Source: an uncultured Prevotellaceae bacterium (GTDB lineage: Bacteria > Bacteroidota > Bacteroidia > Bacteroidales > UBA3663). From it: a stretch of DNA of 64,000 nt. How positions within the stretch are numbered: position 1 is the stretch's first letter; the number at the start of each line of letters is the position of its first letter. Position numbers and translations under genes: made by a program. The stretch spans positions 150,517 through 214,516 of the forward strand of contig ONNR01000002.1 in NCBI GenBank assembly GCA_900319235.1, read 5' to 3'. Shown here piece after piece: positions 1 to 64,000 of this stretch. The notes beneath the pieces were generated by a model. The model had not been told where the DNA came from. It searched no databases and was given only the letters and a program-made list of their open reading frames with translations.

Positions 1-1696
1 ACCACCACTGGCCCTGTGTGAATTTGTCGAAACGGCGCAGGTCGGTGCGACGGCGATTGCCTTCGCCCAGATATTCCTTGCCCCACTCTGAGAGCACCCA
101 GTCGAGATTGAAATCGCTGAAACCGGGACCAGGGATGCTGAGTGCACTGGCGCGATCGCTGCTCTTGAAGTAACGTGCGCGGATGGCATCGATGTAGTTC
201 TTTGCTTCGGCGCTGTTGCCCTTGCGCATCTCGCATTCGGCAACGTTGAGATAAGCCTCGGCCAGACGGAACTGTACATCGTCGATGCTCTTGAAGCCGC
301 CACGGTCGTCGTTGGGGTAGAGGGGATACTTCACGAGGCGAACACCCGAGTTGGTCTCACCCCAGCGAGGGTTCATGACAACGTCAAGGTTGCGGCCCAG
401 GTTGAGGAACGTGCCGAGCTGGTCGACATAGACAAGGTCCTGGCCATCGCGGTCGGCATCAGCCTTCAGCACATCGCCGGTTCCGAAGTTGGCACGAATG
501 GTGCCCTTGAGGAACATGCCGGGACCATGGGTCTTGGTGTTGGCATCATATACGTAGTTCTGCTTGCGGATGTCGCGATTGTCGAAACGCTCGTAGGGAG
601 CACCCAGCTTGTCGCCGTAGGGAGCATCGAGGAAGCAGCGGCCTCCATCGGTGCCACCTGTGGGAAGAACGGTGCCGTAGTTGTCGTACGAAGGAACCAG
701 GCAGACGCAGTTCCAGGCGCCGATGCCGTCATACGACTGTCCGAAGTAGTCGGCATAACCATACCACATGCCCACCATTGTGCGCACATTCGAAATGGCG
801 TTGGCTGCACCCTGGCCATCCTCGGCAGCAAGTGCGAAGATCACCTCAGGGCTCTTCACGTTGTCGATGCTGTAGATGTTGCGGTAGTTTTCGTCGAGGG
901 CGTAGTTGCCGTAGTTGCCTGCAATGATTTCCTTCGAAAGGGCCTCGCACTCATCGAAGTGTGCTTCGCCGATGAAGACCTGTGCATTGAGCAGCAGACG
1001 GGCTTTCAGCAGGCGGTTCATGCCCTGGTTGGCACGGTTCACCATCGAGTGGTTGGCATCGTCCTTGGCCAATGAGCCGACGGTCTCGTCGAGTTCGGTG
1101 GCGATGAAGTCGTAGATCATCTTGCACGAGGTGTTCCAGTCGGGATCGGCAGTGCCGGGCACTTCGCTCGAAGCCGATGTGTTGAGCGGAAGGGCACCAC
1201 CCCAGAGCTCGAAGATGCAATAGTAGTTCCATGCACGGATGGTACGCACCTCGGCTACGTATTGAGCCAGCTTCTTGGGTGTCATGCCCAGGCTGGCTGC
1301 ATCGAGGCCTTCAAGGTCGCTCAGCAGCAGGTTGGCCAGACCGACAGCGGTCCAGGCACCCGACCAGGCGTTGTTGATGATGGTCGATTCGGAAGTCCAG
1401 TTGTGCCACGAAAGCACGGTCTTCATGGCCTCGTCCCATCCCCATTGTCCTCCATTCCATACACGCCAGGTGATCTGGTCGGAAGGATATTCGGAAAGGT
1501 GGAAGAAGTTCTCGCCAGCAAGGGTCGAGGATGTCTGGTTGTAGATGGCAGCTACGGCTCCCTTTACGCTGGCTTCATTCTGATAATACACACTCGCATC
1601 GATACGGTCGTACACCTTTTCATCGAGGTCGGTGCAGGCGGTGAAGACTGCTGTTAGGCAGACAGCCCCGCAAATTGCATATTTAAGAGTATTCAT
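1..1696 (-). CDS. SusD/RagB-family glycan-binding lipoprotein, 3' part outside the window
   Basis: The frame is open from the ATG at 1694-1696 to the left edge, giving about 565 residues without a stop, so the C-terminus is missing. The N-terminus has a signal peptide ending in a lipobox (FTAC, then TDLDEK), typical of SusD proteins placed on the cell surface. The region after the lipobox (YYQNEASVKGAVAAIY) and the TPR-like helical text (AEAYLNVAECEMRKGN) match the family. SusD binds glycans and caps the SusC channel. It lies 24 nt after the susC-like gene and after a GH97 gene, so it is the third gene of that operon. The specific sugar is inferred from the neighbours as an alpha-glucan. Confidence 0.93.
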   Translation of the reverse strand, partial: MNTLKYAICGAVCLTAVFTACTDLDEKVYDRIDASVYYQNEASVKGAVAAIYNQTSSTLAGENFFHLSEYPSDQITWRVWNGGQWGWDEAMKTVLSWHNWTSESTIINNAWSGAWTAVGLANLLLSDLEGLDAASLGMTPKKLAQYVAEVRTIRAWNYYCIFELWGGALPLNTSASSEVPGTADPDWNTSCKMIYDFIATELDETVGSLAKDDANHSMVNRANQGMNRLLKARLLLNAQVFIGEAHFDECEALSKEIIAGNYGNYALDENYRNIYSIDNVKSPEVIFALAAEDGQGAANAISNVRTMVGMWYGYADYFGQSYDGIGAWNCVCLVPSYDNYGTVLPTGGTDGGRCFLDAPYGDKLGAPYERFDNRDIRKQNYVYDANTKTHGPGMFLKGTIRANFGTGDVLKADADRDGQDLVYVDQLGTFLNLGRNLDVVMNPRWGETNSGVRLVKYPLYPNDDRGGFKSIDDVQFRLAEAYLNVAECEMRKGNSAEAKNYIDAIRARYFKSSDRASALSIPGPGFSDFNLDWVLSEWGKEYLGEGNRRRTDLRRFDKFTQGQWW

Positions 1697-1720
1697 GATT
1701 TCAAATGAATTTTAGTTGGT

Positions 1721-4687
1721 TTAATGGAATCGTAGCGTTACACCAAGACTGAGCTGGGTAGCCTGTGGATAGGCACTGTTGGAATCTACACCTGGGGTGA
1801 TACCGGTCGAAGGTACAATCGAAGGATCGTTGCCCTCGTACGAGGTGAGGGTGAACAGGTTCTTGGCAGTCAGATAGACGCGAAGGCTCTCGACGATTTC
1901 GCGCTTCTTTGGAGTATAGTTGTAGCCGATGGTCACGTTGTCGAACTTGAAGTAGTTGCCGTTCTCAAGGAAGTAGCTCGAGATGATGCCGCCGCTTGAG
2001 TGGACATCCTCATACTTGGTATAGGCTGTGCGGAGCACGTTGTCGGTGCCTGCACCCTGCAGACCCATGCCGTACTTGCGCATGTTGAAGATGTCGTAGC
2101 CCAATGTGCTGCGGAACAGCATGCTCAGATCCCAGTTCTTGTACTTGAACGAGTTGCTCCACGAAAGGAAGTGCTTGGGTGCACCATTGCCGATGTGGCG
2201 CTTGTAGCTGGGGTCAGCCTGCGAGGCAGGAACCTTGTTGCCGTCGTTGTCGAAGACAAGGAGAAGGCCGTTCTCGTCGATGCCGGCATGCTCATAGCCA
2301 TAGAACTGGCCGATCTTGCCGCCTTCCTCCACGCGGAAGAAGTATTCGCTCGAACCTGGTCCTGGCTTGCGATAGAGGTCGAGGTAAGCCATCTGATAGA
2401 CGTCGCTCGAAAGCTTGGTGAGCTTCGTTTCGCCCATGCTCCAGTTGATGCCGGTGGTCCACTTCACGGCTGTCTTCGAAAGCACATCGTAGTCAAGTGA
2501 AATCTCGACACCGGTATTCTTGGTCGTGCCCACATTCACAAGGATGTTGCTGTAGATGAATGGAGGCTGGGGAGCTGTATAGCTGTAAAGAAGGTCCTGC
2601 GAACGACGGTCGAACCACTCGACGCTACCACGCAGACGGCTGTGGAGTGCCACGAAGTCGACACCGACGTTGAAGGCGGTCGATTTCTCCCAGGCCAGGT
2701 CGGGGTTGGCATTGAGCGAAGGAGCATAACCGTTGATCCACTCTCCGTCCACAAAGTAGGCACCATAGTTGCTATAGGTGGCAAGCGACTGGTAGGCGCC
2801 GAAGTCCGAACGTCCCGTCACACCGTAGGAGATACGGGGCTTGAGGCTCTGGAAGATGTTGCTCACGCTCTTGGCGAATGGAGTGCGGGTGATTTCCCAG
2901 GCCACCGAAGCCGATGGGAAGTTACCCCACTTGGTGTTGGCACCGAACTTGGTGCTGCCTTCACGACGCATCGAAGCCGAGAGGAAGAGCATGTCGTTGT
3001 AGTTGTAGTTCAGGCGTCCGAAGAAGCCGATCAGGGTCGATTCCGAGGCACCTGCCCAAAGACTTGCCTTGCCGTCCTGCAGTGCGGTACCGTTGCCGAT
3101 GCCGTACCAGCCCATCGAGTCATAGACGAAGTCCTTGTTCTCGTTGCCGCTCTGTTCCCAGTTGCTGCGCTCCCAAGAATAGCCGAGCACGAGCTTGATC
3201 TGGTGCTCATCGAGGTTGAGGGCGTAGTTGGTAAGCCATTCCAGGCGGTTGGTCCACCACTTCTGGTAGTTGACCCTGGCACGTCCGTCATAGCCGTTCC
3301 AGAACGATTCGCTCGAAGTGGAGGGTGTATAGAAGTTGCTCTTCTGGTCGTTGTACTGCAGCGCATAGCTGAGCGAGGTGTTCAGCATGTGACGCTCGGT
3401 CTGAAGGATGTTGAGCTTCACGTCGGTATTGCCCAAAAGGTAAACGCGGTCGCCTTCGTTGATGTTCTCCCTAAGGTCGTTCACCGGGTTGTGGATATCT
3501 GTAGGCGAATTGGGCTGATAGTAGGTTCCGTCGGGGTTCTTGACGGGAATGGTGGGGTTCATCGTAAGGGCGGTGTCAAACAGGCCGTCGTTGCCCCAAT
3601 CCTCGTGTACCCTGCGGCCCGAGAGGGATGCATTGAACTGCAGGCGGTTGTTGAGTACGCGCTGCTCGCCCACGAAACGTGCACCGTATTCCTTGCGTCC
3701 GCTGACGATGTCAAGACCGTTGCCCTGCTTGTAGTTGAGCGAAACGCCGAAGAAGCCGTTTTTGGTCGAACTGTCAACCGAGAGATACTGGTTGAGGTTG
3801 TAGCTTGCTGCACGCGTGATCTCGTCCCACCAGTCGGTGTCGCCACCGTAGTCCTGTCCACGGCGAGAGCGACGGAACTCCTCGGTAGTGAGGATGCCCG
3901 GCTTCGGCTTGGCAATGTTGAGGGCTACATAGCTGTCGTAGGTCACGTTGGTGACGCCTGCTGTGCCCGAACCCTTCTTGGTGGTCACGAGGATGACGCC
4001 GTTGGCACCACGGGTGCCGTAGATGGCTGCCGAACCGGCATCCTTCAGTACGGTGATCGACTCGACGTCCTGGGTGGCGATGTTGCGGAGGTCACCGCCT
4101 GCGATGCCGTCAATTACGATGAGTGGGCCGTTGGAGGCTGTCAGCGAACCTGCACCACGCACCTGTATTTCAGTGGTGGCATTCGGGTTGGCTTCGGCAG
4201 TTGCTGCAACGTTAAGACCTGTCACCTTGCCGGCAATCAGCGCCATCGGGTCGCTGGCTGCACCCTGGTTGAAGTTTTCCTTCGAAATCTGAACCACCGA
4301 GCTCGAGATCTCCTTCTTGGCCATCGAACCGTAGCCCACTACGACTACTTCGTTCAACTGGGCAACGTCTTCGCTTAAAGTAACGGTCATACCGTCCTTG
4401 GCAGGAACTTCCTGCGGGTCGAAACCGATGTAGCTGATCACGAGGGTGCTGCCCTCGTTGCACTTCAACTGGAAGTTACCGTCGAAGTCTGTCACTGTTC
4501 CGTTGGTTGTTCCTTTCACCAGGACACTTGCGCCAATGATGGTCTCGCCTGTGTCGTCAACAACCACGCCATTGATGGTGGTCTGTGCCGAAACATCCAA
4601 GGCAAAAAACACGATCGCCAGCATTAGGACGATTCTGAGGCTTGCGCCCATTCCCAATCGACGGGAATACTCAAATGCTTTTTCCAT
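1721..4687 (-). CDS. SusC-family TonB-dependent outer-membrane transporter (starch-type locus)
   Basis: This 988-residue protein has a signal peptide ending near residue 35 (DVSAQ), a carboxypeptidase-regulatory-like domain (about 36-115), a plug domain (about 125-235, starting after NEVVVVGYG) and a 22-strand-type barrel to a C-terminal aromatic end (LRFH). It imports oligosaccharides across the outer membrane using TonB energy, with SusD as lid. It sits between a GH97 gene and susD on the same strand, with gaps of 40 and 24 nt, so the three are one operon. There is no STN domain, so signalling through an ECF/FecR pair is not expected. Regulation more likely comes from the divergent SusR-like gene. 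Confidence 0.96.
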   Translation of the reverse strand: MEKAFEYSRRLGMGASLRIVLMLAIVFFALDVSAQTTINGVVVDDTGETIIGASVLVKGTTNGTVTDFDGNFQLKCNEGSTLVISYIGFDPQEVPAKDGMTVTLSEDVAQLNEVVVVGYGSMAKKEISSSVVQISKENFNQGAASDPMALIAGKVTGLNVAATAEANPNATTEIQVRGAGSLTASNGPLIVIDGIAGGDLRNIATQDVESITVLKDAGSAAIYGTRGANGVILVTTKKGSGTAGVTNVTYDSYVALNIAKPKPGILTTEEFRRSRRGQDYGGDTDWWDEITRAASYNLNQYLSVDSSTKNGFFGVSLNYKQGNGLDIVSGRKEYGARFVGEQRVLNNRLQFNASLSGRRVHEDWGNDGLFDTALTMNPTIPVKNPDGTYYQPNSPTDIHNPVNDLRENINEGDRVYLLGNTDVKLNILQTERHMLNTSLSYALQYNDQKSNFYTPSTSSESFWNGYDGRARVNYQKWWTNRLEWLTNYALNLDEHQIKLVLGYSWERSNWEQSGNENKDFVYDSMGWYGIGNGTALQDGKASLWAGASESTLIGFFGRLNYNYNDMLFLSASMRREGSTKFGANTKWGNFPSASVAWEITRTPFAKSVSNIFQSLKPRISYGVTGRSDFGAYQSLATYSNYGAYFVDGEWINGYAPSLNANPDLAWEKSTAFNVGVDFVALHSRLRGSVEWFDRRSQDLLYSYTAPQPPFIYSNILVNVGTTKNTGVEISLDYDVLSKTAVKWTTGINWSMGETKLTKLSSDVYQMAYLDLYRKPGPGSSEYFFRVEEGGKIGQFYGYEHAGIDENGLLLVFDNDGNKVPASQADPSYKRHIGNGAPKHFLSWSNSFKYKNWDLSMLFRSTLGYDIFNMRKYGMGLQGAGTDNVLRTAYTKYEDVHSSGGIISSYFLENGNYFKFDNVTIGYNYTPKKREIVESLRVYLTAKNLFTLTSYEGNDPSIVPSTGITPGVDSNSAYPQATQLSLGVTLRFH

Positions 4688-4727
4688 TGTTTTGGGTTTT
4701 AAGTCAATATTAATTGTTGGTTATATG

Positions 4728-6731
4728 TTATTTGATTCTTTCGATTCTGATGCCAGCTCCCCCGCTGCGTGCCAGTCTTAGAGTCAGCGTGGATTGGCAG
4801 GTGACCTCCTGCTGTCGGATGGTCATCTCGTAGGGATTGCGCTCGAAGTCGGCTGTGGGACCATCCTCGTAGATGACGGCGCGGTAGGTGGCACCCTCAT
4901 CCAGGAAGTCGAGTTGTAGGTCCAGGATGCGTGCCTCCTCGTTGGTGATGCTGCCCACCCACCAGTTGTCGCCACCGCGCTCCTTGCGTGCCACGGTCAC
5001 GTACTTGCCGATTTCTCCATGGGGCACAAGGGTCTTGCTCCACGTGGTCGGACAACTCTCGATGAACGTCAGTGCAGGTTGTCCCTCGTAGTTCTCGATG
5101 GCATCGGCTGCCATCTGCAGGGGGCTGTAGATCACTACGAACTCGCCCAGTTGCTTGGCAAGGGTGGAGTGGGGGTGAGTGCCAGGGACGACTTCCGAGA
5201 AGTTGAAGATGGCTGGTGTAAAATCAGTAGGTCCTGCCAGGCAGCGGGTGAAGGGCAAGGTCACGGTATGTGCAGGAGGATTGCCGCCTTTCACGTCCCA
5301 GGCATTGTATTCCTGTCCGCGCACGCCTTCCTGCGTCATCAGGTTGGGCAAGGTGCGTTGCAGGCCTGTCGGCATGGCAGGCTCATGGTTGTCGATCATG
5401 ATGTGATGCTTGGCTGCTGTCTCGATCACCTTGCGGTAGTGGCGGATGCCGTACTGCGACTTGGCGAGTTCCTTGCCGTCGAAGTAGTGGCCCACATATC
5501 CTGTTTTCACCGCGCGGATGCCCAGCCTGCTGAACCATGCAAAGGCTTCGTCCATCTGTTCCTCGAGCAGGCGGGTGTTGCCCCAGGTCTCGGTGTGGCC
5601 GATGAAGCGCACGCCCTTCGTAAGGGCATAGCTGCAGACCTCCTCGATGTCGAAGTCGGGATACGACTTCAGGTAACTGATCTGTTCGCCTTCGCCCCAT
5701 CCGGGGTTCCATCCTTCGGCCAGCACGCCGCTGAATCCGTGTCGTGCAGCGAAGTCGATGTAGCGCTTCACGTTCTCGGTGGTGGCTCCGTGCGTCGGTC
5801 CCATTTCCCAGGTGTTCTGCTTCTTGTGGATGCTCCACCAGATGCCGAGGTAACGGCCGGGCTCTATCCACGAGGTGTCTTCCCACAGGCAGGGTTCGTT
5901 GAGGTTGAGCATCAGGCGCGAAGTCATCAGGTCGCCCGGCGTTTTGCCGATGATGATGGTGCGCCACGGGGTGCGTGTCTCGTCCTGGCAATACACCTTC
6001 ACGCCGTTCTGCCAAGGGGTCAGGGCTGTGAGCAGGCGTACGCTGCCATCATTCCCCGTTCGTGGTGTCAGGTTGATGCTTGCATAATCGACGAGGGCAG
6101 CCTCGTGGAGGGCCAGCACCAGCGAATCCTCATATTCGATGGTCAGGGGAGTGCACACCGTGTCCTTGCGGCTCAGCAGGTCGGCCTCGTAGATGCCCTC
6201 GAAGTATTCCGTGCGGTTGCTGGGTATCGACCATGCCTTGGCATCGTGAGCCAGGGTGATCTCGGTCAGTTCGTCCATGATCTGGTATTGTTCTCCCGGC
6301 TTTGTTCCAGGCAGGATGTAGCGGAAGCCCACTCCGTCGTCAAACACGCGGAACACTACCGTCATCATCCTTTTCTGTCCCGTGCGCTCCTTGAAGTTCA
6401 CGGTCAGTTCGTTGTAGCGGTTCACCACGGTCTTGTCCTCGCCCCAAAGCTGCGTCCACGTCTCGTCGGTCGAGGCAGTCCTGCTGCCCTTCATCTCGAC
6501 GCGTTCGCCCAACTGTCCGTCGTTGAGCACGAAGCCAAGGTGCGAAGGAAGCACGAGATCCTTCGAACCATAGGTCACCTGGTAGTAGGGTTTCTCGGAG
6601 GCCACCCCGACGGAGACCTTGATTGCTCCGTCGGGTGAGGTCACCGATACACACTTTGCATTTACACCTGCAAAGTGACTACATACACACATTATTAAAC
6701 AAAAACCAAAAAAAGAAAAATGATTGCGCAT
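4728..6731 (-). CDS. Glycoside hydrolase family 97, probable inverting alpha-glucosidase (SusB-like)
   Basis: This 667-residue secreted protein has an N-terminal signal peptide followed by the GH97 beta-sandwich start (SPDGAIKVSVGV), a TIM barrel and a C-terminal sandwich. In the barrel the text VKTGYVG (about residue 410), DNHEP (about 445) and QEGVRGQEY (about 468) follows the SusB pattern: glycine where retaining GH97 alpha-galactosidases carry the nucleophile aspartate, and glutamates in the inverting-base positions. That points to a calcium-dependent inverting alpha-glucosidase acting on imported malto-oligosaccharides in the periplasm. It is the first gene of an operon with susC and susD, and a clear promoter lies upstream at 6801-6832. 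The substrate is inferred; the family call is firm. Confidence 0.9.
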   Translation of the reverse strand: MRNHFSFFGFCLIMCVCSHFAGVNAKCVSVTSPDGAIKVSVGVASEKPYYQVTYGSKDLVLPSHLGFVLNDGQLGERVEMKGSRTASTDETWTQLWGEDKTVVNRYNELTVNFKERTGQKRMMTVVFRVFDDGVGFRYILPGTKPGEQYQIMDELTEITLAHDAKAWSIPSNRTEYFEGIYEADLLSRKDTVCTPLTIEYEDSLVLALHEAALVDYASINLTPRTGNDGSVRLLTALTPWQNGVKVYCQDETRTPWRTIIIGKTPGDLMTSRLMLNLNEPCLWEDTSWIEPGRYLGIWWSIHKKQNTWEMGPTHGATTENVKRYIDFAARHGFSGVLAEGWNPGWGEGEQISYLKSYPDFDIEEVCSYALTKGVRFIGHTETWGNTRLLEEQMDEAFAWFSRLGIRAVKTGYVGHYFDGKELAKSQYGIRHYRKVIETAAKHHIMIDNHEPAMPTGLQRTLPNLMTQEGVRGQEYNAWDVKGGNPPAHTVTLPFTRCLAGPTDFTPAIFNFSEVVPGTHPHSTLAKQLGEFVVIYSPLQMAADAIENYEGQPALTFIESCPTTWSKTLVPHGEIGKYVTVARKERGGDNWWVGSITNEEARILDLQLDFLDEGATYRAVIYEDGPTADFERNPYEMTIRQQEVTCQSTLTLRLARSGGAGIRIERIK

Positions 6732-6800
6732 ATAGTTTTAGTAATACATGTTCGTTCAAAAAATAGTGTTTTCACAAGCCGTTGGTTGTGCTTTCCGGTG

Positions 6801-6832
6801 CAAAGATATGGGCTTTTCGAATAACCTCCAAA
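6801..6832 (-). promoter_or_regulatory. Promoter of the GH97-SusC-SusD operon
   Basis: Read on the minus strand, a TTTG -33 element (6829-6832) is followed by 20 nt and TATCTTTG (6801-6808), the Bacteroidetes primary-sigma consensus. The -33 element is extended to TTTGGAGG. The start codon lies about 70 nt downstream. Confidence 0.85.
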
Positions 6833-6959
6833 CGCATCAAATGAAAATCAAAGTCATCCAAACACATAATCTATTGATTGTCAGCCTTGACAATTCTCCC
6901 AAACAAGATGAAAATCTAAAGTCTTTCAACCCGTATTTCCCCTCTTTTTCGCCCCAAAA

Positions 6960-6991
6960 TTTGGAGGATAATAATTAATTCCTTATCTTTG
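6960..6991 (+). promoter_or_regulatory. Promoter of the SusR-like regulator
   Basis: TTTG (6960-6963), 20 nt, then TATCTTTG (6984-6991). It also starts TTTGGAGG, like the divergent GH97 promoter 130 bp away. Transcription should start near 6998, leaving a leader of about 300 nt before the ATG at 7297. The inverted repeat 7003-7241 fills most of that leader. Confidence 0.85.
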
Positions 6992-7002
6992 CGGTGACCA
7001 AG

Positions 7003-7241
7003 TTTGAGAAAATGACAGACAACCTCGGCCCAATGGCCTGGTTGTTTCTGCCGGAAAAAGAGCAGGTCCAATACCTGCAGAAAATTGCACTTCGTGCAGA
7101 AAATAGGTGGGTCCAATGCTTGGTCACTTCATCGACCCTCATTATTTTCTGCATAGCAATTTTCTGCTGCCATTGAGGCAGCACATTTTCCGGCAGCAGA
7201 GACAGGGCATTGAGCCCGCAGTCTCCTGCCATTTTCTCAAG
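7003..7241. repeat. Long imperfect inverted repeat with coding-like arms
   Basis: Arm 1 (7003-7088) and the reverse complement of arm 2 (7156-7241) align over 86 nt without a gap, with 59 matches by my count. Similarity continues inward to about 7115 and 7129 after one 3-nt indel. In phase, the arms encode related peptides: FEKM...LPE...QKIA on the plus strand and LEKM...LPE...QKIA on the minus strand. The element lies inside the predicted leader of the SusR-like gene and could fold into one large hairpin. Confidence 0.85.
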
Positions 7242-7296
7242 AATATCAATGATAACATCGCCGTTGTATAGAAGCAAAACCAATCCATCAATCCCC

Positions 7297-8946
7297 ATGA
7301 AACCAATCTCCCTGATCACCCTCCTCCTCCTTCCCCTTGCCTGCGCCTACGCCGCCACCCCCACCAACCAGCAGCTCTACCAGACCCTCGACAGTCTGAT
7401 AGAGCATCAGCAGGACATCATCGCGCAGAAGGAGGCGCACATCAGCCACATCCACGAAGGCATCCACGGCCTTGCGCTCACCCCCGAACAGGAGTACACC
7501 TATAATATGCGCCTGTACGACGAGTACCTGGCCTTCAATTTCGACTCTGCCTATTACTACATCGACCGCAATCTCCACCTCCCTCGTCATCCCGGCGACT
7601 ATCAGCATTTCGCCCTCAGTGCCATCCGCATGGCACACATTCTCGCCGTCAGCGGACTCTTCGACCACGCCTATTCCCAGCTCTCGAAGGTTTGCGCCGA
7701 CAGTCTGACCGATCCCTTGCGTGTCGAATATTACAATCAGTGGAGCGAGATCTTCCTCTATCGTTCCGAGATGGAGCAGTTCACGCCCTTCTCTGGCCAG
7801 GACACCGACAGTGCCCAGTACTATCGCCAGCTGGTTATGCAGATAGCTCCCAAGGAATCGTTCGACTACGTCTCCTGCCTCGCCAACTACACCTGTGAGA
7901 AGGGCGATGTCGAACTGGCCATTGAGATGTACGAACGCTACCTCCCTTCGCTCCAGCAGGGCACACGCAACTACAGCATCGTGGCAAGCACACTTGCCTA
8001 TTTCTATTCGCGCACGCGACAGCAAGAACAGCAGGAGCACTATCTGCTGCTCAGCGCCATCAGCGACCTGCGTGGAGCCATCCTCGAGAACAACTCCTTC
8101 CGCGAACTCTCGTCCATCCTGCTCGAACGCAACGATGCCCGTCGTGCCTACGCCTACCTCGTCCACGCCAGTAGCGATGCCCGTCGTTATGGCAGTCGCC
8201 TCCGTAGCATGCAGGCAGCCCAGTTGTCACCGCTCATTCTCAAGACCTACGACCTGGAACGCACGCAGTCGCAGCGTCGCATCTCCATCCTGCTCATCAT
8301 CGTCTCCATCATCGCTCTTCTGCTCGTCGCCACCATCGCCTTCATCCTGGTGCTCCTGCGCAAGCGCCACCTTTATACCCAGGCTGTACGAAACGCCTCC
8401 GCGCAGATTCGTGTCATGAACAAGGAACTGGCCCAGCGAAACGCCGAGGTCGAGCGCATCAACCAGGAGATGAAGGAGAGCATCCGCATCAAGGACGAAT
8501 ACATCGGCCGATTCCTCGAACTATGCAGCACCCTCATCCGTCGTGGCGAGGACCGTGCCCGTCAGCTCTATCGCCTCTCGCGCGAAAGGAACGTCACCGA
8601 ACTATATGCACAATTAAAGAGCCAGACGCTCATCAACGATGGCTATCGGCTCTTTCACCAGAATTTCGATACGGCATTTCTCAACATCTTCCCCAACTTC
8701 ATCAGCGAAGTCAATCGCCTGATGATTCCCGGCAACGAGTTCGAAGTGGGTGACGATGGCGCACGCCTCACCACCGAGCTTCGCGTCCTTGCCCTCCTGC
8801 GCCTCGGCATCACCGACAACCAGAAGATTGCCGACATCCTCCGCTCCAGCATCACCACCATCTACACCTATCGTTCCAAAATCAAGTCCCGCGCCATCGA
8901 CAAGGATTCCTTCGAGGACCGGATTCGCTCCATCTCAACCTACTGA
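7297..8946 (+). CDS. SusR-like membrane-spanning transcriptional regulator (DUF6377 type)
   Basis: The ATG at 7297 is chosen because a signal peptide (MKPISLITLLLLPLACAYA) begins there; the frame is open further upstream but without such a start. The 549-residue protein has a TPR-like helical periplasmic region (about 20-325), one membrane helix (about 326-350, ISILLIIVSIIALLLV), a coiled-coil stretch and a C-terminal LuxR-like helix-turn-helix (about 496-530, ITDNQKIADILRSSITTIYTYRSKIK). This layout is that of SusR, which senses maltose-type sugars and activates sus genes. Its divergent position next to GH97-SusC-SusD supports the role. A hairpin at 8948-8988 follows the stop codon. Confidence 0.88.
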   Translation: MKPISLITLLLLPLACAYAATPTNQQLYQTLDSLIEHQQDIIAQKEAHISHIHEGIHGLALTPEQEYTYNMRLYDEYLAFNFDSAYYYIDRNLHLPRHPGDYQHFALSAIRMAHILAVSGLFDHAYSQLSKVCADSLTDPLRVEYYNQWSEIFLYRSEMEQFTPFSGQDTDSAQYYRQLVMQIAPKESFDYVSCLANYTCEKGDVELAIEMYERYLPSLQQGTRNYSIVASTLAYFYSRTRQQEQQEHYLLLSAISDLRGAILENNSFRELSSILLERNDARRAYAYLVHASSDARRYGSRLRSMQAAQLSPLILKTYDLERTQSQRRISILLIIVSIIALLLVATIAFILVLLRKRHLYTQAVRNASAQIRVMNKELAQRNAEVERINQEMKESIRIKDEYIGRFLELCSTLIRRGEDRARQLYRLSRERNVTELYAQLKSQTLINDGYRLFHQNFDTAFLNIFPNFISEVNRLMIPGNEFEVGDDGARLTTELRVLALLRLGITDNQKIADILRSSITTIYTYRSKIKSRAIDKDSFEDRIRSISTY

Positions 8947-8947
8947 A

Positions 8948-8988
8948 GAGGGTGTGTCAAAAGTCGGGGATTGACTTGGCACACCCTC
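8948..8988 (+). terminator. Hairpin after the SusR-like gene
   Basis: GAGGGTGTG (8948-8956) pairs exactly with CACACCCTC (8980-8988), and an inner AAGTC/GACTT pair extends the stem. It starts 2 nt after the TGA codon. There is no strong T run, so termination is inferred from position. Confidence 0.55.
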
Positions 8989-9032
8989 ATGGGTTGTATA
9001 CCTTATATTATTATATAGGGGATGAGTGCCGC

Positions 9033-9164
9033 TTAGAGCCTGGTCGTATATCGATGCCGGGTTGGCTTGACGTCGTCTTCGCTGAGCTTCTCGACGAGGT
9101 GGGTGCCGATGAAGAGGGCGGCGGAGAAGAGGACCTCGATGATGATGAATATTGTGATTACCAT
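9033..9164 (-). CDS. Small single-pass membrane protein, function unknown
   Basis: The frame starting at the ATG 9162-9164 encodes 43 residues: a hydrophobic helix (VITIFIIIEVLFSAALFIG, about residues 2-20) and a short charged, histidine/arginine-containing tail (KLSEDDVKPTRHRYTTRL). The same frame is open further upstream, but this start lies about 68 nt downstream of the probable transcription start of a near-perfect promoter at 9239-9270. An AT-rich tract of thymines (adenines on the coding strand) just precedes the ATG, as is usual in this phylum. I do not recognise a family. The dedicated promoter is the main reason to believe in it. Confidence 0.55.
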   Translation of the reverse strand: MVITIFIIIEVLFSAALFIGTHLVEKLSEDDVKPTRHRYTTRL

Positions 9165-9238
9165 TGCAGTTGTTTTTTTAGTTGTTAATACTTGGAGCAT
9201 CCGCTTTTGAACGGATGGCTTGTTGGGTTTTTGTACTG

Positions 9239-9270
9239 CAAAGATAAGGTAACCACGCGAGGTGAGCAAA
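9239..9270 (-). promoter_or_regulatory. Promoter for the 43-residue membrane protein
   Basis: On the minus strand, TTTG (9267-9270), exactly 20 nt, then TATCTTTG (9239-9246). Confidence 0.85.
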
Positions 9271-9367
9271 TATTTCGTTGGAAATCTGGTCGGGATATGG
9301 CGACAGTTGGGGAGAAGGGCGACAAAAGGGAGGAGGGGCCTCGGAAATTGTCGCCTCGAACAAGAGG

Positions 9368-9709
9368 TTAACCCCTTCGGGCCTCGATGAGAGGCTGGTC
9401 CCAAAGGATGGTGGCCTGGACCTCGTCGGCAAGCTCGTCGGCTACGGAGGGGAGGAGTTCGAGGAGCTCCTTCTCGCGTTTCTTCGAACGACGACCAGAG
9501 GCTTCATAGACGACGCGGGAGTGGTAGGCATCGTAGGAGATGGCGAAGTCGTCGGGGGCATTGTGCGGGAAGAAGTTGACTGCAACCTCGTAGCGGATGT
9601 TGCCGCATTCGGAGTCGGAGATGAGGAGCACTGACACTGCATTGCGCTGCACACCATTGGCGATGCAGTCGGCACGGAAATACTGTTCGTAAACGTTGAT
9701 GGTAGCCAT
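9368..9709 (-). CDS. Conserved hypothetical protein, 113 residues
   Basis: The product (MATINVYEQYFRADC...) has no signal peptide or membrane helix and is probably cytoplasmic. It combines a beta-rich first half (AVSVLLISDSECGNIRYEVAVNFFP), a SYDAYHSRVVYEASGRRSKK segment and a helical acidic stretch (ELLELLPSVADELADEV) before the closing TILWDQPL. I recall similar uncharacterised proteins in Prevotella and Bacteroides genomes but know no function. It is monocistronic with its own promoter (9733-9764), and its start codon is about 24 nt from the -7 element. The next minus-strand gene has a separate promoter 100 bp away. Confidence 0.8.
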   Translation of the reverse strand: MATINVYEQYFRADCIANGVQRNAVSVLLISDSECGNIRYEVAVNFFPHNAPDDFAISYDAYHSRVVYEASGRRSKKREKELLELLPSVADELADEVQATILWDQPLIEARRG

Positions 9710-9732
9710 GGCATTTTATTTTTGAAACGCTG

Positions 9733-9764
9733 CAAATGTAATGCATTTCGGAAATAAAAGCAAA
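9733..9764 (-). promoter_or_regulatory. Promoter for the 113-residue conserved protein
   Basis: On the minus strand, TTTG (9761-9764), 20 nt, then TACATTTG (9733-9740). The leader is only about 20 nt long. Confidence 0.8.
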
Positions 9765-9789
9765 TATTGGAGGGGTAATTTTATGCAAA

Positions 9790-9821
9790 TTGGGGGTAAA
9801 AACATATTTTTGCCCTCAATT
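9790..9821. repeat. Imperfect inverted repeat upstream of the pectinesterase gene
   Basis: ATTGGGGGTAAAAA and TTTTTGCCCTCAAT face each other across a 4-nt gap. A possible -7 element (TATTTTTG, 9805-9812) lies inside it, without a good -33 partner. It could be an operator or a weak terminator between the two divergent genes. Confidence 0.45.
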
Positions 9822-9893
9822 TATTTGATTTTGCCCCTATGATTAGCAGGAAATGGCTTCCTTTGCGGTGTCAGTTTTATCGAAACACACACA

Positions 9894-10910
9894 ATGAAAG
9901 TCTTCAAGATCCTCAGCACACTGATAGCTACATTTTGCACAGCCCTCGCCATTGAGGCGGCTGTTTCGTCGTGCGATACGGACGCATGCGAGGGGTACGA
10001 CTTCGTGGTTGCTGCCGATGGTTCGGGTGATTATACCACCGTGCAGGCTGCCATAGATGCCGTACCCGCATTCCGTAAAACACACCGTACGACCATCCTT
10101 GTGAAGCGGGGAACTTATCATGAGAAGGTGATTGTGGCGCCCTGCAAGATCAACATCTCTCTCATTGGCGAGGATGGCGCTGTGATCAGCTACGACGATT
10201 TTGCACAGAAACCCAACCGCTTTGGCGAAGAGACCACCACGTCGGGATCGGCCACCATCTATCTGTATGCTCCCGATTTCTATGCCGAGAACATCACCTT
10301 CGAGAACACGGCAGGACCGGTGGGCCAGGCTGTGGCCTGCCTCGTGGGTGGCGACCGCTGCTGCTTCCGTCGTTGCCGTTTCCTTGGCTTCCAGGATACC
10401 TTATATACTTTTACGGAAGGTTGCCGCATCTATCTCGACAACTGCTATGTGGAGGGCACCGTCGATTTCATCTTTGGCGCTGCCACGACCATTTTTGACC
10501 ACTGCCAGATACACAGCGTTGGGAACGGATTCCTCACTGCACCATCCACACCGCAGGGACAGAAGTTCGGCTACGTCTTCTACGACTGCGAGATGACAGC
10601 AGGGGAGGGCGTCGATGAGGTGTTCCTGTCGCGACCGTGGAGACCATATGCCAAGGCCGTGTTTGTGCGTTGCGAACTGGGCGGTCACATTGCTCCTGTG
10701 GGCTGGGATCCTTGGGACAATGAGTCTCCCGAAGAGACTGTGCACTATGCCGAATATGAGAGCACTGGACCTGGTGCCAATCCCTTGGGACGCGCCTACT
10801 TCAGCCGGCAGCTGGACAACCTCGATGGCTACGACATGCTGCAGATCCTGGCAGGACGCGATGGCTGGATGCCTGTGGGAATGGGGGCGCCGGAGATTGG
10901 GAAGAGATAA
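9894..10910 (+). CDS. Pectinesterase (carbohydrate esterase family 8)
   Basis: This 338-residue secreted protein removes methyl esters from homogalacturonan. A signal peptide covers about residues 1-22. The right-handed beta-helix follows, opening with VAADGSGDYTTVQAAIDAVP. All CE8 signature regions are visible: GQAVA (about 144), QDTLY with the acid/base aspartate (about 167), DFIFG with the nucleophile aspartate (about 190) and SRPW (about 245), where the usual LGRPW glycine is replaced by serine. The next plus-strand genes are a SusC/SusD pair and an alpha/beta hydrolase, which suggests a pectin locus. A REP-like element separates it from susC, so co-transcription is uncertain. Confidence 0.93.
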   Translation: MKVFKILSTLIATFCTALAIEAAVSSCDTDACEGYDFVVAADGSGDYTTVQAAIDAVPAFRKTHRTTILVKRGTYHEKVIVAPCKINISLIGEDGAVISYDDFAQKPNRFGEETTTSGSATIYLYAPDFYAENITFENTAGPVGQAVACLVGGDRCCFRRCRFLGFQDTLYTFTEGCRIYLDNCYVEGTVDFIFGAATTIFDHCQIHSVGNGFLTAPSTPQGQKFGYVFYDCEMTAGEGVDEVFLSRPWRPYAKAVFVRCELGGHIAPVGWDPWDNESPEETVHYAEYESTGPGANPLGRAYFSRQLDNLDGYDMLQILAGRDGWMPVGMGAPEIGKR

Positions 10911-10994
10911 GACCCCCTCGGTCCTCCGCACCCCCTCAATCCCCCGAACAGCGGGGGCAGAATACCTGCTTAGGGGGAGGACTGGAGGGTCCCG
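10911..10994. repeat. GC-rich REP-like inverted element, copy 1
   Basis: The left end (GACCCCCTCGGTCCTCC) is an imperfect reverse complement of the right end (GGAGGACTGGAGGGTCC), so the whole element folds back. The centre carries CCTGCTTAGGGGG. Related ends and centres recur at 23190-23220 and 23811-23894. It starts directly after the pectinesterase stop codon. Confidence 0.7.
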
Positions 10995-11080
10995 ATAGAT
11001 TCCTCTTGGGTTTGAACGAAAATAGAGATATTTGAAAACACTTATACATTTATATAATTAATTACTAACCAAACAAAACA

Positions 11081-14000
11081 ATGAAACAGTACCATTCGAA
11101 CTTGAAATGGTGTTCGCTGACCATCCTGATGCTCTTTGTAGCACAAGTGATGCTGGCACAGTCGCGCACCATTACTGGCAAGGTGACTGACGCACAGTCT
11201 GAACCCCTTGCAGGTGTCAATGTAGTGGTCAAGGGTACCCAATTGGGTACGATGACCGACATGGACGGTAACTTCACCCTCAGTGTCCCCAATGGAAGCA
11301 AGGAGCTCGTGGCATCGTTTGTGGGCTTCGAGACACAGACCATTGCCCTTGGGAACAAGAACAACATTCGCATCAAGATGGTCGATAATCTGGCAGACCT
11401 TGAGGAGGTGGTCGTAGTAGGTTACGGCACGATGCGCAAGAGCGACTTGACGGGAGCCGTGAAGTCGATCAGCTCGGAGAACTTCAAGACCGGCAGCAAC
11501 CTGACATCGCAGCAGCTGATGCAGGGCCAGTTCTCGGGTGTGAACATCACGATGAGCTCTGGCAAGCCCGGTGGATCGAGCGCTATCCGCGTACGTGGCG
11601 GCACATCTATTTCTGCATCGAACGACCCTCTCTACGTAGTTGATGGAGTGCCCCTCAACGCAGGTGCAGGTGCCAGTCACACGAAGATCTCGTCGTCGGT
11701 AAGCACCGATGCATTCGACCTTGAGGCAGTGGATCCCCTTTCGATGATTGACCCTGAGGATATCGAGAGCATCAACGTACTGAAGGATGCTTCGGCCACC
11801 GCTATCTATGGTTCACGTGGTGCCAACGGCGTCATCATCATCACCACCAAGCAGGGCAAGAAGGGTGTGAAGCAGCTCAACTACGGCCTGAACCTGGGCT
11901 GGAGCTTCAATGCCAAGAAACTCGACGTACTGAATGCTGACGAATATCGCCGCGCCTTCAGCGACATCAACAAGACCCTCGATCCCGCCAACCAGATCAC
12001 CCTCCAGGATGGTGGCACCGACACCGACTGGCAGGACGAACTGATGCGCGTAGGTTTCTCACAGAGCCACCACGTATCGCTGATGAACAGTTCGAAGGGC
12101 ACCAGCTATCGTGCTTCGCTGAGCTATACCGACCAGAACGGTATCATCAAGAACTCCGGACTGGAGAGCTACAACGGCCGTGTGAACATCAATCAGACTG
12201 CCCTCGATGATCGCTTGAAGGTTGACTTCAACATGGGCTACAACGAGCAGCATGCCTCACAGGCTCCTATTTCGGGTACCGTGGGTTCGGAAATGGGCAC
12301 CTGCGCCCTCTATGAGGCCTACGTCTTCAATCCTACTCTTCCCGTCTTCGGAGAGGATGGCGACTATGTGGATGTGCGTCCTTATCGTGTCAACCCCGTC
12401 TCGTTCCTCGAAGAGGTACAGGACCATCGTGTGACACGCAAGTTCATCGGCAACCTTTCGGCCGACTACAATTTCTGGGGTCCATTGACTTTCCATACCA
12501 ACCTGGGCTACAGCTACAACAACATGAGCCGTAACTCGTATATTTCGAAGGATAACCTCTTCGGTGCAGGTTTGAACGGCTATGCCTCGATGCAGAAGAT
12601 GGAGGACTACACCAAACTGCTCGACCTCATCCTGAAGTACAACCAGAAGTTCGACAAGCACAACATCGACGCCATGGCAGGTTACTCTTACCAGTACTTC
12701 AAGAACAACGGTAGCTTAACCTCCGGACAGGGCTTCCTTTCGGACGAGTTCAAGTACTACAACATCGGCGCTGCCAGCAGCTTTAATGCTCCGACGAGCT
12801 ATATGGAGAGCAACAAGCTCATCTCGTTCTACGGCCGCGTAAACTACAACTACGACAACCGCTACCTGCTCACAGCTACCGTACGTCGCGACGGTTCGAG
12901 CCGATTCGGTGCCGACCACAAGTGGGGCCTCTTCCCATCGGCAGCTGCATCGTGGCGTATCAGCCAGGAGCACTTCTGGGGCTGGGAAGCCATGAATGAC
13001 TTGAAGCTGCGTTACAGCTTCGGTATCACCGGTAACCAGGAGATCGGCAATTACCAGTCGCTCAACACACTGGCAGCTTCGTCGAACGGATATCTGGTAG
13101 GTGGCAGCAAGATCACCATCATCCTGCCTGCACAGTATTCGAATCCCGACCTGAAGTGGGAGGAGACCGCCCAGCACAACATCGGACTTGACTTCGGTTT
13201 CCTCGACAGCCGTATCCGTGGTAGCTTCGACTGGTACTACAAGAAGACCGACGACCTGCTGCTCAGCGTCGATGTGCCTGCCCCTTCGCTCATCACCCGC
13301 CAGATTGCCAATGTGGGTTCGGTAGAGAACAAGGGTATCGAGTTTGAGATTGCTGCCGACATCATCCGCACCAAGGACTGGCGTTGGGACATCTCGCTCA
13401 ACTTGAGCCACAACACCAACGAAGTGACCAGCCTCTCGAACGACAAGTGGACGGGCAACGACGTGCTCACCGCAGCCTGCCAGGGCCAGGGCCTCTCGGG
13501 CTCTTATTCGCAGCGCATCAAGGAGGGTTACTCCATCGGCACCTTCTGGGGCAAGGAGTACCTGGGCATCGTCGATGGCAAGGAGACCTATCGCAAGAAC
13601 GATGACGGCAGCGACTGGGTAGGCGAGATCGGTTGCGCTATGCCAGACCTTTCGTACGGCATCACGACCAACGTACACTACAAGAACTGGTCGATGGGCA
13701 TCGTAATGCGCGGCACCATTGGTAACGAGGTATATAACTGTACGGCCAACAACCTGATGTACACGGGCAACCTGCCAGGACGTAACATCCTGCGCGAAGC
13801 CCTTGACTCGGGCATCACCTACGGCGAACCCAAGGCCTTCTCGTCGCGCTTCGTAGAGGACGCTTCGTTCCTGCGACTCGACAACCTCAACATCGGCTAT
13901 GACTTTGCAGTCAAGGCAATGCACATCAGCCATGCCCGCGTGAGCCTTTCGGCACAAAACCTCTTTGTCATCACCGGTTATTCGGGCCTCGATCCTGAAG

Positions 14001-14104
14001 TCAGCTCGGTCATCACCAGCAATGGCATGTCAACCCTTGGCATGGATTACCTGAGCTATCCACGTGCACGCACCTTCACTTTGGGTCTTAACTTAACATT
14101 CTAA
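11081..14104 (+). CDS. SusC-family TonB-dependent outer-membrane transporter (pectin-type locus)
   Basis: This 1007-residue protein has a signal peptide (to about residue 27, VMLAQ), a carboxypeptidase-regulatory-like domain (about 29-105), a plug beginning after EEVVVVGYG, and a beta-barrel ending in LNLTF. It forms the import channel for an oligosaccharide together with the SusD protein encoded 20 nt downstream. The only promoter hint is GATATTTG (11027-11034) without a matching -33 box, which fits an activator-dependent promoter. The convergent hybrid two-component regulator (16930-21306) is the obvious candidate activator. No STN domain is present. Confidence 0.96.
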   Translation: MKQYHSNLKWCSLTILMLFVAQVMLAQSRTITGKVTDAQSEPLAGVNVVVKGTQLGTMTDMDGNFTLSVPNGSKELVASFVGFETQTIALGNKNNIRIKMVDNLADLEEVVVVGYGTMRKSDLTGAVKSISSENFKTGSNLTSQQLMQGQFSGVNITMSSGKPGGSSAIRVRGGTSISASNDPLYVVDGVPLNAGAGASHTKISSSVSTDAFDLEAVDPLSMIDPEDIESINVLKDASATAIYGSRGANGVIIITTKQGKKGVKQLNYGLNLGWSFNAKKLDVLNADEYRRAFSDINKTLDPANQITLQDGGTDTDWQDELMRVGFSQSHHVSLMNSSKGTSYRASLSYTDQNGIIKNSGLESYNGRVNINQTALDDRLKVDFNMGYNEQHASQAPISGTVGSEMGTCALYEAYVFNPTLPVFGEDGDYVDVRPYRVNPVSFLEEVQDHRVTRKFIGNLSADYNFWGPLTFHTNLGYSYNNMSRNSYISKDNLFGAGLNGYASMQKMEDYTKLLDLILKYNQKFDKHNIDAMAGYSYQYFKNNGSLTSGQGFLSDEFKYYNIGAASSFNAPTSYMESNKLISFYGRVNYNYDNRYLLTATVRRDGSSRFGADHKWGLFPSAAASWRISQEHFWGWEAMNDLKLRYSFGITGNQEIGNYQSLNTLAASSNGYLVGGSKITIILPAQYSNPDLKWEETAQHNIGLDFGFLDSRIRGSFDWYYKKTDDLLLSVDVPAPSLITRQIANVGSVENKGIEFEIAADIIRTKDWRWDISLNLSHNTNEVTSLSNDKWTGNDVLTAACQGQGLSGSYSQRIKEGYSIGTFWGKEYLGIVDGKETYRKNDDGSDWVGEIGCAMPDLSYGITTNVHYKNWSMGIVMRGTIGNEVYNCTANNLMYTGNLPGRNILREALDSGITYGEPKAFSSRFVEDASFLRLDNLNIGYDFAVKAMHISHARVSLSAQNLFVITGYSGLDPEVSSVITSNGMSTLGMDYLSYPRARTFTLGLNLTF

Positions 14105-14124
14105 CCAAATAAAAGCTGAAAACG

Positions 14125-15678
14125 ATGAAATACAACAATATGATCAAAGGTATTGCAGTTTGCTCGATGGGTGTGCTCCTTTTGGGCACCAGCTGCACCG
14201 ATCTGGACGAGGAGCTGTATGGTCAGCTTTCGCCCGACACCTATTATCAGAACGAGAGTGAGGCCCTGTCGTCGGTGGCAGGCGTCTATCACTATACAAG
14301 CTACATGGTACGTGCCGGCGGTGACGGATGGCGTGTGGGCGAGTATTCGACCGACGAGCTGTTCTGCCCAGGCCGTGGAGGTGGCTGGTGGGACGACAAC
14401 CAGGACGAGATGGCGCTGCATGCCTGCAAACCTACCAACGAGCGCCTGAAGGGCTGCTGGGGTACCTACCTCTTCCCGGGCATCGGTTGTGCCAACGCCG
14501 TGATTGCTTCATTGGAGGCTTCGCCAAAGGCTGCCGAGTTTGCCGGACTTATTGCCGAGTGCCGTGCCTTGCGTGCCATCGAATACTTCTGGGCCATGGA
14601 ATATTGGGGCAACATCCCCGTCTTCACCGGACCAAAGGTCGATGCCAACAATCTGCCCGTGACCTCCCCTGTGGCTGACGTCTATGCATTCATCGAGACC
14701 GAATTGAAGGAGGCCGCTGCCGCCCTTCCTTCGGTAACCACCGTAAGTGCAAGCTACTATCCACGTCTCACCAAGGAGGCTGCCCTTTGCCGTCTGGCCC
14801 AGCTCTACATCATGGGTGAGTTCTACACAGGTACCCCACGTTGGGCAGACTGTGAGAATGTGTGCAACCAGATCATCAATACGGGTGCCTATAAGCTGGA
14901 GGAGCACGTGGGCTATTGCTTCCGTGAGGATTACGAGGGCAAATCGACTGAGGTCATTTCGAGCTTTGCTGTCGATGCTAACCAGAATGTGGGAGGCAAT
15001 GAGTTCTGGCTCTACTCACAGGGTGAATGGGATATGGCCAAGTATGGCTGCACTGCCTATGGTGCTCGCGGATACTGCTTCAACGAAGAGGCCTTGAACC
15101 GCTATGAGGCTGGTGACGAGCGCCTGGAGCTTCTGGAATATGGTCCACAGTTCGACCTGAACGGCAATATGATCGATGCCGCTGGCAATGTCGTTACCAA
15201 TCCTGCAGACCAGCTCGTCCTGAAACCCATGACCAACAAGCGTGACTCGAAGACCGACGAGGGTTACATCGTACTGAAATATACCCCAGTGGGAGGAACA
15301 ACCAAGGGCAATTCGCTCAACAACGACTATGTGCTTGATCGTTATTCAAACGTCCTGCTGCTGAAGTGCGAAGCACTGGTTCGCCAGAACAAGGACCTCA
15401 ATACTGCACTGAGCCTGATCAACCAGGTGCGCAACCGTTCGGAACTGCGTGACCTCACTGCTGCCGAGCTTACCCTCGACAACATCGAGCGCGAACGTGC
15501 CAACGAGTTCATCTGGGAAGGCCAGCGTCGTCGCGACATGCAGCGCTTCGGTTCGTTCTTCACCGCTACCAACTGGTGGAAACCAACACCCGATGCCACC
15601 CGCGACACCCAGTTCTACCCAATTCCTGCCCAGCAGATCGCTGCCAACCCGAATCTGAAGCAGAACCCCGGTTATTGA
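14125..15678 (+). CDS. SusD/RagB-family glycan-binding lipoprotein (pectin-type locus)
   Basis: This 517-residue lipoprotein has the lipobox LGTSC (Cys near residue 25) followed by TDLDEELYGQLSPDTYYQNE, the standard SusD opening, and ends with the family's typical ...QNPGY. TPR-like helices and the aromatic-rich binding face (GGGWWDDN, LHACKP) are present. It partners the SusC encoded 20 nt upstream and is followed 10 nt later by a secreted hydrolase, so the three form one operon. The ligand is not readable from sequence. A pectin fragment is inferred from the CE8 gene nearby. Confidence 0.95.
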   Translation: MKYNNMIKGIAVCSMGVLLLGTSCTDLDEELYGQLSPDTYYQNESEALSSVAGVYHYTSYMVRAGGDGWRVGEYSTDELFCPGRGGGWWDDNQDEMALHACKPTNERLKGCWGTYLFPGIGCANAVIASLEASPKAAEFAGLIAECRALRAIEYFWAMEYWGNIPVFTGPKVDANNLPVTSPVADVYAFIETELKEAAAALPSVTTVSASYYPRLTKEAALCRLAQLYIMGEFYTGTPRWADCENVCNQIINTGAYKLEEHVGYCFREDYEGKSTEVISSFAVDANQNVGGNEFWLYSQGEWDMAKYGCTAYGARGYCFNEEALNRYEAGDERLELLEYGPQFDLNGNMIDAAGNVVTNPADQLVLKPMTNKRDSKTDEGYIVLKYTPVGGTTKGNSLNNDYVLDRYSNVLLLKCEALVRQNKDLNTALSLINQVRNRSELRDLTAAELTLDNIERERANEFIWEGQRRRDMQRFGSFFTATNWWKPTPDATRDTQFYPIPAQQIAANPNLKQNPGY

Positions 15679-15688
15679 TTTTCCTTGA

Positions 15689-16831
15689 ATGAAAACAACC
15701 GCCTTATTGGCTGCATTGGCTGTCGCGTTGACGACAGCCAATGCACAGCCTTTTCTCGACTATGGCTTCGAGCGCGAGTTTCCTGCTTGCCTCGACCAGA
15801 TGCAGGAGACACTGACCTATCCGATGGCTTGGGGCAACAGCCCCATCAAGTCATTTGACCTTTGGAGGGTCGAAGCACGGCACTGTGTGCTCGATGCGAT
15901 GCAGCTGGCACCACCTGTCTCGACTGACTACCAGCTGGAAGTGGTGGCAACGGAAAGGCGCGAGGGCTACGAGGCACGCAAGCTAAGATTCAACCTTTCG
16001 GCCTTTACACGGGCAGAAGCGTATTACCTGGTGCCCGAGGGCAAGGGACCATTCCCCACAGTCATTCTTTTGCATGACCACGGGGGACACTATATGATCG
16101 GAAAAGAGAAGATGGTGCGCCCCTTTGCCTGTGCAGACTCCATCGTACAGGATGCCGAATGGTGGCAGACGCAATGCTACGGCGGGCAGTATGTGGGCGA
16201 TTACCTTGCAAGGCAGGGATATGCCGTCTTTGTGACCGATGCACTCTACTGGGGTGACCGAGGACGACGTGAAGGACGTCGAGTGGACACCCACATGCGC
16301 ATGGCAGGCAACCTGATGGAACTGGGTTATTGCTGGAGCGGTATCATCACCTACGACGACATCTATACGGCAGACTTTGTGGCCACTTTGCCGGAGGTTG
16401 ACAAGGAACGCATCGGCTGCATGGGACATTCGATGGGCGGCTACCGCACCTGGATGCTTGCGGCGATGAGTGACAAGGTGAAGGCGGGGGTTGCCGTCTG
16501 CTGGATGGTGACCACCGACGTACAGTGCTCGTGGAAATACGGCAACGAGTTTGGCGGTTTTGCCAATACATTGCCTGGCATCAAACGCTATCTGGACTAT
16601 CCTCACATCGCATCAATGGCTTGTCCGAAGGCAATGTACTTTATCAACGGACAGCATGACAAACTCTTCCATCCCGAGGGTGTGCAGAAGGCATACGACT
16701 ACATGCACAGCGTGTGGGATGGACAGGGCGCAGGCGACAAGCTCAAGACCGAGCTGTGGGATATGTCGCATTGGTGCGGTCCTGAAGTTCAGCAGGCTGC
16801 CAAGGCATTTTTGGACGAAAACTTGAAATGA
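15689..16831 (+). CDS. Secreted alpha/beta-hydrolase (dienelactone-hydrolase/acetyl-esterase-like)
   Basis: This 380-residue exported protein has a signal peptide ending near residue 19. The core has an oxyanion segment (VILLHDHGGH, about 131), the nucleophile elbow GHSMGG (Ser near 247), an acid in NGQHDKLF (Asp near 324) and a histidine in MSHW (about 360), a complete Ser-Asp-His set. Such proteins in glycan loci are usually carbohydrate esterases, for example acetyl esterases on pectin or xylan; the substrate here is inferred from linkage to a pectinesterase and a SusC/D pair. It is the last gene of that operon, and a hairpin with a T run follows at 16913-16945. Confidence 0.85.
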   Translation: MKTTALLAALAVALTTANAQPFLDYGFEREFPACLDQMQETLTYPMAWGNSPIKSFDLWRVEARHCVLDAMQLAPPVSTDYQLEVVATERREGYEARKLRFNLSAFTRAEAYYLVPEGKGPFPTVILLHDHGGHYMIGKEKMVRPFACADSIVQDAEWWQTQCYGGQYVGDYLARQGYAVFVTDALYWGDRGRREGRRVDTHMRMAGNLMELGYCWSGIITYDDIYTADFVATLPEVDKERIGCMGHSMGGYRTWMLAAMSDKVKAGVAVCWMVTTDVQCSWKYGNEFGGFANTLPGIKRYLDYPHIASMACPKAMYFINGQHDKLFHPEGVQKAYDYMHSVWDGQGAGDKLKTELWDMSHWCGPEVQQAAKAFLDENLK

Positions 16832-16912
16832 TTGGTGTTTTAAATAGATAATAATATGTGTGTATAGTATAAAATATCGTTAGTTAAAGAAATCATTTTT
16901 ACTCACAAAAGG

Positions 16913-16945
16913 ACCAGCAGTGGCGCGAGCTACGGCTGGTTTTTT
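16913..16945. terminator. Terminator shared by two convergent genes
   Basis: ACCAGC/GCTGGT arms with an inner GTGGC/GCTAC stem and a GCGA tetraloop are followed by six T on the plus strand. The hairpin contains the stop codon of the minus-strand regulator (16930-16932), so the 3' ends of the two convergent transcripts overlap here. Confidence 0.75.
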
Positions 16946-19900
16946 CGATTCTTCCATTCGGTGGCCGTCATCTGATAGTACGCCTTGAACGCCTTGCCGA
17001 AGTAATGAGGGTCGTTGTAGCCCACTTCGTAGGCCACCTCTGCTATGTTAAGCTGACCGTCGTCGATAAGTTCGGCAGCGCGTTTCATGCGAGCATCGCG
17101 CAGCAGGTCGCTGGGAGTCTGGCCCAGGAGGGCCTTGATCTTCTTGTTGTAGGCGCTACGGCTCATACTGGTGGCTTGTGCCATATCGTCGACCGAATAG
17201 TCGGCATTGGCAAGATTCTGCTGCATGTCGGCGATGACCGTATCGATGAACCGCTGGTCGGCAGGAGAGAGAAGCTCGGCGGAAATGACAGGTTGAGGAG
17301 TAAGGTTCTCCTTCATTGCCGTGTAATGAGGAGCGACAGCTGCTGACAGACGGTGCTGATAGTACTGCTGGAGGAGAAGTCGTTTCTGCAGGATGTTCTC
17401 GACACGGGCCATGAGGTAGGATGCGCTGAATGGTTTGGTGATGTAGTCGTCGATACCAGAGCGAAGTCCTTCGAGCTTGTTGTCGGTATCGGCCAAGGCA
17501 GTCAGGAGGATGAGGGGAATGTGGCATAAGCCTGGGTCCTGACGCATGCGTTGGGCCAATCCGAAGCCGTCAAGGCCCGGCATCATGACATCGCTGATGA
17601 CGATGTCGGGCATCAGTTCGGTTGCTTTTTGCAGACCTTCGATGCCATCGGCCGCCTCATACACCTGGTACTTCGAGGCGAAGATCTGACGAATGAACCG
17701 ACGCAGTTCGTCATTGTCCTCTACAACGAGCAAGGTCATGTCGGAGTTGACAGTGGTGGTTTCGGCATTGGGAAGAATGGCTTCGGAAGGCGTGACGTTC
17801 AGGTTGTCGCTGACAATGAATTCAGTGTCGGGAGCGAAGTGCTCGCGACCGGTGTGCAGATAGATGGTGAAGCACGTTCCGACGTTGGGCTGGCTGTGGA
17901 CGGTGATTTGCCCGTGATGCAGATCGACTAGTTCCTTGGTCAGGGACAGGCCGATGCCGGTACTTTCCATGCCCGATGGCGTATGTCGCAATTTGCTGCC
18001 GAAACGTTCGAAGAGATGCTGCAGTCCCTCGCGATTGATGCCTACGCCATAGTCGCGTACAGAGAGGATAGCCTTGCCCTTGGCCTCTTCGACAGTGACG
18101 CGGATAGGATGACCGGTGTGGGAGAACTTGAAGGCATTGCTCAGGAGGTTGCTTACCACTTGTGCAAGCTTGTCGGGGTCGGCCCAGATGGGGAGAGTGT
18201 CCACCTTGTGTTCGTAGATAAGGTCAATCTGCATGGTCTGAGCCAGCAGACGGAAGTCGTTGACCTGACGAGCCACGAAGGGGACGAAGTCGAAGTTTTC
18301 GACCGTGAGTGTCATCTTGCCGTTCTGTATCTTGCGGAAGTCGAGGATCTGGCTGACGAGATGTGACATTTTGGTAGCGTTGCTCGAGACGATGCCAAGT
18401 TGTTCGGCAAGTTCGGGCGTCAGGTCCTTGCGTTGCAGGATGTGCTCCAAAGGGCCGGTGATGAGGGTCAGAGGCGTGCGCAGTTCGTGAGAGACATTGG
18501 TGAAGAACTTCAGCTTCATGTTGGTCAATTGCTCTTCGACCTTGACCTGATGCTTGAGGCGATAGATGACGATGGCGATGCCTATGATGAGAGCCAGTAG
18601 CGCCAAGGCAGCCAAAAACTTCAAAGTGGTAGCTAAATTTGTTTCGCCGAACGTGGGCTTTACTTCGACAGGCAGGCTTCGGACATTATCGACCCAGAAT
18701 CCTCCACTGTTGGTTGAACGCACTTCGAGCTGATATTGGCCGGGCGAGAGGTTGGTGTAGGTGGCGGTGTGGCCGGTACCCACGTAGGTCCAATCGTCGT
18801 CGAATCCCTTGAGGCGGTAGGCGTAGGTGATGACTTCGGGTGCTACGTAATCGAGGGCTGCAAAGCGTGCCACAAAACTGCGCTGCCCCGGTTGGAGCAG
18901 AATGGAGTCGTTGTTGAAGTGAATGGGCGGTACGAACTGGTCGATGTCAAGCGAACGGGGGTGGAAGTGCAGGAGTCCGCGTGTAGTGTTGAACAGCAAT
19001 TCTCCATTTTGAAGCGGGATGGCCTGACCCTCGTTGATGGTGAAACGAATGGGGAAGAGACGTGCACGGTAATTGGTTATGTTGCCCGACAGGAGATTGT
19101 AGCTGAAGAGCCCGTCTTCGGTAGCACACCAGAGCAGATTGCCTTTGGTCTCGTCGGAGGAAAGGCTACTGCGGTCCTGCAGCATAGAGAGCACTACATC
19201 ACCGGTTTCGCCCTGTTCGGGGCTTCCCAAACGTTGGAATGTCGCGGTACCGTCGGATGCGAGCTTCATCTCGCTGAGACCTCCTCCAAAGGTGCAGATG
19301 AAACTACGGCCGTCGTTGGTGAAGCAGATGCCATGTACGTCATCGCTGTTTAGTGTTGTCGGGTCGTTCTTGTCGTGGTGATAACGATGGAAAGAGACCT
19401 TGTCGGGAGATATGAAGTTCTCGGCGCAGGAAAGGAGTCCACCGGTGGTGCCTATCCAGATATTGCCCTGCCGGTCGCCCGTGATGAAACGAGCGCGATA
19501 ACATGAGATAAGGGGGTAAGAGGTGAGCTTATTGCGTGTACTGAAGAAACGGGAGGGAATACCTTGTTCGTCGCGTTCCAAGATGTTGATGCCATTTTGG
19601 AAGGTGGCTATCCAGATTCGACCGCTTGAACTTTCGTAGAGACTGTAAATCTCGTTGCTGCTGAGGCTGTAGATGTTGTCGTCGGATGATGTGAACTGAC
19701 GGAGCTGGAAGGAGAGACCCTTGGAGTTTGAGGTCTTGTTTTTAGAAGGAGTGAGCATAAAGAGACCATTGCCCTTCGTGCCAATCCATATCGTTCCATC
19801 GCGGCTCTGCAGGAATCCGTATGCCAAGCCCAGACCGTCTTCCCTGTCCGTGCGTATACTGCCATCGCGGCATAGGTTGCCTACAAATCGAAAGTTGGAG

Positions 19901-21306
19901 TCATAGACTCGAACCACACGGTCTTTGCATCCTGCCCAGATATAACCGTCGCTGTCCTGCAGAATGGCGCGAATGTTGTTGCCTGCAAAATCAAGTGCTT
20001 TACGGTCATAACTCTCAACGGCGAAGGGGTATTGGCCGAATGAGACTTTCTCCAAACCATTGCCATAGGAGCCAAACCACAGGTTACCTTGGCTGTCGCT
20101 GTAGAGGGAGGTGAGTTTGTTGGCATTGCTCCAGCGATTCTGCAGATTGGGATTGTAGAATGGCACGAGTTCATCCTTGTCGCGGTCGTACCAAGCCAAT
20201 CCACCACCAGAGGGATGTATCCAAAGCTGGCCATCGACGTCTTCGACAACCATTTGGTCTTCGCGAGAATCGATTATTTCATAGCCATAGACACCGTGAA
20301 GGATGAAGTGTCGGGCAGAGTCGTTCGTAGGGTCAAAATGAACGACACCCGTCTTGTAGGTGCGTATCCACAATTGGCCCAATCGGTCGATGTAGATGTC
20401 GTGAATGGAATTGTCGCCCAGCGCCTTGCAATTGGCTGTAGTTATGTGTCTTGCTTTGTCGAGCGGCAGAGGAACGAGGAAGAAACCATCGGTTGCCGTG
20501 CAGGCTACAAGGCCTCCCGAGGGGTGATGGCGCAGAAGCTTGATGGAGGAACGGGTATCGAGTTGGAGGGTCTTCACCTCACGATCGCCTTTGCGGATAT
20601 ACTGAATCTTGCCATCTCTTGAACCTATGTAATAGATGCTATCGGTTTCGACAAACTCGTAGCAGGTCTGGTTGGTGATGATTGACACCTTGTCGGTTGT
20701 CGGATCGTAGCGGAAGCCACCCTCTTCGGTAAGTATCCAATGGCGGCCCTGACTGTCCATCTTCAGATCGTTGATGCGAGAAGGCTTCATCAGGTCGTAG
20801 GATGCAAAGAAGTCGCGTACGGAAACCTCCTTGTTTGCCGAGTCCCTTTGTGCTATCAACAGTTCCTGCTGCTGCGTGATGAGCCATGTCGTGCCGTCAT
20901 CCATCAGCGTCAACGTTTTGACCTGATGAGCTTCGGAGGAAATTTGTTCGAACTGCTCCAGGCGTGGCTCGAAAGTATAGGCAATGCCATCGTAGGACAC
21001 CATCCATAGATATCCGTAGCGGTCCTCAGCCAGTTGGTCGAGGCGGCTATTGGTGGGTTTGATGCCATTGGGACCTGCCTCGAAGCGACGGAACTTGTAG
21101 CCGTCGTAGTTGTATAGCCCATCCCATGTGGCAAACCACATCAGGCCCTGATGGTCCTGCAGGATGTTCTGCACCACGTATTCCTCCAGACCGTCTTCGG
21201 AGGTGTACTGGGTGAATTTGTGGGCAGGCAGAGCAAGGGCTGCATCAATGATGGAGACATACAGAAGCAGTGCGGCAAAAAGATGCTTGGGGAAAGATGC
21301 TATCAT
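16930..21306 (-). CDS. Hybrid two-component system regulator (HTCS)
   Basis: The ATG at 21304-21306 is chosen because a signal peptide starts there; the open frame runs 240 codons further but only antisense to rmuC. The 1458-residue protein has, in order, a periplasmic sensor of beta-propeller repeats (GNLWFGSYGNGLEKV-type, about 30-830), a Y_Y_Y domain (about 835-890), a membrane helix (about 895-917), a histidine kinase with phospho-acceptor His in VSHELRTPL (about 939) and ATPase boxes (NLLSNAFKFS, about 1058), a receiver (DVMMPG Asp near 1235, TKPF Lys near 1288) and an AraC-type DNA-binding domain to the end. It should sense a sugar and activate the adjacent SusC/D operon. Confidence 0.95.
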   Translation of the reverse strand: MIASFPKHLFAALLLYVSIIDAALALPAHKFTQYTSEDGLEEYVVQNILQDHQGLMWFATWDGLYNYDGYKFRRFEAGPNGIKPTNSRLDQLAEDRYGYLWMVSYDGIAYTFEPRLEQFEQISSEAHQVKTLTLMDDGTTWLITQQQELLIAQRDSANKEVSVRDFFASYDLMKPSRINDLKMDSQGRHWILTEEGGFRYDPTTDKVSIITNQTCYEFVETDSIYYIGSRDGKIQYIRKGDREVKTLQLDTRSSIKLLRHHPSGGLVACTATDGFFLVPLPLDKARHITTANCKALGDNSIHDIYIDRLGQLWIRTYKTGVVHFDPTNDSARHFILHGVYGYEIIDSREDQMVVEDVDGQLWIHPSGGGLAWYDRDKDELVPFYNPNLQNRWSNANKLTSLYSDSQGNLWFGSYGNGLEKVSFGQYPFAVESYDRKALDFAGNNIRAILQDSDGYIWAGCKDRVVRVYDSNFRFVGNLCRDGSIRTDREDGLGLAYGFLQSRDGTIWIGTKGNGLFMLTPSKNKTSNSKGLSFQLRQFTSSDDNIYSLSSNEIYSLYESSSGRIWIATFQNGINILERDEQGIPSRFFSTRNKLTSYPLISCYRARFITGDRQGNIWIGTTGGLLSCAENFISPDKVSFHRYHHDKNDPTTLNSDDVHGICFTNDGRSFICTFGGGLSEMKLASDGTATFQRLGSPEQGETGDVVLSMLQDRSSLSSDETKGNLLWCATEDGLFSYNLLSGNITNYRARLFPIRFTINEGQAIPLQNGELLFNTTRGLLHFHPRSLDIDQFVPPIHFNNDSILLQPGQRSFVARFAALDYVAPEVITYAYRLKGFDDDWTYVGTGHTATYTNLSPGQYQLEVRSTNSGGFWVDNVRSLPVEVKPTFGETNLATTLKFLAALALLALIIGIAIVIYRLKHQVKVEEQLTNMKLKFFTNVSHELRTPLTLITGPLEHILQRKDLTPELAEQLGIVSSNATKMSHLVSQILDFRKIQNGKMTLTVENFDFVPFVARQVNDFRLLAQTMQIDLIYEHKVDTLPIWADPDKLAQVVSNLLSNAFKFSHTGHPIRVTVEEAKGKAILSVRDYGVGINREGLQHLFERFGSKLRHTPSGMESTGIGLSLTKELVDLHHGQITVHSQPNVGTCFTIYLHTGREHFAPDTEFIVSDNLNVTPSEAILPNAETTTVNSDMTLLVVEDNDELRRFIRQIFASKYQVYEAADGIEGLQKATELMPDIVISDVMMPGLDGFGLAQRMRQDPGLCHIPLILLTALADTDNKLEGLRSGIDDYITKPFSASYLMARVENILQKRLLLQQYYQHRLSAAVAPHYTAMKENLTPQPVISAELLSPADQRFIDTVIADMQQNLANADYSVDDMAQATSMSRSAYNKKIKALLGQTPSDLLRDARMKRAAELIDDGQLNIAEVAYEVGYNDPHYFGKAFKAYYQMTATEWKNRKNQP

Positions 21307-21422
21307 TGTGTGAATCGTTATCAGATGTGAAGAACGTAACTCGTTGAAATGTGCGCCGCAAAAATAATGAATTCTTTTGAGAAAAACAAGCTTTCGCAGA
21401 GTTTTAAAGTTTTTCTTCGTAT

Positions 21423-21457
21423 TTTGTTGCTTTTTGACGAAAAATTGCGTATCTTTG
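21423..21457 (+). promoter_or_regulatory. Probable rmuC promoter
   Basis: TTTG (21423-21426) and TATCTTTG (21450-21457) are separated by 23 nt, slightly longer than usual. The start codon is 24 nt downstream. On the other strand, TATTTTTG (21359-21366) is a possible -7 box for the HTCS gene. Confidence 0.6.
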
Positions 21458-21480
21458 TGGCTTGAAAGTTTATTTTTTGT

Positions 21481-22866
21481 ATGGAGTATTATATTATAAT
21501 AGGTGTAGTTTGCCTTGTCGTGCTGCTTGTGATGGTTGCACTGGTGGCTCATCACGTTGGGAAGGGCAAGGTGGAGTCGCAACTGGCTATTGCCAATAGA
21601 GAGAAGGAGCTGCTGGGACAGCGATTGACAGAGCTGAAGGAGATTTCGACCCGTGTGCTGGCTGATCAGAAAGACGAAGCCGCCAAACGACTGGACGAGG
21701 CGAAGGCTGAGGCTCGTGACCTGCTTGAACGAACAAAGGCTGAACAGACAGAGGCACTGGAGCGCATGGAACAGCGTCATCGTGAGGAGAAGCATCAGAT
21801 GCAGGAACGCTATCAGGCTCAATTCAATGTGCTGCATGAATTGCAGGAGCAGCAGATGAGTGCACTGAGCAATCAGATGCAGAATGCGACCCAGAAGCTT
21901 CTTGAGGAACGACAGGCGGCCCTTGAACAAGGGAACACGAGGCAGATGGATGCCCTGTTGACACCGCTGCGCGAGAAGTTGGCCGAGATGAAGAATGCCT
22001 TTGAGGAGAGCAGGGAGAGCAACCACCGAAATTCGGCTGCGTTCGAGACGCAGATGAAGGCAATGCTCGACGGGACACTGCGGCTTGGCACAGAAGCCCA
22101 GCGTCTGACCGAGGCGCTAATCGGCAACGGAAAGGTGCAAGGCGACTGGGGCGAGCAGCTGCTGGCCACGATCCTGGAGAACAGTGGTCTGCGCGAAGGC
22201 AGCGAGTACGAGGTGCAGGAGAACGTGAAGGACGAGGAGGGCAACAACCTGCGCCCCGACGTGGTGGTGCATTGTTCGGACGGGCGTAACATCGTGATTG
22301 ACTCGAAGGTGTCGCTGACCGGCTATTATAACTACGTGAATGCGACAAATGAGACCGAACGACAGCAGGCTGAACGTGACAATCTGGTGTCGATAAAGAC
22401 GCACATCCGCGAACTTGCCGACAAGAACTATAGCAAGCTCGTCCCCAATGCTGTGCCTACGGTGCTGATGTTTGTGCCCAACGAGGGCAGTTACATCCTT
22501 GCCATGCAGAAGGACAAGAACCTCGCCAACGAGGCTTTTCGCAAAGGTGTGTTGCTCATCAACCCGACAAACCTGATGCTTGCCTTGACGTTGATCTACC
22601 AGTTGTGGAAGATCGAACATCGCGAAGAGGACGACCGACGCATCGTCGAGACGGCAACCGTACTCTACGAGAAATTCTGCGTGTTTGCAGAGACCTTCGA
22701 GAAGGTCGGTGCACAATTGCAGACAGCCCAAAGGAGCTACGACCTCGCCAAGTCGCAATTGAACGAAGGACGTGGCAACATCATCAAGCGTCTTGATTCA
22801 TTGCAGAACATGGGTGTCAATTCGGGCAAGCAAATCCCTTCGAAGTTGAGAGAAGACCTCCAATAA
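21481..22866 (+). CDS. rmuC: RmuC-family DNA recombination protein
   Basis: This 461-residue protein starts with an N-terminal membrane helix (YIIIGVVCLVVLLVMVALVA, cut here), continues with a long coiled coil (about 30-190, rich in E/K/Q) and ends with the RmuC nuclease-like core: VQGDWGEQLLATILENSGL (about 217), RPDVVVHCSDGRNIVIDSKVSL (about 255) and the helical tail. The PD-(D/E)XK-like DxxV...IDSKV pattern is intact. RmuC limits inversions at short inverted repeats. The gene is monocistronic, divergent from the HTCS gene, and has no functional link to the sugar locus. Confidence 0.93.
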   Translation: MEYYIIIGVVCLVVLLVMVALVAHHVGKGKVESQLAIANREKELLGQRLTELKEISTRVLADQKDEAAKRLDEAKAEARDLLERTKAEQTEALERMEQRHREEKHQMQERYQAQFNVLHELQEQQMSALSNQMQNATQKLLEERQAALEQGNTRQMDALLTPLREKLAEMKNAFEESRESNHRNSAAFETQMKAMLDGTLRLGTEAQRLTEALIGNGKVQGDWGEQLLATILENSGLREGSEYEVQENVKDEEGNNLRPDVVVHCSDGRNIVIDSKVSLTGYYNYVNATNETERQQAERDNLVSIKTHIRELADKNYSKLVPNAVPTVLMFVPNEGSYILAMQKDKNLANEAFRKGVLLINPTNLMLALTLIYQLWKIEHREEDDRRIVETATVLYEKFCVFAETFEKVGAQLQTAQRSYDLAKSQLNEGRGNIIKRLDSLQNMGVNSGKQIPSKLREDLQ

Positions 22867-23148
22867 TCCCTGCTTAGGGGAACTTTTGGGGTAAATTGGG
22901 TGAAAATGGTGATGGATTTCTGTCCATTTTATATATAATTTTGTACAGGAACCATCTTTTTTATCATTTGCAACAAAAGTTACATACGCTTGGAGCTTTT
23001 TTCGCTAATTTTGCACCGCCGAAAGGAGGATGGGTAATCCCCCAATCGTTAACAAACAAGAATGTTTTTATCGCAAGGTTTAGTTATACATTCGATGTTT
23101 ATTAATGGTATTAGTTTTATTCTAAGGTATAGATAGTGTTATTATAGG
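22867..23148. other. Intergenic stretch without a convincing gene
   Basis: After rmuC comes a short copy of the CCCTGCTTAGGGG motif (22869-22881), then AT-rich sequence. TAATTTTG at 23006-23013 resembles a -7 box but has no -33 partner at the right distance. A 69-codon frame (22896-23105) has no gene-like features. Confidence 0.5.
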
Positions 23149-23181
23149 ATAAACTGACCGTGAGGCCAGTTTATTTTTTTG
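23149..23181. terminator. Rho-independent terminator, probably bidirectional
   Basis: ATAAACTGACC and GGCCAGTTTAT form an 11-bp stem with one mismatch across a 4-nt loop, followed by seven T on the plus strand. Confidence 0.75.
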
Positions 23182-23189
23182 TGGTAGCT

Positions 23190-23220
23190 GACCCTCTAAA
23201 TCCCCCTGCTTAGGGGGACT
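23190..23220. repeat. REP-like element, short copy
   Basis: It contains GACCCTCTAAATCCCCC followed by TGCTTAGGGGGACT, where CCCCC and GGGGG can pair. It is related to the longer copies at 10911-10994 and 23811-23894. Confidence 0.6.
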
Positions 23221-23246
23221 TTTTTAGCAGGTCCTGATTATTTAGA

Positions 23247-23789
23247 TTATTCTGACATAGCCTGGTCGAGCTTCTTCTGCTGGTCGCCGTTCCAGTAGGC
23301 GCAGTCGAGCTGGAAGAAGGTGGTGGTGTAGGGCATGGTGAGCGGAGTCTTGATGATGACGATGTTGTATAGACGACCTGCTTCGTCGAGGCGGGCAATG
23401 AGTTGCTCGTGAGGCACACTTTGCACTTCGTCGCCACAGATACTGTCCATTTTGGCACGCAGGGTGGAAATGCCTTCGACGTCTTCATCGGTGAGGAAAT
23501 TGAGTTCCTTGTCACGATAGACGTGCGCAAAGACATGTGGAGAATCGTCGATCATCTGTTTCACTTCCTTCAGGACGGCAGGATAGGGTTCGTTGGCAAA
23601 GAGTGTTGTGATGCCCGAGCCTGACTGCCAGGGATAGGCCATGTCGGTGATGACGATCCAATTGCGATGACCTAAGTTAGGCATCATGTTGTAGAGCTGG
23701 AGATTCCATCTTTCCGGGACGGGCTGTGACTGAGGATTCCTGCAGGAGGAGAGGAGGACGAGAAGGAGGAAGGGAAGGAGACGTTTCAT
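23247..23789 (-). CDS. Lipoprotein resembling the RbsD/FucU fold
   Basis: This 180-residue protein has a lipoprotein signal (LLVLLSSC, Cys near residue 16). The mature part contains NLGHRNWIVITDMAYP (about 38), comparable to the LGH...D segment of RbsD and FucU, and ends with RLYNIVIIKTPL, comparable to their YANIIL...G end. RbsD and FucU are cytoplasmic sugar pyranases/mutarotases; a lipid-anchored relative would work on the envelope side. The conserved His and Asp are present, but the catalytic set cannot be confirmed by eye. It is alone between repeat elements, with no clear promoter. Confidence 0.6.
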   Translation of the reverse strand: MKRLLPFLLLVLLSSCRNPQSQPVPERWNLQLYNMMPNLGHRNWIVITDMAYPWQSGSGITTLFANEPYPAVLKEVKQMIDDSPHVFAHVYRDKELNFLTDEDVEGISTLRAKMDSICGDEVQSVPHEQLIARLDEAGRLYNIVIIKTPLTMPYTTTFFQLDCAYWNGDQQKKLDQAMSE

Positions 23790-23810
23790 AGGGTTAATGG
23801 GTTTTAAGGA

Positions 23811-23894
23811 GACCCTCTCGGTCCCCCTTAAAGGGGGAGGACTTGCTTGTTCGGGCTTGATTCTTCCCCCTATGCAGGAGGACTAGAGGGGGCC
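23811..23894. repeat. GC-rich REP-like inverted element, copy 2
   Basis: It begins GACCCTCTCGGTCCCCC and ends GGAGGACTAGAGGGGGCC, which is an imperfect reverse complement of the start. CCCCCTTAAAGGGGG forms an inner hairpin. It has the same end design as copy 1 at 10911-10994. Confidence 0.7.
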
Positions 23895-23916
23895 TTGGGT
23901 CTGGGGATTATGGGAA

Positions 23917-24912
23917 TTAATGTTTCCTTTGATTCTTAGCTTTCTTGAGTTCCTTGCTGCGTGCTTCGTAGCGTGGACGCAGTTCGTCGATCTGGGATTT
24001 GTCCTTGCAGATTGTGTTGTACTTGGCCCAAACGCTTTCTACATAGGGTGTGTCGATCATCAAGAAGAAGAACATCAGGTGGGAGGAGATATTGTCGAGC
24101 ATCTTCTGGTTCTGCGTGCGTCGGGTCAGTTCTTCGAGGGCAGGCATGGTAGCACTACCACCCTGGTTCTTCTTCTGCACGTGGCGGCCATAGGTGATCA
24201 AAAACTGCTGAAGTGCGTCTTCGTTGACGGGATTGTTGAAGTCGAGGGCATTGATGAAGTCCATGTAGGCGGTTTCGACCGAATCGAGGTTGGCATCGTG
24301 AGTGATGTAGTTCACGAGTCGTGCATTGTGGTTGATAGGATCGTAGACAGCGTTGTACTGATCGACGAAGGCTGGATTGCCTATCTCCTTGGCACGAATC
24401 AAGCGGTCGGCATAGAAACGGTCCACACTGTCCTTGAAGTCATGGAACGTAGCGAAATCACGAGGATCGACAGAAGCATTGTCGTTTACGAACTCGGATT
24501 CAGCTCGCAGGTCACCCCCGAAAGTGGGCTCGATGTCGAAAGAATTGTTGTCGGTCGGCTGGATTTGATGAAGATCTACGGTCAACGTTTTCCCTTTTTC
24601 GAGAAAGACCGAGATGCGGTTTGTGCCTAAACCTGGACTATTGACGATGATGGAAGCAACGGTAGGCTTCACGACCGGTTGCTTGCGGCTGAAAGAGCCA
24701 TCGCCATCGACGGGGATTTCAGCCATGATGGACTGCTTTGCGTCGTCGGCAGTAATGCCCAGGAAAAGATGGCTGCCTGGTGACCATTGGTCGATGGAGC
24801 CTGTGATGAGGGCATTCTCCTTGTCTGACTGACAACAGGTGAAGAAGGAGAGGAGAAGCCCTAAGCCTATCATCGTTCGAAGGGTGAGAGGCATAATCGA
24901 TACGTATTTCAT
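23917..24912 (-). CDS. Lipoprotein with a DUF4369-like N-terminus, lacking a thioredoxin domain
   Basis: The start at 24912 gives a signal peptide with lipobox (LLLSFFTCC) and lies about 35 nt after a strong promoter. The 331-residue product has a beta-rich N-terminal part (ITGSIDQWSPGSHLFLGITAD...SIMAEIPVDGDGSFSRKQPV) that resembles DUF4369, which in many Bacteroidetes precedes a TlpA-type thioredoxin domain. Here the helical middle is followed by a lysine-rich end (SKELKKAKNQRKH) and no CxxC thioredoxin motif. Without the redox domain, a binding or structural role at the envelope is more likely, but the function is unknown. Confidence 0.7.
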   Translation of the reverse strand: MKYVSIMPLTLRTMIGLGLLLSFFTCCQSDKENALITGSIDQWSPGSHLFLGITADDAKQSIMAEIPVDGDGSFSRKQPVVKPTVASIIVNSPGLGTNRISVFLEKGKTLTVDLHQIQPTDNNSFDIEPTFGGDLRAESEFVNDNASVDPRDFATFHDFKDSVDRFYADRLIRAKEIGNPAFVDQYNAVYDPINHNARLVNYITHDANLDSVETAYMDFINALDFNNPVNEDALQQFLITYGRHVQKKNQGGSATMPALEELTRRTQNQKMLDNISSHLMFFFLMIDTPYVESVWAKYNTICKDKSQIDELRPRYEARSKELKKAKNQRKH

Positions 24913-24951
24913 TTGCCCTAATTTGCGAATAAAGATTCGAAAGATGCACCG

Positions 24952-24983
24952 CAAAGATACATCTTTCCTTGTCAAAATCCAAA
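24952..24983 (-). promoter_or_regulatory. Promoter of the DUF4369-like lipoprotein gene
   Basis: On the minus strand, TTTG (24980-24983, extended TTTGGA), 20 nt, then TATCTTTG (24952-24959). Confidence 0.85.
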
Positions 24984-25029
24984 AGTTTCTTCTTATTTTG
25001 TCCTTATACCCCTACTTTTTTTTTGAAAA

Positions 25030-25061
25030 TTTGGAGAATTAAGATTTTGTTTTGATATTTG
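25030..25061 (+). promoter_or_regulatory. Promoter of the two-helix membrane protein gene
   Basis: TTTG (25030-25033, extended TTTGGAG), 20 nt, then GATATTTG (25054-25061). The predicted start is about 40 nt before the ATG at 25110. Confidence 0.7.
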
Positions 25062-25109
25062 CAAGACAAAATCAAATAACAATTGCTAATAACGATTGAT
25101 AATTGTCGC

Positions 25110-25985
25110 ATGAAAATATATAACTTGGTTACCTATCGAAGCTACAGGATATTTGGACAGACCATTACGCCTGAGACAGACCTCTTCAACCGGACATGGA
25201 TAGTCTTCGACGAAGCGGCAAAGGATGAGGTGATCATCTTCCAACGCAACGGGATGGTGTGCCAAAAGAAAGGGAATGGCGCTCAGACGATGGGTAAATG
25301 GAGTTTCGAAGAAGGGGTTAAGCGGCTGCATGTTGAACTTGGCAAGTTGGATTTCGTCAGTACCCCTGTGATTTTCGAGGAGATGATGCTGGCCTTCGAG
25401 GTCAAGCCCGGAGAAGTAGTTTTCCTTGTCGATCAGGCACGACGTCATGCATTTGCACCCAAGAACTTCGAACAACTGCTGACATATCTGAAGGACTACG
25501 AACAGCGTGGCATCATCGAGATTGACGAGGGCAAACGTCCCGACTACAAACTCTTTCAGTCGTTCTTCAGCACGGTCGATTGGGGAGAGTTGCAGCGCCG
25601 ATATCACGAAGAGACCAACAGAAGGGAGGCACGTATGCGCACTCCATTGATGAACACGTTGACTGTGCTTATCATATTGGCCCTGGCTGGTGGGTTGGTG
25701 GCGCTCAGAGGAATGGATGAGGTGCGATATGCTTTGAGCATATTCCTGAGAGCCTCGACAGGGATGCAGATGGTTTATACCATAGGCCTGGTGGCCATCC
25801 TGCTACTTGCCTTTGGTATCATCAGGATGTTCATCAGTGGAACGACATTTTCGTCGAAATGGATTGAGGAGTTTGCCGACAGTTGCAAGAAGAACTATTT
25901 TGACTCCCATCCCTACCTTTCACCCCGACAGGTGCAGCAGATACGCAAGATCAAGACCGAATCGTTTGAGAGGGAGATCAGATGA
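25110..25985 (+). CDS. Membrane protein of unknown function
   Basis: The ATG at 25110 (MKIYNLVTYRSYRIFG) is preferred over one at 25083 because it fits the promoter spacing; both are in frame. The 291-residue product has a soluble, beta-rich N-terminal half (about 1-165), two membrane helices (about 180-202, LMNTLTVLIILALAGGLVAL; about 217-240, MVYTIGLVAILLLAFGIIRM) and a short charged C-terminal tail. I do not recognise the family. Both ends are probably cytoplasmic. An AT-rich run of ACAATTA-type repeats (25994-26020) follows. Confidence 0.75.
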   Translation: MKIYNLVTYRSYRIFGQTITPETDLFNRTWIVFDEAAKDEVIIFQRNGMVCQKKGNGAQTMGKWSFEEGVKRLHVELGKLDFVSTPVIFEEMMLAFEVKPGEVVFLVDQARRHAFAPKNFEQLLTYLKDYEQRGIIEIDEGKRPDYKLFQSFFSTVDWGELQRRYHEETNRREARMRTPLMNTLTVLIILALAGGLVALRGMDEVRYALSIFLRASTGMQMVYTIGLVAILLLAFGIIRMFISGTTFSSKWIEEFADSCKKNYFDSHPYLSPRQVQQIRKIKTESFEREIR

Positions 25986-26067
25986 AGATTTTCAATTAAC
26001 AATTAACAATTAATAATTAGGAGGGTAACCCATATTTGCGATTATTCGTGTAAATTATAAATTTGCA

Positions 26068-26793
26068 ATGAAAAAGATACTTTTGTTGGCTGTAGCCGCC
26101 ATAATGGCTACAATACGTGTAGATGCGCAGGTCATGAAGGCAGCAGACCTTGAGCAGTATGCCAAGGAACGTTATGGAGACAGGTGGCTTGATGCTGCAG
26201 CCAACCTTGCTGAGACACTTACGCTCGACAAGAACGAGAGCCTTACCTACCAGCAGATTATCCAAGCACCTGGCAAGACAAAGCAACAACTCTACGTGGC
26301 GCTCAACTATTGGGCTGTAGCTACCTTTCAGGACAAGCAGGCCATCACGCTTAATGACAAAGAGGCAGGCTGCATCATCGTCACATCGACCCTTCAGAAC
26401 ATTGTGAAGCATATCGGCACCATCAACTCCTATTCGGTGAGCATCACACCTGTGATCCGTATAGATATAAAAGAGGAACGCGTGCGCGTAACCTATACCG
26501 TTCAGAGTTATGACATCCTGACCGACATCAGTGGCGGTTGGTTCAGCCTTGCCGAACCCGATGAACGCACCTACGGCGACTCGAAGCGCAAGGCCGGCGA
26601 CAAAACCAATGCCAATCTCTATGACGAGCGGTGGGAGATTGCACATCATTATCCCTTCGTGCCCAAGGATTTGCAGAAACGTACCTGTGCCAAGGCACTT
26701 GTCATGACCCATGCCTATTCGAACGCTGTGCTCGACAAGGTGGAGGAAGCCATCAAGCACGGCCTTGTGGGCAATGATGATGACGACTGGTGA
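26068..26793 (+). CDS. DUF4468-family secreted protein
   Basis: This 241-residue protein has a signal peptide (to about residue 20). The mature part shows the DUF4468 pattern: DRWLDAAANLAETLTLDKNESLTYQQII, KQQLYVALNYW, DKEAGCIIVTSTL, SVSITPVIRIDIKEERVRVTYTVQSYDI, and near the end ALVMTHAYSNAVLDKVEEAI. The family is common in Bacteroidetes, is thought to adopt a TBP-like fold and has no known biochemical activity; it is presumably periplasmic. It is followed 63 nt later by a lipoprotein gene on the same strand. Confidence 0.85.
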   Translation: MKKILLLAVAAIMATIRVDAQVMKAADLEQYAKERYGDRWLDAAANLAETLTLDKNESLTYQQIIQAPGKTKQQLYVALNYWAVATFQDKQAITLNDKEAGCIIVTSTLQNIVKHIGTINSYSVSITPVIRIDIKEERVRVTYTVQSYDILTDISGGWFSLAEPDERTYGDSKRKAGDKTNANLYDERWEIAHHYPFVPKDLQKRTCAKALVMTHAYSNAVLDKVEEAIKHGLVGNDDDDW

Positions 26794-26856
26794 TCCCTGT
26801 TTGTCACGATTTCTTTTTATCACGAATTAGAGAATTAGAGAATTGATTTTTGGCCT

Positions 26857-27597
26857 ATGAGGAATACGACACTTTGTTCACTTGTGCTCGTTGTCATGAT
26901 GTGCAGCTGTGTGAAACGACAGACCGGGGAGCCTGCCGAAGGTGATGCTTCGGCCCAAACATCGATTGAAACCGTAGAACACAAAGACAGCAATGAGACA
27001 GCCCAAGACGGTAACGAGATAGCTCGAGACAGTATTGTCAAAGAAGACTGGAGTGATGCTTCGATGCCAGAAGGTATTCTGCAGACATTGCCAAAGACGG
27101 CTATTCTGTGTGACATCAAAGGCTCGTTCGAGTTATACAAGAACCTCGACATCGAGTGCTGTGACGAGCATCCCAACCAGTGGTCATTGTGGCTCAGGGA
27201 CAAGGAGACGGGCAAGGTGATCTTCCTCATCCAGACGAACAACGATGCAGAACCGCGATGGGAAGAGATGACCGACGCCAATGCCCTCGAAGTGCCCCTT
27301 GAGCAGATAGCTGCCGGGGATTGTGACCAGGTTTCCCTCATTCCGAATGCTCCAGGCAAGGTCTTTGTGGAAGGATGTCCCGATGGACGCAACATCTGGT
27401 CGTATATCTACGACTTCTACATGCAGCGCATCATCCAGTTGCCTACCAACGAGGGGTTCGTCGATTTTGACATTCAGAATAATTATATTCGTCTGAGCCA
27501 TTATCGCTACTATCCTGAAGGTGGTCGCTACTCGGTGATCAAGACCTTCACGTACAGTGGAAGATTCATCGGCGAAGAAAAGTACAACCCAGAGTAA
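26857..27597 (+). CDS. Lipoprotein of unknown function
   Basis: This 246-residue product has a lipobox (VVMMCSC, Cys near 17) and an acidic, low-complexity linker (about 22-70, rich in E, D, T, S), then a folded beta-rich domain (about 75-246; LPKTAILCDIKGSFELYKNL, QWSLWLRDKETGKVIFLIQTN, RLSHYRYYPEGGRYSVIKTFTYSGRF). I do not recognise the family. It is the first of three consecutive genes (gap 8 nt, then a 4-nt overlap) that all encode exported proteins, so they probably form one transcription unit and may act together at the envelope. Confidence 0.8.
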   Translation: MRNTTLCSLVLVVMMCSCVKRQTGEPAEGDASAQTSIETVEHKDSNETAQDGNEIARDSIVKEDWSDASMPEGILQTLPKTAILCDIKGSFELYKNLDIECCDEHPNQWSLWLRDKETGKVIFLIQTNNDAEPRWEEMTDANALEVPLEQIAAGDCDQVSLIPNAPGKVFVEGCPDGRNIWSYIYDFYMQRIIQLPTNEGFVDFDIQNNYIRLSHYRYYPEGGRYSVIKTFTYSGRFIGEEKYNPE

Positions 27598-27605
27598 AAT
27601 ATCCT

Positions 27606-28820
27606 ATGAAGAGACATTTTATCAATGCTTTGTTTATTATGGCAGGTTTGACTACCTTGCAGGCACAAACCGCCCGCTCGCTCGAGGAGATCGGGCAGCA
27701 ATGGTCCGATGTGGCCATCCGCGATGTCAACGATGGTTCGCTTCCCGTGATGCTTCGTGCCTTCGACCGCACCTGGCACACCAACGCTGTGGGTGATGCA
27801 CTCGAGATTATGGCCAAGGGCACGACGCAGGGTAAGCTTCGCGAGGAGTCGGGTTACTCGGGATTGTATGACGCCAGGAATGGCTACATCGAGGTCTTCT
27901 TTGACGATGAAAGCAGCGGAACGATGCAAGCCTGCTACAGACGGCGTGCCAATGGACATAGTCTCCTCGTCGTCATGCTGGGCAGTCACGACGGATTTGA
28001 TGTGGAACTGCTCCTCAGTTATGATTATGACCCGCAGGCCTGCAGACTTACTCCCGATGAGAAGGCCATCGAAGGGTTGCCCAAGGTGACAGACCCTAAC
28101 ATGATGCATATCCATGAGCTGCCCCAGACGGGGGACGAACTTGAAGTGATCGAGTATTACGGAGATGATGTGACAGAGTATCGGTTTGCCTGGGATGGTT
28201 CGAAATTCGGGCTCAGCAAAAAGAACACACAGTGCTACGACTGCGGTCCCGTCGAGATTGAAGGAGAATACTATATCCAGGTCCCGTTTGAGGCTGCCGA
28301 ACCCACCATCGCCGACTTCGTTGATGTGTGCTTCAGCAATGGCGATGTGCTGCCCGAAATGCTCGGCGACATACGTTCGGCTTGGCATCGCTACAGGATG
28401 AACAAGACATTGCCTTCGCACACCACGTTCCTCCTCGACAAGAATCGCGGCTATATGCGCTACGAAAGGAAATGGGATGAGGGGGATTATTCGGTGGCAG
28501 AGATGTGCTACTGGAATTGTGCCGATCGCCGACATAAGCTCATTGCACAGAGCATCGCCACCTACGACGAGAACTCCATGTACATATGTTCGCAGTACGA
28601 CGGCTACATGTTCAGCCTCTACGATAACCAAAAGAAAACCATGAATCAGGCAATACTTCCGGATATCATCAGCGGAGACTACTCTGATCTGGAGGACATG
28701 GCTACTGTTGTCTTTTCGCTGCCCCGCACCGGCAAGGACATCGTGGTGAAGTACTATACGCCGTCGGGTGTGAAGCAGGAGAAGCTCCTGTGGGACGGCA
28801 ATAAATTTGTAAGAAAATGA
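27606..28820 (+). CDS. Secreted protein with an internal duplication, function unknown
   Basis: This 404-residue protein has a signal peptide ending near residue 20 (TLQAQ). The mature protein looks like two related halves. Half 1 has DGSLPVMLRAFDRTWHTNA, a GYIEVFF strand, MQACYRRRANGHSLL and FAWDGSKF. Half 2 has GDVLPEMLGDIRSAWHRYR, RGYMRYE, MCYWNCADRRHKLI and LLWDGNKF. Each half is about 190 residues. No catalytic motif is evident. It is the middle gene of the exported three-gene unit and overlaps the next start codon by 4 nt (ATGA), which suggests translational coupling. Confidence 0.8.
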   Translation: MKRHFINALFIMAGLTTLQAQTARSLEEIGQQWSDVAIRDVNDGSLPVMLRAFDRTWHTNAVGDALEIMAKGTTQGKLREESGYSGLYDARNGYIEVFFDDESSGTMQACYRRRANGHSLLVVMLGSHDGFDVELLLSYDYDPQACRLTPDEKAIEGLPKVTDPNMMHIHELPQTGDELEVIEYYGDDVTEYRFAWDGSKFGLSKKNTQCYDCGPVEIEGEYYIQVPFEAAEPTIADFVDVCFSNGDVLPEMLGDIRSAWHRYRMNKTLPSHTTFLLDKNRGYMRYERKWDEGDYSVAEMCYWNCADRRHKLIAQSIATYDENSMYICSQYDGYMFSLYDNQKKTMNQAILPDIISGDYSDLEDMATVVFSLPRTGKDIVVKYYTPSGVKQEKLLWDGNKFVRK

Positions 28821-30304
28821 TGAAACGATTTGCACTCTTGGCCATCTGCGCGATGGCGGTACTGGCAGGTTGCCAGCAGAAAGGGAAGTCCGAAGGACAG
28901 ACTTCAGGTACAGTTGCCACCGATAGCCTCGGTGAAGTGACCGACACCGTCCCCAAGCCGATATTCCTCATCAAGCGGATGTCCTTTTTTGAGATGAACT
29001 ATTGGACAGACGTAGAGGAACCCTCGAAAGAGCAGCTTGATGAAGAGTATTACAAGGAATGCTACGCGTCGTGGAGCCAACAGGAGGCTTTCCGTCGTCG
29101 TGCCAGGCAATATACCCACCTGATCTCGGGCGATTCGGATGTCCCCATTGCCTTCTTCGATGAGGTGCTGAAGGACCCCGACGGCAATACGCCCAGCATC
29201 GGGCAGCTGCATGGACGCGAAGAGATCCCTTCGCTGTGCGCACGCTACAAGCTGGTCAACCCCAGTGACGCGGATGATGAGGCGTTGGGCATCGTCGCTG
29301 TCACCGACAGTTATCTGCAGACGCGACGTCGGCTCACAGTCAAAATTGGACCGAGTAACGATGAGAGTCTGCTGCCCTTGCCGGATTCCATCGTGACCAG
29401 GCTCGAGCAGCGCTATGGTATGAAGGCATCGCGTTCCTACTGGATGAACACTATCGACGATCGCTATATCCAGGGTTGCCTGCAGTTTGAAGGCGAATAT
29501 AAGGACGCACCGAAGACCGAATCGTACAAGCGCAGCCTTGCCCTGGAGGTGATTGTCGATGGCAGCGAGATCTATGCGTGCGAGGTGTTGGGCTATTACG
29601 AATCGGAAACTTCATTCGGCTGGAATGTCGATGACGAAGGCGAATACATTCCCAATTGCATCGAATGCGCCTTCGAAGGCCCCAATGGCCTGGAGCTTTG
29701 CTATACCCGCTCGGCGGTTGAGAGCTTCACGGTAGGCATGGCCTATGTGCGGGACGGGAAATATGTGCTGGATCAGTTCGACATGTACCAGTACATGATC
29801 GACGAGGAGATTCCCGTCTGGAAGGCCGACTTCGCCAAGATGAAGGAACTGTATCGGGGCGCTGCAGCCAAGGAAGACAAGGATGTCGAACTGACCAAAT
29901 GGGCCCACTGCTACATTGACTCGAGCAACGAATGGATCTGGTTGCGCGACAGCCTCGACCAGCGTGGGGCCTTCTTCATCCGCAAGGACGGGCAGTTCCG
30001 GCTTGTGGCCCTTGAGACACCGCAGCTCAAGCCCAAGGAGATGAACCGTAACTACAATGTGTACTACTTGTGCCTTTCCAGCCCTGAAGACGGAATGACC
30101 GTTCGCACACAGGTCTTCGCCTTCAAGGATGGCGAGCAGATCGAGGAGTTTTCGGCCCTGAAGGTCAATGGCATCTTTACCGAATGCCAAATGAACGGCA
30201 AGTCGATCAGTCCAGCTGAAGGAAAGGCGTACATCGACAAGCTTCCCGAACGGGAGGATATCACCGCCTATTTTAGCAACATCGAGGGAGGAGACTACTT
30301 CTAA
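28817..30304 (+). CDS. Large lipoprotein of unknown function
   Basis: This 495-residue product has a lipobox (AVLAGC, Cys near 17) and a short polar linker. The rest is a mixed alpha/beta protein with several tryptophan/tyrosine-rich strands (FGWNVDDEGEYIPNCIECAFEGPNG, cut here; KWAHCYIDSSNEWIWLRDSLDQ, cut here). Its repeated pattern of short exposed strands resembles the preceding 404-residue protein only loosely. It ends the three-gene unit, and a strong terminator follows at 30329-30376. I do not recognise the family. Confidence 0.8.
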   Translation: MMKRFALLAICAMAVLAGCQQKGKSEGQTSGTVATDSLGEVTDTVPKPIFLIKRMSFFEMNYWTDVEEPSKEQLDEEYYKECYASWSQQEAFRRRARQYTHLISGDSDVPIAFFDEVLKDPDGNTPSIGQLHGREEIPSLCARYKLVNPSDADDEALGIVAVTDSYLQTRRRLTVKIGPSNDESLLPLPDSIVTRLEQRYGMKASRSYWMNTIDDRYIQGCLQFEGEYKDAPKTESYKRSLALEVIVDGSEIYACEVLGYYESETSFGWNVDDEGEYIPNCIECAFEGPNGLELCYTRSAVESFTVGMAYVRDGKYVLDQFDMYQYMIDEEIPVWKADFAKMKELYRGAAAKEDKDVELTKWAHCYIDSSNEWIWLRDSLDQRGAFFIRKDGQFRLVALETPQLKPKEMNRNYNVYYLCLSSPEDGMTVRTQVFAFKDGEQIEEFSALKVNGIFTECQMNGKSISPAEGKAYIDKLPEREDITAYFSNIEGGDYF

Positions 30305-30328
30305 CGCCCTTTTCTGACAATAATCATT

Positions 30329-30376
30329 GACGGACGCGACAGATCCAGCAGGGTCTTGTCGCGTCTGTCGTCTTTT
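30329..30376 (+). terminator. Strong rho-independent terminator
   Basis: GACGGACGCGACA (30329-30341) pairs with TGTCGCGTCTGTC (30357-30369), a 13-bp stem with one G-T pair, followed by a T run (30373-30376). It closes the exported-protein unit. Confidence 0.85.
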
Positions 30377-30419
30377 GGGCATCCTGTCGCTACAGACCAC
30401 ATAGAAAGTGATAAGAATG

Positions 30420-30451
30420 TTTGGAGCACTCACGAAAAGCCCGTACCTTTG
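30420..30451 (+). promoter_or_regulatory. Promoter of the barrel/phosphatase unit
   Basis: TTTG (30420-30423, extended TTTGGAG), 20 nt, then TACCTTTG (30444-30451). The predicted start is near 30458. Confidence 0.85.
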
Positions 30452-30524
30452 CAGCGTCAAAATCAAGGAAACACTTGACAAGACACGAAACAAACAAGAT
30501 TTTTCAACATTAAAGAAATAAACA

Positions 30525-30656
30525 ATGATTCGCATGTATGCAATGGTCTGTGGGCTGACCTTTCTGAGAGCCCAAGCGCAGATTCTTCCGAAGAACGAAG
30601 CTGACATCAAGTCGAATAAAATCATCAACAATAACAATAATCAAAAACAACAATAA
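30525..30656 (+). CDS. Small exported or leader peptide, 43 residues
   Basis: An ATG 67 nt after the predicted transcription start opens a 43-codon frame. The peptide starts MIRMYAMVCGLTFLRAQAQ, resembling a short signal peptide ending A-Q-A, and finishes with an asparagine/glutamine-rich tail (NKIINNNNNQKQQ). It ends 19 nt before the outer-membrane protein gene, so it is either a small secreted peptide or an upstream frame controlling translation. No family is recognised. The asparagine run may simply reflect AAT/AAC-rich leader DNA. Confidence 0.4.
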   Translation: MIRMYAMVCGLTFLRAQAQILPKNEADIKSNKIINNNNNQKQQ

Positions 30657-30675
30657 CTCAAAAACTTCAAGCTAT

Positions 30676-31395
30676 ATGAAAAAGATTATGCTTATGGCCA
30701 CAATGATGGTGGCAACACTTACAGCCAGTGCACAGTATGATGCAGGTACCTGGTCGCTCAACGTACGTTACGGTTTCACAGGAGCAACGATGCTCAACAC
30801 CCCCGATATGGATCTCAGCCTCGCTCTTGGCCCCGGTTCTTCCATTAACCTGCCCGGCGGCGATTTGAAGGCTTCTGCCACAGGAGGCCATGTGGTGGGC
30901 CTTGAGCTCGAAAAACAGCTGACCAAGAGGTTCAGCATCTCGGGTGGCCTCGATTGGCTTATGGCTGGAACAGGTTGGAAAGACCACAAGTGGAAAGATG
31001 GCGATGTCGAATACAAGCTCAAGGATGCTTCAGTCAAGACATATTACCTGGCCGTTCCCGTTACCGCCAACCTCTATATCTGGAAAGGCTTGGCTTTGCA
31101 CGCCGGAGTACAGGCTGCATACCTTACCGGTGCACGAAGGGAGGGCACGGTGACCTATAAGGAAGATGCCGACTACACTGTCAGCATGAGCTTGAGTGAC
31201 AGGTCGGAGTTCAACAAGATTGATATCTCGATTCCTGTCGGCATCAGCTACGAATGGAGCAACCATCTCTTCGTCGATGCACGTTACAACATCGGTCTGT
31301 CGAATGTCACCAAGGAGAAGACCTACGAGGACAAGGATTTGAAGAATGCCTATCTCCAGCTCTCTGTCGGTTACAAGATCAAACTCAATCGCTAA
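30676..31395 (+). CDS. Outer-membrane beta-barrel protein
   Basis: This 239-residue protein has a signal peptide (MKKIMLMATMMVATLTASAQ) and alternating amphipathic strands ending in an aromatic/basic C-terminus (AYLQLSVGYKIKLNR), the pattern of a small 8- to 10-stranded barrel (OmpW/PorT-like fold). Turns are glycine/asparagine-rich and strands carry aromatic girdle residues (GISYEWSNHLFVDARYNIGL, cut here). Specific function is unknown; porin-like or structural roles are common. It follows the small 43-codon frame and precedes an acid phosphatase gene by 26 nt, probably in one transcript from the promoter at 30420-30451. Confidence 0.85.
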   Translation: MKKIMLMATMMVATLTASAQYDAGTWSLNVRYGFTGATMLNTPDMDLSLALGPGSSINLPGGDLKASATGGHVVGLELEKQLTKRFSISGGLDWLMAGTGWKDHKWKDGDVEYKLKDASVKTYYLAVPVTANLYIWKGLALHAGVQAAYLTGARREGTVTYKEDADYTVSMSLSDRSEFNKIDISIPVGISYEWSNHLFVDARYNIGLSNVTKEKTYEDKDLKNAYLQLSVGYKIKLNR

Positions 31396-31421
31396 TATAT
31401 CAAATCAAATAAAAACTCAAG

Positions 31422-32282
31422 ATGAAAAAGTTTCTCATATTGGCCGTAGCCGCCGTAATGGCTTCAATGAACATTAACGCACAGAATGAGGCTGCACAAC
31501 CATACTACGAATTGAACGAGATGCCCGAACTGCTCGAAATCATGCCCGAACCACCGGCTTTCGACAGCCCAGAGTTTGCCAACGACGTTGTTCGCTACTG
31601 TTGGGGCAAGCAGCAGCGTATGGATCCCGAACGTGTGGCTTTGGCCATCGCTGATGCCGAGTGGGACGACCTGACCAAATTCTTCGGACAGTATGCCGAA
31701 GCCTTCGGCCTGACCATCACCCCCGAGGATACCCCCGAGATCTATAAACTGCTCGAAACTAGCCTCGCTACCACCGATCCTATGCGCAAGAAGTGCAAGG
31801 CATACTATGGTCGTCAGCGTCCTTTCGAGCGTTTCGACGAAGCCATGCCTTCGCATGAGGAGGACGACCTGCGCGGTGAAGGCAGTTATCCTTCGGGCCA
31901 CTCTCTGCGTGGCTGGGGCGTTGCCCTGCTACTGGCTCAGATTGCTCCTGAACGTGCCAACGAGATCTTCAAGCGTGGTTGGGACTACTGCAACAGCCGT
32001 GTCATCGTAGGTGCCCACTGGCAGAGCGATGTGGATGCAAGCCGTACGGCTGCCAGCATTGGCTTCTGCGCCCTGCAGGGCAGTCCCGAATTCCGCGCCC
32101 AGATGGAGAAGGCTCAGGAGGAATATGCCGTGAAGACCGGACAGACAGTGGGCGTCGAGACAGTGGCTGCGGCTGCGCAGGCTCCTGCCCAGCAGTACAT
32201 CTTCCGCGTCGATGGAAGCCGTACTGCCGAACAGACACGTGGCATCAAGGTCCAGAACGGACGTAAGTATGTTACTCAGTAA
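31422..32282 (+). CDS. Class A nonspecific acid phosphatase (PAP2 superfamily)
   Basis: This 286-residue secreted enzyme has a signal peptide to about residue 20 and the full phosphatase signature: KAYYGRQRP (KX6RP, about 126), GSYPSGHS (about 153) with a general-acid/base histidine, and SRVIVGAHWQSD (SRX5HX3D, about 191) with the nucleophile histidine. It should release phosphate from a range of phosphomonoesters in the periplasm. The C-terminal 60 residues are an alanine/glutamine-rich extension followed by a small strand segment (YIFRVDGSRTAEQTRGIKV). It lies 26 nt after the barrel protein gene. Confidence 0.93.
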   Translation: MKKFLILAVAAVMASMNINAQNEAAQPYYELNEMPELLEIMPEPPAFDSPEFANDVVRYCWGKQQRMDPERVALAIADAEWDDLTKFFGQYAEAFGLTITPEDTPEIYKLLETSLATTDPMRKKCKAYYGRQRPFERFDEAMPSHEEDDLRGEGSYPSGHSLRGWGVALLLAQIAPERANEIFKRGWDYCNSRVIVGAHWQSDVDASRTAASIGFCALQGSPEFRAQMEKAQEEYAVKTGQTVGVETVAAAAQAPAQQYIFRVDGSRTAEQTRGIKVQNGRKYVTQ

Positions 32283-32316
32283 AAAAAGAACAGCATAAAT
32301 GGTTTTATAATAAAAA

Positions 32317-32348
32317 AATTCCCGATACTTTTGGAAGTGTCGGGAATT
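32317..32348. terminator. Hairpin that overlaps the next promoter
   Basis: AATTCCCGATACT (32317-32329) pairs with AGTGTCGGGAATT (32336-32348), 12 of 13 positions. The 6-nt loop holds the TTTG -33 element of the downstream promoter. Confidence 0.7.
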
Positions 32349-32361
32349 ATCTTTATATTTG
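32330..32361 (+). promoter_or_regulatory. Promoter of the BspA-type gene
   Basis: TTTG (32330-32333), 20 nt, then TATATTTG (32354-32361). The ATG is 39 nt downstream. Confidence 0.85.
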
Positions 32362-32399
32362 CGGCGTCAAACCGTGAAACTTATAAAAAGACAATACTT

Positions 32400-33326
32400 A
32401 TGAAAAAACTATTTACTCTGCTCCTGGTCCTCTTCGCCGCCCTTCAGGCGATGGCCTATGATTTCCAGGCAACGATGTCCGACGGACGAGTCCTTTATTT
32501 CAATGTCCTTTCGAAGAATGAGTGCGAGGTGTCGCGCATGTACTACACCGAGCGAAATGCTTCGTACGTGAGTGGTAGCCTTGTCATTCCTACCCAGGTC
32601 ACCGATGCCGAGGGCACGCGCTACACCGTTGTCGGTATCGGCAAGTCGGCTTTCGTGCATTGCCGCAGCCTGACTGCTGTTACTGTGCCAGCCACCGTGA
32701 CCTACATCGACAATGCTGCCTTCCAGAAGTGTCGCAGCCTGACCACCGTGAATCTTCCCGATGCCATAACAAGCATCGGCGATGAGGCGTTCGAGGAATG
32801 CAGTTCGCTCACCGAGCTCACGTTGCCACGCAGCGTCCAGAAAATCGGTATCGAAGCTTTTGAGGACTGCGAAGCGATGAAGGCGCTTTATGTCAATAGC
32901 CCCGAGCCGCCGACAGTGGCTCCTTCCGCTTTCCCGCTGAACGACAACAATAAGGTGCCATTTACCCTCTATGTGCCCTACGGTACATATTCGGCCTATC
33001 GCAATGCCAACTATTGGAGTGCATTCAGCGACATTCGCGAGACGGGAGGCAATGGCCAGCAGAACTATGGCCAGCAAGGCTATAACCAACAAGGCTCTGC
33101 GGTCAATACGCTAACGTCGGACAACAATGCCTATACGTCACCTGCAGGTAATTACCAGCCCAGCGAATACTATGGTTCTGCTGATGAAGTCAATGATCTA
33201 CAGCGCCAGGTTATCGACCTGCAGCAGCAGAATGCCCGCCTCAAGGATGCCATCTATCAGGCGCTATTCAGCTCGAACCTCGACGAGTGCAAACGTGTGC
33301 TCAGGGAGGCTGTTTCCGCTCGATAA
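32400..33326 (+). CDS. BspA-type leucine-rich-repeat protein with a coiled-coil end
   Basis: The ATG at 32400 begins a signal peptide (MKKLFTLLLVLFAALQAMA), 39 nt after the promoter; an upstream TTG in frame falls inside the promoter and is ignored. The 308-residue protein has about three to four LRR_5/BspA repeats (AFVHCRSLTAVTVPATVTYIDNAAF type, about 75-160, cut here in part), a capping domain ending in PYGTYSAYRNANYWSAF, a glutamine/asparagine-rich linker (about 225-240) and a coiled coil (NDLQRQVIDLQQQNARLKDAI). BspA proteins often mediate adhesion. No Por-type sorting domain is seen, so its final location is uncertain. Confidence 0.88.
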   Translation: MKKLFTLLLVLFAALQAMAYDFQATMSDGRVLYFNVLSKNECEVSRMYYTERNASYVSGSLVIPTQVTDAEGTRYTVVGIGKSAFVHCRSLTAVTVPATVTYIDNAAFQKCRSLTTVNLPDAITSIGDEAFEECSSLTELTLPRSVQKIGIEAFEDCEAMKALYVNSPEPPTVAPSAFPLNDNNKVPFTLYVPYGTYSAYRNANYWSAFSDIRETGGNGQQNYGQQGYNQQGSAVNTLTSDNNAYTSPAGNYQPSEYYGSADEVNDLQRQVIDLQQQNARLKDAIYQALFSSNLDECKRVLREAVSAR

Positions 33327-33334
33327 TCGGTCTG

Positions 33335-34981
33335 CTACTTTTTGATTCTGATAACAGGGGCAATGCCATTGAGCGGCAATTCGGGCAATGTCACTACGAG
33401 TCCCTCCTTCGTGCGTTCATATTTCAGTTTGCCGTATCCCAACAACTCCACTCTCGAGATTCCTCCTGGGTGGAGTTTGCTGTTCTTTGCCAATGAACGG
33501 ATGATGATCTGATGATTGCCGGGCCAACCCAATGGGGTAACATAGATGTACTTCGCGGTTTGGGTGAAACGTATGTCGCGTGCATCGGCCTTTGTGTAGT
33601 TGCCATCGTTGAAGCCTTGCGCATTGATGGCAATTGTGGTTTCGGCTATTGGGCCTTCGCCGAAGACCTTCCACGGACGTGTTCCGATGATGCTTTCCTT
33701 GTTGATCTTCATCCAGGCACCGAATTCCTTCAGGATTGCTTCTTCCTTCTCGTCGAAGGTGCCGTCGGCACGCAGAGGCACGGAGAGCAGCATATTGCCG
33801 TTTTTCGAAACGATATCAACCAGCAGTTTGACCACTGTGGCAGCACTCTTGTAGGTGCCTTTCTCATAGATGTCGGTATTGTAGTGCCAGCCACCGATGC
33901 AATTGCAGCATTGCCATGGCTCGGGCTGAATCTCATTTGGGGCACCTCGCTCCACGTCCCAAACCAAAGCCTGTCGCTGCTGGTCGTTCTCCAATATTTT
34001 GCCGAAGACTACTGCCTGGTTCTTTCCTCCGTGGGTAGCCATGCTGTGGTTGTACATGTGTGCGGTGATCTTCATTCCTGCATCGCTTACGGGATAGAAG
34101 GGAAGCACGGTGACATCGAAATAGAGCAAGTCGGGATTGTAACGGTTGATGGCATCGAGAGTGCGGTTGTAGAAGTTGGTGGCAAATTCTTGCGAAGGAG
34201 GGCAGGCTCCGTTGCCCCATCCCCATTGGCGATGAATCATTCCATTTGCCCAGGTGCCCTCGCTCAGCGGATGGTTCTGGGCATAGAGTTCCTGCGGGTC
34301 GTAACCTTCCCACCATGTTCCTTTACCGTCTTCCTTCGTCAGCCAGCCATCGTAGGGCACGCCCATCTTGTCGCCCTTGGTGTCGTAGCGGCGAGAAGGT
34401 TCGTACCACGTCCACGCATGGTCGGCATGGAATGAGATGCCGAAGGGCAAGCCTGCCTTTTTGGCAGCAGCGGCCCAACCGGCCAGGATGTCCTTGTGAG
34501 GGCCGATGTTCATCGAGTTCCAGCGCTGGTACTTGCTGTCCCAAAGGTCGAAGTTGTCGTGATGATTGCCCAACGCGAAGAAATATTGTGCGCCAATCTC
34601 CTTGTAGAACTGCACCAGCGAATCAGGATTCCAGCGTTCAGCCTTGAAAAGGGGCAGGATGTCCTTGAAGCCTACCTCTGAAGGATGTCCGTAGTGTTCA
34701 CGGTGATATTCATATTGGCTCGAACCTTCTTGATAGAGGCCTCGTGCCATCCAGTCACCCGAGCCCTCTACGCATTGAGGCCCCCAGTGTGCCCAAATGC
34801 CGAACTTGGCATTGCAGAACCATTCCGGCACCTCGTAGGTGCTGAGTGATTCCCACGTAGGTTCAAACTTGCCAGTTGCCATAGGTTCGTCATCTTCGAG
34901 AACTGGGATTGAAAAATCCTGGGCACTGATTGGCATCACAGTCAATGCTGCAATACATGCAATTAGATTGTAATACTTCAT
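33335..34981 (-). CDS. Alpha-L-fucosidase, glycoside hydrolase family 29
   Basis: The start at 34981 gives a signal peptide (MKYYNLIACIAALTVMPISA). The 548-residue enzyme carries GH29 landmarks: WFCNAKFGIWAHWGPQ (about 55), ALGNHHDNFDLWDSKYQ (about 130), SFHADHAWTWYEP (about 180) and DLLYFDVT (about 285), where the aspartate should be the nucleophile in place of the more usual WFDG context. A C-terminal beta-sandwich ends the protein. It should release alpha-L-fucose from host or plant glycans. It is the last gene of the SusC-SusD-GH29 operon and converges on the BspA-type gene with an 8-nt gap. Confidence 0.92.
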   Translation of the reverse strand: MKYYNLIACIAALTVMPISAQDFSIPVLEDDEPMATGKFEPTWESLSTYEVPEWFCNAKFGIWAHWGPQCVEGSGDWMARGLYQEGSSQYEYHREHYGHPSEVGFKDILPLFKAERWNPDSLVQFYKEIGAQYFFALGNHHDNFDLWDSKYQRWNSMNIGPHKDILAGWAAAAKKAGLPFGISFHADHAWTWYEPSRRYDTKGDKMGVPYDGWLTKEDGKGTWWEGYDPQELYAQNHPLSEGTWANGMIHRQWGWGNGACPPSQEFATNFYNRTLDAINRYNPDLLYFDVTVLPFYPVSDAGMKITAHMYNHSMATHGGKNQAVVFGKILENDQQRQALVWDVERGAPNEIQPEPWQCCNCIGGWHYNTDIYEKGTYKSAATVVKLLVDIVSKNGNMLLSVPLRADGTFDEKEEAILKEFGAWMKINKESIIGTRPWKVFGEGPIAETTIAINAQGFNDGNYTKADARDIRFTQTAKYIYVTPLGWPGNHQIIIRSLAKNSKLHPGGISRVELLGYGKLKYERTKEGLVVTLPELPLNGIAPVIRIKK

Positions 34982-35109
34982 AATAATATGATTTAAGTAG
35001 GTGAAAATGGAAACGGGGAGAAGACATACTTTATGGCTTCTCCCCTCATACACACATCTAATATTAACCTAACACGTGGTTCGAAACAGGGGAAGAGTAT
35101 GTCGACATA

Positions 35110-36783
35110 TCAGTTGTAACCCTCATTTTGAACAAGGCTCTTATTCACGTTCAAGTCATTCTGTGGAATAGGCCAATAACGATTGTGCGAAGCCCAAGCT
35201 CTTTGTTCAAACTGATAATAACCATCGGCATCACGAGCTGAGTTACCACCATAGTTGTGAGCAGTGGGATCATCGCTCAACATCACGCCGGTGAATGTAT
35301 GATTGAGTTCTTTTTCTGCTATTCCCCAACGCAACACGTCGAAGAGACGGAGTCCTTCGAAAGCCAACTCTACACGACGCTCCTTGCGAACGGCATTACG
35401 TACGGCCTGCTGATTCGAAAGCGTGGACTTGTTGAGCCCTGGCAGCAAAGCTCTGTCGCGTACATCGTTGATGGTAAGGTCGAGAAGTGTTTGGTCGACC
35501 TCAGCTGGAGCATACTCGTTCACAGCTTCTAGATAGCTCAGCAACACTTCGGCATAACGAATGACAGGGACATACACGTAAGCACTCCAAATGTCTTCGT
35601 TCGATGGATCAAGGCCCTTCTTGGGGCAATAACCATTGAAAAGGTTGAACTTGTTGTATGCATCGCTACTTGATCCACCATTGTAACAGTCGTAGATTTG
35701 ACCTTTAAACTCGGTCCCAGGATAACTACCTAGGGGAGGAAGGAATACCGAAGCGTAGAGACGAATGTCGCGATTGGCATAGGGGTCAGCCTTATCATAG
35801 AGGGGCGACTCTTCGATGCTAAGGCCATCGCTACAGAAATAATCCTTGACCAATTCGTTATAGACTGCGAACTGATGCCAACCACCATATGTCTCAGGCG
35901 TGAGATAAATGTAGCGTGACCATGTGTACTTGCCCTTGGAACCATTGATGAAAAATAATTGTTCCTTGCTGTTCTCTCCTCCATACCAGAAGAGTTTTTC
36001 ATAGCTATCAGCGCCATGGCTCCGGTCAATCTCATATTTGCCCGAGTTGATGATTGAACGATATTGATTAGCTGCATCAGACCAACGCTCTTCGGCCAGA
36101 TAGAGACGGCCGAGTAAGGCACGAGCTGCACCCTGGGTATAACGACCATAGTCGGACGATGGATGTTCAAGAGGCAGAAGTTCGATAGCTTCAAGCAGGT
36201 CTTTCTCACACTGATCATAAACCTGCTGCTGAGGCGTTTGCTCAATCGTGTTGGCTTGCTCGATGTTGAGCGTAGTGAGCGGCATAGGAACATTCTTGTA
36301 GTGGAAGGCAAGTTTCATCAAGAAGGAAGCCCTGATGCACTTTGCTTCGGCAGCCCAAGCCTTAATCTTGTCTTCGCTCATCTTGCATGATTCGATGTTA
36401 TCGAGGAAGGTATTGCAATTGGCGATGTTGGTATATGCATTTGACCAATAATAACGGAGATTGCTATTGGTAGCCAAGGTGTTGGTGCTGCACATCAGGG
36501 AAGTGAAGTTCTCTTTCTCGGTGCCGTTGCCGCCAGCGAAGTCCAAGTAGAGCATTCCTTGAGGAGAATCGAAGTTGTCGTGATTCCAGCCATGCGATGA
36601 GGTGTAGCATCCTACCAAGGCGAGCATGGCATCGCTTTCACCAGTCCAGAAGTTGCTGTTAGAGATTTCTGAGGGAGGGTTCTTCTCCAACAGGTCATCA
36701 GAACAACTGCCCAGCACAACCATGGCTATCATTGCAAGGGCGAGAGCCCTAAATATATTGCGAATTGAATTATAGGTTTTCAT
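35110..36783 (-). CDS. SusD/RagB-family glycan-binding lipoprotein (fucosidase locus)
   Basis: This 557-residue lipoprotein has the lipobox VVLGSC (Cys near 27), followed by SDDLLEKNPPSEISNSNFW, the typical SusD start, and ends VNKSLVQNEGYN. The TPR-type helices (EAKCIRASFLMKLAFHYKNVPMPL, cut here) and C-terminal RRVELAFEGLRLFDVLRWG signature are present. It caps the SusC channel encoded 26 nt upstream in the same operon. The ligand is probably a fucosylated glycan, inferred from the GH29 gene that follows. Confidence 0.95.
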   Translation of the reverse strand: MKTYNSIRNIFRALALAMIAMVVLGSCSDDLLEKNPPSEISNSNFWTGESDAMLALVGCYTSSHGWNHDNFDSPQGMLYLDFAGGNGTEKENFTSLMCSTNTLATNSNLRYYWSNAYTNIANCNTFLDNIESCKMSEDKIKAWAAEAKCIRASFLMKLAFHYKNVPMPLTTLNIEQANTIEQTPQQQVYDQCEKDLLEAIELLPLEHPSSDYGRYTQGAARALLGRLYLAEERWSDAANQYRSIINSGKYEIDRSHGADSYEKLFWYGGENSKEQLFFINGSKGKYTWSRYIYLTPETYGGWHQFAVYNELVKDYFCSDGLSIEESPLYDKADPYANRDIRLYASVFLPPLGSYPGTEFKGQIYDCYNGGSSSDAYNKFNLFNGYCPKKGLDPSNEDIWSAYVYVPVIRYAEVLLSYLEAVNEYAPAEVDQTLLDLTINDVRDRALLPGLNKSTLSNQQAVRNAVRKERRVELAFEGLRLFDVLRWGIAEKELNHTFTGVMLSDDPTAHNYGGNSARDADGYYQFEQRAWASHNRYWPIPQNDLNVNKSLVQNEGYN

Positions 36784-36809
36784 AACTGAAATGTCTTAAT
36801 GGATTAAAC

Positions 36810-39800
36810 TTAGAACTTGACATTCAAGCCGAATGAATATATTCTGGTGATAGGATAATAAGATGGAGCATCGCCGGTACCTATTTCGTTTTCGGGATCC
36901 CATCCCTTGTAGAATGAACTAAATGTGAAGAGGTTCTGTCCGCTGAAGAAGAGTCGAACATTCTCGATGCCTATTTTTCGAACCTTCTGTTTAGGCAAAG
37001 AGTACCCCAATTGGATGTTCTTGCAGCGCAGATAACTTGCATTGCGCACCCAGTAGTCGGAGGTCTGCGCATTCACATGGTTCATATTCATTGTCTCGAT
37101 GCGTGGGTATTCTGCCCACTTGTTTGGATTGGCTTCAGTCCAAGCACCATCAGCTTGCCATTTTTGTATTTGTCCACCGTTATAGAACGCGTAAGCCATA
37201 TACGAACCAATCAGACGCTTATGGCCACCCAGTCCCTGGAAAAGAATCGACAGATCCAGTCCTTTGTAAGACGCTGAGAGATTAAGTCCATAGTAGAACT
37301 TGGGAGTCATCGAACCCAGTACCTTGCGGTCTTCATTGGCGGTTACCTTGCCATCGCCGTCAATATCCTTGTAGCGAACATAGCCTGGCTTGAGACTAGA
37401 CTTCCCTACAAGCTGTTCGGGAGCAGAATTAATTTCGGCCTGATCAACAAAAAGCCCCTCGGTCTCATAGCCGTAGATGATGCCAATAGGCTCGCCAACG
37501 ATGCGGTTATTGTTGATGTCCTCCTTGGCTCCATCAGCAAGTTCTTCAACAGCATTCTTCACATAAGTGAAATTGGGAGCAATGCTATACTCGAAATTGT
37601 TGCCAATGCGACCTTTCCAGTTGAGTTCTATCTCGATACCCTTGTTGGAAACAGCACCTACATTGGATTGTCCAATCCCGCGGCCCATAATTGTAGCTAC
37701 TTCGACCGAAGCAAGAATGTCGCTTGTATACTTGTTGAAATAATCTACGGTGCCGCTCAATTTCCCGCCAAACAAGCCGAAGTCAACACCTACATCAAAG
37801 ATACTGGTACGCTCCCAAGTGACTTCTTCATTCTTGTAAGTTGCACTATAGGCGCCCGATACCAATGATCCACCTAACACATAATTCTGACCAAGCGAGT
37901 AGGTCTGCTGATAGGGATAAACGTCAATATTCTGATTGCCAAGCACACCTTCTGATACACGAATCTTCAGATTGTCGAACCAGGATGCAATGGCAGCATC
38001 CTTCCAGAATGCTTCTTCCGAAACACGCCAACCTACAGAGACGGAGGGGAAGACGCCCCAACGCTTGCCATCGGCAAAACGCGAAGAACCGTCGGCACGT
38101 ACATTGGCCTCGAGAAGATAGCGATCCTTGAACGAATAGTTTACCCTGCCGAAGAACGACAACAACGTGTATTCAGTCAGTGAACTTCCGTTGGTAGATG
38201 TCGAAGCATCGCCTGAAGAGAGTTCGTAGAGATAGTTATTGGGGAATGTGGTTCGATAGCCATTCATGCCCTTGTTCTGTGTCTGTTCGAGAGAAGTGCC
38301 AAACAGGGCATTCAGTGAATGGTCAGATACTTTGAGTTCATAGTTAGCCAATGCCTCAACATCAGTGTATAAATTATTGGAGCTGTTGACCGAAAGGGAA
38401 TTGGGGCCGATGCTCTTGTTTTCGTCAAACTGTGCAGTCGATTTGAACGTCTTGTTGTAGGATGTGTAATAATTGGTGCCTGCTTTCCCAGTTAAAGAGA
38501 GACCCTTGATAGGAGTCTTCCACTTCAGCTGTGCCGATGCTGAGATGTTGGTGGAATAATTCTTGACGAACGACTCACTATCGAGCCATCCTTCGGGACA
38601 GTAGTCATCTTGATATCCGTAAGTGCCATCACTCTTCTTGCCGGCAATGATGGGAGTCTCACGAACGGCATAGCCAATGATGCCGTCGATACTGCCTGAG
38701 CCGTAAGGAGCACCATACCTATTGCGATAAGCGTTGAGGTTGAAGGTGAGAGTGAGATTATCGTTCAGCTCGCTTTTCATCGTAAATAGGGCAGTGAGGC
38801 GCCTATTCTGTGTTTGTGCTGTTAAACCATTCTGGTCGCGCAAACCGACAGAAAGATTATAGGTGGTATTGCCACTGCCACCCTGCACACCGATGTTGTG
38901 CTGCTGCTGGAATCCTGAACCACTATCAAGAAGCCACTTGAGGTGGTTGACGTTAGGGTAATTGTCAGGATCATTGCCGTTGCGGTACTTCTGGATATCG
39001 TCAGCTGAATAGACTTCTGCCCTGCCCATATTGGTCATTGCCATATTATAATAGGTGGCGTAGTCGGCTGACTCAAGGAATTCGGGCAGTTCGTTGGCAG
39101 TCTGCCAGCCGAACATATTGCTGTATGTCACATGCGTTTTGCCTTGTGTGCCCTTCTTGGTCTCGATGAGGATCACACCATTGGCTGCACGATTGCCGTA
39201 GATTGAGGCCGAAGCGGCATCCTTGAGGAACGAGATGCTCTGAATGTCATTGGCATCGACATCGTCAATGCTTCCAGCCAATCCATCGATGAGGATAAGA
39301 GGGTCATTGCCTGCCGAAGAGAAGGTGCCCGTACCACGTATTTTGATGGAAGCGCCAGCGCCAGGACGACCAGAATTGGCAACAACACTAAGACCTGGGG
39401 CCACACCTGCCAGAGCCTGAGCGGTGCTCATCACTGGTTTGTTCTCCAATTCCCTTGAGGTAATAGCAGAAACCGAACCAGTGAGGTCTACTTTGCGCTG
39501 TACGCCATAACCTACGACAACTACATCGTCGAGCAACTGAGAATCTTCGGTCATGGTGACATTGACTGCGCGGCGACCATCAATGGAGATGTCTTGCGAA
39601 GTGTATCCGATGTAAGAATATTGCAACACCTTACAGTTGTCGGGCACTTCGAGTGAATAGTTGCCATTAATGTCGGTTACTGTACCGAACTGAGTGCCTT
39701 TGGCTAAGACGGTAGCACCAGCAACAGGTTCACCAAACTCATCGAGGATGGTACCAGTCACAATATGGCCTTTGCGTGGGGCATCAGCTTTCTTGATAAT

Positions 39801-40091
39801 GATGTGTTTGCCTTTCACTTCACAGGTCAGACCTGTCCCGGTAAGTATATCTTCTATGGCGGAACCGATGTTCCCGTCAATATCGTGGGCTTTGACGGCG
39901 ACGTTAACATCGATGTCCGATGCGTCATAATCCACCGAGTAGCCCGATTGCCTTTCGATGGCAGAGATGACAGCTCGCAGAGTGTTTTCCTGAGGGGAAA
40001 ATCTTACAGTTTGTGCCCAGATGGCAACGGGGGCCATCATGCATAGCGAGGCAATGACGAAGCCTCGGCTCAAGTAGTGATTTTTGTTCAT
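36810..40091 (-). CDS. SusC-family TonB-dependent transporter with STN signalling domain
   Basis: This 1093-residue protein has a signal peptide (to about 26), then an STN domain (about 28-95; VRFSPQENTLRAVISAIERQ ... LTCEVKGKHIIIKK), a carboxypeptidase-regulatory-like domain (about 105-185), a plug after DDVVVVGYG and the barrel. The STN domain contacts a FecR-type anti-sigma factor, and a FecR gene and an ECF sigma gene lie immediately upstream on the same strand. Substrate import should therefore signal to transcription of this operon. No primary-sigma promoter is visible in the 143-nt gap upstream, consistent with ECF-sigma control. Confidence 0.95.
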   Translation of the reverse strand: MNKNHYLSRGFVIASLCMMAPVAIWAQTVRFSPQENTLRAVISAIERQSGYSVDYDASDIDVNVAVKAHDIDGNIGSAIEDILTGTGLTCEVKGKHIIIKKADAPRKGHIVTGTILDEFGEPVAGATVLAKGTQFGTVTDINGNYSLEVPDNCKVLQYSYIGYTSQDISIDGRRAVNVTMTEDSQLLDDVVVVGYGVQRKVDLTGSVSAITSRELENKPVMSTAQALAGVAPGLSVVANSGRPGAGASIKIRGTGTFSSAGNDPLILIDGLAGSIDDVDANDIQSISFLKDAASASIYGNRAANGVILIETKKGTQGKTHVTYSNMFGWQTANELPEFLESADYATYYNMAMTNMGRAEVYSADDIQKYRNGNDPDNYPNVNHLKWLLDSGSGFQQQHNIGVQGGSGNTTYNLSVGLRDQNGLTAQTQNRRLTALFTMKSELNDNLTLTFNLNAYRNRYGAPYGSGSIDGIIGYAVRETPIIAGKKSDGTYGYQDDYCPEGWLDSESFVKNYSTNISASAQLKWKTPIKGLSLTGKAGTNYYTSYNKTFKSTAQFDENKSIGPNSLSVNSSNNLYTDVEALANYELKVSDHSLNALFGTSLEQTQNKGMNGYRTTFPNNYLYELSSGDASTSTNGSSLTEYTLLSFFGRVNYSFKDRYLLEANVRADGSSRFADGKRWGVFPSVSVGWRVSEEAFWKDAAIASWFDNLKIRVSEGVLGNQNIDVYPYQQTYSLGQNYVLGGSLVSGAYSATYKNEEVTWERTSIFDVGVDFGLFGGKLSGTVDYFNKYTSDILASVEVATIMGRGIGQSNVGAVSNKGIEIELNWKGRIGNNFEYSIAPNFTYVKNAVEELADGAKEDINNNRIVGEPIGIIYGYETEGLFVDQAEINSAPEQLVGKSSLKPGYVRYKDIDGDGKVTANEDRKVLGSMTPKFYYGLNLSASYKGLDLSILFQGLGGHKRLIGSYMAYAFYNGGQIQKWQADGAWTEANPNKWAEYPRIETMNMNHVNAQTSDYWVRNASYLRCKNIQLGYSLPKQKVRKIGIENVRLFFSGQNLFTFSSFYKGWDPENEIGTGDAPSYYPITRIYSFGLNVKF

Positions 40092-40234
40092 CTGATTTGT
40101 TGTTTATGTTAATTAACTCGTGTGTCGTGTTGTGATGGTTATGGCAGGTCGGCAATCTGCCTTTTCACAAACAAGAAAGCAAGAGTTATGGGCACACACA
40201 AACGAAAATCATTTTTTTTTGTTTTTTATCGAAA
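40092..40234. promoter_or_regulatory. Gap between fecR and susC, candidate ECF-sigma promoter region
   Basis: No TAnnTTTG box is present on the minus strand. A small GGCAG/CTGCC hairpin lies at about 40144-40162 and a long A run (T on the plus strand, 40211-40226) lies near the fecR end. The susC leader would start in this gap. Confidence 0.35.
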
Positions 40235-41248
40235 TTATTTAGTAGGCGACAAATAGATTGTATCGCCTTCTTCCCTATAGGTGAATCGCTGGCTAAGGTT
40301 GCCCAAAATATCCAAAGCGTCGTGAAGCGTTTCATCAGCGCGGAACTTGACAAAGAACTTGCCATTCATTCTTTCAATATGGTCACAGATAATGGTCACG
40401 TTATACTTGCGTTCCAAGGCTTGGAGGATGGTCTTGAAGTCCTCTCCTTCGAAGATCAGGTTGCCTTTTTCCCAAGACAGGCGTCGGCTTGCATCTATTT
40501 CGGTGACGGATACTTCTCCGGTTGCCTTGTTGTATACAAGGTTCTGATTGGGCGACATTATGTATGTGCGGCCTGAGGTCTTGGCCTCGGCCTCCACAAT
40601 CACTACTTTGGTGCGACCTTCTTCGAGCACGGTGCTCACCGTACGGGCATCAGGGTAGGCTTGTACCTCGAACTTCGTTCCTAATGCTGTAACGTTGATG
40701 CTTTGAGTTTCTACTGTGAAGGGGCGTTTCTCGTCTCGAGTGACATCGAAATTAGCCTCGCCCGACAAGAAGACGTTTCGCTTTCCTTTGCCAAAGCGAC
40801 GTGGATAGATAAGTGTCGTACCGGCATTGATGGTCACTCGTGTACTGTCCTCGAGGCAAAGGAATTTGGTCTGCCCGTAAGGAACACTGATATGCACGAA
40901 CTCGTCACCCATGTCAGAGCGGGAACTTCCAATAAAATAGGATGCGACTGCCAGCACAGCCATCAAGCCGATGGCAGCGGCTGCCGACCAATATTTACGG
41001 CGCTTTGATGGTCGGTCGGTTGAGCTGTTATTGTAGCCGATTCTGGACTTCAAGGCTTCCAGATCTTTTAGTGTCTGCATGTCTATTCCCGCCATACTTT
41101 CTTCCCAAAGGTGCTGCATGGCTTCGTCCTTGGCATTGTCTTCATCTGAAGAGTTGACCATCCACCACGCGAACTTGCGACGTGTGGATTCAGAGAAATG
41201 ACTGTGGAAGTAAGTCCTTATGATTTTTTCTATATTCAATTTGCTCAT
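40235..41248 (-). CDS. FecR-type anti-sigma factor
   Basis: Two starts are possible (41263, MNEAKM; 41248, MSKLNIEKI); 41248 has the better A-rich upstream context. The 337-residue product has an N-terminal cytoplasmic anti-sigma region (KFAWWMVNSSDEDNAKDEAMQ), one membrane helix (about 85-105, SAAAAIGLMAVLAVASYFIG) and a periplasmic FecR domain (SVPYGQTKFLCLEDSTRVTINAG, cut here) followed by the C-terminal STN-like domain that meets SusC. It holds the ECF sigma factor inactive until SusC signals transport. It lies 62 nt after the sigma gene. Confidence 0.93.
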   Translation of the reverse strand: MSKLNIEKIIRTYFHSHFSESTRRKFAWWMVNSSDEDNAKDEAMQHLWEESMAGIDMQTLKDLEALKSRIGYNNSSTDRPSKRRKYWSAAAAIGLMAVLAVASYFIGSSRSDMGDEFVHISVPYGQTKFLCLEDSTRVTINAGTTLIYPRRFGKGKRNVFLSGEANFDVTRDEKRPFTVETQSINVTALGTKFEVQAYPDARTVSTVLEEGRTKVVIVEAEAKTSGRTYIMSPNQNLVYNKATGEVSVTEIDASRRLSWEKGNLIFEGEDFKTILQALERKYNVTIICDHIERMNGKFFVKFRADETLHDALDILGNLSQRFTYREEGDTIYLSPTK

Positions 41249-41310
41249 TTTTGCTTCGTTCATAAGTAAGAAAGCTAAATGATGGTTTGCACACAAGGGA
41301 TTGAATTATT

Positions 41311-41868
41311 TCATACTCCCCAAAGCAGGAGGGCGAGGAAGGTTACCTTGCGTATTGCTGCCAATGCGGTGGTAATGTGGTTTTCTACAGTGCGTTTGCT
41401 AATGCCAAGCTTTTGGGCTATTTCCTCGTTCGACAACCCCTCCTTACGGCTCATCTCAAAGACGCGTCGTCGTTGTTCGGGCATATTCTTTATTGTAAGT
41501 TCAATGAGTTGCAGAAGTTCTTGGGCAAAAAGCCGTTCTTCAGTGTCATCGGTCTCTGTGGGGGTATATAACATCAATTCCACATACTTGTCGGCAACAA
41601 GCTGATGGTCGAAGTGGTTGTAGATGGCAAACTTGGCCGTCTTGAAGAGGAAGGCCTTGAAGGAAAGTATCTCTCCGCATCTTTGTCTGTTTTCCCATAG
41701 TCTCAGAAAGATGTCCTGGCTTATGTCGCGAGCTTCCTCGACATCCTTAATGAAGCCGTTGATAAATGCTACCAGACGTGGCTGATAATAAAGGAACAAC
41801 AGTTCGAAGGCTCGATTGTTTCCATTCGCAAATGCTTGGATGTATTCTTTTTCTTCGGTATCTGTCAT
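41311..41868 (-). CDS. ECF-type RNA polymerase sigma factor
   Basis: The start at 41868 (MTDTEEKEYIQAFANG) lies about 45 nt after a promoter. The 185-residue protein has sigma region 2 (FELLFLYYQPRLVAFINGF, DISQDIFLRLWENR; about 20-70) and region 4 (MPEQRRRVFEMSRKEGLSNEEIAQKLGISKRTVENHI, cut here; about 130-175). It matches the Bacteroidetes ECF subgroup paired with FecR and STN-bearing SusC proteins. It should direct transcription of the downstream SusC-SusD-GH29 genes. Its own promoter is of the housekeeping type. Confidence 0.94.
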   Translation of the reverse strand: MTDTEEKEYIQAFANGNNRAFELLFLYYQPRLVAFINGFIKDVEEARDISQDIFLRLWENRQRCGEILSFKAFLFKTAKFAIYNHFDHQLVADKYVELMLYTPTETDDTEERLFAQELLQLIELTIKNMPEQRRRVFEMSRKEGLSNEEIAQKLGISKRTVENHITTALAAIRKVTFLALLLWGV

Positions 41869-41913
41869 GAGTGTTACGCGATAAGATCGGGTGTTTCCAT
41901 CGTTTTCTTTCGG

Positions 41914-41944
41914 CAAAGATATGGTAAATAAATGAATTGACAAA
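41914..41944 (-). promoter_or_regulatory. Promoter of the ECF sigma gene
   Basis: On the minus strand, TTTG (41941-41944), 19 nt, then TATCTTTG (41914-41921). Confidence 0.8.
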
Positions 41945-42040
41945 ATATTTGAGAGAAAATGTGATGTAATTTCATATTTTTCAAGTCTTCATGTCGCTGA
42001 ATTCCTACTCAAGATAAAGAAACTTTGTTTTCTGTCAGAA

Positions 42041-42450
42041 GCAAGCATTGTGTCGGCCGACAGAATGCTATCTCCGATTGCGGAAGCATCGTGACGGCCG
42101 ACAGAGTGTAATTTCCGATTGGAGCAAGCACTCTGACGGCCGACAGAGTGCAATTTCTGATTGGAGCAAGCATCGTGACGGCCGACAGAGTGCAATTTCT
42201 GATTGGAGCAAGCATTGTGACGGCCGGCAGAGTGCAATTCCCGATTGGAGCAAGCATCGTGACGGCCGACAGAGTGCAATTCCCGATTGGAGCAAGCATC
42301 GTGACGGCCGACAGAGTGCAATTTCCGATTGGAACAAGCATCGTGACGGCCGACAAAGTGCAATTCCCGATTGGAACAAGCATCGTGACGGCCGACAAAG
42401 TGTAATATCCAATTGCGCAAGTATTCTGTCGGCCGTCAGAGTACTTCATC
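42041..42450. repeat. 42-bp tandem repeat array with phased palindromes
   Basis: Ten CGGCCG cores occur at 42054, 42095, 42137, 42179, 42221, 42263, 42305, 42347, 42389 and 42430, so the spacings are 41, seven times 42, plus 42 once more before a final 41. Units are about 90% alike (GACGGCCGACAGAGTGCAAT then TTCCGATTGGAGCAAGCATC). The first core is a perfect 12-bp palindrome, TGTCGGCCGACA. Because 42 is a multiple of three, several frames stay open on both strands, but none shows a start region, signal or codon pattern of a gene. Confidence 0.95.
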
Positions 42451-42535
42451 CGAATAGAGATAGTTCATGTCGCAAGTGGACATGACAAATTATACTAAAA
42501 ATGAGTGAACTGCAACAAAAAACGAATGCATCTAT

Positions 42536-42565
42536 TTTGCCGATTCGAAATAATTATTATCTTTG
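42536..42565 (+). promoter_or_regulatory. Promoter of alanine dehydrogenase
   Basis: TTTG (42536-42539), 18 nt, then TATCTTTG (42558-42565). The ATG is 44 nt downstream. Confidence 0.75.
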
Positions 42566-42609
42566 CCCCAGATAACCGTAAAAACACAACACTTTAAAAG
42601 GAGAATACT

Positions 42610-43716
42610 ATGAAAGTTGGAATTCCAAAAGAAATCAAGCAGGGCGAGAGCCGTGTCGGTATGACGCCCGCAGGAGTGTCAGAATTTGTGAAACGTGGAC
42701 ACACCGTCTATGTGCAGCATACGGCGGGTGACGGTAGCGGTTTCCCTGACAAGGAATATGAGGAAGCTGGTGCTTCGATCTTGCCAACGATGGAAGAGGT
42801 TTATGCTGCTTCTGATATGATTGTGAAAGTCAAGGAACCCATCGCCCCCGAGTACCCGTTGATTCGCAAGGATCAGATTGTCTTCACCTATTTCCATTTT
42901 GCGTGCGAGCGTGAACTCACCGATGCCATGTTGAAGAGTGGTGCAGTCTGCATCGCCTATGAGACCGTGCAGAAGGCCGATCGCAGTCTTCCTTTGCTCA
43001 TTCCGATGAGTGAGGTGGCTGGACGTATGGCTACGCTCAACGGAGCCTACTATCTGCAGAAGACCAAGGGCGGCAAGGGCAAACTCATCAGCGCTGTGCC
43101 AGGTGTAGAGCCTGCTCGTGTGCTCGTCTTGGGAGGAGGTACGGTAGGAGAGGCCGCTGCTCGCATGGCTGCAGGCTTGGGTGCAAGTGTCATCATTGCC
43201 GACATCAACCTGCCACGCCTGCGTCAGCTCGGCATGGAGTTGCCGCCCAATGTTCACACCATTTATTCCACCGAACACAATATCCGCAAGCTTTTGCCGA
43301 CGGTCGATATTGTAGTTGGTTCGGTGCTCATTCCGGGAGCCAAGTGCCCGCATCTGATCACACGCGACATGTTGAAACTGATGGAGCCCGGCTCGGTACT
43401 CGTCGATGTTGCTATCGACCAGGGAGGTTGCTTCGAGACATCAAGGCCCACTACACACGAGGATCCTGTCTATACGGTCGATGGTATCGTCCACTACTGC
43501 GTGGCCAACATCCCAGGCGCCGTGTCGCATACCTCAACCTTGGCGCTAACCAATGCCACACTGCGCTATGCTCTCGCATTGGCCGACAAGGGCTGGCAGC
43601 AGGCTTGCCGCGAAGACCACGCGCTCTATCTTGGCCTCAATGTAGTCGATGGCAAGGTCACCTTCAAGGCTGTCGCCGAGGCGTTCGGAATGAAGTTTGA
43701 GCCGGTGGAGCTTTGA
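42610..43716 (+). CDS. ald: Alanine dehydrogenase
   Basis: This 368-residue cytoplasmic enzyme interconverts L-alanine and pyruvate plus ammonia with NAD. Signatures are the N-terminal MKVGIPKEIKQGESRVGMTP with the substrate-binding Arg, the catalytic Lys in VKVKEP (about 75), His in YFHFA (about 96), the Rossmann loop VLVLGGGTVGEAAARMAAG (about 171) and the C-terminal HYCVANIPGAVSHTSTLALT (about 297). Length matches the family. It is monocistronic with a clear promoter, and a terminator lies at 43787-43821. The tandem array 42041-42450 ends 86 bp upstream of its promoter. Confidence 0.97.
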   Translation: MKVGIPKEIKQGESRVGMTPAGVSEFVKRGHTVYVQHTAGDGSGFPDKEYEEAGASILPTMEEVYAASDMIVKVKEPIAPEYPLIRKDQIVFTYFHFACERELTDAMLKSGAVCIAYETVQKADRSLPLLIPMSEVAGRMATLNGAYYLQKTKGGKGKLISAVPGVEPARVLVLGGGTVGEAAARMAAGLGASVIIADINLPRLRQLGMELPPNVHTIYSTEHNIRKLLPTVDIVVGSVLIPGAKCPHLITRDMLKLMEPGSVLVDVAIDQGGCFETSRPTTHEDPVYTVDGIVHYCVANIPGAVSHTSTLALTNATLRYALALADKGWQQACREDHALYLGLNVVDGKVTFKAVAEAFGMKFEPVEL

Positions 43717-43726
43717 CCTCATTTTT

Positions 43727-43768
43727 TCTAGAGGATCTAGATGTTCTAGAAGCTCTAGATATTCTAGG
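43727..43768. repeat. 9-bp TCTAGA-NNN tandem array, copy 1
   Basis: Five CTAG tetramers start exactly 9 bp apart (43728, 43737, 43746, 43755, 43764), each within TCTAG plus a variable tail. The array starts 11 nt after the ald stop codon. One frame would read L-[E/D]-x repeats but has no start codon. Confidence 0.85.
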
Positions 43769-43786
43769 CTCTAATGGAAACAAAAT

Positions 43787-43821
43787 ATTAGCGGCCCGAT
43801 GGATTCCATCAGGCCGCTAAT
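43787..43821. terminator. Bidirectional terminator between ald and the phosphatase gene
   Basis: ATTAGCGGCC (43787-43796) pairs with GGCCGCTAAT (43812-43821), and an inner GATGG/CCATC stem extends it around a 3-nt loop. A T run follows on the plus strand (43838-43843). Confidence 0.85.
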
Positions 43822-43841
43822 GATTTTCAGATAGTCTTTTT

Positions 43842-45323
43842 TTACTTCATTGCCTTGGCATTGCCGATGCAGGAGTTAGGCATCTGGATATGGAGCATTT
43901 CACAGATGGTTGGTGCGATGTCCACGATGTTGGTGGGCTCGGAGGTCTCGCCATGATTGACGTGCCAGCCAAAGAGGACGAATGGGATGTGGGCATCGTA
44001 GGGGTTCCACATACCGTGGGTGGTACCAACATAGTCGGGCTTGTCACTTACGTTCTCCCAACCAGCCTTTGCAACATAGAAGATATCGCCGCTGCGTGCG
44101 GGATTGTAGCCGTTGGCGATGCGTTCGCGCAAGAGCTTTGGCATAGTAGTGGTGAGTGCCTTCTCGAAATCGACCACATAGATCAGTTCATCGATTTTCT
44201 TGAGTTCCTCGATGACGGCCTGCTTTACCTCGCAAAGTTTCTTGCCACTGGAAGCAATGTACGCGCGATTGAGGAAGATGCGTCCGGCATTTTCGCCCAG
44301 GATGACCTTCTCTTCGCCCGCGAGTTCGAACTTTGCTTTGACAGTCTCCTCGACCACTTTCAACTTGTTCCACATCTCCAAACCACCCGAAGGAATGTTG
44401 TGAGCCTTCATCACGTTGGGGTTGTGGGCTGCACCATGGTCGGCCGAGAGGAACAAGAGGTAGTTGCCCTTGCCCACCTTCTCGTCGAGCACCTTGAAGA
44501 AGTTGGCCAGCTGGCGGTCGAGTTCCATATATACAGCGTAGTTTTCGGGACCACGTGTGCCGATGGCATGGCCGATGACGTCGGTCGAAGAGATGCTGAT
44601 GGCCAGCATATCGGTGATGTTGTCCTGTCCCATCTGCTCGTTCTCGAGCGCAGCGATAGCCATCTGGAAAGTCTTGATGACGCCCTCGGGTGAGCGCTTG
44701 ATATCGGTACCAGGCTTTACGCCAATCTTCTTGTTCATCTCCTGCGCCCACTTGGGCAGCTCGTTCATATAGTAGGTCGAGCTGACGAAATGTCCGGCCG
44801 AGCCATCCCACCAGTAGGCAGCATCGGCGCCATGGCCGGCAGGCAGAATGGCAGCACGGTCCTTCAAGGCCACACCGATGACCTTGGCCTTGTAGTCGGT
44901 AGCGATTTTCAGCACGTCGCCGATGCCCGAGGCCAGATTGTTGCGGGGTGACATCTGTCCTTCCTTGCTGTCAGAACCGACACTCTGCACGGTTTCGTCG
45001 CCACAGCAATAGGTGCGCTTTCCGTTGATATAGAAATCGTTGCCGCAGATGCCGTGCAGGGCAGGTGTAGTGCCCGTATAGATGCTCGTGTGACCAATGG
45101 CAGTAACTGTAGGCACGTAGTTGATCATGGTGTTCTCGAAGCTGAAACCCTCGTCGACGAGTTTGCGGAGACCGCCCTCGCCATATTGGTCATAATAATA
45201 ATAGAGGTAGTCCCAACGCATCTGGTCCACCACGAGACCTACCACAAGCTTGGGCCGCTGAATTTCGGCCATTGCTGATACGCATACCAGCGCAGCAACA
45301 ATCATTGAAAACAGTTTTCTCAT
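43842..45323 (-). CDS. PafA-type secreted alkaline phosphatase
   Basis: This 493-residue exported enzyme of the alkaline phosphatase superfamily has a signal peptide (to about 19). Landmarks are the metal ligand in VVDQMRWDYL (about 32), the nucleophile threonine in YVPTVTAIGHTS (Thr near 76), KDRAAI (about 155) corresponding to the PafA active-site Lys and Arg, STDVIGH (about 255) and SADHGAAHN (about 305), plus THGMWNP near the C-terminus. PafA is a broad, phosphate-insensitive phosphomonoesterase of Bacteroidetes. It is monocistronic, with a promoter at 45396-45427, and divergent from the GH43 gene. Confidence 0.92.
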   Translation of the reverse strand: MRKLFSMIVAALVCVSAMAEIQRPKLVVGLVVDQMRWDYLYYYYDQYGEGGLRKLVDEGFSFENTMINYVPTVTAIGHTSIYTGTTPALHGICGNDFYINGKRTYCCGDETVQSVGSDSKEGQMSPRNNLASGIGDVLKIATDYKAKVIGVALKDRAAILPAGHGADAAYWWDGSAGHFVSSTYYMNELPKWAQEMNKKIGVKPGTDIKRSPEGVIKTFQMAIAALENEQMGQDNITDMLAISISSTDVIGHAIGTRGPENYAVYMELDRQLANFFKVLDEKVGKGNYLLFLSADHGAAHNPNVMKAHNIPSGGLEMWNKLKVVEETVKAKFELAGEEKVILGENAGRIFLNRAYIASSGKKLCEVKQAVIEELKKIDELIYVVDFEKALTTTMPKLLRERIANGYNPARSGDIFYVAKAGWENVSDKPDYVGTTHGMWNPYDAHIPFVLFGWHVNHGETSEPTNIVDIAPTICEMLHIQMPNSCIGNAKAMK

Positions 45324-45395
45324 TTCTTTTGGAATTATAGGGTTATTATAGTTACTAAAATTATAATAAGGATTTCAGGTTGTTTTTATTTGGTG

Positions 45396-45427
45396 CAAAA
45401 ATACGGACTTTTTTCGATTCTTCCAAA
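45396..45427 (-). promoter_or_regulatory. Promoter of the PafA-type phosphatase gene
   Basis: On the minus strand, TTTG (45424-45427, extended TTTGGA), 20 nt, then TATTTTTG (45396-45403). Confidence 0.8.
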
Positions 45428-45442
45428 TATTTTGCGTGAAAA

Positions 45443-45474
45443 TTTGTTTTTGCAAAAAAAACTATCTATCTTTG
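45443..45474 (+). promoter_or_regulatory. Promoter of the GH43 gene
   Basis: TTTG (45443-45446), 20 nt, then TATCTTTG (45467-45474). Its -33 end is 16 bp from that of the divergent phosphatase promoter, so one bound regulator could affect both. Confidence 0.8.
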
Positions 45475-45522
45475 CGCGGACAAATAATGTCTTTGCAACA
45501 TAAATTATTATCATAACAACCT

Positions 45523-47130
45523 ATGAGAACTATTTCCCGACTTCTCTTCGTGAGCCTGATGACTATGATGGCAGCAACGGTCGTTGCTCAGAATCCTTAC
45601 CTTCCGCTGTGGGAGTTTATTCCCGATGGCGAACCATACGTCTTCGAGGATCCCGACAATCCGGGACAGTATCGCGTCTATATCTACGGCTCGCACGACA
45701 ATCTGGTGACCATGTACTGCGGCTTGGATCAGGTTGTCTGGTCGGCTTCGGTCGATGACCTGCGTCATTGGCGTTATGATGGTGTTATTTTCGAATCGAA
45801 GAAAGATGCGTTGGGCAATAACCTACATCCCGATGGCAAGGGAGATGTCCTTTTTGCTCCCGATGTCAACGAGGTGGTTGGCAAGGATGGTACAAAGACC
45901 TATTACCTCTATCCAAACAACCAGGCGGGAGGCCGACAGACGATGGTAGCCAAATCGAATCGTCCCGATGGTCCCTTCGAGGTATGCAACTGGAGTCCGG
46001 ACAATCCTAAGCAGACTATCGGCATCTTGGGATTCGACCCAGCTGTCTTCACCGACACCGATGGACGCACCTACGCCTATTGGGGCTTTGAGCAGTCGAA
46101 TGGCGCCGAACTTGACCCCACGACGATGGCCACGGTGAAACCGGGGACTAAGATTGTGGAAAATATGATACCAAGCAGCAAACAGGATCATACCTATCGC
46201 TTCTTCGAGGCTTCGTCAATGCGCAAGATCGAGGACAAGTACGTCTTCGTTTATAGTCGTGTGACCAATGATGGAGAAGATGGTTTGCCCAGTTGCAACT
46301 ACACGTTGGCCTATTGCTATGGCAACAGTCCGCTTGGTCCTTGGACCTACGGAGGCACCATCATCGATGGCCGTGGAAAGGAACATCGTCCCGATGGCAC
46401 CACTGTTGCCACCGCAACACCTTTCGGCAACACGCATGGCAGCATCTGTCAGATTGGCGACCAGTGGTACGTCTTCTATCATCGTCAGGCTGGTACCGAT
46501 GAGTACGGACGTCAGGCTATGGTAGCTCCTATTCGTGTTGAGGTAGTGAGTGGGGAAGATGGCTATGTCCGTATCTCCGAGGCAGAGTTCACCTCTGAAG
46601 GTTTCCTCACGGAGGGACTTGATCCCTACGAGACCTATCCCGCAGGAATCGCTTGCTACTATATGGGTCCTGAACCAGCCGTGCAGGACTATCCCAACGT
46701 CCATTACACGGGGTCGCATACGGCTATCGTGCGCAACCAGTACGACGGCAGGAAGGACGTCTATGCCCCCGAGGTGAACCGTTGCCCCGTGGTCAACAAC
46801 ACGGCAGGCTCGGTGGTGGGCTACAAGTACTATGACTTCAGCAAGACCTTCGGCCAGACGGGGCTGCAGCTCGTGCTCGACTTTACGCCCGAGGGCACGG
46901 CCGGCACGATTGACGTCCTGATTGACCGTCCGTCGGAGACCGAGGGCGGCGTGCGCCTTGCTACGCTCCGTGTGTACGACGGATGCCTCATCGAGCCTAT
47001 TACAACGCGTATTGATGTGGAGCAACTGAAATACTATAACGGCAAGCATGCGCTGTTCTTCGTCTTTGATTCCGACACGAAGAAGCAGTCGATCTGCCAG
47101 CTCAACTATCTGCATTTCGAACATCAATAA
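45523..47130 (+). CDS. Glycoside hydrolase family 43-type enzyme
   Basis: This 535-residue secreted protein has a signal peptide (to about 23), then a five-bladed beta-propeller (about 30-360) with acidic residues at the expected places: DGEPYVFEDP (about 35), LGFDPAVFTDTDGRTYAYWG (about 170) and FFEASSMRKIEDKYVFVYS (about 230). The C-terminal 140 residues form a beta-sandwich that resembles a CBM6-like module (YKYYDFSKTF...LRVYDGCLIEPI). GH43 enzymes are mostly arabinofuranosidases or xylosidases; the substrate cannot be fixed here. It is followed 10 nt later by a BASS transporter gene. Confidence 0.87.
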   Translation: MRTISRLLFVSLMTMMAATVVAQNPYLPLWEFIPDGEPYVFEDPDNPGQYRVYIYGSHDNLVTMYCGLDQVVWSASVDDLRHWRYDGVIFESKKDALGNNLHPDGKGDVLFAPDVNEVVGKDGTKTYYLYPNNQAGGRQTMVAKSNRPDGPFEVCNWSPDNPKQTIGILGFDPAVFTDTDGRTYAYWGFEQSNGAELDPTTMATVKPGTKIVENMIPSSKQDHTYRFFEASSMRKIEDKYVFVYSRVTNDGEDGLPSCNYTLAYCYGNSPLGPWTYGGTIIDGRGKEHRPDGTTVATATPFGNTHGSICQIGDQWYVFYHRQAGTDEYGRQAMVAPIRVEVVSGEDGYVRISEAEFTSEGFLTEGLDPYETYPAGIACYYMGPEPAVQDYPNVHYTGSHTAIVRNQYDGRKDVYAPEVNRCPVVNNTAGSVVGYKYYDFSKTFGQTGLQLVLDFTPEGTAGTIDVLIDRPSETEGGVRLATLRVYDGCLIEPITTRIDVEQLKYYNGKHALFFVFDSDTKKQSICQLNYLHFEHQ

Positions 47131-47140
47131 ACGGCTATCG

Positions 47141-47992
47141 ATGAACAGTATCCTTATCGTACTTCCTATCCTGACGCTGCTGATGTTCGACCTGGGGCTC
47201 ACGTTGCGTCCCAATGACTTCTTGCTAGTATTCAAGCAGCCGAAGGCCATTTTGCTTGGTCTTGCCGGACAGTTGATTCTCCTTCCACTTATTGCCTTTG
47301 CATTGGCTGAGATGTTCCATCTGGCCCCCTTGTTCTATATAGGCGTTGTGCTCATTGCCTGCTGCCCTGGCGGTTCGTCGAGCAATGTCTTCTCAATGCT
47401 TGCCAAAGGTGATGTTGCATTGTCGGTATCACTCACGGCGCTCAGTTCGATTATTACGCTCTTTACAGTGCCTCTCATTCTCGACTGGACTACGACGCAG
47501 GTGGGCGAGGCAGTAGGCATTCATCTGCCTGTCGGAAATCTGCTGATGCAGAACCTTGTCACTATGCTTATTCCAATTCTGTTGGGTATCGGTGTGAATC
47601 ATTTCTGGCCGGTTGCTGCGACACGCATGGAACGCGTGCTCTCGAAGATCGCCTTCCCCGCCCTGATGCTTCTGGCAGGTATCTTCTTTGTACAGCATCA
47701 CAACACCATTGCCGACAATTTCGGTGTCCTTGGTTTCTGCCTCACTGCTTTGATTCTCCTTGCTATCGGAGCATCATGGTTGGCAGGTCATCTGTGTGGC
47801 CTTGAGACACGCGAGAAGCGAACCATCGTCATTGAGGTGGGCATGCAGAATGCAGCACAGGCTATTGCCATTGCTTCTAGCCCATTCATTTTCAACAATG
47901 GCGTCATCGCCATTCCTGCCATCATCTATGCATTGATGATGAACGTAGTCCTGCTCACCTACGTCGGCATCATCATCAAGCGCAGGAAATAA
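47141..47992 (+). CDS. Bile acid:sodium symporter (BASS) family transporter
   Basis: The ATG at 47141 lies 10 nt after the GH43 stop codon and begins directly with the first membrane helix; an upstream frame overlaps GH43 only. The 283-residue inner-membrane protein has about nine hydrophobic helices. It carries the family motif VVLIACCPGGSSSNVFSMLAKGD (about 77, cut here), where the PGG-S-N residues coordinate sodium, and a second conserved stretch EVGMQNAAQAIAIAS (about 232). Substrates range from bile acids to organic acids such as pantoate or pyruvate. Coupling to GH43 suggests a shared transcript, not necessarily a shared substrate. Confidence 0.9.
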   Translation: MNSILIVLPILTLLMFDLGLTLRPNDFLLVFKQPKAILLGLAGQLILLPLIAFALAEMFHLAPLFYIGVVLIACCPGGSSSNVFSMLAKGDVALSVSLTALSSIITLFTVPLILDWTTTQVGEAVGIHLPVGNLLMQNLVTMLIPILLGIGVNHFWPVAATRMERVLSKIAFPALMLLAGIFFVQHHNTIADNFGVLGFCLTALILLAIGASWLAGHLCGLETREKRTIVIEVGMQNAAQAIAIASSPFIFNNGVIAIPAIIYALMMNVVLLTYVGIIIKRRK

Positions 47993-48004
47993 GCCTCGTT
48001 TCAT

Positions 48005-48034
48005 GGCACATGTACTTGTCTATGTGCCAATTTT
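48005..48034 (+). terminator. Terminator after the BASS transporter gene
   Basis: GGCACAT (48005-48011) pairs with ATGTGCC (48022-48028), followed by AATTTTT. Confidence 0.75.
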
Positions 48035-48066
48035 TCTACATCTTTTGTCATTTTTCGAAGACAAAA

Positions 48067-48098
48067 TTTGGCATTTTCGTCAAGATGCTTTATATTTG
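48067..48098 (+). promoter_or_regulatory. Promoter of the sigma-region-4-like two-gene operon
   Basis: TTTG (48067-48070), 20 nt, then TATATTTG (48091-48098). The first ATG is 30 nt downstream. Confidence 0.85.
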
Positions 48099-48128
48099 CA
48101 TCGTCAATATCAATGAAAGCATCTTAAC

Positions 48129-48893
48129 ATGGAAAATCAAATTAGTGTCTTAAATATCAAACTCGAGGATGCTCCTTTCTATAAACGGGAAGGGGTGATG
48201 GCCTGTGAAGGTGTCGCGAGTGAAAGCGATGTCGCGTTCGTCGGGAAGATACAGAACGTGTATGTCGTTTGTGACACGAAGGGACTCATCAAAAGTGTAT
48301 TGGCCTATTTCCCCGATGACATCAAAGCCATTGACATGGCGCCAGACTACAATCTGGCTGTCAAGTATTATGTGCCACAGCGACTGGTGGCCTATCGCAA
48401 CGTGCAAGGCGAGATCATCAGTGCCGCCGAGTTTATGCGTATGTATCCGGAAGTTTATGTGCAATTGCTCAAAGGATTGAAACATGCTCACTTCCGCACC
48501 GAACGATGGCCATTGTTCCGTCAGTTCGAAGCTGATTGTTACCGTACATTGAAAGTGAATGAAAGCCTCGTCAAGCAATATGTTGCCGACGAGGAGGGTT
48601 CCACTCGTTACACTGAGATGCTTCGTGTCGTCGAGACCGATGGCTCATTGGGCAATTGCAATTTCGAAAGCAAGATTATACGATGCACAAAATCAGGCAC
48701 GCCTGTCGAAATGTTCACCGATACGCTGCAGGCCAATGTCTATCAGTTGCTGGAAAAAGGATACGATTGTCTGTCGGACGATGGATATTCGGACATCCTT
48801 GCATCCATTGAGCAGTATCGACGCGATGTGCATGAGGCGGAAATGAGGCTTTCCGAGCGTATTGAAAAGATTCTGTCGAACCCAATTAAATAG
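48129..48893 (+). CDS. Hypothetical protein, 254 residues, first gene of a two-gene operon
   Basis: The product (MENQISVLNIKLEDAPFYKREG...) has no signal peptide or membrane helix and is probably cytoplasmic. The first 95 residues are mixed alpha/beta (NVYVVCDTKGLIKSVLAYF); the rest is helical, with a charged C-terminal helix (SIEQYRRDVHEAEMRLSERIEKIL, cut here) that could mediate oligomerisation or partner binding. I do not recognise a family. It ends 2 nt before the next gene, whose product carries a sigma-region-4-like helix-turn-helix, so the pair is likely co-translated and may function as a complex. Confidence 0.75.
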   Translation: MENQISVLNIKLEDAPFYKREGVMACEGVASESDVAFVGKIQNVYVVCDTKGLIKSVLAYFPDDIKAIDMAPDYNLAVKYYVPQRLVAYRNVQGEIISAAEFMRMYPEVYVQLLKGLKHAHFRTERWPLFRQFEADCYRTLKVNESLVKQYVADEEGSTRYTEMLRVVETDGSLGNCNFESKIIRCTKSGTPVEMFTDTLQANVYQLLEKGYDCLSDDGYSDILASIEQYRRDVHEAEMRLSERIEKILSNPIK

Positions 48894-48895
48894 GA

Positions 48896-50413
48896 ATGAT
48901 TATGGCAGAGCTATCTTCGCAAATGTCCCCGCAGAAGGAGGCATATCTAAGGAATGAATTACACAACTTCACGACAAAGATCACCAATCTGAGGTTGCGT
49001 GTAATCTTTATGTCGATGTTCTACAAGGTGAGTGCCATCGAACCTTATTTCAACTTGTCTTTCGAGGAGTTCGTGTCCCGGATTGACCGACCATTGCGAT
49101 CCATCGATGTCAAGTTGCTCTATTTGCGGGTGCGCGATTTCCAGCGCATCTACGATAGGGTGATGAACATTCCCGTCGAACAACTTGATGTCGAGGAGAT
49201 CATCCAGAAGTTCCCCTTCCTGGGCGAATCGGAGGCCGGGTTTGTGGAGTCGTTCAAGGCTGAACATGGATATTATCCGATGTTCTTCCTTCTGGAGCAT
49301 CGTTTGTCGAAAGCCACCAGGAAGGAGGAAAAGATATTTGCCATGTTCAATGGCATCGGCAAATACATGGCGAAGGATCGACGCGACATAGCACAGGAGA
49401 TAGGGTTGTCGAGCGAACGTGTGCGTCAGTATCTCTATAAACCTATCATGAAGAAAGACGCGTACCTGATGAAGAATCCCGATTGGAATCGTTATGACCT
49501 GATGGATGAAATCATCCTGACGCCGACGACTTCCGATTTTGCCAAGATCTCAGAGCGTGAATCGCTGTCGACCGAGTTCGAGGGTTTCCTTGCAATGGTT
49601 TGTCTGTCGGACAAGTTTAAGATGTGCAAAATCATGAAGGAATCCTATGCCATCGCATCAACCTTGGCCGACATATACAATTGGGAAGCAGGATGCAAGG
49701 CGGTGCTGGAGGCTTCGAAGAAAAAGTACGATCATGACACCGATGTGCCCTTCCTTTCTGTTCTGCCACATGTTGATGCCTTGTTCCCCGACATCCGTGA
49801 TGCCGTGTTCGATATTATGGCTATACTGGCCTACGAACTTTTTGGCATCGAGGTCCAGCAGAAGCATCATTTCCACTTTACTCAGAATGGAATCAACGAG
49901 ACATATGCCTTGGTTGACATCCTTAATCACAATGGAATACCGATGCATATGCGCGAACTGCTCATGACCTTCAATACGCAGCATCCCAAGTGGGCTCTCG
50001 ACGATGTGTCGACGGCCAAGAAACTGCTCAACAAGAGTGATGAGGTCTTTGCATGCGGCTATTCGGATATGTACTCTTCGGATAAATGTGCCGATCCTTT
50101 GGAGGTATACGATGTCATCGAGAACATCGTTCGTGATATGCCCGACTATCCTGTGCATATTGACGAGATTATGGATGAGGTGCACGAATATTACCCCAAT
50201 GCAAGTCGCAAAAGTGTGGAGGATCTCATCTTTTATTATGAAGCCATCGACGTGGTTCGCCTCGAAGATGACTACTACGCCTGGCGAGATAGTTACAAGG
50301 GCAGCGGCACCTATCATTCCACGCTCAAGATGCTTCCGCTCGATCGCAAGCTCGAGTACCTTCGCTATGCGCGCGATTGCCGCTATCGTGCCGAGACTTT
50401 CGGCAAGGCATAA
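48896..50413 (+). CDS. Protein with a sigma-region-4-like HTH and possible winged-helix repeats
   Basis: This 505-residue cytoplasmic protein may start at 48896 (MIM) or 48902 (MAEL). Around residues 165-195, RRDIAQEIGLSSERVRQYLYKP closely matches the DNA-binding helix-turn-helix of sigma-70 region 4, but no region 2 (core-binding) sequence is visible. Two later segments look like HARE/winged-helix modules: ALVDILNHNGIPMHMRELLM...VFACGYSDMYS (about 345-400) and IENIVRDMPDYPVHIDEIMDEV...YYAWRD (about 415-470). It may be a transcription regulator. The module assignments are by eye and the function is unknown. It closes the two-gene operon; a terminator follows at 50509-50540. Confidence 0.75.
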   Translation: MIMAELSSQMSPQKEAYLRNELHNFTTKITNLRLRVIFMSMFYKVSAIEPYFNLSFEEFVSRIDRPLRSIDVKLLYLRVRDFQRIYDRVMNIPVEQLDVEEIIQKFPFLGESEAGFVESFKAEHGYYPMFFLLEHRLSKATRKEEKIFAMFNGIGKYMAKDRRDIAQEIGLSSERVRQYLYKPIMKKDAYLMKNPDWNRYDLMDEIILTPTTSDFAKISERESLSTEFEGFLAMVCLSDKFKMCKIMKESYAIASTLADIYNWEAGCKAVLEASKKKYDHDTDVPFLSVLPHVDALFPDIRDAVFDIMAILAYELFGIEVQQKHHFHFTQNGINETYALVDILNHNGIPMHMRELLMTFNTQHPKWALDDVSTAKKLLNKSDEVFACGYSDMYSSDKCADPLEVYDVIENIVRDMPDYPVHIDEIMDEVHEYYPNASRKSVEDLIFYYEAIDVVRLEDDYYAWRDSYKGSGTYHSTLKMLPLDRKLEYLRYARDCRYRAETFGKA

Positions 50414-50436
50414 GATTTTTTCTGACGGTCGGTATT

Positions 50437-50486
50437 CGTTATTTCGCTATGCCGTAATTCCGTTATACCGTAATTCCGGAATAACG
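50437..50486. repeat. Short clustered repeats of CCGTAATTCCG
   Basis: CCGTAATTCCG occurs twice, 16 bp apart, flanked by CGTTATTTCG and CGGAATAACG, which are imperfect inverted copies of each other. Confidence 0.5.
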
Positions 50487-50508
50487 ACATAAAATATAAT
50501 AAACATTA

Positions 50509-50540
50509 AGCAGGGGCATCTCCATCGAGATGCCCCTGCT
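50509..50540. terminator. Bidirectional terminator between convergent units
   Basis: AGCAGGGGCATCTC (50509-50522) and GAGATGCCCCTGCT (50527-50540) form a perfect 14-bp stem with a 4-nt loop. It separates the plus-strand operon from the minus-strand susD. Confidence 0.85.
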
Positions 50541-50560
50541 GTAGTCTTTGGGTTTTGGAA

Positions 50561-51970
50561 TCAATATGCCGAATTCTGAGTGATGACGTTAGGATTCTGG
50601 TCAATAACCTTCTGCGGAATGGGAAGGAGGAACTGACTGTCGCTGTTGAAGGTCAGTGTGCCTAACTTCTTGCAGCTGCTCAATACACTGACGGCCTTGC
50701 CAAGACGAAGGAGGTCGAACATACGATGATACTCGAAGGCGAACTCCAGCTGACGCTCGTGCATCAAAGCTTCGACACTATAGGTCGTGGTGCGTGGTGC
50801 ACCCGCACGGTCTTGTACCTGGTTCATGTACTGGACGTCGCCTGTAGCCTCGGAGAGCATCAACAGTACGTCAGCATATCGCAGAATCATGAAGTTGTTG
50901 TCCGAAGCCTCACGCAGTCCGGTGACCTCGGCATTGTCGTCGCGCCACTTGATGGTGAATTTGGTGGGCACAAACTTGCCGTCGGCAGTGGTGTAGCCTA
51001 CCTGAATTGACTTGTCACGACGCGAATCGACTACACCGTCAGTGGTGTAGGCATCGTAAAGCTCGTCCTCTGGCTGGTTGTAGCCACCGCCCCATGCCGT
51101 AACCACGCGGTTGTCGATGGGGGAGAAGAGTGCCCAGTACATCGAGTAGGGGTTGCCAATGCCACCCTTATACTGTACTTCGAAGATCGACTCTGAACTG
51201 TTCTTGTAACTGAGGTCCCAGAGATTGGCATAATCATCGAGCAGTTTGAAGCGTCCTGAGTTATAGACCTTAAGCAGTGCATTTTTTGCATTGTCCTTCT
51301 GTCCTGTGGTCAGATAAACCTTGCCAAGGAGAGCATTGGCAGCGTCGCTAGTGGCAGCACCAGCAACGCGTTCCTTCGACTTGTCTGGCAGGTTGCTGGC
51401 TGCATAGTTCAGGTCATCAATGATCTGAGCATACACGTCGGTTACGTTCGAACGTGCGATACCATAGGCCTCTGAGCCGCTTACGGGAGTGGTCACCAAT
51501 GGAATGTCACCCCACATACGCACCATGTCGAAGTAGTAGAGGGCACGCAGGAAACGCACCTCGCCTACTAGGCTGTTCAGTGCATCATTGCCTTCGGCGT
51601 TCTTGATGATGTTGTTCATACGATAGATTGCCTGGTAGTAGATTTCCCAGTAGTTCTCTACAACCGAGTTGCTGGTGTTCATACCCTGATGGGTGTCGAA
51701 GGCTTCGGTGTCGCCCACCTGTCCTGCCGTATTGTCGGTGTGGGTCTCGTCCGACCAAATTTCTCCGAAATAGTACATCAGACCCTCGGCTCCGTAGGTG
51801 TCGTAAAGGGTGGAATAGCAGGCGGGAAGTGCTGTAAGCAACTGGTCGCTTGTCACATAGTAACCTGCTTCGCTGGCTGAACTGATTGGATTTTTCTCAA
51901 GGAAATCGTCGCAGCTGACAGCCAATGTAGCTCCTGCGGCCAAAGCTAAGATATATTTGAAGCTTTTCAT
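50561..51970 (-). CDS. SusD/RagB-family glycan-binding lipoprotein (fourth pair)
   Basis: This 469-residue lipoprotein has the lipobox LAVSC (Cys near 20), followed by DDFLEKNPISSASEAGYY. The RELEFAFEYHRMFDLLRLGKA-type signature appears near the C-terminus (as HERQLEFAFEYHRMFDLLRL), and the protein ends PNVITQNSAY. It is shorter than the other SusD proteins in the window. It follows its SusC partner by 19 nt. No hydrolase gene is attached to this pair within the window, so its ligand cannot be guessed. Confidence 0.95.
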   Translation of the reverse strand: MKSFKYILALAAGATLAVSCDDFLEKNPISSASEAGYYVTSDQLLTALPACYSTLYDTYGAEGLMYYFGEIWSDETHTDNTAGQVGDTEAFDTHQGMNTSNSVVENYWEIYYQAIYRMNNIIKNAEGNDALNSLVGEVRFLRALYYFDMVRMWGDIPLVTTPVSGSEAYGIARSNVTDVYAQIIDDLNYAASNLPDKSKERVAGAATSDAANALLGKVYLTTGQKDNAKNALLKVYNSGRFKLLDDYANLWDLSYKNSSESIFEVQYKGGIGNPYSMYWALFSPIDNRVVTAWGGGYNQPEDELYDAYTTDGVVDSRRDKSIQVGYTTADGKFVPTKFTIKWRDDNAEVTGLREASDNNFMILRYADVLLMLSEATGDVQYMNQVQDRAGAPRTTTYSVEALMHERQLEFAFEYHRMFDLLRLGKAVSVLSSCKKLGTLTFNSDSQFLLPIPQKVIDQNPNVITQNSAY

Positions 51971-51989
51971 TGTCTTATTACTTTATAGA

Positions 51990-54900
51990 TTAGAAACTCA
52001 GGTTTACGCCCACTGTGGCTGTGAATGGATTGGGATAAGCGCCATAGTCGAAGCCGACGAAAGCGCCTGTCTGGAAGGTCGAGCCTTCGGGGTCATAGTT
52101 CTCATAGTCGCTCCATACATGGACATTTTCGAGGTTGCAATAGAGCTTGAGGCCAGCGATGTGGAGAGCATCGCATACCTTCTTGTTGAAAGTGTAGCCC
52201 AATCGGATGTTCTTCAGACGTACGAACGAACCGTCGTCAATCCACATGTCGGTGGTCTTCTGCTGGCAGGTGTTCGAAACGGTGCGTGGCTTGGGAGTCT
52301 TGCCATCGCCTGGTTCGGCATCGCTCTTCCAGAAGTTCGAGCGGCTTGCATAAAGGTTGCGTGCACCATTGTAGAAGCCAAGGAAACGGGCGTTCTGGTT
52401 CATAATCTCATTGCCTTGTACGCCGGTCAGCATCACAGTGAGGTCAAAGCCCTTGAAAGTGAAGGTATTGGTCCATCCCCAGGTGAAATCTGCCTGATAG
52501 CTGCCCAACTTGGTCTGGTCGTTCGAATCAATCTTGCCGTTGCCATCCACATCCACTACCTTCGGGTCACCAGCTTCCGAGCCAGCCCATTTGGGAAGAT
52601 TGCTGTTGTTGATGTCTTCGGTCGAGAGCACACCATCGAGCTTGTAGCCGTAATAGTAGAAGAGCTCATCACCCACAGAAGTGCGTGCCTGACAGCTGTT
52701 CCACGACTTGTCAATAGGCGCGTCATTGTTGCCCAGTTTCAGTACCTCGTTACGGTTGAACGAAATGTTGAAATCAGAGGTCCATCTGAAGTTTCGTGTT
52801 ACTACTGGTTGGCCATAGAGGTGGAACTCCATACCCCAGTTCTGCATCTCACCGATGTTCTGGAGCGAAGAGGTAAACCCTGAAAGAACAGGAATAGGCA
52901 CGTCGAGCAGCATATCGGTGGTCTTCGACTTATAGTAGTCAATCTCCGTGCCCAAGCGGTTGCCCAGGAAGCTGGCGTCGAGGCCAAGGTCAAACTGACC
53001 TGTCTTCTCCCATTTGAGGTCGGATGCGGGGTAGGAGTAGGTGTACATGCCTGAAACGACAGAGCCGTTCTCAACGTAAGTGGCATCGCTCTTCAACAGA
53101 CCAATGGCGCCATAGTTGCCGATGTTGTTGTTGCCGGTCACACCATAGCTCATGCGAAGCTTCAGGTTGTCGAGCCAGCCTTTGGTGCCCTCCATGAAGG
53201 GCTCGTCAGAGATGCGCCAAGCCAGTGAGCCAGAGGGGAACCAGCCCCAGGGATTCTCGGAGCCGAAACGCGACGAACCGTCGGCGCGAACGCTTGCAGT
53301 AGCCAGATAACGTCCCTTATATGAATAGTTGGCACGAGCAATAAATGAAGCCAGGCTCCATTCCTCTTCGTTGTTGCTCCAACTGCTGATCTTGGTGGCA
53401 GCGTTGAGTGTATATACCAGGTCATTGCCGGGATAGCCTGCACCGGTCACAGAGAGGTACTCGAACTTGTCTTCCTGCATCGTGAAGCCGACGAGGGCCG
53501 ATACGAAATGATCCTCATTGAAGGTCTTGGCATAGTTGAGTGTGTTTTCCCACGCCCAGTTGGTCTCACGCCAGTGCTGGCGTGTGCCGGTCTCGGCCAC
53601 CCAACCAGAATAGCCATAGTCCTGGCCCTCGTTCCAGTGGTACTTGTACTGCCAATCTTCGATGCTGGTGTTGAAAGCTGTCTTGAAGGTCAATCCGTCG
53701 AAGACTTTCCACTCCAGTGCAGCATTGCCGAGGAAGTTGAGTTGCTCCTTGTGCTTGTCTGACTCACGGGTGAGCGAGTAGGGGTGCCACAGTTGGAAAC
53801 CGTATTTCACGAAAGTGTACCACATGGAGCTTGGGTCCTTGAAGCCCAGCGAACCCACTTCATTGCGAACAGGGAAGATAGGATCGCTTTGTACGGCGAG
53901 GCTGACTACGTCCGACTTGCCGGCGGTACCATGGTCCACCTTGTCTGAGCGGCTGAAGCTGAGATTGAGCGTAGCCTTCAGGTTCTTGTTGAGTTGCGAG
54001 GTGATGTTACTGCGTACGTTGATGCGCTTGTAGCGGGTCTTGTCTACTACGCCATCCTGATCAACCAGACCTGTCGAAATGAGGAACTGCACCTTCTCAT
54101 TTCCACCGCTTGCACTCACTTGTGCATTGTGGGTTTGTGCTGTGCGGAGTACGACGTCCTGCCAATCAGTGCCGTTTCCGATACGAGCCAGCCAGGTGGC
54201 ATCGGAGAACTCGTCGGGCACATAGTAGTTCGCCATCGAGGCTGAGGGTTGTAGTGCGGGGTTGGTCTTGGCAGCAGTGGCGTATGAATTGCGGCGAGCT
54301 GTCGATTCATACTCGATCCACTGAGGGCCGTCCATCATATCCATGGTACGAAGCACTTTCGAGAGACCGAATTCGTAGTTGACGTCAACTTTCGTCTTGC
54401 CGCTCTTGCCCTGACGTGTGGTGATGAGCACGACACCGTTGGCGCCACGGCTACCATAGATGGCGGCCGATGAGGCATCCTTCAGAATCTCGATACTCTC
54501 GATATCGTTGGGGTTGATGTTGTTCATTGGGTTGCGGTTGAAGTCATAGCTGCCGCCGTTTGTGCCCGTCGAATTGGAGTTGTCCTCGAGCGGGATGCCG
54601 TCGATGACATAGAGCGGGGTAGTACCGGCATTGACCGACGATGCACCACGCACCTTGATTGAAGGAGCCAGGCCAGGGGCACCCTGCGACTGGGTGATCT
54701 GTACACCCGACACTTGTCCCTGTAATGACTGCATAGCGTTGGTGTAGCTGCGTTCCTTCAGTTTGTCGGCGCCTACGCGGGCTACCGAGCCAGTGAGGTC
54801 ACGTTTCTTGACCGCACCGTAACCTACTACCACAACTTCGTCGAGGTCTTCGAGTTCACTCTTGAGGTTCACGTTGATGATGTTCTTGCCGTTCACGGCG

Positions 54901-55157
54901 ATGTCTTCCTGCTGATAACCTACGTAACGAATCTGCAAAGTACTACGGGCACCTGCCATGATGCTGTAGTTGCCATCCATATCGGTGATAGTACCATTGT
55001 TAGTACCCTTCTCCTGAATGGTGACGCCGACGAGAGGATCTCCGTTCTCATCGACAATTTTACCCTTGATGACTTGGGTTTGCGCAAATGCTGCTACTGA
55101 AAGCGAGGCACATATGAGCAATGCACAAGCTTTCCTTGCGAAATTTGTCGAATTCAT
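51990..55157 (-). CDS. SusC-family TonB-dependent transporter (fourth pair)
   Basis: This 1055-residue protein has a signal peptide (about 1-25, SVAAFAQ), a carboxypeptidase-regulatory-like domain (about 27-105), a plug after DEVVVVGYG and a barrel ending TVGVNLSF. There is no STN domain, and no regulator gene is adjacent. The promoter at 55368-55399 is of the strong housekeeping type and leaves a leader of about 200 nt with pseudoknot-capable segments (55210-55251). This suggests control after transcription initiation, or constitutive transcription. A candidate small RNA gene lies about 120 bp further upstream. Confidence 0.96.
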   Translation of the reverse strand: MNSTNFARKACALLICASLSVAAFAQTQVIKGKIVDENGDPLVGVTIQEKGTNNGTITDMDGNYSIMAGARSTLQIRYVGYQQEDIAVNGKNIINVNLKSELEDLDEVVVVGYGAVKKRDLTGSVARVGADKLKERSYTNAMQSLQGQVSGVQITQSQGAPGLAPSIKVRGASSVNAGTTPLYVIDGIPLEDNSNSTGTNGGSYDFNRNPMNNINPNDIESIEILKDASSAAIYGSRGANGVVLITTRQGKSGKTKVDVNYEFGLSKVLRTMDMMDGPQWIEYESTARRNSYATAAKTNPALQPSASMANYYVPDEFSDATWLARIGNGTDWQDVVLRTAQTHNAQVSASGGNEKVQFLISTGLVDQDGVVDKTRYKRINVRSNITSQLNKNLKATLNLSFSRSDKVDHGTAGKSDVVSLAVQSDPIFPVRNEVGSLGFKDPSSMWYTFVKYGFQLWHPYSLTRESDKHKEQLNFLGNAALEWKVFDGLTFKTAFNTSIEDWQYKYHWNEGQDYGYSGWVAETGTRQHWRETNWAWENTLNYAKTFNEDHFVSALVGFTMQEDKFEYLSVTGAGYPGNDLVYTLNAATKISSWSNNEEEWSLASFIARANYSYKGRYLATASVRADGSSRFGSENPWGWFPSGSLAWRISDEPFMEGTKGWLDNLKLRMSYGVTGNNNIGNYGAIGLLKSDATYVENGSVVSGMYTYSYPASDLKWEKTGQFDLGLDASFLGNRLGTEIDYYKSKTTDMLLDVPIPVLSGFTSSLQNIGEMQNWGMEFHLYGQPVVTRNFRWTSDFNISFNRNEVLKLGNNDAPIDKSWNSCQARTSVGDELFYYYGYKLDGVLSTEDINNSNLPKWAGSEAGDPKVVDVDGNGKIDSNDQTKLGSYQADFTWGWTNTFTFKGFDLTVMLTGVQGNEIMNQNARFLGFYNGARNLYASRSNFWKSDAEPGDGKTPKPRTVSNTCQQKTTDMWIDDGSFVRLKNIRLGYTFNKKVCDALHIAGLKLYCNLENVHVWSDYENYDPEGSTFQTGAFVGFDYGAYPNPFTATVGVNLSF

Positions 55158-55209
55158 ATTTAAAATATTTGGTTATAATTGGTTCTGTATTCAATGAGTG
55201 TCTGCGGCT

Positions 55210-55251
55210 CATAGCGGAGTCAGAACCTTTAAAGCTCTCAGCTATGGACTC
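55210..55251 (-). promoter_or_regulatory. Possible pseudoknot in the leader of the fourth SusC/SusD operon
   Basis: CATAGC (55210-55215) can pair with GCTATG (55241-55246), and GAGTC (55217-55221) with GACTC (55247-55251). The pairings interleave in the order A, B, A', B', which is a pseudoknot and not a nested hairpin. Short stems make this tentative. Confidence 0.35.
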
Positions 55252-55367
55252 GGTGTGTTTGATCTTTTCTTAGCTTTTCTTTCTTTTTTTTGTGTGATTT
55301 TTGTTTTTATGGGTTAATAATTTGTGTTAAGAGTATAAATGATGCAAATTGTATCGGTTTTGCGCTG

Positions 55368-55399
55368 CAAATATATGGCTTTTATTTTAAAAAAGCAAA
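55368..55399 (-). promoter_or_regulatory. Promoter of the fourth SusC/SusD operon
   Basis: On the minus strand, TTTG (55396-55399), 20 nt, then TATATTTG (55368-55375). Transcription should begin near 55361. Confidence 0.85.
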
Positions 55400-55484
55400 A
55401 AAACGAAAGAAAAAATGAAAAATAATAAATATTTTTATCCTCTTTGTGATGATTTATAGTCTTTCCTAGGGTTTGCGATACCCT

Positions 55485-55525
55485 AAAAAACGCGAAGAGC
55501 CCCGACACACGTCGGGACTCTTCGC
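55485..55525 (-). terminator. Strong terminator of the candidate small RNA
   Basis: On the minus strand, GCGAAGAG-T-CCCGAC pairs with GTCGGG-G-CTCTTCGC (one central mismatch, 4-nt loop), followed by six T (55485-55490 on the plus strand as A). Confidence 0.85.
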
Positions 55526-55619
55526 AAATACACAGCGGCGGCCGTTCAATCAGCTCTGTCAGTTTCGGCCACCATTAAAATAAAATTCCCTATTCCAAAT
55601 CATCATCATCCGCTTTTTC
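55485..55619 (-). ncRNA. Candidate small RNA gene of about 135 nt
   Basis: A near-perfect promoter (55626-55657, minus strand) is followed about 95 nt later by a strong hairpin and T run on the same strand (55485-55525), with no substantial open frame between; the only ATG (at about 55575) opens nine codons. The transcript would run toward the fourth SusC/SusD operon and end about 85 nt before that operon's -33 box. I do not recognise a known RNA family. Confidence 0.6.
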
Positions 55620-55625
55620 TGAGTG

Positions 55626-55657
55626 CAAATATAAAAGATTCCCGCTTTATTCGCAAA
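55626..55657 (-). promoter_or_regulatory. Promoter of the candidate small RNA
   Basis: On the minus strand, TTTG (55654-55657), 20 nt, then TATATTTG (55626-55633). Confidence 0.85.
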
Positions 55658-55777
55658 TAATTTTCGAATAAAGTGGGAAAATAACGTAAAATAGTATAAT
55701 ATTTCGAGAATTTGATAAATATAAGTATCAAAAACGAGTAAAAGTCACGTAAAATGCTATATAAATCGTAATTCTTG

Positions 55778-57127
55778 TCAGAAATCTTGATAGAAACTCA
55801 GTGTGGTTGCTTCATCTTCTTCACGACCTATTTCTTCTTCAAGTTCTTCATTGTACGAATTTAAGAAATTCATTGTATGATGCACATATTTTTTCTTCAA
55901 GATTCTTGTAACTCCATCAGGACCTTTTTGAAATTTTCTTACGGCATCCTGTCGTATAAACTTACTGTCGAAGAGAATCAGATCGTGAGTGGCTACAAAG
56001 AGTTGACACTCACGATCGGCAGCCAGCGACAGATACATCTTTAAAATAAATTCCACAGCTTTCGAGTGCATCAGACGTTCAAATTCATCAATAAAGGCAC
56101 TCTTTTTTCCAATAGCAATTTCATAAAGCACTATTCCAAGTTTGATGATTTGTTTTGTTCCGTCCGATTCGGGTTCAAAATCCAGCGATTGATAGACTGT
56201 CTGGTATTCTGTCGGATCGTCCTCATTTTGTTTCGGAAGTTCGGTTTGCAATTCGTGAACGAATCTTACTACCTTTTGTTTCAGGTTTCCATTGGGATAT
56301 TGTTGCTGTAATACGTTTTTCACGATGTCGGGAGTCTCATTCTTGATAAGATCATTGAGATTAATGCTCACCTCTTCTATACGATAATCAACAATTTTCG
56401 AGCCGACATCCTTCAGCAATTGTGTCAGCAATTCCTTGATCTTGGCATCTCTTTCCGGGTCTCCCGACGAAAGTTTTTCAGTCAACGTAATATTCGCCTT
56501 ATGTACAATACTTAGGCGGTTTACAAAATAATCATAATTTAATCTCAACAGTTTGCTTAACATATTCAGCGAACCGAACGTGGCAAGCACAGTAGCATTG
56601 TTCCATAGATTGAGTTCCAGGTCATGCTGATCAGATTCGCTCAAGTCGCAGGCACTGCCAAAATTGATCTTTATGGTCTCAGTATCCTTATCATATTTTC
56701 TACTATAAATCTTTAGTCCACGGCCTTTGATCTTAAGTTCCTCTTCTTCTATACGATCACGTGATATTTTGATGTTATAAATATAATTTACATCATCAAT
56801 GTAATAAGACAACTCAAGTTCCGACGGCATCTCTTTCGATTCATTATCGAGCAGGAATGGCTTGTAATCAGGTAGGATAGTGGGTAATTGCGGCTTGACT
56901 GTAGCCTTTTCTTTAAGGTATTCAATGCCATTAAGCATTTTGGTCTTGCCTGCGCCATTCAGGCCAACACCAATCAAAAGTTTTAATATTCTTTTCCCAT
57001 CAATTTCCTTATACCATGACAAAGGCAGGTCGTTATTTGGCCCGTTTTCCTTGCGGGACGCCACAAACGACAATATCGCTTCATCACGATAGGACTTGAA
57101 ATTTTTAACTTTAAAATATTCTATCAT
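55778..57127 (-). CDS. AAA-family ATPase (COG1106/RloA-like)
   Basis: This 449-residue cytoplasmic ATPase has the N-terminal MIEYFKVKNFKSYRDEAILSF opening typical of SMC/RecF-like ABC ATPases (cut here), the Walker A motif GLNGAGKT (about 56), an ABC-type signature (ESDGTKQII, about 333) and Walker B with FIDEFE (about 355), followed by the H-loop (FVATHDLILF). Relatives often act with a nuclease partner (RloB-type) in phage defence or anticodon-nuclease systems, but no partner is encoded next to it. Its DNA is visibly AT-richer than neighbouring genes, which suggests horizontal acquisition. It is transcribed alone. Confidence 0.87.
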   Translation of the reverse strand: MIEYFKVKNFKSYRDEAILSFVASRKENGPNNDLPLSWYKEIDGKRILKLLIGVGLNGAGKTKMLNGIEYLKEKATVKPQLPTILPDYKPFLLDNESKEMPSELELSYYIDDVNYIYNIKISRDRIEEEELKIKGRGLKIYSRKYDKDTETIKINFGSACDLSESDQHDLELNLWNNATVLATFGSLNMLSKLLRLNYDYFVNRLSIVHKANITLTEKLSSGDPERDAKIKELLTQLLKDVGSKIVDYRIEEVSINLNDLIKNETPDIVKNVLQQQYPNGNLKQKVVRFVHELQTELPKQNEDDPTEYQTVYQSLDFEPESDGTKQIIKLGIVLYEIAIGKKSAFIDEFERLMHSKAVEFILKMYLSLAADRECQLFVATHDLILFDSKFIRQDAVRKFQKGPDGVTRILKKKYVHHTMNFLNSYNEELEEEIGREEDEATTLSFYQDF

Positions 57128-57162
57128 AAGATATGCTTATTAATTAGCTCATTTTTCAGTGA

Positions 57163-57195
57163 CAAAGATACGAGATTTTTTTGTTTTCTACCAAA
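57163..57195 (-). promoter_or_regulatory. Promoter of the AAA ATPase gene
   Basis: On the minus strand, TTTG (57192-57195), 21 nt, then TATCTTTG (57163-57170). Confidence 0.75.
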
Positions 57196-57248
57196 AAAAG
57201 TGCTATAAATTTGCATCAACGGTGATTTTTGCACGGATTTCGCGCATC

Positions 57249-57290
57249 CTACTTTGCATTTTCCACAATCTACTTTGCATTTTCCATAAT
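57249..57290. repeat. 21-bp tandem duplication
   Basis: CTACTTTGCATTTTCCACAAT is followed directly by the same 21-mer with one change (CATAAT end). It sits between the sigma-factor 3' hairpin and the ATPase promoter. Confidence 0.85.
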
Positions 57291-57308
57291 AATATATCTT
57301 CTTTCCAA

Positions 57309-57343
57309 CAACACGAATTATCGCATTTGGATAATCCGTGTTG
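57309..57343. terminator. Hairpin downstream of the sigma-factor gene
   Basis: CAACACGAATTATC pairs with GATAATCCGTGTTG, 13 of 14 positions, around a 7-nt loop. There is no clear T run on the minus strand, so termination is probable, not certain. Confidence 0.6.
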
Positions 57344-57366
57344 CAGGGAAAGAGACAGATTGCCGA

Positions 57367-58227
57367 TCAATTGTAGGCTTTCAATTCTTTTATATGCCTG
57401 TTTTTGCGAAGCTTCTGGATGGCCCTTTCTCCAATCTGGCGTACACGTTCGCGAGTCAGTCCCAGCTCGCGGCTTATTTCCTCGTTGCTGCAAGGCGTGC
57501 AACCGATGCCGTAGGCGTGCTTCAGCACATAGATGTCGCGTGGTTTCAGGGTTGAGCCCATCAGTTCCTCCAGTTCGATGTGCAGCGATTCCTTGTCGAG
57601 GCTCAGGTCGGCATAGTAGCTATTGGTGTCGGGAATGACATCAATCAGTGTGCCGCCATCCTCGTCGGTAAGAGGCTCGTCGAGGCTTGCGTTACGACGG
57701 CTGGCCTGTAGCAGTTCCTTGAGCTTGTCTTCGTCCAAGTCCAATTCATCAGCAACTTCTTCAATGGTGGCGGGTCGACCCTCGCGCTGTTCGATGCGGT
57801 TGAAGGTGCGACGCACGTTGCGCAGCAATGTGTCCTGATTGTGTGGAATACGAATCTGACGCGAATAGTCGGTAAGTGCCTGCATAATGGACTGGCGAAT
57901 CCACCATACGGCATATGAAATGAACTTCACGTTCATCGTTTCGTCAAAGGCTTCGGCTGCCTTCACAAGGCCGATGTTGCCTTCCGAGATGAGGTCCGAA
58001 AGGCCCATACCCTGATCCTGGTACTTCTTGGCTACCGACACTACAAAACGAAGGTTGGCACGCACGAGCTTGTCCAGGGCCTGCTTGTCGCCAAGATGGA
58101 TGCGGCGAGCCAGTTCCTTCTCGTCCTCTGGTGTGACACTCTTCTCTTTCGAGATGTTGTTCAGATAAATGTCGAGCGAATCTTCATCACGATTCGTGAT
58201 CATTGGTGTGATTTGTAAATTTTTCAT
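57367..58227 (-). CDS. RpoD-type (group 1/2) sigma factor paralogue
   Basis: The start at 58227 (MKNLQITPMITNRDEDSL) gives 286 residues, the usual length of the compact Bacteroidetes primary sigma. Regions are visible: 1.2 (SLDIYLNNISKEK), 2 (LRFVVSVAKKYQDQGMGLSDLISEGNIGLVKAAEAFD and AVWWIRQSIMQAL, first cut), 3 (GRPATIEEVADELDLDEDKL) and 4 (NEEISRELGLTRERVRQIGERAI). From memory, the main RpoD of this group reads differently (for example LAEQSRIVRLPLN after the WWIRQS motif, here LTDYSRQIRIPHN), so I regard this as a second, alternative RpoD-like sigma. The -7 element of its own promoter lies within an inverted repeat. Confidence 0.9.
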   Translation of the reverse strand: MKNLQITPMITNRDEDSLDIYLNNISKEKSVTPEDEKELARRIHLGDKQALDKLVRANLRFVVSVAKKYQDQGMGLSDLISEGNIGLVKAAEAFDETMNVKFISYAVWWIRQSIMQALTDYSRQIRIPHNQDTLLRNVRRTFNRIEQREGRPATIEEVADELDLDEDKLKELLQASRRNASLDEPLTDEDGGTLIDVIPDTNSYYADLSLDKESLHIELEELMGSTLKPRDIYVLKHAYGIGCTPCSNEEISRELGLTRERVRQIGERAIQKLRKNRHIKELKAYN

Positions 58228-58250
58228 CCTGTTCCAAATTTTTAAATGTT

Positions 58251-58290
58251 TTGCGGGGGCAAAGATAGTGCCTTTTCCTTGCCCCCGCAA
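58251..58290. promoter_or_regulatory. Perfect inverted repeat overlapping the sigma-gene promoter
   Basis: TTGCGGGGGCAA (58251-58262) and TTGCCCCCGCAA (58279-58290) are exact reverse complements separated by 16 bp. The minus-strand TATCTTTG box (58260-58267) overlaps one arm, and the weaker -33 position (ATTG, 58288-58291) overlaps the other. It also begins 6 nt after the stop codon of the upstream NADAR gene, so it could serve as operator, terminator, or both. Confidence 0.7.
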
Positions 58291-58296
58291 TCTTTT

Positions 58297-59526
58297 TCAA
58301 CCTTGCATTAGCTTATCCCTTACCACCATCAAAGCGAAACCCAGCAGATTGATGCCATACCACTTTTCGGCATTCTTGGCATCCTTGTTGTCTTCTCTCA
58401 TACCGATGCCCCAGACTCTGTCGTAGGGGCTAGCTTCGACCAGAATCGCCGAGCCTGTATTCAGCAGGAACTTTCGCAGCTTTTCGTTTTGACCGAACTT
58501 CGCCAGATTGCCCTTGACAACCACATCGAATTTGTGCTGGTCCCAGATTTCGGGATCGAAGCCCTTTACCTCGCGTCCCAAATCCTTGATAATGCTGGGC
58601 TCTTCCTCCTTCATGATGCGTTGGCGTGTTTCTTCGTCGCCGAAGATTCGTGCCTTCTCGGCCATCATGTATTGCTCGGCACTTTTGTAGGTCACTCCAT
58701 CCACTTCGAACGTGCATCTCTGCCATTGGCTCAGGCAGCCATTCGATACACTTTCGAGTTTCGCACCACCCTCTCTCCAGAAGAAGATGAAGTCCAGATT
58801 CTTCTTGGCTTTCTGCTGATCCCAAACCCAGATGGGATTGTATTTCGAAGGATTGCCCTTCACGGCAGCAGCTAGTTTCATTTCTTGCCAGCGGCTATTG
58901 CGGGCTTCTCTCTTCTTGGCCTCCTCCTTCACGCGCAACTTGAGATCCTCCATCTGCTGAGGCCAAAGAGCTTTCTCTTCGTCGGTTAGCAAGCGTTCTA
59001 CGGCCTTGACGATGAGTGACGCGTGACTCAATGGCTTTCTGGCATCCTCGATGTCTGGATTCGTGTCGTAGTCAAGCAGCACAACGACGCCGTTCACACA
59101 CATTTCCTTGATTCGCAGTACAAGGTTCCAGCAGCGATTTTCGAGCATCCAATTGTAGGAAGGCACATAGATCTCCTTGCGTGCATCGATGTAGCTCAAC
59201 AGTTCCGCGGAATGCAATCCTTTCTGGTGCCCCAGGCAGTTGCCCAGTTTCTTTCCGCTGCGCTTGATGCCGGACATCTTCCTGTTGTACAGTTTGTTCG
59301 TGTCTACGCCTTCGTTTTCAAAGACCTTCAAGGCTTGCCAGATGCCCTCTACCGTTTCGGCTTCCTCATCAGGGCTGAAAGGTACGGGGATTCCTCCGAT
59401 AGGGAAGAACGGGCTCAATCGCACAAATTCATTTTTCGACTTGCTGGTGACGTCAATGATTTGTGCCCCGGGGTACTTCTCCTTCAACGTCTCTTCCTTC
59501 GTTCTTTTGTTTTCAATTAGAATCAT
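58297..59526 (-). CDS. Two-domain protein with a C-terminal NADAR (YbiA-like) domain
   Basis: The start at 59526 (MILIENKRTKEETLKEKYPG) is preferred to an upstream in-frame ATG (59553). The 409-residue cytoplasmic protein has an N-terminal domain (about 1-190; FVRLSPFFPIGGIPVPFSP, LGNCLGHQKGLHSAELLSY) that resembles DUF6939, and a C-terminal NADAR domain (about 245-400; LDFIFFWREGGAKLESVSN, CTFEVDGVTYKSAEQYMMAEKA, WGIGM; cut here). NADAR enzymes are N-glycosidases tied to NAD/ADP-ribose metabolism, and some remove ADP-ribose from guanine. A role in ADP-ribose turnover or repair is inferred. Confidence 0.82.
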   Translation of the reverse strand: MILIENKRTKEETLKEKYPGAQIIDVTSKSKNEFVRLSPFFPIGGIPVPFSPDEEAETVEGIWQALKVFENEGVDTNKLYNRKMSGIKRSGKKLGNCLGHQKGLHSAELLSYIDARKEIYVPSYNWMLENRCWNLVLRIKEMCVNGVVVLLDYDTNPDIEDARKPLSHASLIVKAVERLLTDEEKALWPQQMEDLKLRVKEEAKKREARNSRWQEMKLAAAVKGNPSKYNPIWVWDQQKAKKNLDFIFFWREGGAKLESVSNGCLSQWQRCTFEVDGVTYKSAEQYMMAEKARIFGDEETRQRIMKEEEPSIIKDLGREVKGFDPEIWDQHKFDVVVKGNLAKFGQNEKLRKFLLNTGSAILVEASPYDRVWGIGMREDNKDAKNAEKWYGINLLGFALMVVRDKLMQG

Positions 59527-59644
59527 TACTCTCCTTTTTAAATAAATAACCAATTACCCACATCTCTCTCCCAATGTGGGCCTCTATTTATTAATGTCAA
59601 ATCTGCGAAAATGTAAACACATTATTTATTTAAAAGAGCATAAT

Positions 59645-59676
59645 CTTGCAAATCTCACAAAACTTTCGTATCTTTG
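59645..59676 (+). promoter_or_regulatory. Promoter of the zincin-like protein gene
   Basis: CTTG (59645-59648, one change from TTTG), 20 nt, then TATCTTTG (59669-59676). Confidence 0.75.
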
Positions 59677-59700
59677 CCCCAGATTTCAATCATTTTATCT

Positions 59701-60570
59701 ATGTATTCCCTTCGTAAACACCTTCTTTGGGTATTCGCCTTCGTTTCCTTGACGTTTACAATGAAGGCTCAGACCTCATGGCTCGAGACACTTGGCATCG
59801 ATTTTGACTTCGACGTGCCGAAACCTGTCGTTACCTACAAGGATCTGATCGGTGTAGGTTCGGCACGCCATATGTCAGGCAATATCTGCGTACTCTATCT
59901 TTTTGTGGGTACCGAAACGAGCCAATGGAGCCAGGATGAGATCGAAGCCACCGCCCAAAAACTCTATGCTGCAGAAGACTGGCTCAAGGCAGAGGCACTC
60001 CGTTATGGAAAGAAGGTGGAATTCCACAACTATTCCATCAAACGCCAGCTTACCGACAACAATATTCCAAGCGATCCCTTCAAGCCAGATGCTGTCAACT
60101 ATCCCAAGACGGTTCTTCGTCGTTTCGGTTACAATAGTAACCGAGAGTTGCACAATATTCTTTTGCGCAAGACTAATTGCCAGCAGTTCCTGGTGCTTAT
60201 CTTTCCGCGTATTGCCGGCCGTTGTTACGCCTCGGCAGTCAATCGCAATATGGCCCGAAACGGATCGGGCCGCACTTTGCCCGAGTGCTGTATGCTCTAT
60301 CAGATCTCGAATGATACAGGTCGGGAGTTGCAGGTGGGACGCATCGCCCACGAGATGCTGCACCTCTTCGGCGCCTGGGACTTCTATGCCGTCAATGCCG
60401 ATGACAAGGAGCGAAGTGATAGGGCCGCAGAACTCTATCCTACGAGCATTATGTTGCGCTCCTATGGCGATATTGCTCAGCGTTCCATTGATCCACTCAC
60501 TGCCTGGCTCACTGGCCTTTCGCGTAAAGAACAGGAGTGGTACAAGGAATTGATGCCACCACAACAGTGA
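59701..60570 (+). CDS. Secreted zincin-like metalloprotease
   Basis: The ATG at 59701, 25 nt after the promoter, begins a signal peptide (MYSLRKHLLWVFAFVSLTF). The 289-residue protein contains HEMLHLFGAWD (about 218), a HExxHxxGxxD zinc site like that of metzincins and related zincins, with the third ligand an aspartate in place of histidine. Upstream lies a possible beta-strand edge (CQQFLVLIFPRIAGRCYAS). I do not recognise the family, so peptidase activity is inferred from the motif. It is monocistronic, and the next gene has its own promoter. Confidence 0.82.
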   Translation: MYSLRKHLLWVFAFVSLTFTMKAQTSWLETLGIDFDFDVPKPVVTYKDLIGVGSARHMSGNICVLYLFVGTETSQWSQDEIEATAQKLYAAEDWLKAEALRYGKKVEFHNYSIKRQLTDNNIPSDPFKPDAVNYPKTVLRRFGYNSNRELHNILLRKTNCQQFLVLIFPRIAGRCYASAVNRNMARNGSGRTLPECCMLYQISNDTGRELQVGRIAHEMLHLFGAWDFYAVNADDKERSDRAAELYPTSIMLRSYGDIAQRSIDPLTAWLTGLSRKEQEWYKELMPPQQ

Positions 60571-60605
60571 TTCGGAGGCCTGTCAACTTTTTTTAACGTA
60601 GTATA

Positions 60606-60637
60606 TTTGGTCGGTTTTGAAAATACACTTATATTTG
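60606..60637 (+). promoter_or_regulatory. Promoter of the MacB-type ABC operon
   Basis: TTTG (60606-60609), 20 nt, then TATATTTG (60630-60637). The ATG at 60661 is 23 nt downstream. Confidence 0.8.
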
Positions 60638-60660
60638 CACCGACAAAACAAGTATTTTTA

Positions 60661-61338
60661 ATGATACGTCTGCAGAACATTCATAAGACCTACCAATCTG
60701 CAACACCGTTGCATGTGCTCAAAGGCATCGATCTCAATATCGAAGCAGGTGAACTCGTGAGCATTATGGGAGCTTCGGGATCGGGAAAATCCACTTTGCT
60801 GAATATTTTAGGAATCCTCGACGACTATGACGAAGGCACTTACACCCTCGATGGCACTCTCATTCGTGGGCTGAGCGAGACGCGTGCCGCCGAACTGCGC
60901 AACCAGATGATCGGATTCGTCTTTCAATCGTTCAATCTCATCAGCTTCAAGAATGCTATGGAGAATGTCGCACTTCCTTTATATTATAAAGGTGTGGGCA
61001 GACGCAAACGCAACGAACTCGCTTTGGAATATCTCGAGAAGATGGGCCTTCGCGAGTGGGCTGACCATTATCCGAGTGAAATGTCGGGAGGTCAGAAGCA
61101 ACGTGTGGCCATCGCTCGTGCCCTCATCGCCAATCCGAAGATTATCCTGGCCGATGAGCCGACGGGTGCTCTCGATTCTAAGACCACGCTTGAGGTGATG
61201 GACTTGCTCAAGCAGGTGAACCGCGAAGAAGGGAAGACTGTCATCATCGTGACTCACGAGCGTGACATCGCCAATGCCACCGACCGCATTATTCATATCA
61301 AGGACGGACAGATATCGAGTGACGTCAAACAACAATGA
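60661..61338 (+). CDS. ABC transporter ATP-binding protein (MacB/LolD type)
   Basis: This 225-residue ATPase starts at 60661, after the promoter. It has Walker A GASGSGKST (about 38), the Q-loop FVFQSFNLI (about 86), the signature MSGGQKQRVA (about 141), Walker B IILADEPTG (about 160) and the H-loop VTHERD. It powers the two following permeases; its stop overlaps the first permease start (ATGA). The family exports antibiotics, peptides or lipoproteins through a MacB-type mechanism. The substrate is unknown. Confidence 0.95.
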   Translation: MIRLQNIHKTYQSATPLHVLKGIDLNIEAGELVSIMGASGSGKSTLLNILGILDDYDEGTYTLDGTLIRGLSETRAAELRNQMIGFVFQSFNLISFKNAMENVALPLYYKGVGRRKRNELALEYLEKMGLREWADHYPSEMSGGQKQRVAIARALIANPKIILADEPTGALDSKTTLEVMDLLKQVNREEGKTVIIVTHERDIANATDRIIHIKDGQISSDVKQQ

Positions 61339-62576
61339 TAATAGACCAAATAGAGGAGATATATGTCTCGATGAGCCGCAACAAGCTGCGCATCGCACTG
61401 ACGGGATTCAGCATTGCCTGGGGCATCTTCATGCTCATCGTGCTGCTGGGTGCCGGCAACGGGCTGCTGCATGGTATGGAGGATGCATTTGCATCGCGGA
61501 GCATCAACACTGTGTCGCTTAGCCCGGGCTGGACATCACAGAGCTTCGAGGGCTTGCGACGGTATCGCGAGATGTATCTCGACAGCGAGGACCTTCAGTT
61601 GCTTCGCAACAGGTTCCCTCATCAGATTGCCGATGCACAACCGACCTATGAGGCTTCGGTGCGTGCTTCTAAAGGCCTGCTCTATACGACGACGTCGCTG
61701 ATGGGTGTCTTCCCAGAGTACATCACTACGAACGGATACACTGTGGTAGAAGGACGCTCAATCAACGAGATGGACCTTCGTGACAATCGCAAGGTGTGCA
61801 TGGTCACAGCCAAGACGATTGAAGAACTCTTCGGAGATGAAGAGCCACATCTGGGCGAATGGATTGACCTCTATGACATCCCGTTCCAGATCGTGGGCAA
61901 TTACAAGGCTCCTATGGAAGGTGAGACCGATATCCTTTCGCCCATAACAACGGTTGGCACCATCTACAAACCCAATGGACACTTTTCGAGGATAACCTTT
62001 CTGGTGAAGAACCTCGAAACTCCTGAGGCCAATGAGGAGTTCAACAAGGCCCTAAAGACTGTCTTGTCAAGTTCCAAGCGCTACGACCCGCAGGACAGAA
62101 ATGCCTATTGGGTATGGAATTCGTATGAGGACTACTTGCAGACAATGCGCATCCTGCGTTACATCACGCTGTTTATATGGCTTATCGGTATTGCTACACT
62201 GATAGCTGGCGTGACAGGTATCTCGAACATTATGCTCATTACTGTGCGAGAAAGGACTCGCGAGTTCGGTATCCGCAAGGCATTGGGAGCACGGCCTCGT
62301 CAGATTGTTTCGCTGGTGCTGCTCGAGTCGGTTGCCATCGCACTGGTCTTCGGCTACATAGGTATGCTGGTAGGCACTCTTTTGACCAAAGGCGTCGATG
62401 CTATCCTCAAGATGAGTGGGGGCGATGGAGCAGCAATGTTCAAGGACCCGACGGTGGATTTCAAGACCGTTCTGATGGCTACCTTCGTGATGGTCATTGC
62501 TGGTATGATAGCAGGATATATTCCCGCCAAGCGGGCTGTAAGTATCAAACCTGTGGAAGCTTTGGCTGCGAATTAA
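61335..62576 (+). CDS. MacB-type ABC transporter permease 1
   Basis: This 413-residue inner-membrane protein has the MacB layout: an N-terminal helix (IALTGFSIAWGIFMLIVLLG, about 20), a large periplasmic MacB_PCD domain (about 45-270), and three C-terminal helices (FtsX-like region; LFIWLIGIATLIAGVTGISN near 285) that contain the MLITVRERTREFGIRKALGA coupling segment, and it ends ISIKPVEALAAN. It overlaps the ATPase gene by 4 nt and is followed 1 nt later by a second permease gene, so the two probably form a heterodimer. Confidence 0.94.
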   Translation: MIIDQIEEIYVSMSRNKLRIALTGFSIAWGIFMLIVLLGAGNGLLHGMEDAFASRSINTVSLSPGWTSQSFEGLRRYREMYLDSEDLQLLRNRFPHQIADAQPTYEASVRASKGLLYTTTSLMGVFPEYITTNGYTVVEGRSINEMDLRDNRKVCMVTAKTIEELFGDEEPHLGEWIDLYDIPFQIVGNYKAPMEGETDILSPITTVGTIYKPNGHFSRITFLVKNLETPEANEEFNKALKTVLSSSKRYDPQDRNAYWVWNSYEDYLQTMRILRYITLFIWLIGIATLIAGVTGISNIMLITVRERTREFGIRKALGARPRQIVSLVLLESVAIALVFGYIGMLVGTLLTKGVDAILKMSGGDGAAMFKDPTVDFKTVLMATFVMVIAGMIAGYIPAKRAVSIKPVEALAAN

Positions 62577-62577
62577 T

Positions 62578-63828
62578 ATGGAAGAACTTTGGCAAGAGAT
62601 ATGGCAGACAATTAGCCGCAACAAGTGGCGTTCGCTGATGACGGCCTTCGGTGTATTCTGGGGGTTGTTGATGTTGATTCTGCTGCTTGGTTTCGGTGCG
62701 AGCATCACAGGTGGACTTCTGGACAGTATCAAGAGTGTCCCGAGCAATAGTATCTTTGTGATGGGATCACGCACTACGATTTCATACAAGGGCTTTGGCC
62801 GAGATCGCCGAATCTCAGTCGATAACATCGATATGCAGCTTGTGAAAAACGAGATGTCCGACCAGATTCGCTTTATTACTCCCATCAACTTTGCCGGAAC
62901 CAAGAATGCGAATGTTGGAGAATTCAATTACGATGCCTCAGTAGTGGGTACAACGCCGAGCTACTACCACGTTCTGCCTACGCAGATGATCTATGGCCGC
63001 TACCTGAATGAAGTGGATCAACGTGAACGACGCAAAGTGTGTGTCATTGGGCGACAGACCTACGAGACACTTTTCCCCGGGGGAGGCGACCCTTGTGGAC
63101 AGATGGTGCAAGTAGGTAGCATTTCCTACACCATCGTAGGCGTTGCCAAGAAACTGTCCGAATTGGTTTCCATCGGCACCGATCTGGATCGCTCGCTGCT
63201 CTTACCTATCAATACCGAGCAGCTGATGTATAACGAAGGTTCGCAGATTGACCTGTGTGTCTTCACACTGAGAGACAAGTATCCGGTCAGCGAATGGCAG
63301 GAGCCGATACTCAGTATTATGAAGGATCACCACTATGTGCATCCCGACGACAAGAGTGCCTTCTTTACCATCAATCTTGCCGATCTGGTCACAGCATTCT
63401 CGTTGCTGTTCCGAGGCTTGGACATTCTGCTTTGGATTGTAGGCTGTGGCTCACTGCTTGCCGGACTGATTGGTATCTCGAACATTATGCTGGTGACCGT
63501 CAAGGAACGTACACAAGAGATTGGCATCCGCAGGGCATTGGGCGCAAAACCCCAAACCATCGTGCGCCAGATATTGGCCGAAAGTCTGGTATTGACGGCA
63601 TCGGCAGGCCTGATTGGTCTGATGACAGGCGTCTGGCTGCTACGTTTGGCTGGAAAGATCATCGAGGCGAATCCCTTGGAGGATTATCCTTTGGGCAATC
63701 CCCAGATTAGTTTCTCGGTAGCTTTGGCTGCTACGTTCGTCATCATCGTCGGTGGACTGCTTGCGGGCTGGATGCCTGCTAAGCGTGCGATGAAGATCAA
63801 GGCCATCGAGGCGCTCAGGGAAGAGTGA
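62578..63828 (+). CDS. MacB-type ABC transporter permease 2
   Basis: This 416-residue paralogue of the preceding permease has the same layout: N-terminal helix (LMTAFGVFWGLLMLILLLGF), periplasmic MacB_PCD domain and FtsX-like C-terminal helices with MLVTVKERTQEIGIRRALGA and a KIKAIEALREE end. The periplasmic parts differ enough to suggest separate contacts with the adaptor. The stop codon TGA overlaps the ATG of a 29-codon frame (TGATG), and a membrane protein gene starts at 63931. Confidence 0.94.
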   Translation: MEELWQEIWQTISRNKWRSLMTAFGVFWGLLMLILLLGFGASITGGLLDSIKSVPSNSIFVMGSRTTISYKGFGRDRRISVDNIDMQLVKNEMSDQIRFITPINFAGTKNANVGEFNYDASVVGTTPSYYHVLPTQMIYGRYLNEVDQRERRKVCVIGRQTYETLFPGGGDPCGQMVQVGSISYTIVGVAKKLSELVSIGTDLDRSLLLPINTEQLMYNEGSQIDLCVFTLRDKYPVSEWQEPILSIMKDHHYVHPDDKSAFFTINLADLVTAFSLLFRGLDILLWIVGCGSLLAGLIGISNIMLVTVKERTQEIGIRRALGAKPQTIVRQILAESLVLTASAGLIGLMTGVWLLRLAGKIIEANPLEDYPLGNPQISFSVALAATFVIIVGGLLAGWMPAKRAMKIKAIEALREE

Positions 63829-63917
63829 TGACGCAGAAAACAGTTAGTCTAGATATTCTAGATATTCTAGAAAATCTAGAGACTCTAGAAAATCTAGAAT
63901 CAATAGAACAAAATTAA
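63828..63917 (+). CDS. Possible 29-residue peptide made of L-[D/E]-x repeats
   Basis: The ATG shares one base with the permease stop (TGATG), the arrangement of translational coupling. The peptide MTQKTVS is followed by LDI-LDI-LEN-LET-LEN-LES and IEQN. The repeats are dictated by the 9-bp TCTAGA-NNN DNA array (63848-63902), so the frame may be accidental. If made, it would be a small acidic amphipathic helix. Confidence 0.3.
   Translation: MTQKTVSLDILDILENLETLENLESIEQN
63848..63902. repeat. 9-bp TCTAGA-NNN tandem array, copy 2
   Basis: Six CTAG tetramers start exactly 9 bp apart (63849, 63858, 63867, 63876, 63885, 63894), each within TCTAGA followed by three variable bases. This is the same design as copy 1 at 43727-43768, about 20 kb away. 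Confidence 0.85.
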
Positions 63918-63930
63918 ACTACTATATAAT

Positions 63931-64000
63931 ATGAAGAAGTACATCAATATTGCTGTCTGGTGCGTGATAGGACTGTTTGTCCTTTATACATTCTATTACC
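63931..64000 (+). CDS. Start of a membrane-anchored protein, probably the adaptor of the ABC exporter (partial)
   Basis: Only 23 codons are in the window: MKKYINIAVWCVIGLFVLYTF (cut) is a basic start followed by one hydrophobic helix, the usual opening of a HlyD/MacA-type periplasmic adaptor. Its place after two MacB-type permeases supports that reading. The remaining sequence lies outside the window. Confidence 0.6.
   Translation, partial: MKKYINIAVWCVIGLFVLYTFYY

What the first reader, a model, noticed from the sequence alone, without database searches (positions are those of the whole stretch)
7003..7241. Inverted pair of coding-like arms in the leader of a SusR-like regulator
Seen: two 86-nt arms match at 59 positions without gaps and extend further inward with one 3-nt indel. 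Translated outward-in, both give a related peptide ([FL]EKM...G..A...LPE...Q..QKIA). Conservation in codon phase suggests two divergent copies of a small coding sequence placed head to head, not a simple hairpin. The promoter at 6960-6991 would transcribe both into a roughly 300-nt leader of the regulator gene. Inference: either a remnant of a mobile element or a leader that folds into a long hairpin and controls expression of the regulator.
Basis: partly seen in the sequence, partly recalled or inferred. Interest (0 to 1): 0.65.

Follow-up and report, generated by a model that had tools for sequence, protein, structure and literature searches.

The report
RNA-guided promoter-inserting mini transposon
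The inverted repeat is one copy of a small jumping DNA element with no genes of its own; its ends match those of a known RNA-guided transposon family (IS110) whose guide RNA, in related bacteria, spells out the promoter sequence itself, so these elements land exactly where transcription of host genes starts and become a long folded leader of those genes.

Summary
The inverted pair is real (59/86, exactly as stated) and far beyond chance, but it is not a pair of coding sequences. It belongs to a repeat family (22 arms in this genome; 2 to 65 in five sister species; none in 293 other genomes of the order). Each arm carries three small hairpins joined by GAAAAT spacers. Hairpin stems differ but stay self-complementary (strong covariation), and the two arms never carry the same hairpin type (0/34). 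Ends and sites are those of an IS110 element. Comparison with empty sites (up to 99% identical flanks) shows insertion at a shared AG dinucleotide directly after the promoter -7 box (TAnnTTTGC|AG); 30 of 41 contexts have an exact TAnnTTTG. IS110 elements in related Bacteroidales share the repeat's left or right end and encode a bridge RNA whose target guide matches each element's own insertion site; in the clade closest to this repeat it reads TATTTGCAG, the -7 box. Best reading: a non-autonomous, MITE-like IS110 derivative, mobilised in trans by a bridge-RNA-guided recombinase programmed on the sigma-ABfr promoter, turning each insertion into a roughly 280-nt structured 5' leader. The window copy has a mostly deleted left end. 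What the hairpin ladder does is unresolved.

The parts
6960..6991 (+). sigma-ABfr type promoter of the downstream gene: -33 TTTG (6960-6963) and -7 box TATCTTTG (6984-6991); the -7 box is the insertion target
   Evidence: read from sequence; consensus from PMC7366714; same position relative to the element in 30 of 41 contexts
6993..6994 (+). left core dinucleotide (GG here; AG in the family), junction target/left end
   Evidence: empty/filled comparison of sister copies
6995..7004 (+). remnant of the left end (TGACCA...), about 45 nt of the usual left end deleted
   Evidence: comparison with intact left ends
7005..7104 (+). left arm: spacer 7005-7013, hairpin A1 7014-7050, spacer CCGGAAAAA 7051-7059, hairpin B1 7060-7078, spacer 7079-7087, hairpin C 7088-7098, spacer 7099-7104
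   Evidence: model R1, 103.1 bits; segments; covariation
7105..7143 (+). variable centre (usually 30-240 nt in other copies)
7144..7239 (-). right arm: spacer 7144-7149, hairpin C' 7150-7156, spacer 7157-7165, hairpin B2 7166-7184, spacer 7185-7193, hairpin A2 7194-7230, spacer 7231-7239
   Evidence: model R1, 93.6 bits
7240..7272 (+). right end, closing with TTGTATAGA (7264-7272); family TTATATAGA, identical to IS110 right ends
7273..7274 (+). right core dinucleotide AG; target DNA resumes at 7275
   Evidence: ORF; PF19904 E=3.3e-65

Best explanation
The window holds a decayed copy of a non-autonomous, MITE-like element (about 280 bp: short left end, a 235-bp symmetrical ladder of hairpins, short right end) derived from an IS110-family insertion sequence. 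An IS110 recombinase acting in trans, guided by a bridge RNA whose target guide reads T(A)TTTGCAG, inserted it at the AG just after the -7 box (TAnnTTTGC|AG) of the housekeeping promoter in front of a DUF6377 gene. The promoter stays intact, so the element is transcribed and becomes a folded 5' leader of the host gene. SHOWN by sequence: repeat family, hairpin covariation, empty versus filled sites, shared AG core, location behind -7 boxes, IS110 relatives with the same left or right end and the same kind of site, and bridge-RNA guides that match their own targets and donors. INFERRED: mobilisation in trans, transcription of the leader, and that the guide used in this genus was the TTTGCAG one. 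Function of the ladder: unknown; my best guess is that it is a passenger structure kept because it folds locally and tolerably inside 5' leaders.
For: Repeat family. Precise insertion: filled L107 (G004) against empty L164 (G007, 99% identical): empty TTTTTGCAGCGTTTTTC, filled TTTTTGCAG|CATCCATTTCG...TTATATAGA|AGCGTTTTTC; two further loci. Sites: 30/41 distinct insertions have exact TAnnTTTG within 18 nt of the left end, 34/41 with one mismatch (background of the exact motif 0.5% in 20-nt windows), 25 also TTG at -33, and 17/19 have a start codon of an ORF of at least 60 aa within 160 nt after the right end (random positions 51%). IS110 link: an IS110 (PF01548, PF02371) inserted in a sister-species copy has the left end TCCCATTGCCATTTGGCAAAC found in own-genome copies L101, L097, L095 (alignment scores 53, 58, 40) and the right end TTTGTTATATAGA|AG. 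IS110s L206, L207, L226 sit at TTTGC|AG of -7-like boxes with left ends like the promoter-type repeats (scores 39-46 versus 24 for the 99th percentile of random DNA); four Prevotella copies (L203, L204, L205, L219) also sit at TTTGC|AG. Bridge RNA: in 18 IS110s the guide matches the element's own target by at least 7 nt including AG (sum 115 versus permuted mean 68, maximum 95, p about 3e-4), and the donor guide TATAGAAG matches the right end by 8-9 nt and changes with it (L215, L216, L218); 17 of 19 consensus pairs covary. Trans mobilisation of donors lacking their own RNA or transposase is experimentally established for the family (PMC11208160; PMC11187229).
Against: No IS110 gene above the Pfam cut-off in the window's own genome (86.5% complete) and only one in 15 genomes of the genus; its guide is TGCGTAG, not TTTGCAG, so the guide used in this genus is inferred from relatives. 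In promoter-type copies the left end resembles that of L206/L207/L226 but is not identical. Some own-genome copies (L093, L095, L097, L101) are not at promoters, and ends of many copies in G011 could not be assigned. The arms (ladder) are not part of the IS110 elements seen, so their origin is unexplained. The window copy has lost most of its left end and its left core reads GG, not AG.
Confidence: 0.86

Rival explanations
1. A cis-acting regulatory leader (riboswitch-like or attenuator-like long hairpin) evolved to control the downstream regulator.
For: It lies between promoter and start codon, folds strongly, and many copies sit in leaders.
Against: Same element before many unrelated genes, also outside leaders; recent gain at a 99% identical locus; absent at the orthologous gene in G003; no Rfam family; individual hairpins are no more stable in the sense than in the antisense strand (Wilcoxon p=0.71) and whole elements are usually more stable as antisense (32 of 36).
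Confidence: 0.06
2. A REP/BIME-type palindromic repeat moved by a REP-associated Y1 tyrosine transposase (RAYT).
For: Multi-copy intergenic hairpins in inverted pairs resemble BIMEs; a second, small REP-like repeat is nested in some copies.
Against: No Y1 transposase hit in the own genome or in three other carrier genomes, and no correlation between Y1 genes and the repeat; ends and sites are those of IS110.
Confidence: 0.03
3. Two head-to-head divergent copies of a small coding sequence.
For: Both arms are open from ATG in the window and give related peptides; 35 of 54 arms are open.
Against: Mismatch by codon position 7/11/9; arm lengths in all three phases; 19 of 54 arms interrupted; unrelated A-hairpin modules interchange.
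Confidence: 0.01
4. The repeat is an unrelated structured element that merely shares the same insertion hot spot as IS110 elements.
For: The ladder itself has no counterpart in the IS110 elements seen.
Against: The right end TTATATAGA|AG and left-end sequence blocks are shared, the core dinucleotide is the same, and in the sister species an IS110 with the same ends was found.
Confidence: 0.04

Closest known systems
IS110-family insertion sequences with bridge RNA (IS621; Durrant et al. 2024, PMC11208160)
   Same: DEDD/Transposase_20 recombinase in the parent, guide RNA with a target loop and a donor loop in the upstream non-coding end, shared core dinucleotide (AG = CT on the other strand), no longer duplication
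   Different: This element has no recombinase and no bridge RNA; its site is the -7 box of the Bacteroidota housekeeping promoter, whereas IS621 targets REP elements
IS1111/IS110 seekRNA elements (PMC11187229)
   Same: Laboratory mini-IS with about 50-bp ends move when transposase and RNA are given in trans, the behaviour proposed here
   Different: Those were constructed; this would be a natural mini-element family, and it carries the hairpin ladder
Bacterial MITEs (review PMC10969869), including Correia and Porphyromonas BrickBuilt
   Same: Short, multi-copy, transposase-free, intergenic, folded; a Correia copy also lies just downstream of a promoter
   Different: Classic MITEs have terminal inverted repeats and usually target duplications; the review's text does not contain the term IS110
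QMITE2/IS1111 of Coxiella (in PMC10969869)
   Same: An IS1111-type element uses a MITE as its target, as the G004 IS110 does with hairpin C of this repeat
   Different: Here the targeted repeat appears to be derived from the same IS family
REP/BIME palindromes with RAYT
   Same: Inverted pairs of small hairpins in intergenic DNA
   Different: No RAYT found in the own genome; different ends and insertion chemistry

Membership tests
IS110-derived non-autonomous element | ends shared with an autonomous IS110 | tested here: met
   left-end blocks and right end TTATATAGA|AG shared with IS110s in L106/L200, L206, L207, L226
IS110-derived non-autonomous element | insertion at a shared core dinucleotide without longer target duplication | tested here: met
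   three filled/empty locus sets
IS110-derived non-autonomous element | target matches a bridge-RNA guide of a recombinase with compatible ends | tested here: met
   guide TATTTGCAG/AATTTGCAG in L206, L207, L226, L203, L219; not found in the own genome or genus
IS110-derived non-autonomous element | mobilised in trans by the recombinase | not testable with these tools
   recent insertion shown, enzyme not identified in the own genome
MITE (strict definition) | terminal inverted repeats | tested here: not met
   the outermost ends (CGNCCATTTCG / TTATATAGA) are not inverted repeats; only the internal ladder is symmetrical. Hence 'MITE-like', not MITE
MITE (strict definition) | short, multi-copy, no transposase gene | tested here: met
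IS110 family (parent in L106) | DEDD and Transposase_20 domains over the cut-off | tested here: met
   PF01548 79.2 bits, PF02371 31.6 bits
IS110 family (parent in L106) | bridge RNA with target and donor guides | tested here: met
   guide matches and covariation
IS110 family (parent in L106) | circular intermediate | not testable with these tools
   needs PCR or long reads
REP/RAYT | Y1 (REP-associated) transposase in the genome | tested here: not met
   PF01797 absent from G000, G003, G004, G006; genomes incomplete
known Rfam leader RNA | match to a covariance model at gathering threshold | tested here: not met
   no hit in the window
small protein-coding pair | third-position excess and frame conservation | tested here: not met
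   7/11/9; arm lengths in all phases

The most novel reading that the evidence does not exclude
The ladder itself is a selected nucleic-acid architecture: a chain of four-way junctions (short GAAAAT/ATTTTC helices between pairs of hairpins) in which the two arms must carry different hairpin modules (0 of 34 elements homotypic at A or at B), recognised either by the IS110 recombinase or by a host factor, and perhaps used in 5' leaders to keep captured genes expressed. I know of no described element with this design.
Probability: 0.3. Interest if true: 0.82.

Novelty: new variant of a known kind. Interest (0 to 1): 0.72.

Why it matters
It points to a natural case of a bridge-RNA system programmed on a core promoter element, so that RNA-guided recombination systematically rewires 5' leaders across a genome, and it suggests that IS110 elements have natural passenger elements moved in trans. 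That makes testable predictions about guide reprogramming (one IS110 copy is aimed at the repeat itself) and offers a natural short donor and target pair for Bacteroidota.

Tried and rejected
Coding pair: rejected. RAYT/REP origin: rejected. Rfam families: none in the window, none in three IS110 loci. Sense-strand RNA selection: no strand preference of single hairpins (p=0.71), and whole elements are on average about 4 kcal/mol more stable as antisense, so I do not claim the structure is selected as leader RNA. Composite cargo between single arms: the genes between arms in L105 and L111 are ordinary genes between separate copies; only L106 held a transposase, and that one is itself inserted in hairpin C of a copy. 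Presence in phage contigs: one exact-pattern scan, none. First regular-expression counts of left ends mixed left and right ends and were replaced by the alignment-based count.

Full report
OBSERVATION. The stretch folds far better than shuffled sequence.

A REPEAT FAMILY. Searching the window's own genome with 259 bp gave eight near-full copies plus partial ones. A search of 119 related genomes found them in only five further species of the same genus, apart from one 27-nt hit in another family. I aligned 54 distinct arms, built a covariance model and recovered 22 arms here, 2, 28, 30, 65 and 35 in the five sister species and none in the other nine; none in the 293 genomes of an order-wide sample other than the window's own genome and G003.

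ANATOMY. Each arm is spacer - hairpin A (about 37 nt) - spacer - hairpin B (about 19 nt) - spacer - hairpin C - spacer, the spacers containing GAAAAT or a close variant. The hairpins come in interchangeable types with unrelated stems but a common CAAT-type loop. Across arms, 183 cells changed on both sides of a pair while staying paired (57 expected; covariation score 0.323 against 0.133; 0 of 500 shuffles). The spacers of the two arms of one element are 94-98% complementary, whereas hairpins A and B are never of the same type in both arms: 0 of 34 elements, about 8 expected by random pairing. Counting distinct combinations only, 7 of 15 possible pairings occur for A and 7 of 15 for B, none of them homotypic (about 0.02 each by chance; inference). 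The predicted fold is a ladder of four-way junctions. The stability of single hairpins shows no strand preference, and whole elements are usually more stable in the antisense strand, so whether DNA or RNA is selected is open.

NOT CODING. Differences between the window's arms fall 7/11/9 on codon positions, arm lengths occur in all three phases, and 19 of 54 arms have a stop in the ATG frame.

MOBILITY. Joined flanks of 12 filled sites were searched in the other 14 genomes of the genus. Three sites were compared in detail with empty counterparts in sister species, the best 99% identical over 360 bp. Filled TTTTTGCAG|CATCCATTTCG...TTATATAGA|AGCGTTTTTC, empty TTTTTGCAGCGTTTTTC: across the three sites only the dinucleotide AG is consistently repeated. 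Two more distant relatives of that locus are also empty, so this is an insertion in G004. At the window's own locus, the ortholog in G003 has a short native leader without the element.

TARGET. For 41 distinct contexts with a promoter-type left end, TAnnTTTG lies immediately upstream in 30 (34 with one mismatch), with TTG at -33 spacing in 25. After the right end, 17 of 19 have a start codon of an ORF of at least 60 aa within 160 nt (random 51%). TAnnTTTG and TTTG are the -7 and -33 consensus of sigma-ABfr (PMC7366714). The window shows the same layout: -33 TTTG 6960, -7 TATCTTTG 6984-6991, core GG 6993, right end TTGTATAGA 7264-7272, core AG 7273, start codon 7297; most of the left end is deleted.

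PARENT. In sister species G004 (named record JAFYZW010000073.1, a water-buffalo omasum Bacteroidales MAG) an IS110-family transposase lies in an element inserted in hairpin C of one copy. Its left end matches own-genome copies L101, L097 and L095, and its right end is TTTGTTATATAGA|AG. Of 27 relatives found in genome contigs, 18 with a readable left end were analysed. Upstream of each gene lies an RNA with two loops whose consensus structure covaries (17 of 19 pairs). The first loop contains at least 7 nt identical to that element's own target including AG (in 17 of the 18 the best match lies at the same place in the RNA; permutation p about 3e-4); the second contains TATAGAAG or, in L215, L216 and L218, the altered right end of that element. 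This is the bridge-RNA arrangement of IS110 (PMC11208160). L206, L207 and L226 read TATTTGCAG, and the Prevotella copies L203, L204, L205 and L219 read AATTTGCAG; all seven sit at TTTGC|AG of -7-like boxes. L226, L206 and L207 also have left ends like the repeat's promoter-type left end. Prevotella lacticifex carries two copies, both at -7 boxes.

MECHANISM (shown or inferred). Shown: insertion, site, shared ends, guide/target and guide/donor matches. Known for the family: donors with only short ends move when RNA or enzyme come in trans. Inferred: the repeat is moved that way by an IS110 with a TTTGCAG guide; because recognition is directional and leaves the -7 box intact, each insertion is transcribed from the captured promoter, giving a folded leader of about 280 nt. 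Repeated insertion at the same site would also explain head-to-tail junctions TATAGAAGCG|NCCATTTCG (L120, L151, L113).

LIMITS. No IS110 gene over the cut-off in the own genome; most genomes are incomplete drafts, in which multi-copy IS are often lost. Several own-genome copies are not at promoters. The origin and role of the ladder are unknown.

LITERATURE. Searches of the held library found no paper on natural non-autonomous IS110 elements or on bridge RNAs aimed at promoters; the 2024 review of prokaryotic MITEs does not contain the term IS110. Subscription papers and preprints are not covered.

Noticed in passing
L106:5944-7852 (G004): The only IS110 found in the genus has a bridge-RNA target guide (AATGCGTAG) matching its own insertion site inside hairpin C of a copy of the repeat (TTTTGCGTAG): an IS aimed at its presumed passenger.
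   Followed up: yes
L102 (hairpin A), L020 and L035/L157: A second REP-like repeat of about 65 nt (AGATTGATGCTTTGCAGCAATCAAGGGAAGGGGCCCCATTCATGGGGACGGCCTTAGCCG) is nested in hairpins of several copies.
   Followed up: no
L203, L204, L205, L219 (Prevotella lacticifex and Prevotella MAG RUG318): IS110 copies inserted exactly after promoter -7-like boxes with the gene co-directional, so the captured host promoter could drive the transposase.
   Followed up: partly
34 elements: Hairpins A and B are never of the same type in the two arms of one element, as if long perfect palindromes were avoided.
   Followed up: partly
L112, L111, L117, L156 (G011): In G011 copies have long centres and ends that could not be assigned; other repeats (PLYKVPNKG... 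open frames) flank an ATPase gene next to one of them.
   Followed up: no
promoter-side arms in G007: The promoter-side arm starts with AAAGGAGGTGAAAATGG, a Shine-Dalgarno-like stretch plus ATG, unusual for Bacteroidales; the opposite arm lacks it. A possible short uORF.
   Followed up: no
window:6798-6815, - strand: A second -7-like box (GCAAAGATATG, reverse complement CATATCTTTGC) faces the divergent gene 4728-6731, so the element lies beside a divergent promoter pair.
   Followed up: no
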